Source: Chamaelirium japonicum (Eukaryota; Streptophyta; Magnoliopsida; Liliales; Melanthiaceae). Taken from it: DNA of 64,000 nucleotides. Under the pieces are notes generated by a model, which was given only the letters and a program-made list of their open reading frames with translations, did not search any database and had not been told where the DNA came from. Location of the stretch: assembly GCA_947650365.1 (NCBI GenBank), contig OX393549.1, forward strand, positions 21,256,572-21,320,571, read 5' to 3'. Below are positions 1 through 64,000 of this stretch, piece by piece; position 1 is the stretch's first letter; every line of letters begins with the position of its first letter. The position numbers and the translations under genes were made by a program.

Positions 1-96
1 TCACAGACAAAGAAGAAGGAGAAGATGAAGAGTCGTAGCTCTGATAGGGTCACATGACCAAAGAAAGAAAGAGGATCCGAAAGTCGGCGCAAGAAT

Positions 97-425
97 GACC
101 GGAACGAGAGTGGATCCAAAAGCCGGCACAAAACAAGTGTGACCGGAACAAGAAAGGATCCAAAAAGCCGGCACAAAACAGTGTGACCGGAACTAGAGAG
201 GATCTAAAAGCCGGCACAAGACAAGTGTAACCGGAACGAGAAATGATCCAAAAGCCGGCACAAAATAAGTGTGACCGAAACTAGAGAGGATCTAAAAGCC
301 GGCACAAGACAAGTGTGACCGAAACGAGAAAGGATCCAAAAGCCGGCACAAAACAAGTGTGACCGAAACTAGAGAGGATCTAAAAGAAACCGATACCAGA
401 CAGGTGTGACCGGAATGAGAGAGGA
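97..425. repeat. 44-bp tandem repeat, about 7-8 copies
   Basis: The motif GACCGGAAC or GACCGAAAC recurs at 97, 141, 185, 229, 273, 317 and 361, exactly 44 bp apart, followed by GGATC(C/T)AAAAGCCGGCACAA. A last diverged unit starts near 408. Adjacent units alternate between two variants (AACGAGAAAGGATCCAAAAG and AACTAGAGAGGATCTAAAAG), giving an 88-bp higher-order period. There is no coding content. It is probably the internal minisatellite of an LTR element whose other parts lie outside the window. Confidence 0.85.
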
Positions 426-830
426 TAAAAAAAAGGGTGCAAGGCGGATCGGTAGTGCGCAGAGTGCAAAAATACCAAGACGTAAGGGCACAGAGCGAGG
501 CGATGGGGCAGGCGAATCGACAAAGCGCAAGGGCATAGGGTACAAGGCGGGCTGACAAAGCGCAAGGCGTAGCAGACAACTGGCGCGGGACGTCAAGGCG
601 ATCGAATCAAACGGCTTAGGACTACGGCAGCCAGCAAGACAGGAGTGGGCGCATAAAAGTGCCGGATCCGGGCGGCGCAAAGGTCCAAGTGAAAGAGGGC
701 CGGATCGGGTGCAAGATCTATAGACGCCGACTGGAGCAGAAGGAGGAGGTGTAGCTCAAGTGCAGGGTCGCAAATCGATGACCTCCCGAGGTGCACAAGC
801 GGCCTTCAAGTGCTCGGGTTGAGTCAAGAA
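426..830. other. gene-free stretch, purine-rich, no recognised feature
   Basis: Short overlapping open frames exist on the minus strand, but they have no recognisable domain and skewed composition. I see no gene, RNA or terminal repeats here. It may be the continuation of the same repetitive element as the 44-bp array. Confidence 0.5.
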
Positions 831-990
831 CCAAAGGGCAAATAACCAAATGTGGCCTTCACGTGCTCAAGTGGGCCAAAGGGCAAATAACCAAAGGGCA
901 AATAACCAAATGTGGCCTTCACGTGCTCAAGTGGGCCAAAAGGCAAATAACCAAAGGGCAGGTGGCCTTCACGTGCTCAGGTGGTCTTCT
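831..990. repeat. minisatellite with 15-bp and about 60-bp periods
   Basis: A unit beginning CCAAAGGGCAAATAA and continuing with GTGGCCTTCACGTGCTCAAG occurs near 831, 891 and, shortened, near 936. The 15-bp piece AAAGGGCAAATAACC is itself duplicated at 876/891 and 936/951. The 68-residue open frame over it is repeat-derived. Confidence 0.8.
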
Positions 991-1189
991 ATGCTAGACA
1001 GCCAGATCGGAGCATGGTTGAGACGATGAGAGAGAGAGAGAAAGCATATAAGGAAAGAGATTATCGGATGAGAGAGAGATTATCGGATGAGAAAGAGAGA
1101 GAAAGCAGAAGAGAAAGGAGGGGGATCGGAGAGAAATTCGGATCGTAGAGAGAGAAGTCCGGGAGAGAGCGAGAGAGTCAGAGTCGGTC

Positions 1190-1471
1190 CTTGCAGCAGA
1201 GCGACGCCCGGACGACGAGGCGGCCGTCCTCGTTGCTGGTGGCGTCCACGGTGAGCTCGATCCGCACTCCGCCTTCCTCGGCTCCGACGGCGGGGAGGAC
1301 GAGCTGGAGAGAGTAGAGAGGATGCAAGAGCTCCTCGATCTCCTGATGTGGAAAAGGCCGTACGCGGACGGGATGGGGATGGGCCTGGTCCTCGAGGCCA
1401 TGGAGTGCGTCGTCATCGAGATCTTCGACGTCTACAGCGCCATCTGCAATGGGATCGCCGACTTCCTCGTG
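1190..1471 (+). pseudogene. fragment of a plant ANTH-domain (clathrin assembly) gene
   Basis: One open frame reads from about 1190 through the in-frame Met at 1322 to 1471. The peptide contains ERMQELLDLLMWKRPYADGM, then LVLEAMECVVIEIFDVYSAI and CNGIADFLVG. This resembles the helical segment of plant AP180/CALM-type ANTH proteins, in which a leucine-rich '(L/M)QxLLD' helix is followed by a variable loop and a 'VxEaxxVYxxIxxGIAxxL' helix. The block is GC-rich and stops resembling the family at a GT-rich point (GTGGGTATC), as if it ended at an old exon border. Such proteins bind PIP2 and clathrin at the plasma membrane. Only about 95 residues of a domain of about 280 are present, with no start and no other exons. 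A transduplicated fragment carried by the LTR relic just downstream is likely. The family call rests on my recall of motifs, without alignment. Confidence 0.5.
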
Positions 1472-1842
1472 GGTATCATCCGGTCGTCGCCGTCCGCCAG
1501 AAGGATTCGGCTAGGTAGGAGGTCGGCCGGGCCGGGCCAGATTTGGCCCCCCGTGCGACGGTTGCTGCAGTGCCAGAGAGAAGGCGGCGGGCGCAGGGCC
1601 GGGACCGGACGGCTGCAGCGACGGTGGCTCGGTAGCAATGCAAGGGAAGCTCGACGGCGGGCTGCTACTGCAGGGAGTAGGCCTCGACGTGGCCGGCGAG
1701 CGCGAGGGCGAGACCGGCGGTGCTGCGGGCTCGCAAGATCAGAGAAAAAAAATTTATTGTTCCCGGCCTCCTCGATGTCGTCGATGACGACCGAGGAGGC
1801 CGAGGTCGGAGAGGAGAGCGTCGAAACCCTAGGCCAAGAGGG
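1472..1842. other. GC-rich stretch, no gene recognised
   Basis: This GC-rich sequence lies between the ANTH fragment and the primer-site motif of the LTR relic. Open frames on both strands are arginine/alanine-rich by composition and have no domain I recognise. It may be the internal region of a small non-autonomous LTR element read on the minus strand. Confidence 0.4.
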
Positions 1843-2021
1843 TTGGCTCTGATACCATGTTACGAAGAGAGGGGGAGAGAGAATAGAATTGGGGAGAAAA
1901 TCTCCTTGTATTATCTCATTGATCACACCTTACATTACATAAGACTACCTCTCTTTATATAGAAAGAGAACTCACACCATTATGTTACCACAACCAAGAT
2001 GGGACTAATAGAATACTAACA
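1843..2021 (-). mobile_element. LTR relic (TRIM/Copia-like) with Met-type primer site
   Basis: TTGGCTCTGATACCA at 1843-1857 is the complement of the common plant primer-binding site TGGTATCAGAGC (initiator Met tRNA). It abuts a 164-bp segment beginning TGTTACGAAG (1858) and ending ATACTAACA (2021), with TGTTA/TAACA ends as expected of an LTR. So a minus-strand element had its 5' LTR here. The short LTR and absence of gag-pol fit a TRIM-type or Copia-derived element. I did not find the partner LTR, so it is a fossil of uncertain extent, perhaps starting left of the ANTH fragment. Confidence 0.6.
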
Positions 2022-2111
2022 CACTACATCTAATACTCCTTTTCTTTCCGCAAGGGGAAGCCGTGTGATTTTGTTGGGGGATTTGTTGCATTTGAGAGAG
2101 AGAGAGAGCAA

Positions 2112-2262
2112 ATGTGTGTCCGCGACCCACTTTCCGGGGCCAACCGTTGTGCCCTTCCGACCTCCTGCCAAGGGCTGATTTGGTGCTTGTCTTCCGACCC
2201 ATTGTCCGGGGCCGACTGCTATGCGTTTGCCGACCCCCTGTCGTTATGCCCGCAGACTCTCT
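2112..2262. repeat. degenerate minisatellite of 'CCGGGGCCGACC' type
   Basis: Three or four imperfect units of the form TTCCGGGGCCAACCG / TGTCCGGGGCCGACTG separated by 30-40 bp. The same motif forms a longer array in element W (21478-21775), which suggests that this stretch is a detached piece of the same element family. Confidence 0.5.
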
Positions 2263-2380
2263 CTTCAGCTAACAAGCATCAACTTAATTTGTAGCATTCA
2301 TCTGCTCAAACTGAGTTGAAACTGGTTCAATGGATTGCACCATAACAAGATCAAATTGTTGAGGTTACTATCTTGAGAAC

Positions 2381-5100
2381 CAGGGGCGTAGCCAGGAATT
2401 TATTTTGGGCTGGGCTGAACCTAAACTAATTTTTTTATAATGAAAATTTTATTGTATACAGTAAAAAAAACTGAGTATAATTTCTTAAACGAATATCGAT
2501 AGACGAGAAAACTTTATTAATATAAAAATGATACATAAAACAGGCCATAAACTAGGAAAAAAAATAATGACACAATAAATAAACATGTAATGCAAATATA
2601 AATACATTACTGAAGTTGTGCCCTGCGATACTTCAGAGAGTAGAATTCATCAATTATCGAATCTGAATCAATATTTTCAGTAAGTTCTCTTTCAATGCAG
2701 ACAATCATGCAATTCGCAAGAAACTCATCCTCCATCTTGTTGCAAAGTATTGTTTTAATAAGTTTCATAACCGAAAAAGCTTGTTCTGTTGTTGCCGTAG
2801 AAACAGGTAAAGTCAACACAAGGCGAACCAATCTATCAATCAAGAAGTAAATTTCTGACTTTCTTGTTTCAACCAATCTTCGATATAATTCAGAAAGAGA
2901 AAACATATTCTGAAACTTTGAATGACAAGGTACATCAAACTCGTAATGCTCTAACTGATTTCTCAAAGTATGTATCTCAACTTGATTGAAATCTTGAGGA
3001 TAGAATTTCTCGGTAAGACTACAAATACTTTCAATATTAAATGATTTGAATCCATCACTAGGATCCAAAGCCGAGCTAAGAATAAGAAGTTCCATTGATC
3101 GGTCTGTGAATCTATTATCTAACTTCATCAACTGAAAATCAATCGCAGCGTTAAATATATCAATGCGGAAGTGATGCTCAATTGTAATATAGTCATGTTA
3201 CTGACAAGAACGATGTATACCCTCCATATAACGAGCACTCATATCAGACATATCAATAGCATTCATTTCACAAAATGATGTCACGTCTCCAATGAAAGTG
3301 TCCTAATCATCTTGTCTTAATTTCTGTAGAAGGTTTTTTGAGTTGAGACTAAATTCAAAGCATTTAAGATGTCTTGATTTTTGTGTTGCAATGCTTGACA
3401 AAGTACATCAGTGATTTCCATAACTTTATTCAACAAATGCAATATAAACACAAACTCAAAGGATCTCATTGCTTTATAAGCGCTCATAGCTTCACCACGT
3501 ATATTGTTGTTGAGTCCATTCTTAATCATGTTTTCAAGAACTGTGCAAGTTGCACCAAACATATCAATCAACCTACTAACAGAACCAAAATGTGAGCTCC
3601 AACAAGTAGCTCCGGCTCGTTGCAAAGTACGAATTTGATTAGCCCCTGTACCGGTCTCACATTCTCCAGAAGATATCATATCTGCAATTTCAGCTTCACG
3701 AGCAGATTTTAACTCAGAATGACGCTTGGGAGAAGCACTGACAAGATTAATAATAGAACCCAACTTTAAAAAGAATAGCCAAATATCATGCATATCTTTG
3801 GATGCCGCAACTAATGCTAATTGTAGTCTATGAGCAAAACAATGTACATAATATGCATATGGACAATCTTTAAGAAATAATGCCTGTAATCCATTCCATG
3901 CACCGCGCATGTTGCTAGCACCATCGTACCCTTGACCTCGTATATTTTCAACTTGAAGATTGTAACGAGTAAGGACATTGCATATCTCTTTTTTAAGAGT
4001 CAATGAAGTAGTGTCATCAACACTCACAACAACGAAAAAACGCTCTTGAACAAAACCATCGCAATCAATAAATCTTAGAACAATAGCCATTTGTTCTCTA
4101 TTAGATTGGTCAAGTGCTTCGTCGACAAGAATACAAAATTTCGCATCCCCAACTTCCTCACGAACCTTATTTCTCATTTTATTTGCAAGAATATTCAAGA
4201 TCTCCTTTTGAATTGTTGGTGAAGTATACTTGGCATTTCCCGAAGTATTTTCTAAAACAACTTCTGTAATTTCTTTATTCAATATTACCGAATACTATAT
4301 CAATTCAATAAAATTGCCACGGTTAGAGGACTCCAAAGATTCATCATGACCTCTAAAAGCACATGCTTGCATTGCAAGCCACTTAATGCTCCCTATTGTA
4401 GTCTTGATACGCAACCGATTCTGTAAAACTTGTTGTGAAGATTGTGCATTCATCACTTTGTCAATATATTGAGATGGATTTCTTAAGTTATCCCAATTAC
4501 GCATAGCTGTATTATGTGGTGAACAAGGAACTCCTACATGATGCATAAATACACATTTATCTCCATTATTAACTCTCTTCTAATTTTTAAATCCTTCGAC
4601 AGTAAATACCGGAAACTTTGGCGGATCACTATCAAAAAGAAAGCATGGAAAGCAAAATGCTCTGTCTTTTGCTTCAGAATACTTAAGCCAAGGAAACTGT
4701 ATGAACCAAGAATATTGAAATCGACGATATTGCTTGCCATCTTGGGAGCGTGGATACTCTGCTAATTTTGGTTGACATGGCTCCATGTTGATATATGCTC
4801 TTCGAATATCATCACGTTGATTAATAGGATATGTTGATATTGGACGACGTAATCCTGGATCATGTTCAAAAGAATTACCTTCTTTAACTTCGACTCTGAG
4901 AGACTTAGAAGGTCGCTCATTGAGATCATCAATAGTATAAGGAGAAGGCGTCTCACTTGTTGACTGATTATCTCTTTTCTTAAAAAATGAAAGAATATTT
5001 TTTTTTTGCTTGAGCATTTGATGATCTGACATTATAACCTATAATAACAAAATTTGAAGATTATAAGTTATCATGAGTAAGTGCAAAAAATATTTGACAA
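2381..5100 (-). mobile_element. hAT-superfamily DNA transposon, decayed
   Basis: The left terminus is CAGGGGCGTAGCCAGGAATT at 2381, a typical end of plant hAT elements encoding zinc-finger MYM-type-1-like transposases. The matching right terminal inverted repeat should read as its complement. I do not find it between 5040 and 5300, so the transposase-5' end of the element has been lost or overwritten. Left flank TTGAGAAC (2373-2380) would be the 8-bp target duplication, with no convincing partner. The element carries one transposase pseudogene on the minus strand. Confidence 0.8.
2607..5032 (-). pseudogene. hAT transposase (zinc finger MYM-type 1-like) pseudogene
   Basis: Reading on the minus strand from 5032: an N-terminal block (about 150 residues) with the TTF-type zinc-finger region (QYSWFIQFPWLKYSEAKDRA, FCFPCFLF). 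Then comes a block with WLAMQACAFRGHDESLES, the DUF4371/RNase-H-like core (CILVDEALDQSNREQM; GQGYDGASNMRGAWNGLQAL; YYVHCFAHRLQLAL) and a C-terminal hAT dimerisation block (VSTATTEQAFSVMKL). The order matches plant hAT transposases of about 750-800 residues. Visible lesions: the frame changes after EGFKN near 4580; an in-frame TAG follows FIELI near 4295, with a short deletion; a frame change and TAA follow STQKTFYRN near 3317; there is a further TAA near 3202. It cannot encode a working transposase. I am confident of the family. Confidence 0.9.
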
Positions 5101-6440
5101 ATTTGACTTCTCCCCCTCCAAAAAAATAAAAAATAAAAAATTATAAACTAAATTACCCTCGTTTTAATTAATATTAGAGTATTAGACTTACCTAGGGGTG
5201 CAACTTGGGTCGGGTAAAATCGAGAACCGACAAAACTTCTATGGGGGTCATAATCAGTTACAAATCTTATTTATACCTAATAATTTGACAACAATTATTA
5301 TTTTTTAAAGTTAAAACTAGGTTCTAATAAGAGGGAAAAAAAAAAGCCCAACATGCGTATCGGTCAAAGGCCAAACCGACCATCCAATTCAATCCAAATC
5401 GACTTTAATTGGATTGGATTTGATTCCAATCTCAGTTCGGTTTGGATTGGAAATCCTCAAAATCGACCAAGGTTTAAACCGAACGTATATATATTAGTCC
5501 ACATAAACATTCACATAAATATATCAGATATTTCTGCACAATAAATAAGGACAGCTCCATCTTTGCATTCTCATTTTCCCGCAAGGTCCACATGCCCACA
5601 TCCTATATTTGCATATTACTTGAGAATTCGCTAAGATTAAAAAATATATATATAAATTCTTGGTATGTTTCGGGTTTTGATTCAAAAAGAAGAAGAATAA
5701 AAGGCTATTTCGAGTTTTGAATCTTTTGATCCGTGTAAGTTGGAACGGAAATTCAGATTCCGTCCAAAACCAATCCGATATAATTAAATCCGAATTCCGA
5801 AAGTTCCAAAAAAAATCGGATTGAAATCGGAAGGGTGCTGAGTATTCCAAAATTTTCTGATTTTCGATCCAAAAAGTCTGAAAGCATTCGATGATTCCAA
5901 TCCGAAAAAATCTGAAAATTTTTGATGTTCTTTTCCTATCCGAGTCATCCGATCCATCCGAAAATCAGCCCTAGAGGCTATCCAAATAATCCAATCATTT
6001 ATCATCCAAAATTTCAAATTCCTAAGAATCCAAACAATAAGAAGAAGAAGAAGAAGAAGGGGAAGGAAAAACTGACCTACAGTTGCTGTCGTCCCGCGAC
6101 TCGGGTAGCATCGGGATTCGGGGAGATCCCGGAGATGAGACCGGTGCCGGCGTGCCCCGTGCCGCTGTTGTATCTGCTCCCCAACCCCAACTAACCGAAC
6201 AGCAACAGGGTTAGGTCTTTAGGAGGTTGGGGACCGGGTGGGCTTTACCTTTAAGGCGAGCTGGGCTAACGGGCTGGGATAACTGTGGGGCCGGGCTGGG
6301 CTATGTTGAAAAAACAGTATTTTTAGCTAAATCTCGGCCGGGCTGTAGCCCGGCCGAGCCAACTCTTAGATCCTCTCCTGTAACCATGTTAAAATATCCT
6401 TAACCCCAAAACTCGATTTGTAGGAAAAGGTCCCAACAGA
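5101..6440. other. gene-free AT-rich stretch with repeat remnants
   Basis: From 5193 (TAGGGGTGCAACTTGGGTCG) onward this resembles the opening of TAGGGGTG-type MITEs. It is followed by about 700 bp of low-complexity 'AATCCGAA/CCAATCCAAAT' sequence and a (GAA)n tract at 6038-6060. I see no gene. Short open frames (60-108 codons) are rich in F, R and P from this composition. Confidence 0.5.
6333..6358. repeat. perfect 12-bp-arm GC hairpin
   Basis: CTCGGCCGGGCT, a 2-nt GT loop, and AGCCCGGCCGAG form a perfect inverted repeat. No terminator role can be assigned in a plant context. It lies in a transposon-derived stretch of 'GGGCCGGGCTGGGC' repeats. Confidence 0.8.
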
Positions 6441-6449
6441 GTATAGAAG

Positions 6450-6778
6450 AAAGATCACAATCTCCCCATAGCCAATGTGGGACTAAACAAACAGAAGCAC
6501 GTCCCCTCCTTGGTCAACCACGGAGATAACAAATAAACGAGCGGGGGTCCCCACACCCGGGTGAGACACGAGTTGGCTCTGATATCATGTTGAAAACTAC
6601 ACACAGCTTTGGTGATTGTGCTTCTCCATCTTGGAGAGCATGTCTTTTCTATCTTATACAAAAATATTACAAGAAAGGAAAGGCTTTCTGTACTAAAATA
6701 ATAGTAACATTAAGGATAAATCTTGCTCAAGATGGTAACTCATAACAACAAATCATCCTCAAGATGATAACTTTAACA
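6450..6778 (-). mobile_element. second small LTR relic with Met-type primer site
   Basis: TTGGCTCTGATATCA (6573-6587) is a one-base variant of the complement of the initiator-Met primer site. It abuts a 191-bp segment starting TGTTGAAAAC (6588) and ending AACTTTAACA (6778), so it looks like a minus-strand 5' LTR. The upstream CCAATGTGGGACTA (about 6470) is a motif often seen at plant Copia/TRIM leaders. No coding region is attached. The LTR differs from the one at 1858-2021, so it is a separate family. Confidence 0.55.
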
Positions 6779-7440
6779 TAAATTAAGATTAGTATTGATG
6801 GTGCTTGGTCTAAAGATTCAGGTTTGGCAGCTTGTAAGTTTTTTTTTTTACAAATGGGTTTGAATTTGTGAGTTGGCTATAGTTTTTTTAATTAATCTAA
6901 GTGGTAATTTTACCAAATAAATAAATAAATAAATCGGGCTTAGCTCCACGTGTAAAACATATCCTCTGCACTGTGATGACTCCACTCGAGTCCAAAGTCA
7001 TCGATGGCATCCACCATGTCCCGTCCTCTTCTTTATTCCCCTCTCATCCCTCCATGTCGACCGTCCATCCTTCCTCCTTCCTCGAAGCAGAGTCAAAACG
7101 GGGCACGGGACCGCCCATGGCTTGACCCCAAGGTCCCCCCCCCCTTTGAAACGGCCCCCTAAAGCACAAGCCGAAGCCCCCACACTCCCAACCACCCCCC
7201 CCCATATCCCCCCTTAACTCCAGAGGAGAACATGCCACTATGCCAGAACGCCACCTCGGCCGTGGTCCTCCTCCGCCGCCGCTGCTGTCCTCGCCCGGGC
7301 CAGCTGTTGCGCGCTTGTAGGAGTCGGTGAGCTCCACTTCCCCCACCCCCGGTCCCCTTCGATCAGATATTAAAATCATAAGAAAAGACCCACCACTACC
7401 CATCGATCCTCTCACCACCACCGCCTCTGAATTCCACTCC
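6779..7440. other. 5' flank of the expansin-like gene
   Basis: No gene seen. There is an (A/T)-rich part up to 6960, including an AAAT tandem at 6915-6935, then C-rich sequence with runs such as 7134-7144. This is the presumed promoter region of the gene at 7527. Confidence 0.5.
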
Positions 7441-7448
7441 CCTCTCCT

Positions 7449-7457
7449 CTATATATT
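7449..7457 (+). promoter_or_regulatory. TATA box of the expansin-like gene
   Basis: CTATATATT lies 70-78 bp upstream of the chosen ATG (7527), in a CT-rich promoter context with CTCTCTCTC pyrimidine patches just before the start codon (7507-7517). The spacing implies transcription starting near 7480. Confidence 0.65.
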
Positions 7458-7526
7458 CTCAGTCCATACGCTCTCCCCGATCTTGCATCACTCGGCTTTC
7501 TGCCCCTCTCTCTCTCTTAATCCAAC

Positions 7527-8507
7527 ATGGGCATCTTCGTTTTCTTCTCTCTGATCCTTCTCCTCTCCTCTGCCACTGCTTGTGATCGGTGCGTGCATCA
7601 ATCCAAGGCTGCGTACTTCGCATCATCCTCCGCTCTCTCAGGTAACGAAACAGGGCTTGCAGATTTCGTGTGTTTTCAGTGCAGATTCCTTACTAAAAGG
7701 TCGAAAATTTGATGGGTTCTCCCTGAATTCGTGTGTTTTGCATGCGCGTGCAGCTGGGGCTTGTGGGTATGGCCCCATGGCTCTGGGCTTCAATGGAGGG
7801 CATGTGGCCGCCGCGAGCTCCGCCGTGTACAGAGGAGGCGCGGGTTGCGGGGGTTGTTTCCAGGTGGCAAGCATTAGCCTTAATCTCTTATCGTAATCTC
7901 TACTTTTTCTCAATCAATTTTAATTTTTTAATCTGTTTTGGGGCAGATAAGATGCAAGGACGCGAAGCTCTGCAGCAGAGTAGGTGTTAAAGTGACGGTC
8001 ACGGACTTCAACAAGAGCAACCGGACGGATTTCGTGCTCGGGGCCCCGGCGTTTGCGGCAATGGCACGAGGCGGGGCGGCGCAGGAGCTGAAGAAGCTCG
8101 GGGCCGTGGAGGTGGAGTACAAGCGGATACCGTGCGAGTACAAGGGCAGGAACCTGTCGATCAGGGTCGAGGAGGGCAGCCGGAGGCCCGGCAATCTGGC
8201 GATCAAGTTCCTGTACCAGGGGGGGCAGACCGACATCGTGGCCGTCGACGTGGCGCGGACCGGGTCGTCGGACTGGCGGTTCATGAGCCGGAGCTACGGG
8301 GCGGTGTGGGCCACGAGCCGCGCGCCGGCGGGGCCGCTGCAGATGCGGATGGTGGTGACGGGCGGGTTCGACGGGAAGTGGGTGTGGGCGGAGGGGGAGG
8401 TGCTGCCGGCGGAGTGGAGGACCGGGGCGGTGTATGACTCCGGCGTCCAGATCACTGACGTCGCTCAGGAGGGCTGCTCGCCGTGCGACGCCGAGGACTG
8501 GAAGTGA
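7527..8507 (+). CDS. expansin-like A (EXLA) protein, three exons
   Basis: Exons 7527-7641, 7754-7863 and 7947-8507 join with GT/AG borders (GTAACG...GTGCAG; GTGGCA...GGGCAG) to 261 residues plus stop, the usual EXLA size. The protein starts with a signal peptide (MGIFVFFSLILLLSSATA), so it is secreted to the cell wall. Next is the six-cysteine double-psi barrel: CDRCVHQSKAAYF at the mature N-terminus, ACGYGPMALGFNGGHVAA in exon 2, CGGCFQ, then RCKDAKLC and VTVTDFNKSNRTDFVL in exon 3. The rest is the C-terminal grass-pollen-allergen (CBM63-like) domain, about residues 150-250, with VWATSRAPAGPLQMRMVV. EXLA proteins lack the HFD motif of true expansins, as here, and wall-loosening activity has not been shown for them. 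Exon 3 is strongly GC-rich at third positions, as in monocots. No lesions seen; it looks functional. A MITE lies in the probable 3' UTR. Confidence 0.93.
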
Positions 8508-8578
8508 CCGCAGAGAGTCTTTCTTTGTTAATCTGAAGTGGGACACTTAACAGAAGATAATTAACTTTTTTTAAAAAG

Positions 8579-8813
8579 TAAATTACACTTTGCCCCCCTG
8601 AAGTTTCGCTCAGAAACACTTAACCCCCCGTATAGTTAGAAAACTACATTTTGCCCCCTTAAGTCATCAAAATTACCAAATGAGGAAATTGAGTAGTTGA
8701 CAAAAGGGGGTATTGAGCTACAATTTCGAACTTTAGGAAGCCATATGGAACAAAATAAACTATAGGGGGTTAAGTGTTTTTGAGCTAAACTTCAAGGGGC
8801 AAAGTGTAATTTA
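8579..8813. mobile_element. MITE with about 48-bp terminal inverted repeats
   Basis: The left end TAAATTACACTTTGCCCC, then TGAAGTTT and CAGAAACACTTAACCCCC, is mirrored at the right end by GGGGGTTAAGTGTTTTTGAG, AACTTCA and GGGGCAAAGTGTAATTTA. The interior (about 8635-8760) is also partly self-complementary. There is no coding capacity. It sits between the stop codon of the expansin-like gene (8507) and the likely poly(A) signal, so it is probably transcribed as part of that 3' UTR. Confidence 0.85.
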
Positions 8814-8852
8814 TCTCTTTTTTTAATGTATATATTGTAAATTGGACCGTGT

Positions 8853-8858
8853 AATAAA
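8853..8858 (+). promoter_or_regulatory. likely poly(A) signal of the expansin-like gene
   Basis: AATAAA occurs about 350 bp after the stop codon, just beyond the MITE and a T-rich tract. No better signal lies between the stop and the MITE. Confidence 0.45.
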
Positions 8859-9570
8859 AGTTGATGACTGATGAAGGATAAGAGATGCCTCCCTTGAAAG
8901 CTCTTTGTCACCAGCCTACTCTATTATGAATCAGCCGTTCAGTTTTCCATCCGATTCGAGCCATCTTGACGTGGCACCTGATCACGGCCGTCCCTTTGCT
9001 AGCTGTCTGGTTAAGTGCCGTCGGATTTGGGTGGAACGGATGGCTGTGATGGAAGATGGGATGGTTGAAAAGTATTTCCCTATTCTGTTATATCATGACG
9101 GGGGGATTGATAGGCTTGGATAGGGAATTGTGGACCAAGTGACAGAAACATGCGACCTAAACTTGAATGAGGTCTTGCATGGTTAGGGTTAGTTGGTTGC
9201 ATGCTTAAACATAAATAGTGGAGTTGATTGCGTGATGTATGCAATGATTTGGATTAGGCTGAACATCTCATACGTGTTTGTTGTCGATCACTAGCTACTA
9301 CATGGTAGATCCAGAGTCGTCGTCGTCGCCTCCCTTTCCTTCTCCTTCTCATCGTTAGAGCCGTTGTCACCTCTCTTTCCCCTTCTCACTCCCCATCATC
9401 TCTGGCAGGGAAACAAGAGGCGGCGGCGATGGTGGAGGAGGGAGAGCCAATCTCAGCAAAATATATGGTGATTGGTGCATAGTCAAGAAGAAACAAAGAG
9501 AGGCATGACTAGATGAGTCCTATGTGCCTGCTACTCCTTCTGTTGGCCCCTTCTACTTCAACATTGTACC
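8859..9570. other. gene-free intergenic stretch
   Basis: No domain-bearing frame, no RNA gene and no terminal repeats were recognised. A 72-codon frame at 8905-9123 has no family resemblance. Confidence 0.5.
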
Positions 9571-10013
9571 TAGGGGTGTCAATGGGTCGGGTCGGGTTTG
9601 TGTTGTGTAGTTTCGGGTCGTATCCAAAACCCCTAGACCCGGACCTGACCCGTTTAACTAATCGTGTCTAGACCCTAAACCCATACCCAACCCGTTTATA
9701 AACGGGTAGATCATATAAGACCCATTTACCACATGGGTTTATTCAGTTGACCCGATCCAACTCGACCCGACCTAACCAGATAGACCCGCTGATGCTATAT
9801 ATTACAGTATCGGATTGCGGGTAGACCCGACCCGACACGACCCGTTGAATTTTAAACGGATCTTCCCGGGTCTACTGTGTCCAGACCCTAAACCCGGACC
9901 CAACCCGTTTATTAAACGAGTCTATCGTGCCGACCCGAACCCGTTTAGCGCTGACCCAGACCCGCTAACTTCGTGTCGGGTCCGTCCGAAATTGCCAGCC
10001 CTATTTGTACCTG
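9571..10013 (+). mobile_element. GGGTCGGG-type MITE, copy 1
   Basis: Begins TAGGGGTGTCAATGGGTCGG and ends near GAAATTGCCAGCCCTA. Inside are many GACCCG/CGGGTC motifs, with an AT-rich centre (TGATGCTATATATTACAGTAT). Copy 2 at 10377-10817 is the same sequence in opposite orientation. TAGGG/CCCTA termini are typical of short hAT-type MITEs, but I could not confirm an 8-bp duplication. Confidence 0.75.
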
Positions 10014-10188
10014 CCAGTGCTGCTACTGCTACAATCTTGGAAGCGGATTAGATCCTTATAGACTCGATCAGTCACTTCTGGAGAAACTTGACATAGCCCC
10101 GAAAGAGTAACAATTATTGAAGAACACAGTTGTCATTCATGATGGAGTCATCCTACAACTACTTCACACGATCAAACATTTAAAACTA
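10014..10188. other. short spacer between MITEs, nothing recognised
   Basis: Unique-looking sequence between MITE copy 1 and the foldback MITE. No gene or repeat seen. Confidence 0.4.
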
Positions 10189-10373
10189 AGAGAAATGCTA
10201 CTGCCTGAAGGTTTTTTCGATTTTCGATGGCCCGAATGATATGGCAGCGTGCAACTGGTGGCTGAAACCCACCAGCGACATTTAAGTCTTTTACTCCACC
10301 AATTGCACGCTGCCACATCAATCGGGCTGAGTGGAATCAGGAAAACCTTCAGGCTGAATGGCATTGCTCCTAA
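10189..10373. mobile_element. foldback MITE of about 185 bp
   Basis: The left arm (GAGAAATGCTACTGCCTGAA, then GGTTTT, GGCCCGAATGATATGGCAGC and GTGCAACTGGTGG) is mirrored by the right arm (CCACCAATTGCACGCTGCCA, CATCAATCGGGC, AAAACCTTCAGGCTGAATGG, CATTGCTC). Most of the element folds into one long hairpin. It has no coding capacity. It lies between two inverted copies of another MITE. Confidence 0.8.
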
Positions 10374-10376
10374 AAC

Positions 10377-10817
10377 TAGGGCTGGCAATTTCAGACCCGA
10401 CACGAAGTTAGCGGATCTGGGTCGTTCGGGTTGTAAACGGGTCGACACGATAGACCCGTTTAATAAACGGGTCGGGTCCGGGTTTAGGGTCTAGACACGA
10501 TAGACCCGGGAAGACCCGTTTAAAATTCAACGGGTCGTGTCGGGTCGGGTCTACCCGCAATCGGATATTGTAATATATAGTATCAGCGGGTCTATCGGGT
10601 TAGGTCGGGTCGAGTTAGATTGGGTCGGATCGGGTCAACTGGATAAACCTGTGTGGTAAACGGGTCTTATCAGGTCTACCCATTTATAAACGGGTCGGGT
10701 ATGTGTTTAGGATCTAGACAAGATTAGTTAAACAAGTCGGGTCTGGGTCTAGGGGTTTTGGACACGACCCGAAACTAGACACAAACCCGACCCGACACTA
10801 CCCATTGCCTCCCCTAC
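10377..10817 (-). mobile_element. GGGTCGGG-type MITE, copy 2 (inverted)
   Basis: Begins TAGGGCTGGCAATTTCAGAC (the complement of the end of copy 1) and ends near CCCATTGCCTCCCCTA. Shared internal landmarks appear in reverse order, including GACACGAAGTTAGCGG, CGGGTCTACCCGCAATCGGA and the AT-rich centre near 10570. The two copies together form a 1.25-kb inverted repeat with an 0.36-kb loop. Confidence 0.75.
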
Positions 10818-11026
10818 CTAAAACTAAAGAACAAACTGATTGTCATGGCTTTGGAGCGCTTTGTTATTCATGTAGGGGATATCGAACTTGAAAGATTGGA
10901 ACATCAGGCAACTTGGGATCTATTTGGTATGTGGAACGTCCCAACTATTGTTACTTATCATAACCATGTCTTTAATCAATGGACCCTTTTACACATATAC
11001 AAATTTAAAAAGGCCATTTTAGTCCA

Positions 11027-12834
11027 GGGTATGGACACATGAAATAACGATACGGGCATAAGGGCATATTGATAATTTTTATAGGACCATAATGGAAAGT
11101 GCAAGAATACAACACTACCTGCATTGCTTTTGTTTTAATGATATAGGATCCAAATATGGGGTATATGTACACTATATCTGTATTATCTACACAAGTTAGA
11201 GAGATAATCGGGTTTCGGGTTTCAAAAATGGGTATTGACGTACCCATACCCATACCGAAACCTGAAAGTTAATTGGGCAGAGGTCCTATACCCATACCTT
11301 ACCCAAGCGATGTAAAAACCTTGTACAACCCATATCCATACCAGAGAGTACATTTATACCTACACTCGTACTCGATATTTCAGGTCGGGGTCGGATCACA
11401 AGTTAGAGGGGCAATTGGGTTTCGGGTATGGGTATTGGGGTATCCATATCCATACCCGAAAGTTAATCGGGTAGAGTTCCTATGCCCATATCCTACCCAA
11501 ACATTTTTCTTGATGTTGTTTTAAAACATAGGATTTAGAAGGGTAAAATGAAAAACAAAATGTAGAATGGAAAGAAGAATGGGTTAGTGGGAATGCCCTC
11601 CCCATTATAGCCCTTATTTTTTTAATGGATAAATAAGATTCAGTTGATTAGTGGCAAAGAAGAGAAGGGCAAAATGGAAAACAAAATATAGGATTGAGGG
11701 AAGAATGGGTTAGTGGGATTGCTATTCCCAAAATAGCCATTGGTTTTTTAAATGGATAAATAAGACTCAATTGATTAGTAGCAAAAGGGTACTATTTTTG
11801 GATGGTATTTGCGATTTGTAGGGATAAAACAGAAAGGGCAAAAATAGCATATTACGGTCCTAGCCCTTGTGTTTGTTTTCATGACATAGGATTCAAAATA
11901 CTAGGTATGGATTAATAAATAAGGTGAATCGGGTATATGTACACATGAAATAATGATACGGGCATAAGGGCATATTGATAATTTTTATAGGACCATAATG
12001 GAAAGCGCAAGAATACAACACTACCTACATTGCTTTTGTTTTAATGATATAGGATCCAAATATGGGGTATATGTACACTATATCTGTATTATCTACACGA
12101 GTTAGAGAGATAATCGGGTTTCGGGTTTCAAATATGGGTATTGACGTACCCATACCCATACCGAAACCTGAAAGTTAATTGGGCAGAGGTCCTATACCCA
12201 TACCTTACCCAAGCGATGTAAAAACCTTGTACAACCCATATCCATACCAGAGAGTACATTTATACCTACACTCGTACCCGATATTTCAGGTCGGGGTCGG
12301 ATCACAAGTTAGAGGGGCAATTGGGTTTCGGGTATGGGTATTGGGGTATCCATACCCATACCCGAAAGTTAATCGGGTAGAGTTCCTATGCCCATACCCT
12401 ACCCAAACATTTTCCTTGATGTTGTTTTAAAACATAGGATTTAGAAGGGTAAAATGAAAAACAAAATGTAGAATGGAAAGAAGAATGGGTTAGTGGGAAT
12501 GCCCTCCCCATTATAGCCCTTATTTTTTTAATGGATAAATAAGATTCAGTTGATTAGTGGCAAAGAAAAGAAGGGCAAAATGGAAAACAAAATATAGGAT
12601 TGAGGGACGAATGGGTTAGTGGGATTGCTATTCCCAAAATAGCCATTGGTTTTTTAAATGGATAAATAAGACTCAATTGATTAGTAGCAAAAGGGTACTA
12701 TTTTTGGATGGTATTTGCGATTTGTAGGGATAAAACAGAAAGGGCAAAAATAGCATATTACGGTCCTAGCCCTTGTGTTTGTTTTTATGACATAGGATTC
12801 AAAATACTATGTATGGATTAATAAATAAGGTGAA
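11027..12834. repeat. direct tandem duplication of a 0.9-kb unit
   Basis: Unit 1 (11027-11930) and unit 2 (11931-12834) match at an offset of about 905 bp with only scattered differences. For example CATGAAATAA(C/T)GATACGGGC is at 11038 and 11944, and identical 83-codon frames start at 11273 and 12179. The unit contains GGGTATGGGTATTG and CCCATACCCATACC clusters, as in pyrimidine/purine-alternating MITEs, and a duplicated sub-block beginning near 11540 and 11660. No genuine gene is present. The open frames are repeat-derived. Confidence 0.9.
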
Positions 12835-12894
12835 GGGTAAAATGGGAACATATGCAAAATGATGCATGGATGGAATGACCCAAAAGTGCGGATT

Positions 12895-13825
12895 TTATCT
12901 GGGGGGTATGGATATATGTCAAACTGTATTATCAACACAAATTAGAGAGATAATCGGGTATCGGGTTTCAGATATGGGTATTGAGGTACCCATATCCATC
13001 CATGAAAGTTAATCATGCAGAGTTTATATATTTATACCATACCCAAGCCTTGTAAAAAGTACTAAGGTACGTGTCCATACCCGAAAATTAATAGGGTAGA
13101 GTTCCTATATACATACCATACCAGGTAGAGTTTCTATACCCATACCCTACCAAACATCGTACAAACCATACCCATACCATACCCGAGCCTTGTAAAAGCC
13201 TTGCACAACCCAAACCCATACCTGAAAGTTTATTTGTACCCATAACGGTACCAGATGTTTCGGGACAGTGTCGAGTCACAAGATAGTAGGGTAATTGGGT
13301 TACAGGTTTGGGTATTGGGGTATCCATACCCATACCCGAAAGTTAATCGGTAGAGTTCCTATATCCATACCCTACCCAAACATTTCTCTTGATGTTGTTT
13401 TAAAAACTAGGATTGATAGGGGTAAAATGGAGAACAAAATATAGGATGCAAGGAAGAATGGGTTAGTGGGTCAATGGGACTGGCCTTCCCATTATAGCCC
13501 TTATTTTTTTAATAGATAAATAAGTAAGATTCAATTGATTAGTTGCAAAGAAGAGGAGGGCAAAATGGAAAAGAAAAGTAAGATGGAAGGAAGAATGGGT
13601 TAGTGGGATTGCTATTCCCATAATAACCCTTGGTTTTTTAAATATATAAATATGACTCAATTGATTAGTGGCAAAAGGGTAATATTCTTGGATGGTATTT
13701 GTGATCTATGTATGGATAAAACGGGAAGGAAAAAAATGGCATATTACAGTGCCAGTCATTGAGTTTGTTTTCATGACATAGGATTCCTAATATTGCATAG
13801 GGTGAAGGGTAAAATGGGAACATGG
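12895..13825. repeat. third, diverged copy of the 0.9-kb unit
   Basis: Landmarks of the unit recur in order: TTAGAGAGATAATCGGGT (12942), GGGTTTCAGATATGGGTATT, AATTGGGTTACAGG, AATGGGTTAGTGGG and GATTGCTATTCCCA. Spacing is altered and extra GGGTA/TACCC sequence lies between 13010 and 13330. It is older than the near-identical pair to its left. Its end abuts truncated element A. Confidence 0.75.
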
Positions 13826-14074
13826 TTACTCTACTTCTCGAATGAAGCCTACCATGAGTAACTTGTCGATCTCTTCCCGAACCGTGATCAGCCATTCTGG
13901 TCTGATAGTTTGAGGCTTCTGCTTGACTACACTCGCACCTTCCTTGATTGTGAGCTGATGACATGCATCATCTGAACTGATCCCGGGTATGTCTTCAAAG
14001 CTGCAAGACGTCGACGTTGGACTTGAGAAGCGATACCATGTCTTGCGCTTCTGTGTCGCTAAGACCGGTACCAA
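13826..14074 (-). pseudogene. start of reverse transcriptase of element A (fossil)
   Basis: The peptide includes DACHQLTIKEG, KQKPQTIRPE and EEIDKLLMVGFIREV, the conserved region just before the RT core of Tat-lineage Ty3 pol. The same block is seen in element Y at 42900-43070. It ends at the truncation point. Confidence 0.8.
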
Positions 14075-15038
14075 TGAATGTATCTCGAGGAAGATCTCTA
14101 TTATCGATGTCTACTCGAACGATCTCCTCGACTGAACGTGGAGCCTCCCACTTCGTCGGTGTTGGATCTGGCAGTGAAGGCTCTATTGATTGCTACTTGA
14201 TCGAGGGACCAGTTTTGTCGGCCGAATGCTTTGCCGTCATAGTATTCGACGTTGGTCAAATCCGTGCGACCGCAGCCTCACACGATCTACCCGTCTATTG
14301 ACTGTCTCTTATACACCTAATGCTCTCCATAGTTGGAAAATTAAGGAGTTGGTGATAAACGGAGGAGACGACGCTGATCTGGTGGAGGAAGGGCCTGCCC
14401 AGGATGGCGTTGTAGTTTGATGTTCCATCAACAATGGCGAACCAAACCGATGCTCGTATCTCCTACCCAAGATTGAGCGTGAATCTGGCCTCCCCCATGG
14501 TCTTGCTCTGCTCATCGTTGAAGCCGGTGATGATAGTGGGAACTACATCAAGGCTCTTGTACTTGTGGCCTACGCGCTTGAAGTAGTTAGAGAACATGAT
14601 GTCGATGGAACAGCCAGTGTCGATGATGATTCAATTGACAAAGCTCATGTTGATGACGAGGTGAAGGACCATGGGGTCTCAGTGCGGAGTGCAAACTCCA
14701 TTGAGGTCTTGATCGGTGAAATGGATCGCACGGCCAAGGGAGGCCTTTGATGGGCTTCTTCATCCAAGTCTCCTCAACCTAGGCTACAGCGCTCACGTGA
14801 TGGACACGTCGCACCTAGCGCTGGACTTCCTTTTGAGTCGGAGTCTGGTGACGAAGATTACCACGAATACCGTAGATCTTCGCCCGAATGAAGAGGGAGT
14901 CGATTGATATTCAACTGAACAGATCCAACACATCTCCTTCTCCCTCTGAGGAGGGGGAGGAGAAGGAAGTGAATCGTTTGTTGGGTTGGTACCGGCCTTG
15001 AACTTCTGGAGGTGACCTTCCTACAAAAGGTCCTCCAA

Positions 15039-16461
15039 CTAATACTTGAGGAGATAGCACCGAGTAGTGGGGTGGTCGTGACATCGGTAGAAATCACAAT
15101 AGAACAACTTGTTCTTCGTCTGCTTAGTGCCAAGCTGGAGAGGGCCGGGCCTCCTAAGGTAATCCTCGTGTTGGATTTGCTCGAGGATGATATCTATTTG
15201 CATATTCCAGCTGGTGAATTCAGTCCTCTGAGGCTTAGCGGGTGTATCGCCTGCCCGTTTTGGTCTCTTAGAGGATCTGTCTCCTTTAGCTTGAGCATTG
15301 TGGGCTCGGGTCGTGGGTCTTGTCGGTTCCTTCTTGGAAAGGCGCTTCTTGATGTCATGCCCTTTGCAAGCGACTTGATCATCCTCCACCTTGATCTCCC
15401 ACTGGATCCAATCGAAGAGAATACCGAGGGAGGCGGTAGGATTGCGGATAAAGTCGTTGTAAATATGGAGGTCGTAGGGTAGGCCATTCTGAAACACCAG
15501 CACGACTACTTCGTCGTCGAGGTGATGTTCGGAGAGTATGGCATGCTCGTTCCGGAACCTCCGAGTGAACTCTCGGTGGGTTTCATCTGATCCCATCCTA
15601 AGCCGGTAGAGGGAATCCAGCTTCTTCTCTTGTTTGAGGTTCAGTCGATAATGTTGAACGAATAGGTCGGCGAGATCCTCAAACCAACTTACCGAACCGG
15701 TCGGGAGGTTGTGATACCAGTCGAGCGACAAGTCGTTGAGGCTATCGACAAAGGTATGGCACAAGACTTGATTGTTGTGGTCGTGCGACGTCAACGCTTG
15801 CTTGAAAGTAAACACGTGCAGTATCGAATCTCCCGTTAAGCAATTAAACTTGGGGAGCGTTGGAGTTCTCCAGCTCCGAGGGAAAGAAGCTTGAAGAATT
15901 TGTTGATTGAGAGGTCCCTCAGAGGTAGTTACTCCGACGATCACCCTGCTGGCTAGAGAGATGTCTCAGAGGAAGGAGAGTTAGTAAGGATGCTGAAGGA
16001 CCCCTTACCATGCGATGCTCTGCCAGAGCTCGATCGTTGTAGCAATGCTGGAGTGGCGACCATCGTTCGAAGTATCCCTCACGATGTAGGAATCGAAGGA
16101 TGACTCGGAACCGAGGGGCTCGGGAAGACGAGTGGACTCATCGAGACACTCCCAGACTGTAGGTCTAGGAGGAATAGGCAAGGGTCCTCTAGAGAGAGGG
16201 TCGAGGGACCGTCGTGAGGTGTCGGCAATGGACCTGTCAAGAAGGAGTGGGAGAGGGGTCGACAGACCGATGGACGTCTGCTCCGTCGTTGATGCCAGCT
16301 GCTGATTTCGGAAGATTGGCTCTGGCTTCGGCGGTGACTCGTCTTAGAGAGTCTCTCTCGACCATGAGAGCAGCATTCTGCTTCATGAGAGTGAGGAGCT
16401 GGAAGTATTCTGACTTGATTTGGTACGTTGCCTCAAGGTCGACGATGGATGAAGCGTGCAC
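15039..16461 (-). pseudogene. gag region of element A (fossil)
   Basis: The main frame (15039-15944) carries a Ty3 gag core (LDWYHNLPTGSVSWFEDLAD, LYRLRMGSDETHREFTRRFR) and near its C-terminus a Cys/His cluster (YCDFYRCHDHPTTRCYLLK). An upstream coiled-coil-like piece (16237-16461, YFQLLTLMKQNAALMVERDS) belongs to the gag N-terminus. The matching piece exists in W (near 28830) and Y. It is a capsid-type protein fossil. Confidence 0.85.
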
Positions 16462-16812
16462 TTTCCCCGGGCGTTGAGGAGTCGCGTCGGTATTTTAAGG
16501 AGATTGTCGTGGCTGAGTCGGAGCATCACGGTCGACTGACCGATCACTCCTCGAGTTCATAACAGGTTGTTGCTGCTCTGGTCATTGGCTCGTCGTAAAC
16601 CTATGACTCATCGAACGAGTTGTAGGATGCTTGATGTCTGGTTGAACGTTACTTCCCTCTGGCTGGTCTATGAGTCGTGTCTTTGTCATTCAGGTATAGC
16701 GATGGAGACAGATGGGTTTCTCAGGCAATCGGTAGTTGCTGCTTGATCGAATAAGCTGGGAAGCCTAGAGGTCGCTAATTGGTAGAGAAGGATCCCACAG
16801 ATGGCGCCAAAC

Positions 16813-17578
16813 TGTGGGGGAGGATTACGGTCGTCGTACAGTCTCCCTCTAACAGTCGATGGAAGGGTAAAGCTTCAAGGTGTGACGCACTGTAAAACAT
16901 TGAGCTGTCATACAGACACTGTAGAGTAATGAGAGAGAGAGATAAAGAAAGAGATAGAAAAAGTTGACATAATATGTGATGACAAAGTTCGGCCGAAGCC
17001 TACGTTTTCGTGCGGTAAGATGCAACCTTTGAATCCACTATCTCTGAGAAAAGTAGAACTACTCTCGACAGGCCGAGGAGTGGTTATACAAGTAGACAGA
17101 GGGTAAAGTATACTTGACTGGAGTCTGAATACCAGAAGACTCAAAGAGCTCTGAAAAAATAGAAAGTGGAATATAGAATAATGAATTCCAGTCTAGAATA
17201 CTTGTCAGGTTTTCTATTTATAGAGGTTTGGGAATATCCGAGGAATATTCTGGGGATACTCTTGAGAATATATGAGGTATATTCTAGAGATATTTCTAGG
17301 AATATTCTTAGGAATATCCAGAGTATATTCTTGTAATATTCTTGGGAATATCCGGAGTATATTCTAAAGATCTTCTTGGGAATATCCGAGGTTTTGGTAA
17401 TTATTTGGGGATATTTACCATGCCCCGGATAGTTAGCATGGGCCCCTGGTAGGACTGTGGGTCCCACCGTCATCTCCGTAGGCCCCAGGCAGGGCTGCAG
17501 TCCCGTTATAGTCTTTGTAGGGCCTTTAGCGGGGTTGCGGGTCCCACTGTTAGGCGTTAACCAGATTTTGCACCCACA
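16813..17578 (-). repeat. 5' LTR of element A (766 bp)
   Basis: Begins TGTGGGGGAGGATTACGG and ends GATTTTGCACCCACA on the + strand, giving TGTGGG/CCCACA ends, next to the primer-site motif GGCGCCAA. Contains a short GA tract (16931-16941) and a series of GAATAT(T/C)C repeats (17230-17390). It is homologous to both LTRs of W. Confidence 0.85.
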
Positions 17579-17977
17579 GTGCTCGGCTTCAAAGAGGAAG
17601 GGATCCATTGAAGGTCGCAAAACCATATTTCGTGACCGAATTCAAGGACACAACTGACTGTTTCATGACTACTTTGGCAAAGATTGTGTTTACCCTCCTA
17701 GCTACTTCCGACGTAGATTCCGGATGTGTCGCCCGATATTTCTTCGAATTCAAGCTGTAGTGGAGCAGTACGGTGATTATTTTGTACAAAAGAGAGACAT
17801 TGATGGAATCCTCAGACTCTCATCGCTTCAAAAGGTAACTGTCGCTTTAAGGATCCTTGCATATGGATCACCGTCAGATGCTATAGACGACTGTTCGTAT
17901 CAGAGAGAGTATATCAATAGAGAGTCTCCAATGCTTTGTCAAAGCGATCATCGAGGTATTCTCGGAAGAGTATCTGT
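17579..17977 (+). pseudogene. PIF/Harbinger (HARBI1-like) transposase, 5' part
   Basis: The + strand peptide reads KRKGSIEGRKTIFRDRIQGH, then LFHDYFGKDCVYPPSYFRRR, FRMCRPIFLRI, DYFVQKRDIDGILRLSSLQK and VTVALRILAYGSPSDAID. This is the N-terminal region of plant PIF/Harbinger DDE nucleases (HARBI1 type). After a frame change near 17890 the family continues as CFVKAIIEVFSEEYL and stops at the insertion of element X. An in-frame TGA follows IQGHN near 17649. The family's 'GFPGMLGSIDCMHW' catalytic region is missing here and also beyond X, so the DDE core is lost. The C-terminus resumes at 46892. Confidence 0.85.
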
Positions 17978-19694
17978 TGTAAGGGGTTTTCTGGAATCGG
18001 GCGGTTCGGTTGGTAGGCACAATCTAACAAACCAAGGAACACAGTAGACTGGGTTTACGTGAAAAAATCCCTTCTCAACGTCGAAGGGGAAAAAACCACG
18101 GGGCGGAGCGAGAATGCACTAACAAGGCAAACGGGTTACAATATCTCACCCTGACCCACTTACACCCGGAGAGGACCGGCCTCCCAAAATACCGACCTCT
18201 CGAGTCTCTCTCTCTGAAAATACCAAAAACTCCAGAAAGAATTGGGCAACACCTCCCCTTCCAGAAATCTGATTATTCTCTCTGAGGGGGTAGGTCCCAT
18301 TTTATAGTGCTACTAGGTGACAGGTGTTGCCCTCCGCATAGGGCGATATTGATAACGTGCTCCTGCGGTTTGCACAACTGCTTCGCACGTAGGCGACATA
18401 TCATCTTACATGCGCTGGGTGGTCACAGCTAGTGATACTTGCCTTATCGATCAATCGAAAATCTCGGGACATGGGCTGTCGTTCTGTAACCGTCGCTCAA
18501 TCGAGATTCTCGGGAGTAGTTACTGCTCAGTCTTAGTACGTGATCTTCAGGCCAGCTCTTCGCATGAATACTTGTGTGGTTGTGGCAAGACGCGTCGCAG
18601 TCCGAGGTGCAGCCAGGCCATGTGTGTGGTCGGGCGCAATAAGGTGAAGTGCGCGACCGGGATGTAGCAAAGTGCAGATTGAGCGCAGCGAGGTGAAGCG
18701 CACGGCCAGGGCAAAGTGAGGTGCGCGATCGAGCGCAACGAGGTGAAGCGCGAGGCCAGGTGCAGCGAAGTGAAGAGCGCGGCCAAGGCGCATCGAAGTG
18801 CACGATTAGGCGCAGCGAGGTGAAGCGCACGACAGGGGCGCAGCGAAGTGCGCAGTCCAACGTCACGAGATGTGCGGCCGGGTGGATGAAGTGTGTGGTC
18901 GGGTGCAGTGAGGTGCGCTGTTGGGTGCAGCGAGATAAAGCGCACGGCAAGACGCAGCGAAGTGAAGTGCGCGGTCGGGTGCAGCGAGGTAAAGCGTGCG
19001 GTGAGGTGCATAGAAGTGAAGTGTGCGGCCGGGGCACAACGAAGTGCGCAGTCGGGCATAGAGAGGTATAGTGCGCGGTTGGGCGTAGCGAGATGAAGCG
19101 CGTGGCCAGGGCATAGCGAAGTGCACGATTGGGCGCAGCGAAGCGAAGTACGCGACCGGGGCGTAGTGAAGCGCGCGGTTGTACACAACAACGTGAAGTT
19201 CGCGATTGGGATACAACAAAGTGCGTGGTCGGGCGCAGCAAGGTGAAGTGCGCAATCAGGCGTAACAAAGTGAAATGTGTGGTCGGGGCTCAGCGAAGTG
19301 AAGCGTGCGACCTAGGTGAAACAAAGTGCACGATCGGGCATAGCAAGGTGCACGGCCGGGCGGGCGAAGTGCATGGTCAGGCACAGCGAAGTGAAGTGTG
19401 CGGCCGGGCGCAGCGAGGTGAAGTGTGCGGCCGGGCACAGCCAAGTGAAGTGCGCGACCGGGGCACAACGAAGTACGCAGTCGGGCGCAGGGAGGTGAAG
19501 AGTCCGGCCGGGTGCATCGATATAAAGGGTGCAGTCGGGGCGCAGCGAAGTACGCGGTCGGGCGCTGTGAGGTGAAGTGCGAGACCGAGTGCAGCAAAGT
19601 AAAGTGCGCGGCCAGTCGGGCCGAGGTGCGCGGTTGGTTGGGTGAAGTACACGGCTGGGTGCTTCCACCTTCTTTATTTGTTAAGGTACACACA
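17978..19694 (-). repeat. left (3') LTR of X with internal minisatellite
   Basis: Starts TGTAAGGGGTTTTCTGGAAT (worn from TGTGGGG) and ends TTAAGGTACACACA. From about 18600 to 19650 it is an array of 23-29-bp units of the type GCGCAGCGAGGTGAAGTGCG + CGGTCGGG. GC-rich skew keeps both strands open for 200-270 codons without being coding. The other LTR of X has the same array at a slightly different length. Confidence 0.85.
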
Positions 19695-20591
19695 ATACCC
19701 CCTCTCGATCGGTCGTTCTCATGGTTCAACCGATCAAGACTATTCTTTCCACTCGCCCAACTTGCCAGTTCTAAGCACTTAATCATTTTTCTCTTGCCCA
19801 CGCAACACTTTAACTGACTGACCATTCTCGCCATTGAGTCTTGCGAACCGATCACTCATTAATGCTCGAGCATTATCAGCGGCCGATCGAACTCCTTACT
19901 TAGTCTTTCAACTGGTTTGTATTCAGTGCGTGTTTCACTTCCCATGTACTTTTCTCTGGCCGGTCATACTCCTTGTTGAGTCTGTCGACCGATCGGTCTT
20001 TCCTGCTAGGACTTTACTCTTACCGAGGGATAGAACTCATTTTGGAGTGTTATATACCCAGTCGGCTTTGAAACACACCCATGTTCCGCAAGTGGGGCAA
20101 GTGGCTCTCAGAAGAGACTTTTGCTTGACCCAATTCACGGGGGGTCAAGTGCTTCTTGAGGAGACTTTTGTGTTTTACCTTTCACATATCTTCACTTACC
20201 AGTCGTACACCTTGTTGAGTCTTTTGACCAGTTAATCTTTACTGTATATTGGTCTTTAGTGTTTCACCTTTTATGCATTTTCACTTACTGGTCGTACTCC
20301 TTGTTGAGTCTTTTGACCAGTCAGTCTTTACTGCGGATTGGACTATACTCAATAAGGAGTGTTTCACCCTAGGCATTTTCACCGACCGGTCATACTCTCT
20401 TTTGAGTCTTTAGACCGGTTGGTCTTTATCGCCCCTTGGTCTTTGCTCCCGCCGAGTGATAAAACCCACTTTACGGTGTTATATATCGCTTGGACTTTTC
20501 ACCTGTCAGTCATACTTCCTCTTGAGTCTATTGACCAGCTAGTGTTTAAGATTTACCCCTACTCTCCGAGAGGTGAAAAGTATCGGTCGAT
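19695..20591. repeat. X internal: diverged tandem repeat with 'TTGAGTCTTTTGACC' units
   Basis: The polypurine complement TACCCCCTCTCGATCGG abuts the LTR. Then units containing CTTGTTGAGTC(T/G)(T/A)TTGACC, each followed by GGTCTTTA, recur near 19965, 20210, 20300, 20395 and 20518, spaced about 90-240 bp apart. The series resumes after W at 30060, which confirms that W split it. No coding content. Confidence 0.7.
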
Positions 20592-20723
20592 TATGGGGGA
20601 GGATTTCGTGCCATCGTACGCGACCCTCCTTCTACAGTCGATTGAACGTTTGACCCTTCAGGATATGGCGCGCTTCGAAGCGCTGAGCTGTAACTTGCTA
20701 GGCTGTCACACAAGCACTGTAGA

Positions 20724-20755
<32 letters not shown>

Positions 20756-21407
20756 GGCACTAGATGTGGTGATGAAGTTCGGCCGAAGCCTATGTCTCTG
20801 TACGGTAAAACACAACCTTTGAATCCACTATCTCTGAATAAAGTAGAGCTACTCTCGATAGGCCAAGGAGTGCTTCTTACAAGATGACAGAGTATGGAGA
20901 GGGAATATAAAAATCAGAAAGCTCAGGGAGCTCTGTAAAATAGAAAGTGGGATTATAGTTTTGATTTTTGGGATTTGAAATAATTTACAAGGTCTGCTAT
21001 TTATAGAGGTTTGGTTTATCTGGAGAATATTCCAAGAATATCCGGGGTTTGGTAAATACTCGGGGGGATTTACCAGACCCTAGATAGTTCAAGTGGGCCC
21101 AGGCAGGGCTACGGGTTCCACCGTCATATTCGTGGGCCCTAGGTAGGGCTGTAGGTCCCACCGTCGTACTCGTGGGCCCCAAGCAGGGCTGCGGGTCCCG
21201 CCATCATGCTTGTGGTCCCTATACATGTGGTCCCTATACAGGACTACGGGTTCTACCATCGTACTTGTGGGCCCCAGGCAGGGCTGCAGGTCCCACCGTC
21301 ATGCTTGTGGGCCCTAAGCGAGGCTGTGGGTCCCACCGTTGTGTTTGTGGGCCTCGGGCAGGGCTGTGGGTCTCACTATAGGGCGTCAGCCAGATTTTGC
21401 ACTCACA
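20592..21407 (-). repeat. left (3') LTR of W
   Basis: Starts TATGGGGGAGGATTTCGTGC and ends GATTTTGCACTCACA. It includes a (GA)n tract at 20726-20753 and four to six repeats of 'GTGGGCCC(C/T)AGGCAGGGCTG + CGGGTCCCACCGTC' (21095-21380). Confidence 0.9.
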
Positions 21408-22929
21408 ACTACCCCCTCCCAGCTAGGTAGGTGCTAACCTAGCTGGCTGGGATTTCCTGTTGTAAAGTCGATCGCTCGTATGCCGACCCTCTGTCCGGGG
21501 TCGATCGTCGTCTGTCTGCCGACCCACTACGTGGAGCCAACCGTTAGGCCCGCCGACCCCCTGCTAGGGGCTGACCATGTGTGTGTCTGCCGACTCGTTG
21601 AGCGGGGCCGACCATCGTCTATCTGTCGACCCCCTGTCCGGGGCCGACCGTCGTCTGTCTACCGACCCTATCCGGAGCCAACTGCTGTCTGTCTGCCGAC
21701 CCCCTGCCCAGGGCCGACCGTTGTGCGCCTGCCGACCCATTGCGCGGGACTTACTGCGTGTGTGTTACCCCTCCCAGTTGAGTAGGTGGTAACCTAGCTG
21801 ACTGGGATCGCAGACATAGGCACGCGCAAGGCGTTGCGGGTTAAAGAACCTAGGGGAATTCGGGCAAAAGATTTAGGGGGGTTTTTTTGCCAAAAAGCCG
21901 GGGGGTGGGGGGGCTTTGTACATAAAGCCAGGGAGGGCTTTGTGTATAAAGCTAGGGAGCGGGGGACTTTGTGTAAAAAGTCCAGGGAATAGGGGGTTTT
22001 GTGCAAAAAGCCAGGGGGGCTTTGTGTATAAAGCTAAGGGGCGGGGGACTTTGGGCAAAAAGTCTTGGGAATAGGGGGTTTTGTGTAAAAAACTAGGGGC
22101 AGGGGGTTCAGTCAAAAATAACATCCGAAGGGGGGTTTGGTCAAAGGTTTTGGGAGGCAGGGGTTTCGGACAAAAGTCGTAGGGGGGGTCTTGCAAGATG
22201 GGGGGGTCTTGTAAGGGGGGGGGGGGGGGGGTCTCGTTGTTGTTGTTCTTGTTTTGAACCGGAGAGAAGGGGGCCTGCACAGTTGAGACCAGAGGAGGTT
22301 GGCGAGCCAAGCCGAGCTTTGGCCTGTTTGAGCAGAACCAAGCCGAGTCAAGTTGAGTCGAGCCGAGCTTTGGCCTGTTTGAGCTTGTCTTGACTAGTAA
22401 CCGAACGAGTTCGTATCGACGCTCACGAACAGCCAGTCTACCGACGTGTTGTCTGGTGACGGGCATCGCGTCTGCCGATGCGTTGTCCGGCATTGGGCGT
22501 CGCACCCGTCATCAAGTTGTCCAGCGTCGGTCGTCGCGTCTGTCGCCGCGTACTTTGTCGGGCGCCGAGGCGACGATAGCAGCCTCAGGATTTACTGAGC
22601 ACCGAGGCGACGACGGCAGCCTTGGGCTTTGCTAAGCGTCGAGGTGGCGATGGCGGCCTCGGATTTTGTCTAGCGCCGAGGCGGCGATGGCAGCCTTGGA
22701 CTTTGTCTTCAAATGCCGAGGTGGAGGTCGCCTCGGGACGAGATGGTGCTAACCTCTCGAGCTTCGTCAGGTGCTGAGGCAATGAAGCCTGCTTCGGACT
22801 TTGTCTTCGAATGCCAAGATGAAGGTCACCTCGAGCCGAGTCGGTGCCAACGTCTTGGGCTTCGTCAGGTGCCGAGGTTGGCAAAGCCTACTTCGGACTT
22901 TGTCTTCGAATGCCGAGGCAGTGCGGAGC
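21408..22929. repeat. W internal: successive minisatellite arrays
   Basis: No gene. Three arrays follow each other. First is the 'CCGACCCCCTGTCCGGGGCC' type, 35-45-bp units (21478-21775). Second is a 'GGGGGCTTTGTGTATAAAGC' type, about 35-50-bp units (21895-22120), ending in G-runs near 22185-22230. Third are GC-rich units of about 60-130 bp with GCCGAGGCGACGATGGCAGC and GGACTTTGTCTTCGAATGCC (22555-22925). The third array continues at 26325 beyond solo LTR V. Confidence 0.75.
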
Positions 22930-22934
22930 ATCTC

Positions 22935-24534
22935 TGTAATGACCGGTGATTCAGACTTCTTCCGCGTAAGGCAACTCAGTTTCCTTTTAATATTATTATA
23001 ATAATTGTTGGATTCATTTGTCATGTGTTCGAACTTGTGTTGGACCAGGCAGTAGGCCTCAGGTTCGGGTCGCGAGGCAACATTGGAAGAGTTAACTACA
23101 CGGGCATATGTGCACGTATATCAATGCATGGCATGCATGGTAATAAAATTAAAATATTAATAAAATGGTTATCGTGGTGAGTCTATCGGATCCGATGAGA
23201 TTCGTGTGCCGGCGGATCACGACGTGACGCGGGTCCGGTGTGAGCACGCTTAACCACTTTAAGAGTTAGAAAAAAAAAACAAGCAAACAAAAACTAAAAA
23301 CCCAATCCTAAACAACCCTTGTCACCCTCCGTTTGGCGCGGCCATGGCCTCCGGCCAGGTGGCCGACTGCTGTGTAGCCAACAAGGCCGACCCACTCGCA
23401 TGGCCATGCCCCTTGCCCTTTTGTGATTGTGTTGCGATGGTTGTCGGGCGTGTGTCCGGTGACTGAGCAGCCAGCAATGCTCAGCTAGTCACGCCGACCC
23501 CCTTGTTCCCCCCTTTATTGTGGCTGTTATTGGCTCTTTGGCCGACGACAGGACAGCCCCAATAGAAGACGACCACCAGCCCTTCGGCCAGTCATGGACA
23601 AGACCTCGACCATATCTTGCAGCGTCGATTAGGCACCCAGCTATTAGAACCCCTACCATGAGCCTAGAACACTTCAGAGTCGTCAAAAAATTGATATATC
23701 TAGCAGCCCGTTTCAGTGGTAAATTTTATTTATGATGGTTAAATCCCGATCCGTTGCCAATACAATTCTGGCCTTGCTAGGTCCAAGCCATGCAAGCCAC
23801 CTCGGGACATCGACGATCGTCGATCGGCCTTTTTTTGACCGTGAGTCAACCTCTAGCATTGCTCCTTTCCGTTTCGTGTGTGAAGCCATTTTGCCTTTTT
23901 ACATGCGGCGCCATCGTATCGCCACGTCGGTTTTATTGACTGTTGTGCCTAAGGATCAGAAATAACAGTTTCTACAACCCTTGCATGACAGTGTTACCAA
24001 TCTCGAAAGTCTACCGAGCGGCACAAAACCAGGTGACATCTACTCCCCTTCCTGTGGTCTTTTTTTTTTTTTTTTTTGAAAGGTAAGAGAATTCATTAAG
24101 CTAAAAGGGGTGTACAAGTAATGACAGCTAAGGAGAACCCTTAGTACAAAAGATCACTACTAAGACCAGTCACCTCTCCACTCTAGCAATTCCGTCCTGT
24201 CTCTGATGTTGCTAAGTGTCGAAGCCCTATTGCTGAATATTGCCATCAGATCGGCTCCAATGACCTTAACAATAACCTCCTCGGTTTTGTCGTAACCCTC
24301 AAAAATTCTTTCATTCCTCTCCCGCCATAGATGGTGAACTGTGCAGGCGATAGCCACCCTAATGAACTGTGGTCTTTGATAGTGGGAAATGAGAACAACT
24401 AGGGTAGGTGTCCTCGATACTGCATGCGGGTCCCGTCGAGCATCGCTGCATGTGGTCACGTGGACCCTTCCTTGCATGCGAAGTCGCGAGTCCGGCGACG
24501 TATGCTTTAAAATATTATTAAAATAATCATACCT

Positions 24535-24570
<36 letters not shown>

Positions 24571-26319
24571 TATTATTATTAATTAAAGAATAATTATTTC
24601 TGCTGATTGCTTGGACACCGTAAGTAGGAATTCCCTTAAGTTTTGAAACTTAATAATTAAATAATAATTATCGGGGCCCACCCTCCTGAGTGGAGTGTGG
24701 AAATCCAAGCACACGGGAATACGGGCGAGAATAATTTAGGGTTATTGTGATACATGAGTTGCGAGGGCAGTGCGGGACTAGGGTTAAAACGTTGCAAATC
24801 ATTAATTAACGCATGTACCTTTTTATCTGTCTCGGTATATTTTTAAAGGTAACTGTGTTGAGTTTTTGACACTTTTTTTTTTATAATAGAATATGATAAT
24901 CTATATTATGGAAAGATTGGACCCCGTGCGCGCAAGGGCCGTGAACCACCCTGCGCGCATAGTCGAAGCTCAGTAGGCTAGGGGGGTCACGGGCAGGGAT
25001 TGTGGTAAAGCCAATAGGTGGTGCCCTCGAAGAGGGATTGGCCTAACAATCCTGTCCCGGGGTAGTTGAAGCCCCCAAGAAAAGCAAGTTGGGCGGTAGA
25101 GCTCCACCGTGAAAGACGGAAAACCCCTTATGATCATATGGGTGGCTTTGCGCATGGTGTCGGAGTATGCGCGGCGAGAGAGTTGGCCCTCTACATCGAA
25201 ATAAAAGGCCCTATAGTAATGCCCGACCGGGGGCAGGATGAACAAAATATCCGGGGTTCACATTAGGATAGATATTTTATATAATTATTTATTAACAACT
25301 ATGGAATATGAAATTGTAGAACATGATAATCTAGTGATATTTAGAAGGTCTTTTTGTTTAAATAGTTTATTTACACTATAGAACATTGAATGAACTTTAT
25401 GTTAGATAATCTAGTGACAGTAGGTGTGGCATGAGAAAAAAGACTGCTGGTAGGATTAGGTTATTCTTTTGTAAATATTAATATGTACTAGGACTGCTAA
25501 TTATAATGTAAATTAATTAGATCGGTTGTCTCATATTATTATAGGCTACTAGGATGTCACTAGCCATTAATTTGGCTAATTTTCTAATTTCCCATTCGGG
25601 GCTACTCTTTCCCATGAGTAGACTCTCCTGCAGGTACGGCGGTTCAGGAGTAGCAGTGGGAGGCCAGAGGCAAAGTGAGGGTTGTGATAGTGTTCTATCT
25701 TTAGTGTATCGTCTTGTGTTTTTTCTTATTCTAGCAATGTAATCGATTGATTTGGAATAAATATTATTTAGTCTAGTCAGTTTTTGTGATTGTTAGTGGT
25801 GATGATCCAGCTGAATCTTCTAGGTAGGTCTCTCCTCAAGGTCCCAATCCTAGGATAGCTCACTATGAAAATATAAATCTTAAAGTGACCTAATCGACTA
25901 GCCCCGTAGTTAGGATCCCTAACCCAGTACCCGAGTGCTAGAGAGCGGGTGATGCTACTCGGCTCGTCATCAGAGGCTTGAGCCTCGTGCTCACTTAAGA
26001 GGGATTTCTGTCAGCATGTGGGGTACCGGTAGGCCGCATATACTGAGAGGATAGCCCGGTTGAAGGTCGAACTTGGTTATATCTCTGTCGACAAAAATTT
26101 TATCTCTCTAATTTTTTTTTTAAAAATATATATTTTCACAAAAATCAAGTTTTAAAATACCTCTTATTTTTCTCTCCTCCTTCTTCTTCATTTTTGGAGA
26201 GAGAGCTGTAGTCTTGTGAGAAACGTTAATTGGTGTAGTTAGGCGACCTAACCCTAAATCCCTTGGTTTTTCTTCAACTCACACCCCAGGGATCGGTTCC
26301 AGATTTCTGGGGTGTGACA
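22935..26319. mobile_element. Element V: probable giant solo LTR inside W
   Basis: Bounded by TGTAATGACC and GGGTGTGACA, with a perfect target duplication ATCTC (22930-22934 and 26320-26324). I find no internal direct repeat, primer site or coding region, so it looks like a single LTR of about 3.07 kb after subtracting the LINE within it. LTRs of 2-4 kb with TGTxxTGACC/GGTGTGACA ends fit Tekay/Del-type chromovirus families. Contains an (AT)n tract (24537-24567). It formed by LTR-LTR recombination or is a diverged unit. Orientation not assigned. Confidence 0.7.
24063..24366 (-). mobile_element. 5'-truncated LINE (L1 type) with poly(A)
   Basis: A T-run (24063-24078) is the poly(A) tail of a minus-strand insertion. 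The frame ends at 24160 with the last residues of an L1-type reverse-transcriptase ORF: HHLWRERNERIFEG followed by EWRGDWS. Both flanks carry CTGTGGTCTTT (24052-24062 and 24367-24377), an 11-bp target duplication. Only about 300 bp was copied, a common 5' truncation. The open frame extends past 24366 into the solo LTR, but that part is not LINE. Confidence 0.88.
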
Positions 26320-26324
26320 ATCTC

Positions 26325-27490
26325 GGACTCTACTTTCGAATACCAAGGTTGTCACCTTGGGCCGAGATATGTCAACTTCTCGGGCTTCATCAGGTGCCGA
26401 GGTGACGATGGCTGCCTCGGACTTTGTCTTTGAATGCCGAGGCGAATGTCGCCTCGGGACGAAACAGTATCGATGTTTCGGGCTTTGTCTTTGAATGCAA
26501 AGGGCAGGGCCTTGGGATTGTTGATCGATGGGGGTTAGAATTCGAAGTACTTAGCGTAGCGGCCTTGTATCGGTTGGATTTAGACGAAGCGCCGTTTCAG
26601 TCGAACCTACATATTGGGACACATAGCCCTGTACCATTGTAGGTTAGTCAGTCGTGTCACAACTCGAACTGAACTAACTGTGGCAAGGCTCTAGTGCATT
26701 TGTTCTTACGTGACAACGGGAGCATGTGCGATGCCAATGATTTGAAGTACTCAGTGTAGAGCCCTTGTATCGGTTGGACTTAAGGCAAAGCGTCGTTTCA
26801 ATCAAACCTACGTATCGGGACACATAGCTTTGTACCGTTATAGATTAGTCGGCCGTGTCGCAACACGAACCGAACGAACTGTGGCGAGCCACTAGTGCAT
26901 GTATCCTTACGTGACAACGAGAGCATGTGCGACGTCAATGATTCGAAGTACTCAACGTAGCGCCCTTGTATCGGTTGGACTTAGGCGAAGCACCGTTTTA
27001 GTCAAACCTATATATCGGGACACGTAGCTTTGTATCGTTGCAGGTTAGTCGGCCATGTCGCAACGCGAACCGAACTAACTGTGGTGAGGCACTAGTGTAT
27101 GTGTCCTTACGTAACAACGGAAGCATGTACGACGCCAATAATTCGGAGTACTCAACGTAGCGCCCTTGTATTGGTTGGACTTAGGCGAAGCGTCGTTTCA
27201 ATCAAACTTACGTATCGAGACACAGCTTTGTACCATTGCAAGTTAGTCGGCCGTGTCGCAACTCGAACTGAACTAACTATGGAGAGGTACTAATGCATGT
27301 GTCCTTACGTGACAAGGGGAGCATGTGTGACGCCAATGATTCAGAGTACTCAGTATAGCACCCTTGTATCGGTTGGACTTAGGCAAAGCGTCGTTTCAGT
27401 TGAACCTACGTATCGGGACACAAAGCTTTATACTGTTATAGGTTAATCGGCTGTGTCAAAACGTAAACCAAACTAACTGTGACGTTGAGT
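26325..27490. repeat. W internal: about 200-bp tandem array, five copies
   Basis: After the end of the GC-rich array (26325-26520), a unit with CTTGTATCGGTTGGACTTAG recurs near 26561, 26764, 26965, 27165 and 27363, i.e. every 198-203 bp. Each unit also contains ACCTACGTATCGGGACAC and GCATGTG(T/C)CCTTACGTGACAA. No coding function. Confidence 0.88.
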
Positions 27491-27659
27491 AGAAGTTGAG
27501 ATAGAATTTGATAGTCTTCGATATAATTTGAAATAATGTTTATTTTATTGATAACTCGGAAGATGTTACATCATGGATTTTAGATTAGCGACATTTCGAA
27601 TTATTGGCAGTCGGTGGCTTTCTACTCTGATCGGTGGATGGGCTGCTTCTCTTTGGTAT

Positions 27660-28923
27660 CCATGATCTTCTGAGGCTCTGTGGGTCTATCGCCTACCTGC
27701 CTTGACCTCTTGGAGGTTCCATCTTTCTCAGCCTATGCATTGTGAGCTTGAGCTATTGGTCTCGTTGGTTCCTTATCAGAAAGACGCTTCCTGAGGTCAC
27801 ATCCCTTTCATGCGATCTGATCATCCACTACCTTGATCTTCTTTTGAATTCAATCGAATAGTACTCCGAGGGAGGCAGGAGGATTGCAGATGAGGTCGTT
27901 ATAGATGTGGAAGTCAAAGCATAGGGCATTCTGGAATGCGAGGATGATGACTTCATCATCAAGGTGACGTCCGGAGAGCGCAGCATGCTAATTCCGGAAC
28001 CTCCGAGTAAACTCTCGGAGGGTTTCATCTGATCCTATCCTGAGCCGGTAGAGGGAGTCCACCTTCTTCTCCGGCTTGAGGTTTAGCCGATAGTGTTGAA
28101 CGAAGAGGTTTGCCAGATTTCTAAATTGACTTACGGAGGTCGTAAGGAGGTTGTGATACCAGTCCAGTGACATGTCATCTATACTACCAGGGAAGGTGCG
28201 GCATAGAACCTGGTTGTTATAGTCGTGTGGCGTCAACACCTGCTTAAAGGCGAGGATGTGCAACATTGGATCTCCAGTCAGGCAGTTGAACTTGGGGAGA
28301 GCGGGGGCTTTTCAACTTCAAGGAAACTGGGCGTGGAGAATCTGTCGATGAAGCGGGCCTTCGAAGGTATGATTGTTCTTTTAATCACCTCGCTGGTTGG
28401 AGTGGCGTCTCGGAGGAAGAGGAAGCAGAGAGGGCGTTGAAATCCCTTTCGTCATCCGATGCTCGGTTGGGGCTCGGTTGTCGTTGTAATGTTGTTGAAC
28501 TGTGGAGCAGCGACCATCGTTTCAAACATCCCTTGCGATGCAGGGATCAGGGCATGATTCAGAATCGAGAGACTCAGGATGGCGAGCAGACTCATTGAGA
28601 CATTCCCAGACCGTTGGTTTGGGAGTAATAGGCGAGGGTCTTCTCGAAGAGGGCACGGGGGGCCATCGGGAGGTATCGACGACGGATCGTCTGGAAGGAG
28701 CGGGGGAGGGGCCAAACAACCGATGCACTTTTGCTCCGTTGTTGACACCGATGATTGACCGCAGAGGGTCAACTCCTGCTCCGATGGTGATCTGCCAGAG
28801 TGAGTCCTTTTCAACCATAAGAGCAGTATTTTGCTTCATGAGGGTGAGGAGTTGAAAGTCCTCTACAGTGATTTGGTATGATGGTTGAGCATCGACACCA
28901 AGAGAGACGTGCGCTTTCCCCAA
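27660..28923 (-). pseudogene. gag region of element W (fossil)
   Basis: The frame at 27988-28266 reads LDWYHNLLTTSVSQFRNLAN and LYRLRIGSDETLREFTRRFR, the Ty3 gag core. The piece at 28522-28923 holds the coiled-coil-like N-terminus (DFQLLTLMKQNTALMVEKDS). It is clearly homologous to gag of A (15039-16461) and Y. It is broken. Confidence 0.85.
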
Positions 28924-29253
28924 GCGTTGAGGGATTAGGTCGATGAGTTGAGGCGACTATTGAGGTTGAGCCTGGGCGGCGTGATCAACCGACAAGTGAC
29001 TCCTTGAATTAACAGTGTGTTGCTATTCTAGGTGTTGGCTTGTTATGAATCGACAACTCATTGAGCGAGTCGTTGGATGCTGAGCATTTGGGTGCATGCT
29101 ATTTTCTTCATGTTAGTCCACCAGTGTCTTTGCCATTTAGATATAGTAATAGGGACAGACGGATTGCTTGGGCAATCAGTAACTACTACTGAAGGAGCTA
29201 GGAAGCTTGGAGGTTGCAAGTTAAAAGGGTCAATCCCACAGACGGTGCCAAAC

Positions 29254-29385
29254 TGTGCGGGAGGATTTCATGCCGTCGTGTGTGACCCTCCTCCAACAGT
29301 CGATTAAAGGTTTGACCCTTCAGGATGTGGCGTGCTTCGAAGCGCTGAGCTGTAACTTGCTAGGAGGTCATACAAGCACTATAGA

Positions 29386-29419
<34 letters not shown>

Positions 29420-30056
29420 GACACTAGATGTGGTAACAAAGTTCGGCCGAAGCCTACGTCTCCGTGCGGTAAGACGCAACCTTTGAATTCACTATCTCTG
29501 AATGAAGTAGAGCTACTCTCGACAGGTCGAGGAGTGCTTCTTACAAGATGACAGAGTGTGGAGAGGTAATCTAAAAACCAGAAAGCTCATGGAGCTCTGG
29601 AAAATAGAAAGTGAGATTATGGTTTTGATTTTAGGGATTTAGAATAATTTACAGGGTCTGCTATTTATAGAGGTTTGGTTTATATGAAGAATATTCCAAT
29701 AATATCCGAGGTTTGGTAAATACCCGGGGGGATTTACCAGACCCTAAATAGTGCAAGTGGGCCCAGGCAGGGCTGCGGGTCCCACCGTCGTATTTGTGGG
29801 CCCCAGGTAGGGCTGCAGGTCCCATCGTCATACTCGTAGGCCCCAAGCAGGGCTGCGGATCCCACTATCATACTTATGGGTCCCAAGCAGGGCTGCGGGT
29901 CCTACAATCATGCTTGTGGGCCCCAGACAGGGTTGCAGGTCCCATCGTCATGCTTATGGGCCCTAGGTGAGGCTGTGGGTCCTACTGTCGTATTTGTGGG
30001 CCCCAGGCAGGACTGCGGGTCCTATTGTAGGATGTTAGCCAGATTTTGCACCAACA
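29254..30056 (-). repeat. right (5') LTR of W
   Basis: Starts TGTGCGGGAGGATTTCATGC next to the primer-site motif, has a (GA)n tract (29389-29417), the GGGCCC(C/T)AGGCAGGGCTG repeat series (29758-30030), and ends GATTTTGCACCAACA. Confidence 0.9.
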
Positions 30057-30061
30057 TCGAT

Positions 30062-30460
30062 CATACTCAACATTGAGTCTTTTGACTGATCGGGTTTTCA
30101 CCCAACCGACTCTTTAACTTTAGGCAATCGACTCTTCTTGGGGGAGGTTTTTTGGCTTGACCCAACTCGTGGGGGGTCAAGGGCTCCCGAAGGTGGCTTT
30201 TAGCTTGAGGGTGGACGATTATGTCCGAGGTAGGTCTTCCTAATCCTTTACCACCCCAGCCAACTCACATTGTTAGGGGTCTTCTTTGTAGAAGATCTTG
30301 GACAATGAATTTTTGCATAGAGTCTTCATTAATAAAACGAGAACTTGAAACCTTCCATTCAAAGCTTCTAGCCGTTACATTATTAGGCCTGGGAGACTAC
30401 AAGCAGTAGTGATCAGGTGGTAGAGGGGGTGCTTCTTGTGCCTCATCGATAGGCTCATGG
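30062..30460. other. X internal continuation, no gene
   Basis: The 'TTGAGTCTTTTGACTGATCG' repeat of the 19695-20591 stretch continues here, followed by about 300 bp with no recognised frame. Confidence 0.6.
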
Positions 30461-30461
30461 G

Positions 30462-32440
30462 CTATGCGTCAGGGATATGCAATGAACTGGTCGAGATAAC
30501 CTGCTTCAATGAGGTTATCAATATGATTCTGCAATGCCCGGCACTGCCGCGTGGTATGTCCGTGCTCCATATGGTTGTCGCAATAGCGAGATAGGTCTCG
30601 TGAGCCCCTATCTGTTGGACGCATCGGTGTTGCCCTACGAAAGTACTGCTCTTCCTTGATCTCGAAGACCTCATCAATTGGCATGTTCAGCATCGTGAAG
30701 TCCTGGTTCCATGAAGTGTAGGGTGTCTTGTCGCCATCACCCCGCTTTTGGCGCTTTGCGTCATGCTGCGTTGACTTGCCTGATTGATTTTCCATATTCC
30801 TTGCAGCTGTTGGTCGATTGAAGGTAGACTGCTGATCACTTGTATCTTTAGTCTTCTGCTTTCATTCGGCATCTTCGATCTTGATGTATTTCTCCACCCT
30901 CCGGAACAGGTCGTCGATCGTTTCGGGCGGTCGCTTGATGAGTGAGGTGCTAACAAATTGGTTAAGCTGTACCGAATTTTTGAAGGTCGCTATCACCATA
31001 CGATCCTGTTCGTCAACATCTGCCAAGCTCAGGTATTCTGCCCTGAACCTGTGGTAGAACTGCCTCAACGTCTCCTTCTGGGTCATGCTTATCCCGAAGA
31101 GTGACTCTAGAATCTTCAGCTCTCGATGGTTGCAACGATATTGATTGATGAACCGTATGCTCAGTTCCGAGAAAGATAAGATGGATTAGGGTCTGAGCTT
31201 GTGGAACCACTCGAGGGGTATTCCCGCGACAAGCTGTTGGCGAAGGTCCGGCAGAGGATATGGTTATCTTCATGGGGGACCATAGCATCTCGGAAGGCTA
31301 ACACTTGCTCTATCGGGTCCTTCGATCCATTGAACTTTGGGAGACGGGGAGGATTCCACCCACGCGGGAATGGCTCCCTGAGGAGTTTTTCGGTGAGTGG
31401 TGACCGCGTGGCTCCTCAGATGGCAACCTCCTCAAGTAGATCAGGAGCCCGTACCCTGATCGGTTTCCGCTGGATTTCTTCTCGATCTCCAAGCTATTTT
31501 GACGCAGGCAGCCTGATACGGTCATGGATGCTTCTTCTGTCAGCAATATGAGCCGGCTGCTGGCTTGCTGGCGTTACCTGCAAAAGATGATGCTCGCCCT
31601 GTGGACGATGTAGTCCGTCTCCTTGCTTATGGTGATGAGGTTCCGATGAACTTGCTCTTGAGTGATGTTTAGACAGGGGCGGTTGTCGAGGATGTGACCC
31701 GAGACGAGACCAGACGTTTGATCGTGCTGAAGCTGCTAGGGCCCGGTTCTTTCGTTTGGGTATTTCTGGATTACTCGACTCCCTCCCAATTGGGTTCGCA
31801 TTCTGGACCTCCACCGATCGCTCAGCTCCCACTGCAGTCTGGATAGCTGCTTGTTGTTGCATTTGGGCAACCTGCATTTGAAGGTTCTAGCCGACTGGTG
31901 CTCCCGCGACTGGATTCACTAGTACTCTAACTGGGGCAGTTCGAACGAGGTAACGTAACTCTTCATAGTTATGCTGCATCGTCTTGAGTTGCATTGTGAG
32001 GGCTTGCTGCAACAGCATCATGGTAGCTAGGAAAGCCTCAGGCTGGCCTCCTCCTTGAGTGGCTACAGCTACCGCCGGGGCTTGACTCGATTCCCCAACC
32101 CCCGGTGTAGAGTTTGCTAGCAGGGTGGTGTGATCCGAGTTGGGGGGAGGTTGAGCTGGATGTCCGACATTTTCCGGCGTCACCGGGTGCAGCAGTGTTG
32201 GAATAAAGCTGCGAGGTCGAACGAGTATGGTATGGTCCTTCTACCATTACTTTTCAACCGTGTGATCGTGGTTATGACTCTTGAGCTTACTGGTCGGTCA
32301 ACACCCACGGGTCGACCAGTCGATGGATTCAGGTAGGATACAGGTCGGGCACCCGTGACTGCAACGAGATGGGATGGCTGACAGGTCGACACCCACGGGT
32401 CGACGACCAAGAATTATAGTAGGAAGTCTCGAAAACTGAT
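30462..32440 (-). pseudogene. gag-like region of element X (fossil)
   Basis: Minus-strand frames carry a Ty3 gag core (KETLRQFYHRFRAEYLSLAD, ETIDDLFRRVEKYIKIEDAE) at 30862-31086, a Cys/His motif (YCDNHMEHGHTTRQCRALQ) at 30530-30580 and a Gln/Met-rich N-terminal piece (31887-32183, LQQALTMQLKTMQHNYEELR). It is of a different gag group from that of A, W and Y. No protease or polymerase accompanies it. Confidence 0.8.
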
Positions 32441-32460
32441 CCCACAGACGGCGCTAAGAT

Positions 32461-33753
32461 TATGGGGGGTTTTTCTGGAATCGGGCAGTTTGGTTGGCAG
32501 GCATAATCTAACAAACCAAGGAACACAGTAGACCGGGTTGACGTGGAAAACTTTTCAACGTCGAAAGGGAAAAAAACCACGGGGCGGGGCAAAAATGCAC
32601 TAACAAGGCAAATGGGTTACAATCTCTCACCCTGACCTATTTACACCCGAAGAGGACCGGCCTCCCAAAATGCCGACCTCTCGAGTCTCTCTTTCTCTCA
32701 AAATACCAAAAACTCCAGAAAGAATTGGGCAGCACCTCCCCTTTCAGAAAACCGATCTTTCTCTCTGAGGGGATAGGTCCCCTTTTATAGTACTGTTAGG
32801 TGACAGCTGTTGCCCTCTACGTGGGGCAGTATTAATAACGTGCTTCCCCGGTTTGCGCAATCGCTTCGCGCGTGGGCGACGTGTCATTTTGCATGTGTTG
32901 GGTGGTCACAACTGGTGATACTTGCTTTACCGATCGACCGAAAATCACGAAGCATGGGTTGTCTTTCTGTAACCGTCGCCTAATCGAGATTCTCGGGAGT
33001 AGTTACTGCTTAGTCTTAGTGTACGATCTTCGGGCCAGCTCTTCACGTGAATACTTGTGTGGTCGTGGCGAGACGCATGGTCGACCGGGCACGTGGCCAT
33101 CCGAGGTGCAGTCGGGCTAAGTGCACGGTCAGGCGCAGCGAGGTAAAGCGTGCGGTAGGGTGCAGTAAGATGAAGTGTGCGGCCGGGGCACAACGAAGTG
33201 CAGATCGGGCGCAGCGAGGTGAAGTGCACGGTCAGGGCACAGCGAGGTGCGCAGTCGGGTGCAGTGAGGTGCACGGTCGGGTGCAGCAAGGTGAAGCGTG
33301 CGGTCGGGTGCAGCGAAGTGAAGTGCGCGGCGGGGACATAGCGAAGTACACGATCAGGCACAGCGAGGTGAAGCGCACGGTAGGGGCGCAACGAAGTGCG
33401 CGGTCGGGTGCAGCAAAATACACGACCGGGCGGACGAAGTGCGTGTTCGGGCGCAGTAAGGTGCGCGATCGGGTGCAGCGAGATGAAGCGCGCGACAGGG
33501 CGCAGCGAAGTGAAGTGTGCGGTTAGGCACATCGATGTGAAACGTGCGGTGGGGTACAGCAAAGTGAAGTGCGCAGCCAAGGCGCAGTGAAGTGCGCGGT
33601 TGGGCATAGTGAGGTGAAGTGCGCGGTTGGGTGCAGCGAGGTGAAGTGTGCGGCTGGGTATAGCAAAGTGAAGCGCGTGGCCGGGCGCAACGAAGTGCGC
33701 GGTCGGGCACAGCAAAGCAAAGTGTGTGGTCAGGGCGCAGTGTAGCACGCGGC
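32461..33753 (-). repeat. right (5') LTR of X, part 1
   Basis: Starts TATGGGGGGTTTTTCTGGAA beside the primer-site motif and matches the left LTR of X from its start. The GCGCAGCGAGGTGAAG minisatellite runs from about 33080 to 33753, where element Y interrupts it. Part 2 is at 46497-46891. Confidence 0.88.
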
Positions 33754-34360
33754 TGTGGGGGATGATCTCCTTGCCGACCCGAAGACCCCGCTTAACCAGT
33801 CAATCGATTCAAGTCGAAAGTTTGATCGGACGTTTGTCTAGTCGGATGGTGATGATTTGAAATTGAACTTCTGAATAGTTGAAAGATTGCAGACACGAGA
33901 TGTGATCTCGAAGTTCAGCCGAAGCCTACGTCCCATGCTATAAGGAGCAACCTGAATTCACTAACACTTGAACTGAAGTGACCTCGATAGGCCAAGTGTC
34001 ACTGGTTTCTCTTCGAAAGGAAGATCGATATGTTGGGATGTCTAAGCTCTAGATTTTTTCGAAAGTCTGATTCAGAAATCAGATATTCGATCTGTTACAT
34101 TCGTTGAGTCTGCTGTTTATAGAACTTTTGGATGGGAACTAGGGTAAAAGATGGTTTTCTACAGTTGTAGTCTAGGCTCCGGTGGAGGGCCAGTGGGTCC
34201 CCATTGTCGTCTCTGTGGACCCCCAGGCAGGGCTAGTGGGTCCTGCTGTCATCTATGTAGACCCCCAGGAGGGCTGGTGGGTTCCGCTGTCGTCCCTATG
34301 GACCCCCAGATAGGGCTGGTGGGTTCCGTTGAGGGGTTTTCGCCAAAATTTGCACCCATA
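33754..34360 (-). repeat. left (3') LTR of Y
   Basis: TGTGGGGGATGATCTCC to TTTGCACCCATA. It has four repeats of 'TGGACCCCCAGGCAGGGCTG + GTGGGT' near the end. A pyrimidine tract ACCCTCTCC (34363-34371), the complement of the polypurine tract, follows. Confidence 0.92.
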
Positions 34361-34539
34361 GTTACCCTCTCCAAGTTAGCTAAAGGCTGATTTGGATGAC
34401 TTAGAACCCAGGTGCAAATTCAAACCCCCTATCAAGGGTTGGTGTCATAGAGTTCTCATTAAGCAGTGCTGGTTGATAGGGCACCGGCGACCGACCGAAC
34501 AAAACCCATTGATAGGTGGTTTGTTGATCGATCAGTCAG

Positions 34540-36215
34540 AATTTTCGATCGGTCATCTTCGAATGATCGGACAAATTTATCCGATCGGTCAAATTTGCCT
34601 AATCGGCCAAATTTGGCCGATCGGTCATTTTCAACCGGTAGATTTTGGGGCGATCGGGCAAAAAACTATGTTTTATGCCCGATCCTTTGGAAAATCACCC
34701 GATCGTCTGCCTGTCGATTGGGTGGTCTTTTGGGCAATCGGGCAAAATTGTCCGATCGGTCAAATTCAACCGGTAGAGCTTGAGGCGATCGGGCAGAAAA
34801 CCATGTTATTTGCCCAATCCTTTGGAAAATCGTTCTATCGTCTGCCTGTTGATTGGGGAAAGTCTTTTAGACGATCGATCAAAATTGTCCGATCGGTCAG
34901 TTTCAACCGGTGGAGCTTGGGGCGATCGGGCAGAAAACCATATTTTTTGGCCGATCCTTTGGAAAATTGCCCGATCGTTTGCCTGTCGATTAGGTGAAGT
35001 TTTTTTGGGCGATCGGTCAAAATTGTTCGATTGGTCAAATTTGTCTGATCGATCAATTTCAATCGGTGGAGCTTGGGGCGATCGGGCAGAAAAGTATGTT
35101 TTTTGCCTGATCCTTTGGAAAATCACCCGATCGTCTTCCTATCAATTGGGCGAAGTCTTTTGGGCAATCGATCAAAATTGTTCGATCAGTCAAACTTGTC
35201 TGATCGATCAATTTCAACTGGTGGAGTTTGGGGCGATCGGGCAAAAAACCATATTTTTTGCCCGATCCTTTTGAAAATCACCCGATCGTCTGCCTATCGA
35301 TTGGGCGAAGTCTTTTGGGCAATCGATGAAAATTGTCTAATCGATCAAATTTGCCCGATTGATCAATTTCAACCGGTAGTGCTTGGGGCGATCGGGCAGA
35401 AAACCATATTTTTCCCCCGATCCTTTGGAAAATCGTCCGATCGTCAGCCTGTCGATTGGGCGAAGTCTTTTTGGGCGATCGGTCAAAATTGTCCGATCGG
35501 TCAATTTCAACCGGTGGAGTTTGGGGCGATCGGGCATAAAATCATGTTTTTTACCCAATCCTTTGGAAAATCGCCCGATCGTCTGCCTGTCGATTGGGCG
35601 AAGTCTTTTTGGGCGATCGGTCAAAATTATCCGATCGGTCAATTTCAACTGGTAGAGCTTGGGGCGATCGAGCAGAAAACCATGTTTTTTGCCCGATCCT
35701 TTGAAAAATCGTCCAATCGTCTGCCTATCGATTGGGCGATGTCTTTTGGGCAATCGATCAAAATTACTCGATCGGTCAAATTGGTCCGATCGGTCAATTT
35801 CAACCGGTGGAGCTTGGGGCGATCGGACAGAAAATCACATTTTTTGCCCAATCCTTTGGAAAGTCGCCCTATCGTCTGCCTATCGATTGGGTGAAGTCTT
35901 TTAGGCAATCGATCAAAATTGTCCGATCGGTCAAACTTATCCGATCGGTCAATTTCAACCGGTGGAGTTTGGGGCGATCGGGCAAAAAATCACTTTTTTT
36001 GCCCTATCCTTTGGAAAATCGTCCGATCGTTTGCCTGTCGATTAGGCGAAGTCTTTTGGGCAATCAGTCAAAATTATCTGATTGGTCAAATTTGCCCAAT
36101 CGATCAATTTCAACTGGTGGAGCTTGGGGCGATCGGGCAGAAAACCACGTTTTTTGCCCGATCCTTTGGAAATTCACCCGATCGTCTGCCTGTCGATTGG
36201 GCGAAGTCTTGTGTT
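34540..36215. repeat. tandem array in Y, about eleven 128-156-bp units
   Basis: Each unit contains GGGGCGATCGGGCA, TTTTTTGCCCGATCCTTTGG, CGTCTGCCTGTCGATTGGGC and TCGGTCAATTTCAACCGGTG. Units come in two lengths, depending on whether an extra 'AATTTGTCCGATCGGTC' piece is present. The high CGATCG content keeps frames open on both strands (up to 273 codons), which I do not take as coding. It lies upstream of the antisense coding region. Confidence 0.88.
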
Positions 36216-36297
36216 GGCGTTTCGTGTTTCCCGTCGCTTTACCTAGTTCGACATTTCGTCTGGTCCGACGTTTCATCTTTCGCCAGTCATGTGGCGC

Positions 36298-36344
36298 CAC
36301 GTGTCACATAGTTTTTCCTCCCAAAATTTTTGAGGATTATAAAT
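36298..36344 (+). promoter_or_regulatory. G-box and TATA box ahead of the antisense ORF of Y
   Basis: CCACGTGTCA (CACGTG at 36298-36303) precedes TATAAAT at 36338-36344. The first ATG of the antisense region is at 36454, 110 bp beyond the TATA box. The layout is that of an ordinary plant promoter, opposite in direction to the retrotransposon. Confidence 0.5.
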
Positions 36345-36453
36345 CCCATCCCGGAGTTCATTTTCCCTCATGCTGTTAGAAATTTTTTTGAGTTCTCTGC
36401 TTTTGCTCCCGAATTCTTGCTATCTGTTTTCCCTGTTCTTCCGTTCGATTGTG

Positions 36454-39208
36454 ATGGCATCTGCAAGCTGCACCAAGAATATCGTCCCTTCGAAGGTGAG
36501 GCCATTGAAGAAGGGGAAGGCCACCGCTGAGCCCTCATCTCCTAAGATCGCGGGACAAGGCAAGGCCAAGGGCAGCTTCAGCGTCCTTGGAAAGAGGCAT
36601 CTTGGTGTGGGATTTGCCTCCGCGCCCACCAAGCCGGAGCATATCCCCAAAGCTGATTATAGGGTCGCTGAAGCCATTATCCGAGGAGCCTGTCTTCAAG
36701 TATGACATCGGTCGGAAGACCACTGACGCGAAGAGGGCGAAATGGGAGAAGCTGCTCGGGTTCTTCATTAAAGGCGTCCATCGCCCAACACTCGTCGGGG
36801 TGCAAGCTGCCTTTGGTATCGACAATCGGTCTGTTTTATACAGAGGTGGCTAGTTAAGAAAAAATTATGGGTATGATCGTGACGATCGGGTAGCTCAACT
36901 GTGGGCTGCGTCTGCCCCTTCTGCCATTCGCGGCTAGACTGCTGAACACGTCTGGGCTTTGCCCCAGATAGCTGACGGGAAATGCGTGGAGAATCATCTA
37001 CGCTTTCTGCCTGGTGAAGTCCGATCATCATGAGGAGCTAAGAGCTTGCTACTCCAGCATCCCCGAAGGCGAGCAAGTCAGGATCGAGTTGGGGTATTTC
37101 TTCTACCACTATCAGTGGGTTTCGAGGAAGGACAACCCCTTCTTTAACCTGCATGACGTCTTTGCCCTTTGCCCGATCACTGACACGATCCCCTCCGATA
37201 AGCTATACACCGACTTGCCTATCTCCATCTCGGGGGCATGGACTCCCTTCTCAGTACTGGAGACTTCTCGTACTCAAGTCCATAAGGAGGTTAAGAGGTA
37301 CAGATCAGGAGGTGATCTGTATTGGTCATCCAATCGGGTCGGAGCGATCGATAACCTGTTCCTGGAGCTGACATGCGGAACTAGGTCGTGGAAATAGTTT
37401 GCGAACTGTCCGGTCCGTCATGGTAACGCCAATCTAATGCATCGCCTGCTGGCTAGGTACGAAGATAACGACACTTTTATTCTGATTACAAGGAGGATCT
37501 CGAGACTGGCCGGATGGTGCGATACGTGCGGGTCGAGAAAAAGGTCTATGGCAAGAGGAGGCACTCCGGGCCTGGCGAGGAGAAACTGGTCGTGACCAAG
37601 CGAGGCCAGGTCAAGAAGAGGAAGGTGGTGAAGGAAGAGAAAGAGGAGGAGGAGGAGGAGGAAAATAAGGGAAAAGAAGAAGAAGAAGAAGAGGGGAAGG
37701 GTGAAGAAGAAGGTGGAGAAGAAAGTGAAGAAGAAGGTGGAGAAGAAGGCGGGGAAGAAGAGGAGGAAGATGAGGACGAAGAGGAAGAAGGAAACGAGGA
37801 GGAGGGAGAAGGCGAAGATGAGGGGAAAGGCAAAGAGGAGGGGGCCAGAGATCGGGAAAGTGTTCCCCCCACCCCGCCAGGAGCTGGTCAAGTCCCTCCT
37901 ATCGATGAGGCTAAGGCCCATAGAATGGAGGATGATATCGATATTGTGGACGACGGTAAGAAGGTGCCGCTCGTCTATCATTTCGAGACCCTAAAGCGTC
38001 CTACACGCATTAGGGTCAAGTACTCAGGGAGCGCCATGGTCTACGACTTGACGCCCATCGCGCAGGTGCCACCCGAAGGCCTCCGGCATGGTGAGACCTC
38101 GACGGGGCAAGCTTCCGCAAGTAGAGGGGTGGAAGCTGATAAACCAAGTCTGGCGCCTCGAAGTGACGCGACCAAGGTGGCAGCAGAAGCCACCGCCCTG
38201 ATGTCTGCCCTCTTTCAGGGGGCAGACGAGATACATGGAGAAGGGGGAGATTCGTCTCCCCTGATGTCCCTCCTCCCGAACCGAAAGGGGACGAGGGGTA
38301 GGGGGAGAAGCAGGTGCTCGAGCAGGTCCCAATCCCTACCTCTGCAACGAAGACTCCCACCCCAAAGGGGAAGGGGACTGATCGAGGGAAAGGGCCGACT
38401 CAACCCCCACACGGAGGCTCTATCGGCAGGAGTAAGTTCTAACTATTTGCTTCCTCTCGTTTGAATAGAATATTGAATATGTCTGAATCTTTGAATGATT
38501 TACCTGTAGGTGCACCCGGCAGTCTGCAGCCTGTGCTGTGTGATTTGCGCGAGGTTGACATCAACCACCCAATTGGGGCGTTGAGGAAGCTTTGCAACCT
38601 ACCAGATGTGACCCTCGAAGTAGCATCTACCAGGCTGGAAGTGATTATGAGTAGCTTTGACTTCACCTTAAGTTGTAGTACTTCCATCCGATGTTCCTGA
38701 CTTGTTCTTGTTGTTATGCAAATGTCTGCTCTTTAAGAAGGCCGAAGAGAGGGAGGCCACCATCGAGATTTCATGCTTGAACGCCCTCCTGGAGGAAGCT
38801 AACGAGGAGCGGGCGAAGCTATTTGCTGCGCTCTCTTCGAGTCAGCAGTCCTTCCGTAACGAGGCGCACATGAAGAAAAAGATAGAGGCCGAGTTTGTAG
38901 CTGCCAATAAAGAACTCCAGGGCCTCAAAAATATATTCTTCAAGTTAGAGAATATCTCCTTCGATCGTGTTGAGGAGATAAAGCAGCTGAAGGCAGAGCT
39001 CGCTGTGAAGGAGGAGGCCCACGCGCTGGAGATGGAACAGTTGAACGTTGACTTGGCTAGCTTCAAGTCGATGGCTAAAAGAGTCATGGAAGCCCTTAGG
39101 TTGGCTCATAGCAGTGGCGCTCAATCTTCAAAGGCCTCCGTGGTAAGCAAGGCTCGTGGCAGTTCCGGAGGAGATAAATCTAGGGCGACCAGTGTTGAGA
39201 AGCCTTGA
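36454..39208 (+). pseudogene. antisense coding region of Y (aORF type, fossil)
   Basis: This is a coding-like stretch on the strand opposite to gag-pol, between integrase and the 3' LTR. Blocks: a basic N-terminus (MASASCTKNIVPSKVRPLKK, 36454-36705); a folded-looking block with GEQVRIELGYFFYHYQWVSR and SGAWTPFSVLE (37014-37397); a Lys/Glu-rich acidic block (about 37514-37860) in a frame to 38464; and a heptad-rich coiled coil (38735-39140, with EEIKQLKAELAVKEEAHALE). Some Tat elements are known to carry an antisense extra ORF here (for example gene23 of Grande). I do not recognise the protein's function. Host-gene origin is possible. It is broken into several pieces. Confidence 0.7.
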
Positions 39209-39309
39209 TGTATTTCCCTTCTTTTACTTGTACTTTTGAATGACAGAAGACACTTGATTTCTTTTGGAATGAATTGTCTCTTTTGTGTTGAATGTTTTGA
39301 CTGGGATGG

Positions 39310-39790
39310 TTAATGTCTTGTATTGAATGATCGAAAGAGTATCTGCAAGCTAGGGGTCGCGTCTTAACACAAACACCCAAGCTGTTTTATACATTAGTCA
39401 GTCAGAAGTTGCGCCATGTCATAACTTCTAAACTATTTGTTTCTGCCCATAAGGGATCGTGTCGCAACACGAACACCCAAACTATAAATCAATCTGCTAG
39501 TTAAAAGTTGTGCTGTCTCACAACGTTTAAAACTATTTGTTTTTGCCTATAAGGGGCCATGTCGCAACACGAACACCCAAACTATGAATCGATCTGCCTA
39601 TTAAAAGTTGTGATGTCTCACAATGTTAAAACTATTTGTTTCTGCCTGTTAGGGGTTGTGTCACAACACGAACACCCAAACTATTAATCGATCTGTCAGT
39701 TAAGTGTTGTGTTGTCTCACAACATCTAAACTATTTATGATTATGTGAGCATATAGAATTGGAATGGACAAGATTGAAATTGAAACAAAC
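39310..39790. repeat. about 100-bp tandem array in Y
   Basis: Units with GTGTCGCAACACGAACACCC + AAACTAT recur near 39356, 39451, 39548 and 39655, with CTATTTGTTTCTGCC between. Four copies, non-coding, between the antisense region and the end of integrase. Confidence 0.85.
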
Positions 39791-39813
39791 GTTCATTTAG
39801 TACAGGGTTTACA

Positions 39814-40779
39814 TCAGGGGTAGAATATTTTGAGATGTTTGATATTCCAAGCTCTTGGTGGCCTATCTCCTTCTGGCAAGATTAGGTGATAGGATCCTTT
39901 GCCTCCAACTGACTCGATGATATAGGGTCCTTTCCAGTTGGGAGCTAGTTTTCCGCTTCCGTATTCCCTTGTGTTAGAGAAGATTGCTCTGAAGACTAGA
40001 TCTCGAATGTGGAACTGTCTTCTGCTAACTTTTCGATCGTAGGCCTGCTTGATCTTTTGTTGATAGTTGGCGATGTGGACAACTGCCTGGTCACGTAGCT
40101 CTTCTGAGAAGTCAAGGTCATTGATACGAAGCTCGTTGTTTATTTCTTCTTTGATCGCCTTAGTCTTCAAAGTTGGAGAGAGAGTCTCGGCTGGAAGAAT
40201 TACTTCTGACCTGTAAGTTAGGCGAAAAGGCAAAAATCCAGTCGATCATCGAGGAGTGGTCTGATAGCCCCATAGGACCTCTGGTAGGACTTTATCCCAT
40301 AACCCTTTATTGTCTCCCAACTTCTTTTTGAGTAGACCGAGGATTGCTCTGTTGGAAGCTTCGGCTTGTCTGTTGCATTGTGGATACCTCGGAGTGGAGT
40401 AGAAAAGCTTGATTCCGTGGTTCAGACAGAACTCTCGAAATTTATCTGAATCGAATTAAGCTTCGTTGTCAGCGATAAGTACTTAAGGTGTACCAAATCT
40501 GGAGAAGATATTATGTCTAATGAATTTGATAACCTCGTCGTCTGTTTCTCGAAAGAGTGACACAATCTCAACCCACTTGGTGAAGTAGTCGGTGGCCAAC
40601 AGTAAGTATCTCTTCTTACTTGGCGATGGAGGGAACGGACCCAAGAAGTTCAACCCCCACTGATAGAAAAGCCAGGGACTTGTCAAGGGATGTAGTTCTT
40701 CTGTCAGAAGATGGATCGCTTGAGCGTATCTTTGGCAGGGATCACATCTTTGAATGAACCGACTAGCGTCTTTCGCCAT
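39814..40779 (-). pseudogene. integrase of Y (fossil)
   Basis: At 40483-40779 the peptide has FIQRCDPCQRYA (end of the zinc-binding HHCC domain) and LLLATDYFTKWVE with the first catalytic Asp. At 39814-40233 it has a GPF-like C-terminus (SGKLAPNWKGPYIIESVGGK) ending NIKHLKIFYP. Ty3-type integrase inserts the cDNA copy. Confidence 0.88.
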
Positions 40780-41313
40780 AGTTGGCCAGTAGTAGACTTG
40801 AAGTTTGACTTTGGCCTCGAGGGATCTTCCGCCAGAGTGATTACCATAAACTCCAGAATGGATTTCGGCTAGAATCCCTTCTATTTGCCCAGGACCAATA
40901 CCTTTGAGAAGTATTCCTCTATGCGATTTGAAGTAGAGATCTTCCTTTTAGAGGCTATAGAACGAAAGCTTCCTTTGAAGTTTCTTAGCTTGGGTTAGAT
41001 CTTCTAGTATTTTACCTAGTTTGAAGAAGCCAAAGAGTGACTGTCTCCAATCTGTAAATACATCTGCCAAGGTAAGAGTGAAGGTTGGCTGTCTCCAACC
41101 TCCAGAGTCTTTCGTTATGGTAACGATTTGTTGTTCGATGGTATTTTTGAACGACTCTTGATAGTCGATCTGAATTCGCCTTTCTTCAAGTGAGTCTCCA
41201 AGCACCAAAGCAGCATTGGCTAGAGCATCGACTTCTCAATTTTCTGCTCTTGGAATTTGCACGAATTCAATATCCAAGAATCGTTGCTTGTGCTACTGCA
41301 CGAGAGCCAGATA

Positions 41314-42003
41314 CTACTGCATCATTACTCTTCGCGCTTCGTAGACTCCGTTGATCTGCTTGACTATTAGCTGGGAGTCGCTATAAACGGTGAGACAGTT
41401 CACTCCCAGGGTTTCGGCCATCTCCACTTCATAAATGAGTGCTTCGTACTCGGTTTCGTTGTTGGTAGCGTTGAATCCGAGAAGAGTTGCCTTTTGGAGA
41501 TGATCAAGCTCGGGCGATATCAGGATTATCCTAATTCCTGAACCGATCGTGCTTGAAGCTCCGTCAGTATGGAGCATCAATCTAGTTGGCAAAGTAGTGG
41601 GAACCTCAGGGCTCGGATTGATAGTCTCAGGACCAGAATTAAGGGGAGGTTCTTCACCATTTTCGAGGTGCATCTCGACGCCATCCTCTAAAGTGATGGG
41701 ATCCTCTACGGGGAAGTCGGCAAGAAAGTCTGCAATTGCTTGCCCCTTGACGGAAACTCGAGGTTCGAACTGGATGCCGAGGGAGCTCATCTCAATCACC
41801 CACTTAGTCATTCGACCAGCTCGCCCTGCCTTGTCGAGGATGTCTTTGAGTGGGTGTTCTGAGACGACCGTAATCGGGTGAAAAATGAAGTAAGGTCGGA
41901 GCCTTCGCGATGCTGTAAGCAATACTAATGTGACTTTTCCTATCTTCGAAAAGAGTTTCTGCCGGAAGAAGAGTATGACTGATGTAGTAGACAGGATGCT
42001 CAA
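41314..42003 (-). pseudogene. RNase H plus archaeal-type RNase H of Y (fossil)
   Basis: The N-terminal part carries the end of the Ty3 RNase H region (YFIFHPITVVSEHPLKDILD, MTKWVIEMSSLGIQFEPRV). The C-terminal part (MLHTDGASSTIGSGIRIILI; NNETEYEALIYEVEMAETLG; VYSDSQLIVKQINGVYEA) is the second, archaeal-type RNase H that marks the Tat lineage. Confidence 0.85.
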
Positions 42004-42268
42004 TACCTTTTCTTCTACTAACCAGAACTGTGCTAATGGCTTGATCGGTGACTACAAGATAAAGCCAGAGTTCTTCTTTCGGCAGCGGAGCCGTTAGGAT
42101 AGGAGCCCGGGCGAGATAGTATTTGACGCTTTGGAAAGCTAGCTCGCAAGTGGGGTTCTATCCCGAGGTGTTTGCTTTCCGTAGTTTGTCAAAGAGTGGC
42201 TTGCACTTGTCGGAAGACTTAGAAATAAACCGGTTGAGAGTAGTTAATCTTCCTGTGAGGCGTTACAT

Positions 42269-43076
42269 CTATTTCCGATTGGAGGGCGAGGGCATTTCAA
42301 GAATTGCTCGAATCTGATCGGGGTTCGCTTCAATGCCTTTCCTAGTCACTAGATGACCTAGAAATTTTTCCGATTGAACTCTGAAGGTACACTTGGCTGG
42401 ATTGAGTTTCATGTGGTACTTTCGAAGGACTTGGAATGTTTCTGCCAGATCAGAAAGATGATTCTCACGACTGAGACTCTTGGTAAGGAGATCATCGACA
42501 TAGACTTCAATATTACGGTCGATTTGCTCTTTGAACATCTTCATGACTAACCTTTGATAAGTAGATCCAGCATTCTTGAGGCCAAAAAGACATAACATTA
42601 TAGCAGTAGAGGCCTCTGTCTGTCACGAAGCAAGTCTTCTCTTGATCGTCGGGATGCAGAGTAATCTGGTTGTACCCTAAGTATCTATCCATAAAAGACA
42701 GAAGCTCGTGCCCAGCAGTGGCGTCGACGAGTCTGTCTATTCTTGGCATGGGGAATGGGTCTTTAAGGCAAGCCTGGTTGAGGTTGGTGAAGTCGATACA
42801 AACCCTGATCTTTCTGTTCTTCTTAAGAACCACGACGATATTGGAGATCCAAGTTAGGTACTCTACTTCACAGATGAAGCCTGCCGTGAGCAACTTGGTG
42901 ATCTCCTCTTGAATAGCCATCGAGCGTTCTGGGTGAATCATCCAGAGCTTTTGTTTGATAGGTTTTGCTCCTTCTTTGATGGCGAGCCGGTGGCATGCAT
43001 CATCCAAATTGATCCCGGGCATATCTTCAAAACACCATGCGAAGACATCGATGTTGGACTGGAGAAAGGATACCAT
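42269..43076 (-). pseudogene. reverse transcriptase of Y (fossil)
   Basis: Conserved blocks include IRVCIDFTNLNQACLKDPFP, PRIDRLVDATAGHELLSFMD and LFGLKNAGSTYQRLVMKMF, and the catalytic YVDD motif near 42491-42502. The order and spacing are those of Ty3-type RT. It is broken. Confidence 0.9.
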
Positions 43077-43337
43077 GTCTCACGCTTCTGCGTCGCTAAG
43101 ACTGGTACCAATGAATGTCTCTCGAAGGAGATCACCACTGCCAATGTTTACTCAGGTGATCTCTTTGATTGAAGGGGAAGACTCCCACTCGACAGCTGGA
43201 GGTTCTGCCAATGGGGCTTCTTTGGTTGCTAGCATGAGGAAGGGCCAACTTCTTCTCTTGGACGCTTTGGCGGAGCGACATCTACCTGGCGATCTGTCTT
43301 TGCTGCAGCGGCTTCACAAGGTCGCCCAGCTTGTTGA

Positions 43338-43730
43338 TCACCTCGAATGCAGATAATGCCCTCCCCCGTTGCAAATTTGAGAGTTAATGGTATGAGGAGG
43401 ATATAGCATTGATCTAGTGAAGGAAGGGTCGCCCCAGAATAATGTTGTAATTGGAAGTACCTTCAAAATAGCGAATCGCACGGAGACTTGAGTCTCTCTG
43501 CTGAGATCCAGGGTGAATATGGATTCGCCCATGGTCATGCTCTGCTCGTCGTTGAATCCGGTTATAACGGTGGGGATGACTTTCAGGCTTGAATACTTAT
43601 ATCCCAGACGCTTGAAGCAATCTGAGAACATAATATCGATTGAGCTGCCGGTGTCAATGAGGATTCGGTTAATGGTACTCCCATCGATGATCAGCCATAG
43701 GACCAGGGGATCCCGATGTGGAGTATGCAC
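43338..43730 (-). pseudogene. aspartic protease region of Y (fossil)
   Basis: ILIDTGSSIDIMFSDCFKRL contains the D-T/S-G catalytic motif of retroelement aspartic proteases. It sits between gag and RT as expected. Confidence 0.85.
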
Positions 43731-43733
43731 TCT

Positions 43734-45700
43734 TTAGAGGTCGGAGTCGTTGAAAATGATCGATGGCCATGACAAACCCTTGACGGTTTTCTCGATCCAG
43801 GTATCTCCCTTGTTTACTGCAGAGCGAATGTTGAAGATGCATCGAACTTGCCGATCAACTTCTTTCCCGGTCAGCATTTGATGGTGCAACGCTCTATGGA
43901 TGTTGAAGACATTAGCTCGTACAACGACTGGCGACGAGCTGATCGAGATCCGGTGGACCCAATAGGCTTCCTTCCCTTTTGATGAGAAAGGTGGGTGTTG
44001 GTTCCGTCCGTTCTTGACGAACTCCTGGAGGTGGCCTTCACGTAGCAGGTCTTTCAGATGATACTTTATTCGGAAGCATCGATTGGTTGGATGACTGTGG
44101 CTGCAATGAAAGTCGCAGTAAACAGATTTGTCAGCAATGAGCTTGGTATAGGGTTGCAAAGGATTCAGTCATCGAAGAAATTCTTCATGTTGAATTTGGT
44201 CGAGAATCTGCTCGATTGGGAGGGTCCAATCAGTTAATGTTGTTTTCTTCGGAGGCGATCTACGACCGTCTTCTCTTGGTCGCTTGGCTGGCGGAGGTAC
44301 TGGTGCTTCTGCATTATGAGCTTTGGTCGTATGCTTGGGTGCTTCCCTTTCGGTAGATCGTCGTTTGGTCTCATGTCCCTTCCAAGCGATTTGATTGTCT
44401 TCGACCTTAATCTCCCTCTGGATTCGATCAAACATTGAACCAAGAGAAGGTGGAGGATTGCGGATAAAGTCATTATAGGTGTGCAGATCGAATCGAAGGG
44501 CATTTTGGAATGCCAGCATAATGGCTTCGTAGTCGAGATATAGTCCAGAAAGGGCGGCATGCTTGTTGCGGAATCTTCATGTGAAGTTGCAAAGATTCTC
44601 ATCGGCTCCCATCCTCAGCCGATACAGAGAATCCAACTTTTTCTCTGGTTTGAGGTTGAGTTGATAGTGCTGTATGAAGTGGTTTGTAAGGACTCCGAAC
44701 TGGGTGATCGATCCAGCACAAAGGTTGTGATACCAATCGAGAGAGGGCTCATCAAGACTTCCGACGAAGGTTCGGCAGAGTACGTTGTTTTCTTCATCGT
44801 GTGGTGTTAAAGCCTGCTTGAATGCTAGAACGTGGAGGGTTGGATCTCCCTTCAAGCAATTTAACTTTGATAGCGCTGGGGTTCTCTAGCCCTTGGGGAA
44901 AGATGCTTGAAATAGACTTCAGTGGAGAGTCTCGGTCGAAGAGTATCCTTCCCTACGACCTAGTCCCCATCCTTGCTGTTGGACCAGGGGTAAGATCGAG
45001 AGGTCATGATCTGTATCTTGAATTATCGCAGCATGGGTTTGGTGATGATAATCGATTTGGGTGTCTAGATGAAGGGGAGGGGACGGAGAGAAATGGCCTT
45101 TCGACGCGGTCTCTTTCGTCCGATGCCTCACTCGTAGATTGAATTTGGATTGTGCCTATCTAACACAGTTACGGCCTGAAGATGATTATGAGGATTGATC
45201 ATCGATTCGATCCCAAACACTCTACTTCTGCGGAGCTGCTGAGGGGGTGAGCTTGCGTCGGTTTCTCTCTCGGTTCGCATGACCGATCGCCTAACTCATA
45301 GACTTCTGTTGCTCAGAGTGGATGGATCGTCGAGGCGGATTGATCCCTTTATTGATGGAAAGGGTGGGAAGAACAACTCCCACATCTGAGGCTGCTTTCT
45401 TGATGGCATCCCTCTCCGTAGTGAGAGTGGCGTTCTGCTTCACCATTTGTAGCAACTAAAAGTCGAGTGCCGAGATCTGGTAGGTTGGCGGAAGATCTTC
45501 CGTTGAGGTAGGAGCGGTTTGCCCGATTGACTATCGAAGTGGTGGGGGAATAGGTCGATCGACTGATCTCCCATTTCCCGAATGAGCCGTTGTCTCGGGG
45601 TGAGTAAAAGGCAGTCCGAAGTTGAGTCGTTGACTCATTGATCGGGTTTCCAATCGAGGTTGATTCTGTCAAGTGTTACTTCCCTCTGGATGATACTGAT
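43734..45700 (-). pseudogene. gag of Y (fossil)
   Basis: Core peptides LDWYHNLCAGSITQFGVLTN and LYRLRMGADENL (44577-44855), a nucleocapsid-like Cys/His motif YCDFHCSHSHPTNRCFRIK near 44060-44120 and an N-terminal piece up to about 45700. It is homologous to gag of A and W, so those two may depend on Y-like elements for polymerase functions. Confidence 0.85.
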
Positions 45701-45883
45701 GTCTCGTCTTCGCCATTTAGGAAAAGCGGAGGAAGCAACCAGATCGTCGGCGTCCGATCGGTTGTCTGCTCAACCGAGGGGGCTGGGAAGTATGGTTATC
45801 AAGATTGATTGTCTACTCAACTGATCTGATGTTGTCGTAGAACGAAATGAACTTCTTGTCCGATCCCACAGACAGCGCCAAAC

Positions 45884-46491
45884 TGTGGGGGATGATCTTC
45901 GTGCTGACCCGAAGACTCCGCCCAACCAGTCAATCGAGTCGAGTCGAAAGTCCGATCGGACGTTTGTTTAGTCGGATGGTAATGACTTGAAATTGAACTT
46001 CTGAATAGTCGAAAGATTGCAGGCACGAGATGTGATCTTGGAGTTCAGCCGAAGCCTACGTCTCCATGCTATAAGGAGCAACCTGAATTCACTAACACTT
46101 GAACTGAAGTGACCTCGACAGGCCGAGTGTTACTAGTTTCTCTTCGAAAGGAAGATCGATATGTTGGGATGTCTGAGCTCTAGATTTTTTTGGAAGTCTG
46201 ATTCAGAAATCAGATATTCGATCTGTTACATTCGTTGAGTCTATTATTTATAGAACTTTTGGATGAGAACTAGGGTAAAATGCGGTTTTCTACAGCTGTC
46301 GTCTAGGCTCCGGTGGAGGGCCAGTGGGTCCTACTGCCGTCTCTTTGGATCCCCAAGCAGGGCTGGTGGGTCATGCTGTCGTCTCTGTGGACCTCCAAGC
46401 AGGGTTGGTGGGTCCCGTTGTCGTCCCTATGGACCCCCAGGCAGGGCTGGTGGGTCTTGTTGTGGGGTTTTGGCCAAAATTTGCACCCATA
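45884..46491 (-). repeat. right (5') LTR of Y
   Basis: TGTGGGGGATGATCTTCG to TTTGCACCCATA, aligned end to end with 33754-34360. Confidence 0.92.
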
Positions 46492-46496
46492 GCGGC

Positions 46497-46891
46497 CGGG
46501 GCACAATGAATTGCGCGGTCGAGCGCAGCGAGATGAAGTGCACAGTCGGGCATAGCAAAGTGAAGTGCGCGGCTGGGGGCACAACGAAGTGGGCGGTTGG
46601 GCGCAACAATGTACGCGGCTGGCGGGTGAAATGCGCGATCAGGCGCAGCCGGGCGCAACGAAGTGAAGCGCACAGCTGGGACGTAATGAAGTGAAGTGAG
46701 CGACCGGGACGCAGCGAAGTGCGCGATCGGGCGCAGCGAGGTGAAGCGTGCGGGCGGGCACAGCGAAGTAAAGGGCGCGGCTGGGGCGTGACACAGTGAA
46801 GTGTGCGGCGGGCCGGGACGAGGTGCGCGGCTGGTTGGGCGAAGTACATGGTCGGGTGCTTTCACCTTCTTTATTTGTTAAGGTACACACA
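46497..46891 (-). repeat. right LTR of X, part 2
   Basis: The minisatellite of X resumes immediately after the GCGGC duplication of Y and ends with CACCTTCTTTATTTGTTAAGG + TACACACA, the same ending as the left LTR of X. Parts 1 and 2 add up to about 1.69 kb against 1.72 kb on the left. Confidence 0.88.
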
Positions 46892-47162
46892 TCTGCGCTA
46901 GCCAAATAGCGATGATATCATGGAGGAAACTCAAGGATTATTATGGACAACATATTCCCCGAAGATGAGTGAGATGTGCCTGGACTCGAGGAATAAAAGG
47001 ATGTCAAAGAAACCCCACATATGTCGCTTTCCTATGAACTAACTCAAAAATTTCTATAATTCATCAATGCTCACCACCGGATTAGGAACAGGAAAACACA
47101 TTCCCAACTTCAACAAGATCTGATTGAGTATCTGTGGTAGCTTCATGGAAAAGATTAGCCGT
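46892..47162 (+). pseudogene. PIF/Harbinger transposase, 3' part
   Basis: Starting in the target duplication, the frame of the 5' part continues as LR, a stop (TAG), then PNSDDI, where the family has 'YLRRPxxxDI'. The last 110 bp encode HRIRNRKTHSQLQQDLIEYL, then W, a TAG stop, LHGKD and a stop. This is the typical C-terminus of plant HARBI1-like transposases. The several hundred base pairs that would encode the DDE catalytic core are absent. Together with 17579-17977 this is one gene split by X. Confidence 0.8.
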
Positions 47163-47395
47163 ATTTTGTATTGTTTTCATAATATGTAATCCAAAACTTG
47201 TATTGTACTTTGCAATGTTTTTCTATGGTTTAATGTAATTCCTGTTTGTCATGTAAATCTACTTTCAATTCAATAATACAAGGTCTATTTCAACACTAGT
47301 GTAACATACATAGCTTTAAAAAAAACACAACATAATTAAGAAAGAAATATCATAAAGAAGCAAAAAGACAAGTATACAGATAGTTCTGTGATCCT
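47163..47395. other. AT-rich gap between convergent Harbinger genes
   Basis: Probable 3' untranslated regions of the transposase (+) and the ORF1 gene (-). Nothing else seen. Confidence 0.5.
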
Positions 47396-48323
47396 CGAGC
47401 TCGAGCTAAGATCGCCATCTGGCGGACCCTGTAGTACTCATCTTGAATGGGTGGTAGCTTTTCACACTAGATGCTCATGATCCTCTCATCTTTAGTTGTT
47501 TCGAGTCTCTCTTTATTCGCAGTGAACTTCACCTCCTCAAGTGCAGGTGCCTTGTCATTGACTCCCATTCTTTTCTTTATGGCTGCAAATCATTTCTTTG
47601 TCTGTTGAAATCATTTCAACATTGGTTACCACTGATTTCTTGTACAGATCAATCTTTGTCTCTTGCATCTTCTCGAAGAGGTTGAGAATCATCCGATTAC
47701 GGTCCCCTACATCGCACCCTTCACCTTGACCTCGAGACGTGCTTTTTAGGCCTTCTTGCTTGGTGGCCTTTCTATGTTGATGAAGCCTTCCTCTTCATCT
47801 TCAAGGTTGATGGAATTTGGGGTAGAGGGAGAGGAAGATGCAGGAGAGCTCGAAGCATGACTTTTGGCTTTATTCGCCGCACTGTCCTCCATCCACTTCG
47901 GTTGGTACCAAAGCTCGCTCCAACAATGCTCAAATTAGAAAGAGGTGGTCTTGTTTAAGGACTTGTACAACTCCTTATCTTGTTGGATCTAAATAAAATA
48001 CCAAATGTTACAAGCATGCCTAATGTGACCTTAAGTTTAAACAAGTTTATTTTGATAATTTACTTTGTCTTGCTCATTGACGTCTGATTGTTGTCTCTCT
48101 TCAACTTGAGAGTAGCATGCTCTTGAAATTTACTCAGGTTAGCTTGGATTGCAGTCCACCGATCAATCAAAGAGATTTCTGTTCGTTCAGACTGAAAATC
48201 TTTGTACTTGTGATAAAAGTCGTGGATGCAGCTCCCAAAACGATCATGTTTTTGGTAGGTGCTTTGCACCACATCCATATTAATGTTGATCCACGAGGAG
48301 ATCAACATTAGGTTCTCCTTCAT
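47396..48323 (-). pseudogene. PIF/Harbinger ORF1 (SANT/Myb-like accessory protein)
   Basis: The minus-strand frame from 48323 gives MKENLMLISSWININMDVVQ, then CIHDFYHKYKDF and SLIDRWTAIQANLSKFQEH. This is the Myb/SANT-like DNA-binding protein that accompanies plant PIF/Harbinger transposases. Beyond an intron-like or disrupted stretch (about 47950-48060) it continues as CWSELWYQPKWME and NSINLEDEEEGFINIERPPS, then a TAG after SKKA near 47730 and further disruptions. The ORF1 product helps transposase bind element ends and enter the nucleus. Its convergent orientation to the transposase is a known arrangement. Nonfunctional. Confidence 0.8.
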
Positions 48324-48723
48324 GGAGAAGTTCCCAGTGCATTGGCTTCTCTTTGTTGTTGGCGCACCAGGTTGCTCGGAGATCGGAGAGTGAAAGCCTA
48401 ATGACGGGGTCTCTTGATCCTCCGAATGGCCCGCACTGGTGAACGCGATAAAGCTCGACTCTAAGTCAAGTAGCGAGGATCCAAAAAAGTCGTTGGACTA
48501 CCCGATGTGATTCTTTGTGACGTTTGATCATCGACCATTGATACCAAGGGAGAAGATTAACAGCCTCTTGTTTAAAGTTTCAAGCCGAAAGTGGTAGGCA
48601 AGTAGGCTAGATCTTTCTGATCGCCATTTCTATTTCTCCTGTCGCTACCTGTCTATAAAGATACAGATAAGTTTGCATAAAAATTATGGGGCCCACACAT
48701 ATGGATCATCCTTGGCCTCGAAA
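48324..48723. other. right side of the Harbinger element and flank
   Basis: No gene. The terminal inverted repeat of the Harbinger element should lie here or just beyond, but I could not fix it, because the left end is lost under element A. Confidence 0.4.
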
Positions 48724-48790
48724 CGGGTGATGGATATTACCCATATTCGGGTGGCGCCCATCGGATGGCGCCAAAGGATTCCATCACCCG
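48724..48790. repeat. short foldback, CGGGTGATGGAT arms
   Basis: CGGGTGATGGAT(A) at 48724 and GGATTCCATCACCCG at 48776-48790 are inverted, with an inner GGCGCC pair (48753 and 48769). About 67 bp, perhaps a MITE remnant. It lies about 290 bp upstream of the DUF630/632 start codon. Confidence 0.6.
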
Positions 48791-48975
48791 CTCCGCAACC
48801 CGACGACGCAGGCCGCGCTGGCAATACAATAATACAGATTCTCCACTAGCGCGCGCGCTCTCGCTCTCGCGCTCCCTCGCTGCTCGCCTTTTTCTCTCTC
48901 TAACGTCCTTTCTGATCTTAGATATTCCACCTTAACACCGCCACGATGTGATTGCTCCTCTTTTTCTCTCTCTAA

Positions 48976-48976
48976 C

Positions 48977-49041
<65 letters not shown>
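48976..49041. repeat. (CT)n(CA)n microsatellite in the 5' UTR
   Basis: About 22 CT repeats run into about 10 CA repeats, ending 38 bp before the ATG at 49079. Pyrimidine-rich 5' leaders are common in plant genes. The reading frames through it are artefacts. Confidence 0.9.
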
Positions 49042-49078
49042 TCCAGACCACCCGATCCGTGCACCGTTGCACCCTCCA

Positions 49079-50558
49079 ATGGGCTGCGGCGACTCCAAGC
49101 TCGACGACCTCGAGGCCGTCGCCCTCTGCCGCAGTCGCTCCGACCTCCTCGCCGCCGCTATCCGCGACCGCTACGCCCTCGCCGCCGCCCACACCGCCTA
49201 CGCCGACTCCCTCCGCTTCGTCGGCGCATCTCTCGACCGTCTCCTTCTCGACGGAGGCGGCGGCGCCTCCCTCCCCCCCACCTCCTCCTCCCCCGTCCTC
49301 CCCCTCCCGACCCAACGCAAGGGCGACCCTCTCCCCCTCCCCGTCACCTTCCCCTCCCACTCCCTTCCTCCCACCGCCGCTACCCACCAGTCCCACTCCC
49401 ACTCCCACTCCCACTCCGGCTCCCACATCGACTTCCACTCCGACTCCGACAGTGACTCTCCCCTCCATTCCGGCGGTTCGTCCCCCCTCCCGACCGTCGC
49501 CAACCTCCACTACGCCCGCGGCCAGCCACCCGCCCCCTCCGTCTCATACGAGCAGCGTCCCCAGAGCCCGGAGACAGTCCACTCCCGCTCCGTCGAACCC
49601 TCCTATTACGGCTACCCTTATGCCACCGACGACCCCGGTCTCCAATCTTATCCTTACGCCTACCCACCTGATTATTATAGCCACAGCGAAAAGGGAGGCT
49701 TCTTCGGACCCTCCTCTCCTCCGCCCGCCGCCGCTGCTCCGCCGCCCGGGGCAGGCCCTTCATCGTCCTCCGCCCGGGCGCCTCCTCCTCCGCCGCCGCC
49801 GCCGAAGACGTCCACCTGGGACTTCCTGAACCCATTCGAGTCGTACGACGCCTACTACCCTCCCCACAGTCCCAGCTGGCCGTCCAAGGAGGTGGGGGAG
49901 GAGCACGAGGTCGTCAAGGAAGCCTATGTCAACCAGAAGTTTGTGGCTTCCACCTCGTCCCCGACCCTCGAAGAGTACTCCAGTAGGATACCACCCTCAT
50001 CCTCCAAAGACTATGAAGACCGCAGCTATGGAGGGGATTCAAGCTACCGGTCGAGGTCTGCAGGGGCCGGTAGTAGCACGGAGGACGAGGGGGGCATGGT
50101 GGAGAAGAATGTCGCACATGAGGAGCGGCGGAGTGCGGCCGCTGTGGCCGCTCCACGTAGATATGGAGATGTTTCGACGGTTTCTGTGGAGCTTAAGGCC
50201 CAGTTCGATAGGGCATCCGATTCTGCCGTGGAGCTGTCGAGAATGCTCGAGGTGGGAAAACACCCATATCGCAAGAAGAATTCGGTGTATGAAGGTGAAG
50301 AGACTCTGCATTTTTCTTTCTTTTTGAAGCTGTTTTGCTCATTCTTCAGAGTATTTACTGCAAAGTCTAAGTCTAACCCATTTATTGTAATGAAAACCAG
50401 CCTCTTCGAGGATGATGTGTTCGATGACGCCTCCCTCCGATTCAAAAAATGGTGATCTTTTGATCTTTGACGAGGATACGGTAATGAACTCAAGGAGTCT
50501 GTCTTCAACCTTGCAGAAGCTGTACATCTGGGAGAGTAAGCTACTCGATGAAGTCAGG
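49079..50558 (+). CDS. DUF630/DUF632 protein (NRG2/REL2-type), 5' part, two exons
   Basis: Exon 1 is 49079-50294 and exon 2 is 50401-50558 (borders GTGAAG...ACCAG, then donor GTACGC), giving 458 residues so far. It starts MGCGDSKLDDLEAVALCRSR, the N-myristoylation/palmitoylation motif and DUF630 of this plant-only family. The ATG at 49067 gives MHPP before it and would abolish myristoylation, so 49079 is chosen. A long Pro/Ser/His/Tyr linker follows (SHSHSHSHSGSH; polyproline near 49780-49802), then DUF632 from about residue 372: VELKAQFDRASDSAVELSRM, LEVGKHPYRKK; exon 2 supplies NGDLLIFDEDTVMNSRSLSS and TLQKLYIWESKLLDEVR. Relatives (650-850 residues) act in nitrate signalling or leaf morphology. 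The later DUF632 exons are not seen up to 64000, so either the next intron exceeds 13 kb or the gene is cut by transposons. GC-rich codons suggest a monocot. Confidence 0.88.
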
Positions 50559-50592
50559 GTACGCTCTGTGTTCGCAATTTTGTAGGGATGTC

Positions 50593-50856
50593 TGTTAGCT
50601 TGATATACATTGTAGGTCCGCTCCTTAACAGCTTAAGCTTTTGCGCGAGATGGTTAATTAACATGGCATCAGAGCTCCGGTTTCAGGTCTTGGGTTCAAA
50701 TCTTGTTACCTCCATTTGTTTATTCCAGCATTGCCCCATCTATTTAGGTCTCCACGTGCGGGAAAGGGCCCCATGTGAGGTGGGGTGTTAGCTTGATATA
50801 CATTGTGGGTCCATTCCCTAACAACTTAAGCTTTTTGGTGAGGTAGTTACTTAACA
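50593..50856 (+). mobile_element. complete SMART-like miniature LTR element (264 bp)
   Basis: LTR 1 (50593-50663) and LTR 2 (50786-50856) are both 71 bp, start TGTTAGCTTGATATAC and end TTAACA. TGGCATCAGAGC (50664-50675), a one-base variant of the initiator-Met primer site, follows LTR 1. A purine tract TGAGGTGGGG precedes LTR 2. Flanks ATGTC (50588-50592) and ATTTC (50857-50861) look like a 5-bp target duplication with one mismatch. The LTRs differ at about 11 of 71 positions, so it is old. Size and gene-proximal placement match SMART elements described from grasses. It is non-coding and depends on other elements. It lies 34 bp after exon 2 of the DUF630/632 gene, in the intron. Confidence 0.85.
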
Positions 50857-50861
50857 ATTTC

Positions 50862-52829
50862 TACTTGCTGCAGCTTCTTATATGATTCTGCTTTATGTTA
50901 GTTTTGATTATTCAGCTGATGCATCCATGAGATTTATCGGTAGTCCGATGGACTCGCCTTTAACTTTTTGTTTATAGTCTAGGAGCAGGTTCAGATGTAG
51001 CTTTTCTCTATTGAATGTTTGTGTTAGGAAAAAGTTCGACATGCTTTACACAATAATGAGTGTTCCGAGGATCAAGGTTTTAATTGTTGCTTTCGATGTC
51101 GATTTCGGTCGGTCGGAAAAAAAAGGAAATTTGTCGGATTATGGTCAAATGACGGTGGAAATTTTGTGTTCTAAGGAAAAATTTTGGTGGAAATTGATTG
51201 GATTTTGTTCAAATGTCGATATGCTATGAAAAAAATTCAGAATCGAAGAAAACGCTGAAAAATTTCACTAAAAAAGATATAATCTTTTACTGAGAAAGAT
51301 GAAAGTTTTCAATGAAAATGTCTGAAGAAAAGACGGAATACCAGATTTCTGTGAAATGTCGGTCATTTTGGCCGACATTTCATGATGTTGAACCGAAATT
51401 TGCTACCATCAAAATTGCAGAAAATTTCTGTGTTGAATCCTAAAAAAAAAGTAAGACATTTTTTGGTCATTTGGTAGTCGATTTGTCGACATTTGATTCC
51501 ATGCCGAGGATTGCAATAAAATTTTCTTGTTCCCTCTTTCATGCTCATACTTATATTTTTACTGGCTAATATAATTAGAAAAACTTTATCTCTGTCTGTT
51601 TGTTTTCCTAACAGGAAAACTTCTACTTCTATAAATTTTCCTTCTAGATGCATTTCTACTAGAATGCAATAGTACTATTAAAATAAATGTCTTCTTGCTT
51701 ACACATTATGCAACTTTCTAGTGGTGTTTGATATAGCACTAATTTCTATACAAGCACTTGATGTACCTCTGATTGTATTTTGTTACTCCAATAGTCCAAT
51801 ATTGTGTAACATATGATACTTATAAATTGATCATGCTAGATAGAGAGAGTGCACTAGCTTATATCAAATTTTACCTGTTACATCTTCACCTAAGCTGCTA
51901 ACTGTAGAAGGTTTTGTTAACACTTGAACTCACACTTAACCAGAATCCATTGTGGAAGAACCTTTTGGGGAATTCTCCATTATATATGATCTATGCATAT
52001 AATATATTAGTACCATAAAAAAGGCTATGATTTTGTGACTGCCACTTGTATCAAGTTTCAACAATTAGTCTAAACTAAACTTTCATATTTTTTAACCTTG
52101 GAGGGTTGTGGCATGCTTGCATGAGCTTAAACTACATAACAAATGAGGTACGGCCCACTATCTTTTAACTGCATCCTAGGTTTTTCTTGGCAGTCCCACC
52201 CTTTTGCCAAGTAACCTTTCTTAGGTTTTCAGAGGGTGGACCGTTGACTTTCAGCTGATAATCGGTTAGGAAATATTTGTTAACCTTGTGGAGCGTTCTT
52301 CATTTGAGTTGTGCTATATAGTTGACTCCATCTTAATGCGACAAGGCTAAGATGATGAGTTGGAGTCTTTGGACCCCCGGAACTACTACTGAAGAACTTA
52401 AGACAAGTGGAGTTAAATTGTAGCATTTTTACCCTCTCAGAACGGGTAATTTGTACTCCTCAAATGAAGAAAGACAAAATCCTTGACCATCCATAGGATA
52501 AGTGATGCGGAACAAACTCGCCGAGAGGAGGGGGGCATGGAAGATCGCCTTGTGTCGTCTTCTTCTCAAGGATTTTGAGAGATAGTGGGGGAGGAGAGAA
52601 GAGATGAGGGGAAGGATCCGGAGTCCACTGGATTCGGGGAATCCAACCCTAATGGATTCCAATCCAGGAAGTTCTAACGAATCCCACAAGCCGTCATTTT
52701 TTTTCATAATTCATAAGCATCGTTTAATTCATCAAATAGGGGCCTATAAGTAGGCTTACATTACTTGGTCTCCAAGAAACCATAAAATAACTACCAAAAA
52801 TAAAAAGATAATACTTTCCATAAATGAAA
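50862..52829. other. putative intron of the DUF630/632 gene, no exon found
   Basis: AT-rich sequence. I searched all frames for the expected DUF632 continuation (of the type 'EEKxRxxxDRKCxxLKxLDxRGAE') and did not see it. A block at 51080-51500 with repeated GTCGATTTCGGTCGG / TTGGTCATTTGGTAGTCGAT motifs is partly self-complementary and may be a decayed MITE. Confidence 0.5.
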
Positions 52830-53501
52830 GATCTAAACAGTGTTATTAATGGCGCGCGCCTAGGCTCAGGCTCAACTAGGCTCACCCCCTGCGTCTCAAA
52901 AGGCACAAGGGCAGGCTCTGTTAGAAAGGCGTGTGCCTAGGTCTAAGACGTGCGCCTAGGCTCCAGGCTCAAAAAAGGCGCGCCTAGTTGAACCATGTGT
53001 AATTATGTGCTTGGAATTGATATTTTTGACAATATGCTTAAGTTATTAAGTAGATTTGATTCATGATTATAGTAGTATGAATATTAGCACATTGGTTGAA
53101 TATTATTTACATTCAAACTTATTTGTTATAATTCTTAGGTAGGATCATATGAGCAATTGTGGGTTGGATTTGATGACTTTGATATTATTTTAACTATTAC
53201 AAGATATAATGAGTTTTTTTTTTTTTTTTCTCGATTTGCATATTTCATACTGATTTAGAAGCATGTGCACAAGTACACGGATGAAATAACACATTCAATC
53301 ATTCACTATTTATATTTTGTTTGCTATAATATCACATTTGATATCTTATAACGGGTTATTGAATTTGAACTATATATATTTAAATATTTAATATATTTTA
53401 AATGTCTTATTTAGAGCCGTAATTCAAACCTACAACATTTGTGTTGTTGCAACAAAGACCTATCCAATTTATCTTTTGTCTTAAGATTTATTTTCTTAGT
53501 C

Positions 53502-53524
53502 TATATATATATATATATATATAT
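53502..53524. repeat. (TA)n tract 1
   Basis: About 11 TA repeats, directly left of palindrome P1. Confidence 0.9.
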
Positions 53525-53636
53525 GGGCCTGCTATGCTGCGGCATGCGGTAGGTGCGGCTCCGCACCGCTTCCGTCTGATGCACGCGCTGCGTGCATCAG
53601 ACGGCATGCGGTAGGTGCCGCACTTACCGCATTATA
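53525..53636. repeat. palindrome P1 (112 bp) between TA tracts
   Basis: The core is a perfect hairpin: CCGTCTGATGCACGC, a 3-nt loop, GCGTGCATCAGACGG. On either side lie smaller hairpins built on GCGGTAGGTGC and CCGCACC. The element fills the space between two (TA)n tracts exactly. No coding content. Confidence 0.85.

Positions 53637-53728
<92 letters not shown>
53637..53728. repeat. (TA)n tract 2
   Basis: About 46 TA repeats between P1 and P2. Confidence 0.9.
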
Positions 53729-53732
<4 letters not shown>

Positions 53733-53837
53733 GGATGCTTTGGTGCTGTCTGCGGTCCGCAGCCGTCTGATGCACCTGTCGCGTCCATCGAACGACTGCG
53801 GACCGCACGGACCGTAGATCGCACCTAAGCATCCCTC

Positions 53838-53839
<2 letters not shown>
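53729..53839. repeat. palindrome P2 (111 bp) between TA tracts
   Basis: The outer arms GGGGGATGCTTTGGTGC and GCACCTAAGCATCCCTCCC pair, as do inner TGCGGTCCGCAGCCGT and ACGACTGCGGACCGCA. It shares the core CCGTCTGATGCAC with P1 but is otherwise different. Confidence 0.85.

Positions 53840-53917
<78 letters not shown>
53840..53917. repeat. (TA)n tract 3
   Basis: About 39 TA repeats between P2 and P3. Confidence 0.9.
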
Positions 53918-53920
<3 letters not shown>

Positions 53921-54654
53921 GACGGGGAGCCTGGACCTCAGGTGCAGCATGAATGCTACACCCGTGCCTGCATGGATGCCAAGTGTCCTGCCAACTGTTT
54001 CCCCGAATTAATTCCTGACCGAACAACCCGCTGGTTTTTGTGGGATTATTATGAGCCGTCCAATCGTTAGGATCCAACGTAAGGGATTCATCCCGACCGG
54101 ATTCTCGCTGTTACTGTGCCCGGCACAGTAACAACGAGATTTTGGTCCGGATGAATTCCATCCGTTGGATCCTGCGATCGAGCGGTTCAAACAAATACCG
54201 GCGGGCTGTTTTGTTGTGTGGGTGAATCTCATCCGTCTGATCAATCGAATCGAACGGGCCAAAATAATTTCGCGGTTACTGTAGCCGCTATAGTAACCGC
54301 GAAATTATTTTGAGCCATCCGATTGAATGAATCCAACGGATGGGATTCACCCACACAACAAAACAGTCCGCCAGTATTTGTTTGAGCCGCCCGATCGCAG
54401 GATCCAACGGATGGGATTCATCCGAACCAAAATCTCGCTGTTACTGTGCCCGCCACAGTAACAACGAGAATCCGGTCGGCGGGATGAATCCCTTACGTTG
54501 GATCCTGGCGATCGGACGGCTCATAATAATCCCACAAAAACCGACGGGCTGTTCGGTAGGGAATTAATTCGGGGAAACAGTTGGCAGGACACTTGGCATC
54601 CATGCAAGCACGGGTGCAGCATTCATGCTGCACCTGAGGTCCAGGCTCCCCGTC

Positions 54655-54657
<3 letters not shown>
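53918..54657. repeat. palindrome P3: 740-bp near-perfect inverted repeat of nested hairpins
   Basis: The left arm (53918-54286) and right arm (54287-54657) are complementary over their whole length at about 93-95% by eye, out to the TA borders (GAGGACGGGGAGCCTGGACC against GGTCCAGGCTCCCCGTCCCC). The centre is the hairpin TTCGCGGTTACTGTAGC / CGCTATAGTAACCGCGAA. Each arm contains a second hairpin, CTCGCTGTTACTGTGCC... CACAGTAACAACGAG (54104-54138 and 54433-54467). About 45-bp modules containing (G)GGATGAATCCCATCC + GTTGGATCCTGCGATCGG occur six times in alternating orientation (near 54046, 54149, 54220, 54307, 54377 and 54480). No coding content. Confidence 0.92.

Positions 54658-54719
<62 letters not shown>
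54658..54719. repeat. (TA)n tract 4
   Basis: About 30 TA repeats directly right of P3. Confidence 0.9.
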
Positions 54720-54721
<2 letters not shown>

Positions 54722-54819
54722 CCTTACTTCAATCAGGTGCGTGCCTTGAGTTGCGCTAGGCTTTAGGTGACATTTGCGTCTCATGTGTGCTTTGAGCCTT
54801 TCAGAACACTGGATCTAAA

Positions 54820-55053
54820 TCTTAACTAAATGACATCTTTAAAGCTACCATATTTAATAATATGAAAATAATATATTTTCGGATTAAAATAATAATTTCG
54901 AAATAAAATAATTATTTTATTTTGAATTTAATATTTTATTCTGAAAATACTATTTTAGGAATTATTAAATCCAAAATTGATTTTTTATTAAGCCTCGAGA
55001 ATGTGTCGGGCTGTGGAAATCGTGCAGGGCCTACCGGTAGGGCCCTGTCCCCA
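54820..55053. other. AT-rich stretch, nothing recognised
   Basis: No gene, RNA or repeat termini identified between the hAT element and the minus-strand coding remnant. Confidence 0.4.
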
Positions 55054-56067
55054 TCATTCACTCCAAGTCAGAAATAACTCGTCCACGAGTTCTATGGAGC
55101 CGTGGCAGGGGCCGGTAGCGAAGCTCACATCACCAGGATTGCTGAATGATCGCCTTGAAATCCACAACTGATGATGGAGGTCTAGCTGATGTGGTCGCGC
55201 TGCACTGTAGTCATCTCCTGGGTTCCACACGAAAGTGGTGCTGCCGTCGAGCGTAGACCAGGAGTCAGAGAAGTGCTGGTACTGGCTGACGAAGATAGTC
55301 GCAGGAGATCGTTGAAGTAGCAGCTCAATGGAGAATATGCCCAGATGGAGGTGGCACTGACAAAGGACTAAAGCCGTGGGTGGATGGTCTAGCTCGGTGA
55401 AGTCGTTCGTCGGGACTAGTGCGCTGAAGTCGACACCCAGCTTCGGGTTGGATGGCGGAAAGTAGTCCACAAGAGTCGGTATAGGGTCCTCTGGTAGTCG
55501 AGATGGAGCCCGTGGTTCAGGCACCGTAGGTGGTGGCACGAGCGGTGGAGAGGGCTCATTTGGTAGTGCAAGTGCTGGTGGGGCCGCTGGTGACGTCGGA
55601 CGCTCAACAGTGGGCTCTGGAGAAGACCCCATTGAAGGTGTTGTAGTGGAAAGCGGATCCACTGGAGGTGGAGGTAGGACCAGCGGTGCAGGCACCGCAG
55701 GTGGTGCTGTCGGCGTAGGAGGCACATCCAATGGAGGTCCAACTGAGGTTCGGACTCTACGTCGTCGTTTGATCAACGCCTCTTGCTCGATTTCTTCCAT
55801 CAACTACATCATATCATCATATCTTTCGTTGACCGATCTTCCTTGATGAAGGTACCACTGGACGAAGGGGTCGGCCGGCAAAGACAACTCATGGGCTCTA
55901 TCTTGATGCGACCGATATATAAAATCTCCGTAAATGTAGACGAGTAGAGGGTAGGACCAGAAATATCTATTCAATCCAGGAGTCGTGCATAGATGGCGGT
56001 CTGATGGTACATGGTGATTAGGGCAAAGTCGTAAGTCTGGGCAACTGGGCCTATCAGATTGAGACAC
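55054..56067 (-). pseudogene. unrecognised proline-rich coding remnant
   Basis: Minus-strand frames cover about 340 codons. The upstream part has VYIYGDFIYRSHQDRAHELS and PFVQWYLHQGRSVNERYDDM. The downstream part has MEEIEQEALIKRRRRVRTSV followed by a long Pro/Ala/Thr-rich region (VPPTPTAPPAVPAPLVLPPP) and a C-terminus with VDYFPPSNPKLGVDF. I do not recognise the family. A plant-mobile-domain or MULE-associated protein is possible because of the basic KRRRR stretch followed by a low-complexity Pro-rich tail, but this is a guess. It sits between two hAT-like ends, so it may be cargo of a transposon rather than a host gene. Confidence 0.4.
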
Positions 56068-56266
56068 GGAAGATACGAATTATTTCGATTCGGAAAACTA
56101 GCCAAGTTTGATATTCGGAAGAAGAGTTCTATGAGTTTAATACTGTAGCCTATGGGAGAAATGATGATGTATTTTACTATTTTGTGACTTTGTTTTGGAT
56201 TGTACTAGAATCTTGGATTCTTTATCGAAATATCATGTTTTCTTTTGTTGTTAGTAATCTTAAATT

Positions 56267-56750
56267 TATGGTTTGAATTTTACTAAAATCATGCGTATTA
56301 TCTCATAATATCATGGTTGTTTTTGTTCTTGTTAATCTTGAATTTATATTTATGTAAATGATATTTGTTCTTTAAAATAATGGTTGGGATAATCTTGAAT
56401 TGATAGTATTTTTAAAACATATGTTATATATAATATCAAAATAATAATTAAAATAATTAAAAATAGTCAAAATGCCTGGGCGCCGCGTAGGTGGTCGAAT
56501 TTATTGTTTGAATTTTACTAAAATCATGCATATTATCTCATAATATCATGCTTGTTTTTGTTCTTGTTAGTCTTGAATTTATATTTATGTAATTGATACT
56601 TGTTCTTTAAAATAATGGTTGGGATAATCTTGAATTTATAGTAATTTCAAAACATATGTATTATATATAATATCAAAATAATAATTAAAATAATTAAAAA
56701 TAGTCAAAACGCCCAGGTGCCGCCTAGGCGCTAGGCGGTCCCCCACCGCC
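56267..56750. repeat. tandem duplication of a roughly 243-bp AT-rich unit
   Basis: The segment GTTTGAATTTTACTAAAATC ... AAAAATAGTCAAAATGCC (56270-56475) is repeated at 56508-56715 with few differences. The second copy runs into GCGCCTAGGCGG-rich sequence ending TTTTAGAACCTTG at 56779. That is a hAT-like subterminal and terminal structure for which I did not find the partner end. Confidence 0.75.
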
Positions 56751-56784
56751 CGACTAGCGTCTAGCGCTTTTTAGAACCTTGCCT

Positions 56785-58396
56785 GAGCCTTTGTCAAGTC
56801 CTGATGAGCGCCTCTAACAGCCAACTCGATCTCAGCAGCTGCTTGGTTCCCGAACTCCGTCAACTGGTTGGCCCAAAGATTGACTGTACCCTGTAGCGCG
56901 TTGAATTCGGTGGCGGTCTGCGAATAAAGCGTATAAATCATCCGGGCCAAAAACTCCATGCAGGTCGACAAGGAAAGATGGAGCAAAGTATAGATATACC
57001 TGGCGAATCTCAGAAGCGAACTTCATAGCAGGGTCGTGAATATTGGTCAACCGGCCAGCTTCTCTCTCCCTTTGACGTCAACGACGCTAAATACTGTATC
57101 ATCATCACTAGCAATGCGGATCGACCTGAAACTACAACCGGATACTTGACGGAGTCCAGGCTGCTCATTAGCTGAACTAGGTAGCAAAGAAGAGAAGGTC
57201 GTTCGAGCATGCGCGACGACATGATAACCGAAAGAAGCCGAACACGATGGAGAAGGGACATTTGCCTTGAGACCTAGTTGGCTGAGCTGACCCTTGCCTC
57301 TAATTGGCATTTCCGGGGAGTCGGAGGAGATGACACATCCTTTCTTTCTCAAAGGGGAAGGAGAATAACCGGGCGAATACTCGATGCCTTCCGCTTCGTT
57401 CCAACAAGAACACTCTGAATACTCCTCTTCCCAGTCATTCGACAAGCCCTCCTTAGAGTTTTTCAAGGTACCTGCTGACCGGAGCTTTCGCCCAGAACGT
57501 TCGACGGAAATAGCCACAGGGGGATCATTCGATCGACCAGCGTCCTCGGCCAGAGCAGCCTTCCTCGCAGATGCCCTGACCCTTGGTCGCCTAGTAGGGA
57601 GGTCACATTCAGTTGATGAACTCACTCGAGGGAATTTGGGGAAGATGGCCCTCCAGTCGTATTCCCCATCGTTCGTCTCCATAATGGCGATGTCAAATTT
57701 GTCCACAACGTCGTTAGGACACTTGAGTCGACCTGTCCGGTAGTAATCTTCTATCGACTTGAGAAGTGTAGAAACGTTAGTCGGAATCTGTCGACCAGTG
57801 TTCCATGGACCGTCCACTTGCAAAGCGTAGCTCTTCCAGTCCTTCACATAGTCAGCAGGGGTCGAGATCGGTGGGTTGCTGCCATTGTGAATCTGAAAAC
57901 TGTAGAAACCAAATTCCCCGCCCATTATCACTTTATAATCCTTGATCGGAAACTTTCTCAAAAAGTAAGCAATAGGAATTGGGCGCTGATGTCTCTTCTT
58001 CAATACCTCAATACAGCGCATCCTCTTCCAGCCATTCCTCGCTATTTGGCCAGTGCAAACTCCCATCTTCTCCAAAAATTGTCTAGAAAAACTAGCTAAG
58101 GGAAGCCGGAGTCCATTCCTCAGATGAACCACCGTTATTATAGTGCTGGTCGGAGTCGGTATCAAAGAGTCGGTGACCTCGATAGAGAGATCTCGCACGG
58201 AATATCGGATATAGACTGGACAGTGTCCAAGTCCAACCGCTTCTCGAGAGTCGAAAATCATTGTAAAGAATACCCTAAAGAATTGGCAGGGCGAAGCTCG
58301 GAGGAGTCGTGCAAAATCGGCAGTGTGAAGCTCGGAGGAGTCGTGTGAAATCGGCAAGGCGAGGCTTTGAGGGGTTGAGAAAAGCTGAGCAGCCAA
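56785..58396 (-). pseudogene. antisense coding region of left LTR element (fossil, 449-codon frame)
   Basis: The minus-strand frame 57047-58396 is long and protein-like: ITVVHLRNGLRLPLASFSRQ, FPIKDYKVIMGGEFGFYSFQ, WKSYALQVDGPWNTGRQIPT, KSIEDYYRTGRLKCPNDVVD, then an acidic/basic C-terminal half. A further piece (56771-57050) has FLARMIYTLYSQTATEFNAL and AAAEIELAV. It lies on the strand opposite to the + oriented LTR to its right, just before the polypurine tract, the same position as the antisense ORF of Y. Similar in style to the aORF of Tat elements; function unknown. A homologous copy lies inverted at 62238-63960. Confidence 0.65.
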
Positions 58397-58678
58397 CCAA
58401 GAAGGAAGAAGGGGAGCTCTCGTGAGACAAGCACACAGATGAAAACAAAGGTCTTCTGGGACTTACTTATAGAAGAAAGGAAGACTAGTGGGTACGAGGG
58501 CGTATGTGCGTACTAATTTCGCCTAGAAGTCGTGATTAAGACTATATGACTGGCAACTTCGAAATCGCCACATGGACAAATAAGAGGGACTATTCGCCGT
58601 CTTTCTTCACAGCAAAAGTAGTTGGTTGATCCAGGCCAGCCGAGCGTGACAGAGCATCGACCGACCAGGAGGGGGTTT
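58397..58678 (+). other. internal end of left LTR element with polypurine tract
   Basis: CCAGGAGGGGG (58665-58675) is a purine tract immediately before the LTR at 58679, so the left element runs on the + strand and this is its 3' end. No gene. Confidence 0.6.
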
Positions 58679-60326
58679 TGTGTGTACCTTGCCAAGAGAC
58701 TAGCTAATTGAAAACAGACACGTGGAGGTCGGAGTGCATACGAGCGGATGAACCTTGGTGCGATTCACAATTGACTTTTGGTGAGAAAAACCGGTCGGTC
58801 ATCGGTATGATCCTCAATTGGTTCTTGGTGCGACACACCGATCGTGCACTAACGACAAAAAGTTGGGACCGATTCACCAATAGTGCATGTTGCATCAAGC
58901 ACATAGAAATGAAGAGGTGGGGTTATCATTGCCCACCCACTATCCTCATCATTGCAAAAGAAAGGGACATGGCCCTATTTGGATAAAAGTGAAATGCAAC
59001 AACATATTAACCGGTTGGACACTCAAGGGCTCTTGATTGAAGACTTTAACCGGGCGGCCAAATCAAGTGACTCGATTGGGGTGGTTAACCGATCAGTCGG
59101 TCAGCCAAATCAAATGGCCTCAAAATAAGCGAATCAAAACCAGTAGGTCAATCAAGGGAAATGTATGTTATGAGATATTTGGTCGACTAAACAAAAGAGG
59201 GGCCGACCGTCCCAAAACGGTTGACCGAAAGGAGGGGTCGACCATGCTGGAACGATTGGCTAATCAAATGAGGCACAAAAAGGGGGGGGCCTTGACCACC
59301 CCTCAAGAAACCGACCGGCTGTCACGCCTGGCTGACCGATCCAAGGAGGCACAAAAGGGGGGGGGGGGGGTCGATGACCCCTCACGAAGATGGCTGACTA
59401 AACGAAAGAGGGGCCAACCGTCCCAAAACGGCCGACCGACCGAGAGATGCCGACCAAACGAAGGAGGGGTTGACCATTTTGGAACGGCCGACCGATCAAA
59501 AGAGGCGCAAAAAGGGGGGGCTCGACCACCCCTCAAGAAATCGACAGACCGGCTGTGACGCCCTACCGACCGATCCAAGGAGACACAAAAGTGGGGGGGG
59601 GGGTCGACTCACGAAGACGGTCGACCGAGCCACAAAAAGGGTGGGTAGACCTACCCGGTAATAGCCGACCGACCGAAGACGGTCGACTGAGCCAAAGGGG
59701 GGGGGTTGACCCACTCGGCATGGCCAACCGATCGAAGACAGCTCCGGTGTTTACGCGAAGAAGTGGCCCGAAGATCACGCATGCAACTTCCTTGGCAGTT
59801 ACGCCCGAGTCTCTCGGTCGGACAGTTCACGCTCGATATTTTTGGTCGACCAATAAGGAAAGGCGTTTCTACCGCAATAACTGCTCAGCGCGAACGAGCA
59901 ACTGCAGGGTGTCACGTGGCTCTCACACGTAACTGTTGTTGAAATCACGAAAGCGCGTCACCCAGTTCGTCCCGCTCGGAGCACTATAACCGCTATCTCA
60001 AGTCGCTATAAAAGGGGTCCTACCCCCCCTTAGAACAAGGGGATCCGAATTCTGGAAGGGGAGGTGCTGCTGTTTGCTTTCCGGAATTTTCGTGCACTGA
60101 GAGAGAGTGGAGAGGTTGGCAATCGGGAGGCTAAACGTTTCTGGGTGTAAGAGACTTTGGGGAGAGTTTGTAACCGGCCAAGTTTCTAGTGCGTTACTCA
60201 ACTCACCTCGTGGTTTTTTTTTCCCTTCGAAGTTGCGAAGGGTTTTTCCACGTAAACTTGGTCTCTTGCGTCTATTTGGTTTGTTAGATTGTGCCTACCA
60301 TTTTAGCCCGAAAATTACCCCCCACA
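58679..60326 (+). repeat. left LTR of an inverted LTR pair (1648 bp)
   Basis: Starts TGTGTGTACCTTGCC and ends AAAATTACCCCCCACA. It carries 60-75-bp GC-rich units with G-runs of 7-12 (59281-59708). It is complementary to 60341-62006 along its whole length. Both ends resemble the LTR ends of X (TGTGTGTACC; AATCTAACAAACCAA block), so the families are related. Confidence 0.85.
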
Positions 60327-60340
60327 AACGGCGCCAAGAT
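60327..60340 (-). promoter_or_regulatory. primer-site-like spacer between the inverted LTRs
   Basis: AACGGCGCCAAGAT is the complement of ATCTTGGCGCCGTT, the primer-site motif that follows LTRs of this group (compare CCCACAGACGGCGCTAAGAT beside X). It is the only sequence between the two facing LTRs. Its GGCGCC is self-complementary. Confidence 0.75.
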
Positions 60341-62006
60341 TGTGGTGGGTAATTTTCGGGCTAAAATGGTATGCGCAATCTAACAAACCAAATAGATGCA
60401 AGAGACTTGGTTTACGTGGAAAAACCTTTTGCAACTTCCAAAGGAAAAAACCACGGGGTGAGGCGAGAAACGCACTAGAAACTTGACCGGTTACAAACTC
60501 TTTTACACCCATAAAAGTTCGACCTCCCAATTGCCAATCTCTCCTCTCTCTCTCTCAGTGCGAAAATTCCGGAAAACGAGCAGCATCACCTCCCCTTCAA
60601 GAATTCGGATCCCTTTGTTCTGAGGGGGGTAGGCCCCCTTTTATAGCGACTTGAGATGACGGTTATAGTGCTCCGAGCGCGACAGATTGGGTGACGCGCG
60701 TCCATGATTTCAGCAACAGTTACGTGAGAGCCACGTAACACCATGCAGTTACTCATTCGCGCTAAGCAGTTATTGCGGTAGAGGCGTCTTTCTTTATTAG
60801 TCGACCGAAAATCTTGGGGCGTGAACTGTCGATCGATATTCTCGGGCGTAACTACCAAAGAGGCTGCATGCGTGATCTTTGAGCCACTTCTTAGCGTAAA
60901 CACTAGAGCCGTCGTCGGTGGGTCGGCCATGCCGGTTGGGTTGACCCCCCTCCACCCCCTTTGGCTCGGTCGGTTGTCTTCGGTCGGTCGGCCATTGCCG
61001 GGTGGGTTGACCCCCCCTTTTTGTGGCTCGGTCGGCCGTCTTTGTGAGGGGTGGTCGACCCCCCCCCCCCCCCTTTTGCGCCTTCTTGGATCGCTCGGTC
61101 GTCTTCGTGAGGGGTGGTCGACCCCCCTCCCCCTTTTGCGCCTCCTTGGATCGGCCAGCCGTTCAGGGGTGGTCGGCCCCTCTTTCATTTAGTCTGCCGT
61201 CTTCGTGCGGGTTGGTCGACTCCCCCCCCCCCCTTTCGTGCCTCTTTGGATCGGTCGGTTGGTCGTGACAGCCGGTCGGCCGGTTTCTTGAGGGGTGGTC
61301 GACCCCCCTTTTATGCGCCTTATTGGATCGGTCGGCCGGGCGTGACAGCCGGTCGGTCGGTTTCTTAAGGGGTGGTCGAGCCCCCCCCCCCCCTTTTGCG
61401 CCTCCTTTGATCGATCGTCTGTTCCGGGATGGTTGACCCCTCCTTTGTTCGGTCGGCATCTCTCGCTCGGTCGGCCGTTTTGGGACGGTTGTCCCTTTTT
61501 CGTTCAGTCGGCAAAATATCTCACAACATGCATTTCCCTTGGTTGACCTACCGGTTACCACCGATCGGTTGATTCGCTTCTTTTGAAGTCATTTGATTTG
61601 ACTGACCGGCTGATCAGTTAATTCCATCTAATTGAGTCACTTGATTTGGCCATCCGGTTAAAGTCTTCAATTGAAAGCCCTTACATGACCAACCGGCTAA
61701 TATGCTGTTATACTTCACTTTTACCCAAATGGGGTCCCGTCCTTTTCTTTTGCAATGATAAGGGGAGTGGGTGAACAATGATAACCCCACCTCTCCATTT
61801 CCTATGTGATTGATGCAACATGCATTATTGATGAATCAGACCCAACTTTTTGTTGCCCGTTCACGATCAGTGTGTCACAGCAAGAACCAGCTGAGGATCA
61901 TATCGATGACCGACGAGTTTTTCTTACCAAAAGTCAGTCGTGAATCGCACCAAGGTTCGGCTTTTTTTGATTGGCTAGTCTCTTGGAAATATTTTCGGTA
62001 CGCACA
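60341..62006 (-). repeat. right LTR of an inverted LTR pair (1666 bp)
   Basis: On the + strand it starts TGTGGTGGGTAATTTTCGGG and ends TTTTCGGTACGCACA, the inverse of the left LTR. C-runs (61054-61073, 61219-61232, 61380-61393) mirror the G-runs of the left copy. A pyrimidine tract ACCCCCCTCCTGG follows, so its polypurine tract is on the right. Confidence 0.85.
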
Positions 62007-64000
62007 ATACCCCCCTCCTGGTCGGTCGATGCTCTGTCACGCTCGACTGGCCTGGATCAACTAACTATTTTTATTGTGAAGAGAGAAGGCGAATATTCCC
62101 TCATATTTGTCCATGTAACGATTTCGCATTCGCTGGTCTTGCAGTCTGAATCGCGATTTCTGGGCGAAATTGGTGCGCGGGTACGCCCTCGTTCCCGCTA
62201 GCCCTCTTTGATTCTGTAAGTAGGTCCCCGAGGACCTTTGTTTTCATTCGCGTGCTTGTCTAACGAGAGCTCCTCTTCTTCCTTCTTGGTTGGCTGCTCA
62301 GCTTTTCTCGACCCCTCAGTCTCGCCCTGTCGATTTCGCACAACTCCGAGTTTCGCCCTGCCGAATTCGCACGACTCTTTCGAGCTTCACCCTACCGATT
62401 TTGCAGGACTCCTCCGAGCTTTGCCCTGCCGATTCTTTAGGCTGAATGGCTTTGCAGTGGTTTTCAACTCCCGAAAAGTGGTTGGACTTAGACGTTCGGT
62501 ATGTATTCGATATTTCGTGCGAGATCTCTCTGGTCGAGGTTACCGACTCTTACGCTGACTCCGACCAACACTATAATAACTGTGGTTCATATGAGGAATG
62601 GATTCCGACTTCCCTTGGTTAGTTTTTCTAGTCGATTGTTTGAGAAGATGGGAGTTTGCCCTGGCTAAATAATGGGCAATGGATGGAGAATGCGCCCAAT
62701 TCCAATTGCTTACTTTTTAAGAAAGTTTTCGATCATGGATTACGAAGTGATAGTGGGCGAGGAGATTGGTTTCTATAGTTTTCATACTCGCAATGACAGC
62801 AATCCATCGATCTCGACTCTTGCTGACCCTGTGAAGTACTGAAAGAGCTACCCTTTGCAAGTAGAAGGTCCATGGAACGCTGGTCGACAGATTCCGACTA
62901 GCGTTTCTACACTTCTCAAGTCGATAGAAGATTATTACCGGACAAGTCGACTCAATTGTCCTAACGACGTTGTGAACGAATTTGACATCGTCATTATGGA
63001 GGCGAATGGTGAAGAATACGATTAGAGGACCCTCTTCTCCAAATTCCCTCGAGTAAGTTCATACACTGAATGTAACCCCCCTGCTAGACTGCCAAGGGCC
63101 AGGGCGTCTACGAAGAAGGCTACTTTGGCTGAGGAGGACGCTGGTCGATCGAATGACCCCCCCTGTGGCTATTTCCGTGGAACATTCTGGGCGAAAGCTC
63201 CGGTCAGCCGGCACCTCTCTCGGGAGGGCTGGCCGGATGACTAAGAAGAGGAGTCTTCAGAGTGTTCTCGCTGGAACGAAGCAGAAGGCGTCGAGTATTC
63301 GCCCGGTTATTCTCCTTCCCCTCTGAAAAAGAAAGGATGTGTTATCTCCTCTAACTCCCCGAAAATGCTAATTAGAGGAGAGGGTCAGCTTGACCAACTG
63401 AGTCTCAAGGTGAATGTCCCTTCTCCATCGTGATAATTGCATTCGACTTCTTTCGGTCATCCTGCCTTTGCGCATGCTCGAACGTTCATCTGATGGGCAG
63501 CCTGGACTCCGTCAAGTACCCGGTTGTAGCTTCCGGTCGATCCGCATTGCCGGTGATGATGATACAGTAGTTAGCGCCGTTAGACGTCGGAGAGAGGGAG
63601 GTTGGCCAATATTCATGACCCTGCTATGGAATTCGCTTATGAGATCTGCCAGGTATATCATTACTTTGCTCCATCCTTCCTTGCAGACCTACATGGAGTT
63701 TTTGGCCCCGATGATTTATACGCTTTATTCGCAGGTTGCCACCGAAGTCAACGTGCTAGGGGGTACGGTCAATCTTTGGGCCGACCCGTTGATGGAGTTC
63801 GGGAACCAAGCCGCTGCTGAGATCGAGTTGGCTGTTTGAGGCGCTCGTCAGGACTTGACGAAGGCTCAGGCCGCACTCACTGAGGCGGAAAAAGCTAATG
63901 CCTGCGACCTCGCTAGGTTCCAACATTAGATTGAAATTTATCAGGCCGATTCTGCGGAAGATCGTGTAGCATTGGAAGAAGATCGAGTGGATGTCTAGGC
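62007..64000 (+). pseudogene. second copy of the antisense coding region (fossil), runs off the window
   Basis: + strand counterpart of 56785-58396. Shared peptides include NSHDSFELHPTDFAGLLRAL (62238-62558), then in the later part RSIRIAGDDDTV, FLAPMIYTLYSQVATE and GNQAAAEIELAV (63414-63839). DNA similarity runs from about 62020 through at least 63840. More decayed than the left copy. It continues beyond 64000. Confidence 0.65.

What the first reader, a model, noticed from the sequence alone, without database searches (positions are those of the whole stretch)
53918..54657. A 740-bp hierarchical palindrome seated exactly in a (TA)n microsatellite
Seen: the two arms pair over their full length up to the TA borders. 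Each arm has its own GTTACTGTG...CACAGTAAC hairpin, the centre has a third, and a roughly 45-bp module repeats six times in alternating orientation. This looks like serial inverted duplication of a small foldback unit. Known: the rice element Micron targets (TA)n tracts, but I know of none with this nested architecture. Inference: a microsatellite-homing foldback element, or DNA shaped by hairpin-capped replication. It may be a family not yet described.
Basis: partly seen in the sequence, partly recalled or inferred. Interest (0 to 1): 0.78.

Follow-up and report, generated by a model that had tools for sequence, protein, structure and literature searches.

The report
Microsatellite-seated foldback Mutator-like mini-transposon
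This is one copy of an abundant, non-coding, hairpin-shaped jumping gene of the Mutator kind that inserts into TA repeats in a plant-sized genome; such elements are known, but here the two halves of the hairpin appear to have been re-copied from each other many times over.

Summary
Window 53918-54657 is a 740-bp imperfect palindrome (arms 89-94%) between (TA)n tracts, with smaller palindromes inside. Its 27-bp end occurs 1260 times in the host genome (reversed control 0); 1167 of these ends abut at least 8 bp of TA.

The kind is known: non-autonomous, microsatellite-targeting, foldback Mutator-like elements (MuTAnT, SaTar/Micron, Ac-mMITE). Outside TA, two copies carry exact 9-bp target duplications and a third 8 of 9. 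Inside TA only parity can be read: 39 of 41 facing end pairs sit in opposite TA registers, as an odd duplication predicts. A short neighbouring family is register-locked instead (1975 against 140 ends).

Less expected: in a chromosome-1 sample the two arms of a copy are far more alike (mean 0.884) than shuffled arms (0.673; 0 of 2000 shuffles). At least 18 separate lineages, 27 of 46 copies, have arms that are each other's closest kin, yet 20 sibling copies show no conversion tracts. The window copy itself is not among the 18.

The parts
53918..54657 (.). family A element: 740-bp non-autonomous foldback element, first base after the left TA tract to last base before the right one; left end GAGGACGGGGAGCC (family ends GGGG), right end GGGGACGGGGAGCC on the - strand
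53920..54285 (+). left arm of the palindrome
   Evidence: I1, I2
54287..54655 (-). right arm of the palindrome
   Evidence: I1, I2
54042..54199 (.). inner palindrome of the left arm (element 125-282, 77% self-complementary)
54376..54530 (.). inner palindrome of the right arm (element 459-613, 78%)
54110..54132 (.). GTTACTGTGCC...GGCACAGTAAC hairpin, left arm
54275..54297 (.). central hairpin GTTACTGTAGC...GCTATAGTAAC (read by eye)
54440..54462 (.). GTTACTGTGCC...GCCACAGTAAC hairpin, right arm
53840..53917 (.). (TA)n target tract, left; last base T
54658..54718 (.). (TA)n target tract, right; first base T (same base on both sides = odd duplication)

Best explanation
A non-autonomous Mutator-like foldback element (MITE) that a MULE transposase, supplied in trans, inserts by cut-and-paste into (TA)n tracts with a 9-bp staggered cut; tract lengths then drift by slippage. 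Shown: abundance, TA seat, 9-bp duplications at three copies outside TA, odd parity inside TA, use of both registers by the same arm type, and arms that evolve in concert. Inferred: that the transposase is a MULE of this genome; and that now and then one arm is used as template for the other (foldback synthesis during gap repair or replication of the hairpin), making a fresh near-perfect palindrome that founds a new lineage whose arms then drift apart.
For: 27-mer end 618+642 times, reversed control 0. TA seat: 576+591 of 1260 ends, against 0.4% of window positions having 10 bp of TA on their left. 9-bp duplications TTACTATAA (L018) and TTGTAAAAA (L071) exact; L074 8 of 9, read by eye. Opposite registers 39 of 41 and 35 of 40. 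In sibling group G10 one arm type is preceded by T in 6 and by A in 3 of the 9 copies with TA on that side, so copies do not carry a fixed flank. MULE transposase domain PF10551: 150 matches from 150 scored of 1214 candidates, many in open frames of 700-830 aa. Arms.
Against: No transposase-bearing element with family A ends was found. The 7.2-kb pair of ends in L048 proved to be two separate short copies. No MULE frame was noticed in the frames printed from 252,709 bases of fetched loci, but only some of the 136 frames of 100 aa or more were printed, many in part, and no family search was run on them. Parity exceptions: 2 of 41; 5 of 40, three with only three terminal G/C and two (L030, L048) without that excuse; among the 20 sibling copies, 13 opposite, 4 same (L020, L030, both L032), 3 not scorable. 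Of 16 copies not pure TA on both sides (of 55), 13 show no clear 9-bp duplication. The paralogous empty site for L071 is weak. The arm re-copying mechanism is inferred from trees.
Confidence: 0.9

Rival explanations
1. A TA-duplicating Tc1/mariner (Stowaway-type) or another element with an even duplication (hAT 8 bp) in TA tracts.
For: TA seat; G-rich ends are not diagnostic. The short family B is register-locked as a TA-specific element would be.
Against: Family A uses both TA registers about equally (576/591), in opposite registers at its two ends (39 of 41), and has 9-bp duplications outside TA. Even family B shows 10-bp (2 exact, 1 with a mismatch) and 9-bp (2 with a mismatch) duplications in 5 of 14 fetched copies.
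Confidence: 0.03
2. SaTar-style insertion by homologous recombination of a circle that carries microsatellite filler, not by staggered cutting.
For: Proposed for guayule; meant to explain arrays and flanks without duplications.
Against: Predicts no fixed odd parity unless the filler is always of odd length; sibling copies show both registers for the same arm, and three non-TA copies have 9-bp duplications.
Confidence: 0.08
3. The palindrome is an assembly artefact or a de novo hairpin of the TA tract.
For: Long inverted repeats are prone to misassembly (general knowledge).
Against: Arms differ by about 10%; 47 complete copies; conserved ends on both sides; duplications at non-TA copies.
Confidence: 0.01
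4. Arm likeness is kept by ordinary gene conversion between arms after insertion, rather than by occasional re-making of the palindrome in source copies.
For: Close inverted repeats convert readily in other systems (general knowledge); within-copy likeness is high.
Against: In three sibling groups (6, 4, 10 copies; 21, 18, 28 diagnostic sites) 17 of 956 cells carry the other arm's letter, scattered, with no two adjacent. The groups were chosen from the tree, so copies that had converted would tend not to be in them.
Confidence: 0.25

Closest known systems
MuTAnT, Medicago truncatula (PMC4486113; parts 1-2 of 4 read)
   Same: Mutator-like, non-autonomous, foldback built of similar segments, GGGG/CCCC ends, seated in (TA)n, 9-bp duplications outside TA
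   Different: first described at 292 bp, 90% of copies 200-300 bp, against 610-775 bp for 45 of 47 copies here; 218 copies against 1260 exact ends, i.e. at least 630 copies, here; family A shares only GGGG with its end, while short family B resembles it (GGGGTTTGCTAGAACA against GGGGCATGCTATAATG, 11 of 16 by eye). An autonomous element is known there, not found here
SaTar elements of guayule, rice, sorghum and citrus, incl. Micron = rSaTar2 (PMC5907723; parts 1-4 of 6 read)
   Same: non-autonomous MULEs of many families in arrays joined by microsatellites
   Different: those authors report 10-bp duplications in guayule and doubt cut-and-paste inside microsatellites; the parity here supports a staggered cut for family A. 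No arm phylogeny in the parts read
Ac-mMITE, pineapple (PMC8449440; parts 1-2 of 6 and passages)
   Same: (TA)n seat, GA/TC tracts at ends, clusters, 9/10-bp duplications
   Different: the words foldback and palindrom- do not occur in the text; two families there

Membership tests
Mutator-like (MULE) non-autonomous element | 8-11 bp, usually 9-bp, target duplication | tested here: met
   2 exact and 1 of 8/9 outside TA, among 16 copies not pure TA on both sides; odd parity 39 of 41 inside TA
Mutator-like (MULE) non-autonomous element | long terminal inverted repeats | tested here: met
   arms of about 370 bp
Mutator-like (MULE) non-autonomous element | ends shared with an element that encodes a mudrA-like transposase | tested here: inconclusive
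Microsatellite-targeting MULE MITE (MuTAnT/SaTar/Ac-mMITE) | most copies flanked by (TA)n | tested here: met
   1167 of 1260 exact ends
Microsatellite-targeting MULE MITE (MuTAnT/SaTar/Ac-mMITE) | non-nested arrays of different elements joined by microsatellite | tested here: met
   154 inter-TA segments at 39 loci plus the window fall by strict clustering into 11 groups of two or more (largest 42, 34, 32). Looser clustering joins 143 of 154, so how far the groups are unrelated is open. Absence of interruption was not counted
Microsatellite-targeting MULE MITE (MuTAnT/SaTar/Ac-mMITE) | empty TA site in related accessions | not testable with these tools
   the genome has no relatives held
Tc1/mariner (Stowaway) | TA duplication, element always preceded and followed by TA | tested here: not met
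   both registers, opposite at the two ends
hAT | 8-bp duplication | tested here: not met
   9 bp outside TA, odd parity inside

The most novel reading that the evidence does not exclude
In this family the palindrome is not an inherited shape but is re-made again and again: one arm is copied onto the other during transposition or gap repair, at several nested scales, and each fresh near-perfect hairpin founds a new active lineage. The element would then be a self-templating foldback whose activity depends on arm symmetry.
Probability: 0.4. Interest if true: 0.65.

Novelty: new member of a known kind. Interest (0 to 1): 0.42.

Why it matters
It places a striking structure in a known class and gives a simple genome-wide test (register parity of the two ends inside a dinucleotide repeat) that recovers whether the duplication is odd or even where it cannot be read. 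That bears on an open question for SaTar elements: staggered cut or recombination. The arm phylogeny indicates that foldback symmetry is renewed in many separate lineages, which makes the origin of foldback MITEs directly testable.

Tried and rejected
Autonomous partner: the 7.2-kb facing pair L048 is two short copies. A 4.3-kb facing pair, C1:110180797-110185112, was left unread: it includes a short copy at its right end and none of the 150 listed MULE places lies there. By eye, none of the listed MULE places on C1, or on C2 below about 59 Mb, lies within 7 kb of a listed family A end in the right orientation; the lists are capped.

Rfam on the window: 0 matches at gathering scores. Paralogous empty site: the joined flanks of L071 gave 40 scored rows, 2 of them its own flanks; 7 run past the joint (base 200) to bases 208-233 at 77-81%, the others stop between bases 184 and 201, so the repeat may simply end there. 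L018: flanks joined in a script but not searched. Species not identified: 12 contigs of 70-137 Mb within 1.52 Gb suggest a plant; no name claimed. Papers on concerted arm evolution in foldback or MULE elements: listings only, plus passages of PMC3169594, PMC4168063, PMC5225508 and PMC12477314; nothing on point was seen. Only open PMC papers are held, so this is no proof of absence.

Full report
What is there. The 740-bp interval is an imperfect palindrome lying exactly between two (TA)n tracts. The arms are 89-94% complementary, the self-match runs nearly end to end at 90.4%, and the strand folds 42 standard deviations better than its shuffles (0 of 20). Inside each arm is a more diverged, smaller palindrome (77-78%) round a GTTACTGTG/CACAGTAAC hairpin. 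A module recurs six times as three inverted pairs.

How common. The window lies in an unnamed 1.52-Gb genome with 12 large contigs. A DNA search scored 40 of 2319 candidates and returned 133 match rows. The exact 27-bp end occurs 1260 times, reversed control 0, so at least 630 copies. It is preceded by TATATATA 576 times and by ATATATAT 591 times: 1167 of 1260 ends abut at least 8 bp of TA. In a sample of 19 places taken in order from the head of the C1 list (window left out) plus one long pair chosen on purpose, 27 of 27 ends lie against TA repeats; two of them (L057, L059) have the run broken within 8 bp. Only 11 ends (21-bp version) have G or C at the third base out.

Neighbourhood. At the 39 loci fetched, plus the window, every segment of 60-1600 bp between TA runs was cut out: 154 segments, of which 96 of the 143 in the main cluster, and two singletons, are palindromic over more than 80% of their length. 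Strict clustering gives 11 groups of two or more, the largest with median lengths 399, 152 and 727 bp; looser clustering with the low-complexity filter off joins 143 of 154, so distant relation or shared GA tracts between groups is not excluded. Many segments begin or end in GA or TC tracts. In the window two short elements of the B type stand in the TA tracts just upstream (53525-53637 and 53730-53839). This is the array architecture published for SaTars.

Which mechanism inserts it. In a TA tract the target duplication is invisible, but slippage by whole TA units does not change parity: an odd duplication puts the two ends in opposite registers, an even one in the same. Of 41 facing end pairs under 1.1 kb in the listed parts of C1 and C2, 39 are in opposite registers (two-sided binomial 8e-10). 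Among fetched segments 35 of 40 family A segments are: of the five others three have only three terminal G or C, two (L030, L048) do not. In the 20 sibling copies, 13 are opposite, 4 the same (L020, L030 and both of L032) and 3 not scorable. Copies outside TA show the length directly: L018 TTACTATAA and L071 TTGTAAAAA are exact 9-bp duplications, and L074 matches at 8 of 9; the other 13 of the 16 copies without pure TA on both sides show none that is clear (55 copies examined). A search with the joined flanks of L071 is weak evidence for an empty site: 7 of 40 rows run 8 to 33 bp past the joint, most stop at or before it. Nine base pairs, long inverted repeats and G-rich ends fit Mutator-like elements, and MULE transposase domains are plentiful in this genome (150 matches from 150 scored of 1214 candidates). 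TA-duplicating mariner/Stowaway and 8-bp hAT insertion do not fit family A.

A contrast in the same genome. The short family B (GGGGCATGCTATARTGCGGC) is preceded by A-register TA 1975 times and by T-register TA 140 times: an even, register-locked seat. In the fetched segments under 200 bp 31 of 38 have even parity. Of 41 ends with G/C at the third base out I fetched 14. Five show duplications: 10 bp exact in L084 and L089, 10 bp with one mismatch in L080, 9 bp with one mismatch in L079 and L086. The other nine have TA or TC on one or both sides, no recognisable second end, or no match. So two insertion lengths seem to share one niche, like the 9/10-bp duplications of pineapple.

Arms evolve in concert. 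I split 46 complete copies (47 minus L010, a duplicate locus of L009) at the middle and compared the arms. In the 18 copies of the C1 sample (16 taken in list order, 2 from the chosen pair L048) mean within-copy arm identity is 0.884 against 0.673 when arms are shuffled among copies (0 of 2000 shuffles reach it), and for 29 of 36 arms the nearest arm is the partner in the same copy. In the other 28 copies, chosen for likeness to the window, the effect is smaller, 0.861 against 0.789 (0 of 2000), with 10 of 56 arms nearest to their partner, because siblings are sampled there. The arm tree has 18 disjoint clades with support of at least 0.85 in which the two arms of the same copies split cleanly, covering 27 of 46 copies; the other 19 are not resolved this way. 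The window copy is one of those: its left arm is a little closer to L011 (0.924) than to its own partner (0.910) by the ranking, and the node joining its arms has support 0.42. In three sibling groups (6, 4, 10 copies; 21, 18, 28 diagnostic sites) 17 of 956 cells carry the other arm's letter, scattered, with no tracts; the groups were picked from the tree, which favours copies that kept their arms apart. On this evidence the palindrome is not one old heirloom, nor is it levelled continuously: it is re-made now and then, and copies then multiply with the arms unchanged. Inner palindromes are sometimes more alike than the outer one (L067 96% and 91%; L056 94% and 89% on one side, 75% on the other) and sometimes less (window 77% and 90%) (8 copies looked at), as serial inverted duplication at several scales would give. 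Copying one arm onto the other by foldback synthesis during repair is the likeliest cause, but that step is inference.

What is known. MuTAnT (Medicago) is Mutator-like, TA-seated, foldback, GGGG-ended, with 9-bp duplications and an autonomous partner. SaTars, which take in rice Micron, are MULE MITEs in microsatellite-joined arrays. Ac-mMITEs do the same in pineapple. The window element is a new member of this kind. What I did not find in the listings (open papers only) is the parity test or a phylogeny of arms within copies.

Limits. Counts rest on exact end matches and are lower bounds; place lists are capped at about 100. Arm trees used a plain midpoint split, one alignment and midpoint rooting.

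Noticed in passing
window 53525-53637 and 53730-53839: Two short (about 110 bp) imperfect palindromic elements of the B type in the TA tracts directly upstream of the finding, forming an array with it.
   Followed up: partly
genome-wide; L078-L091: Short family B is register-locked in TA (1975 A-register ends against 140 T-register); 5 of 14 fetched non-TA copies show 9-10 bp duplications: a second insertion length in the same niche. Its end resembles the published MuTAnT end (by eye).
   Followed up: partly
L009-L047, inter-TA segments: Other palindromic groups with (TA)n(GA)m or (TC)m(TA)n borders, e.g. ends GAGAATACGGGGTATGAGCTG, GTAGTGATACATTGCGGC, GGGGAGGGATACTCTTACTCATGG.
   Followed up: no
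L009 and L010: Two loci about 3.3 Mb apart on contig C9 carry the same series of TA-linked elements, i.e. a duplicated array.
   Followed up: no
L041:3445-4401 (-) and window 2610-4294 (-): Open frames that look like hAT-type transposase pieces (by eye, recalled; no family search run).
   Followed up: no
L032:2069-3616: Two family A copies almost touching (6 bp between them), both with same-register ends, an exception to the odd-parity rule.
   Followed up: no
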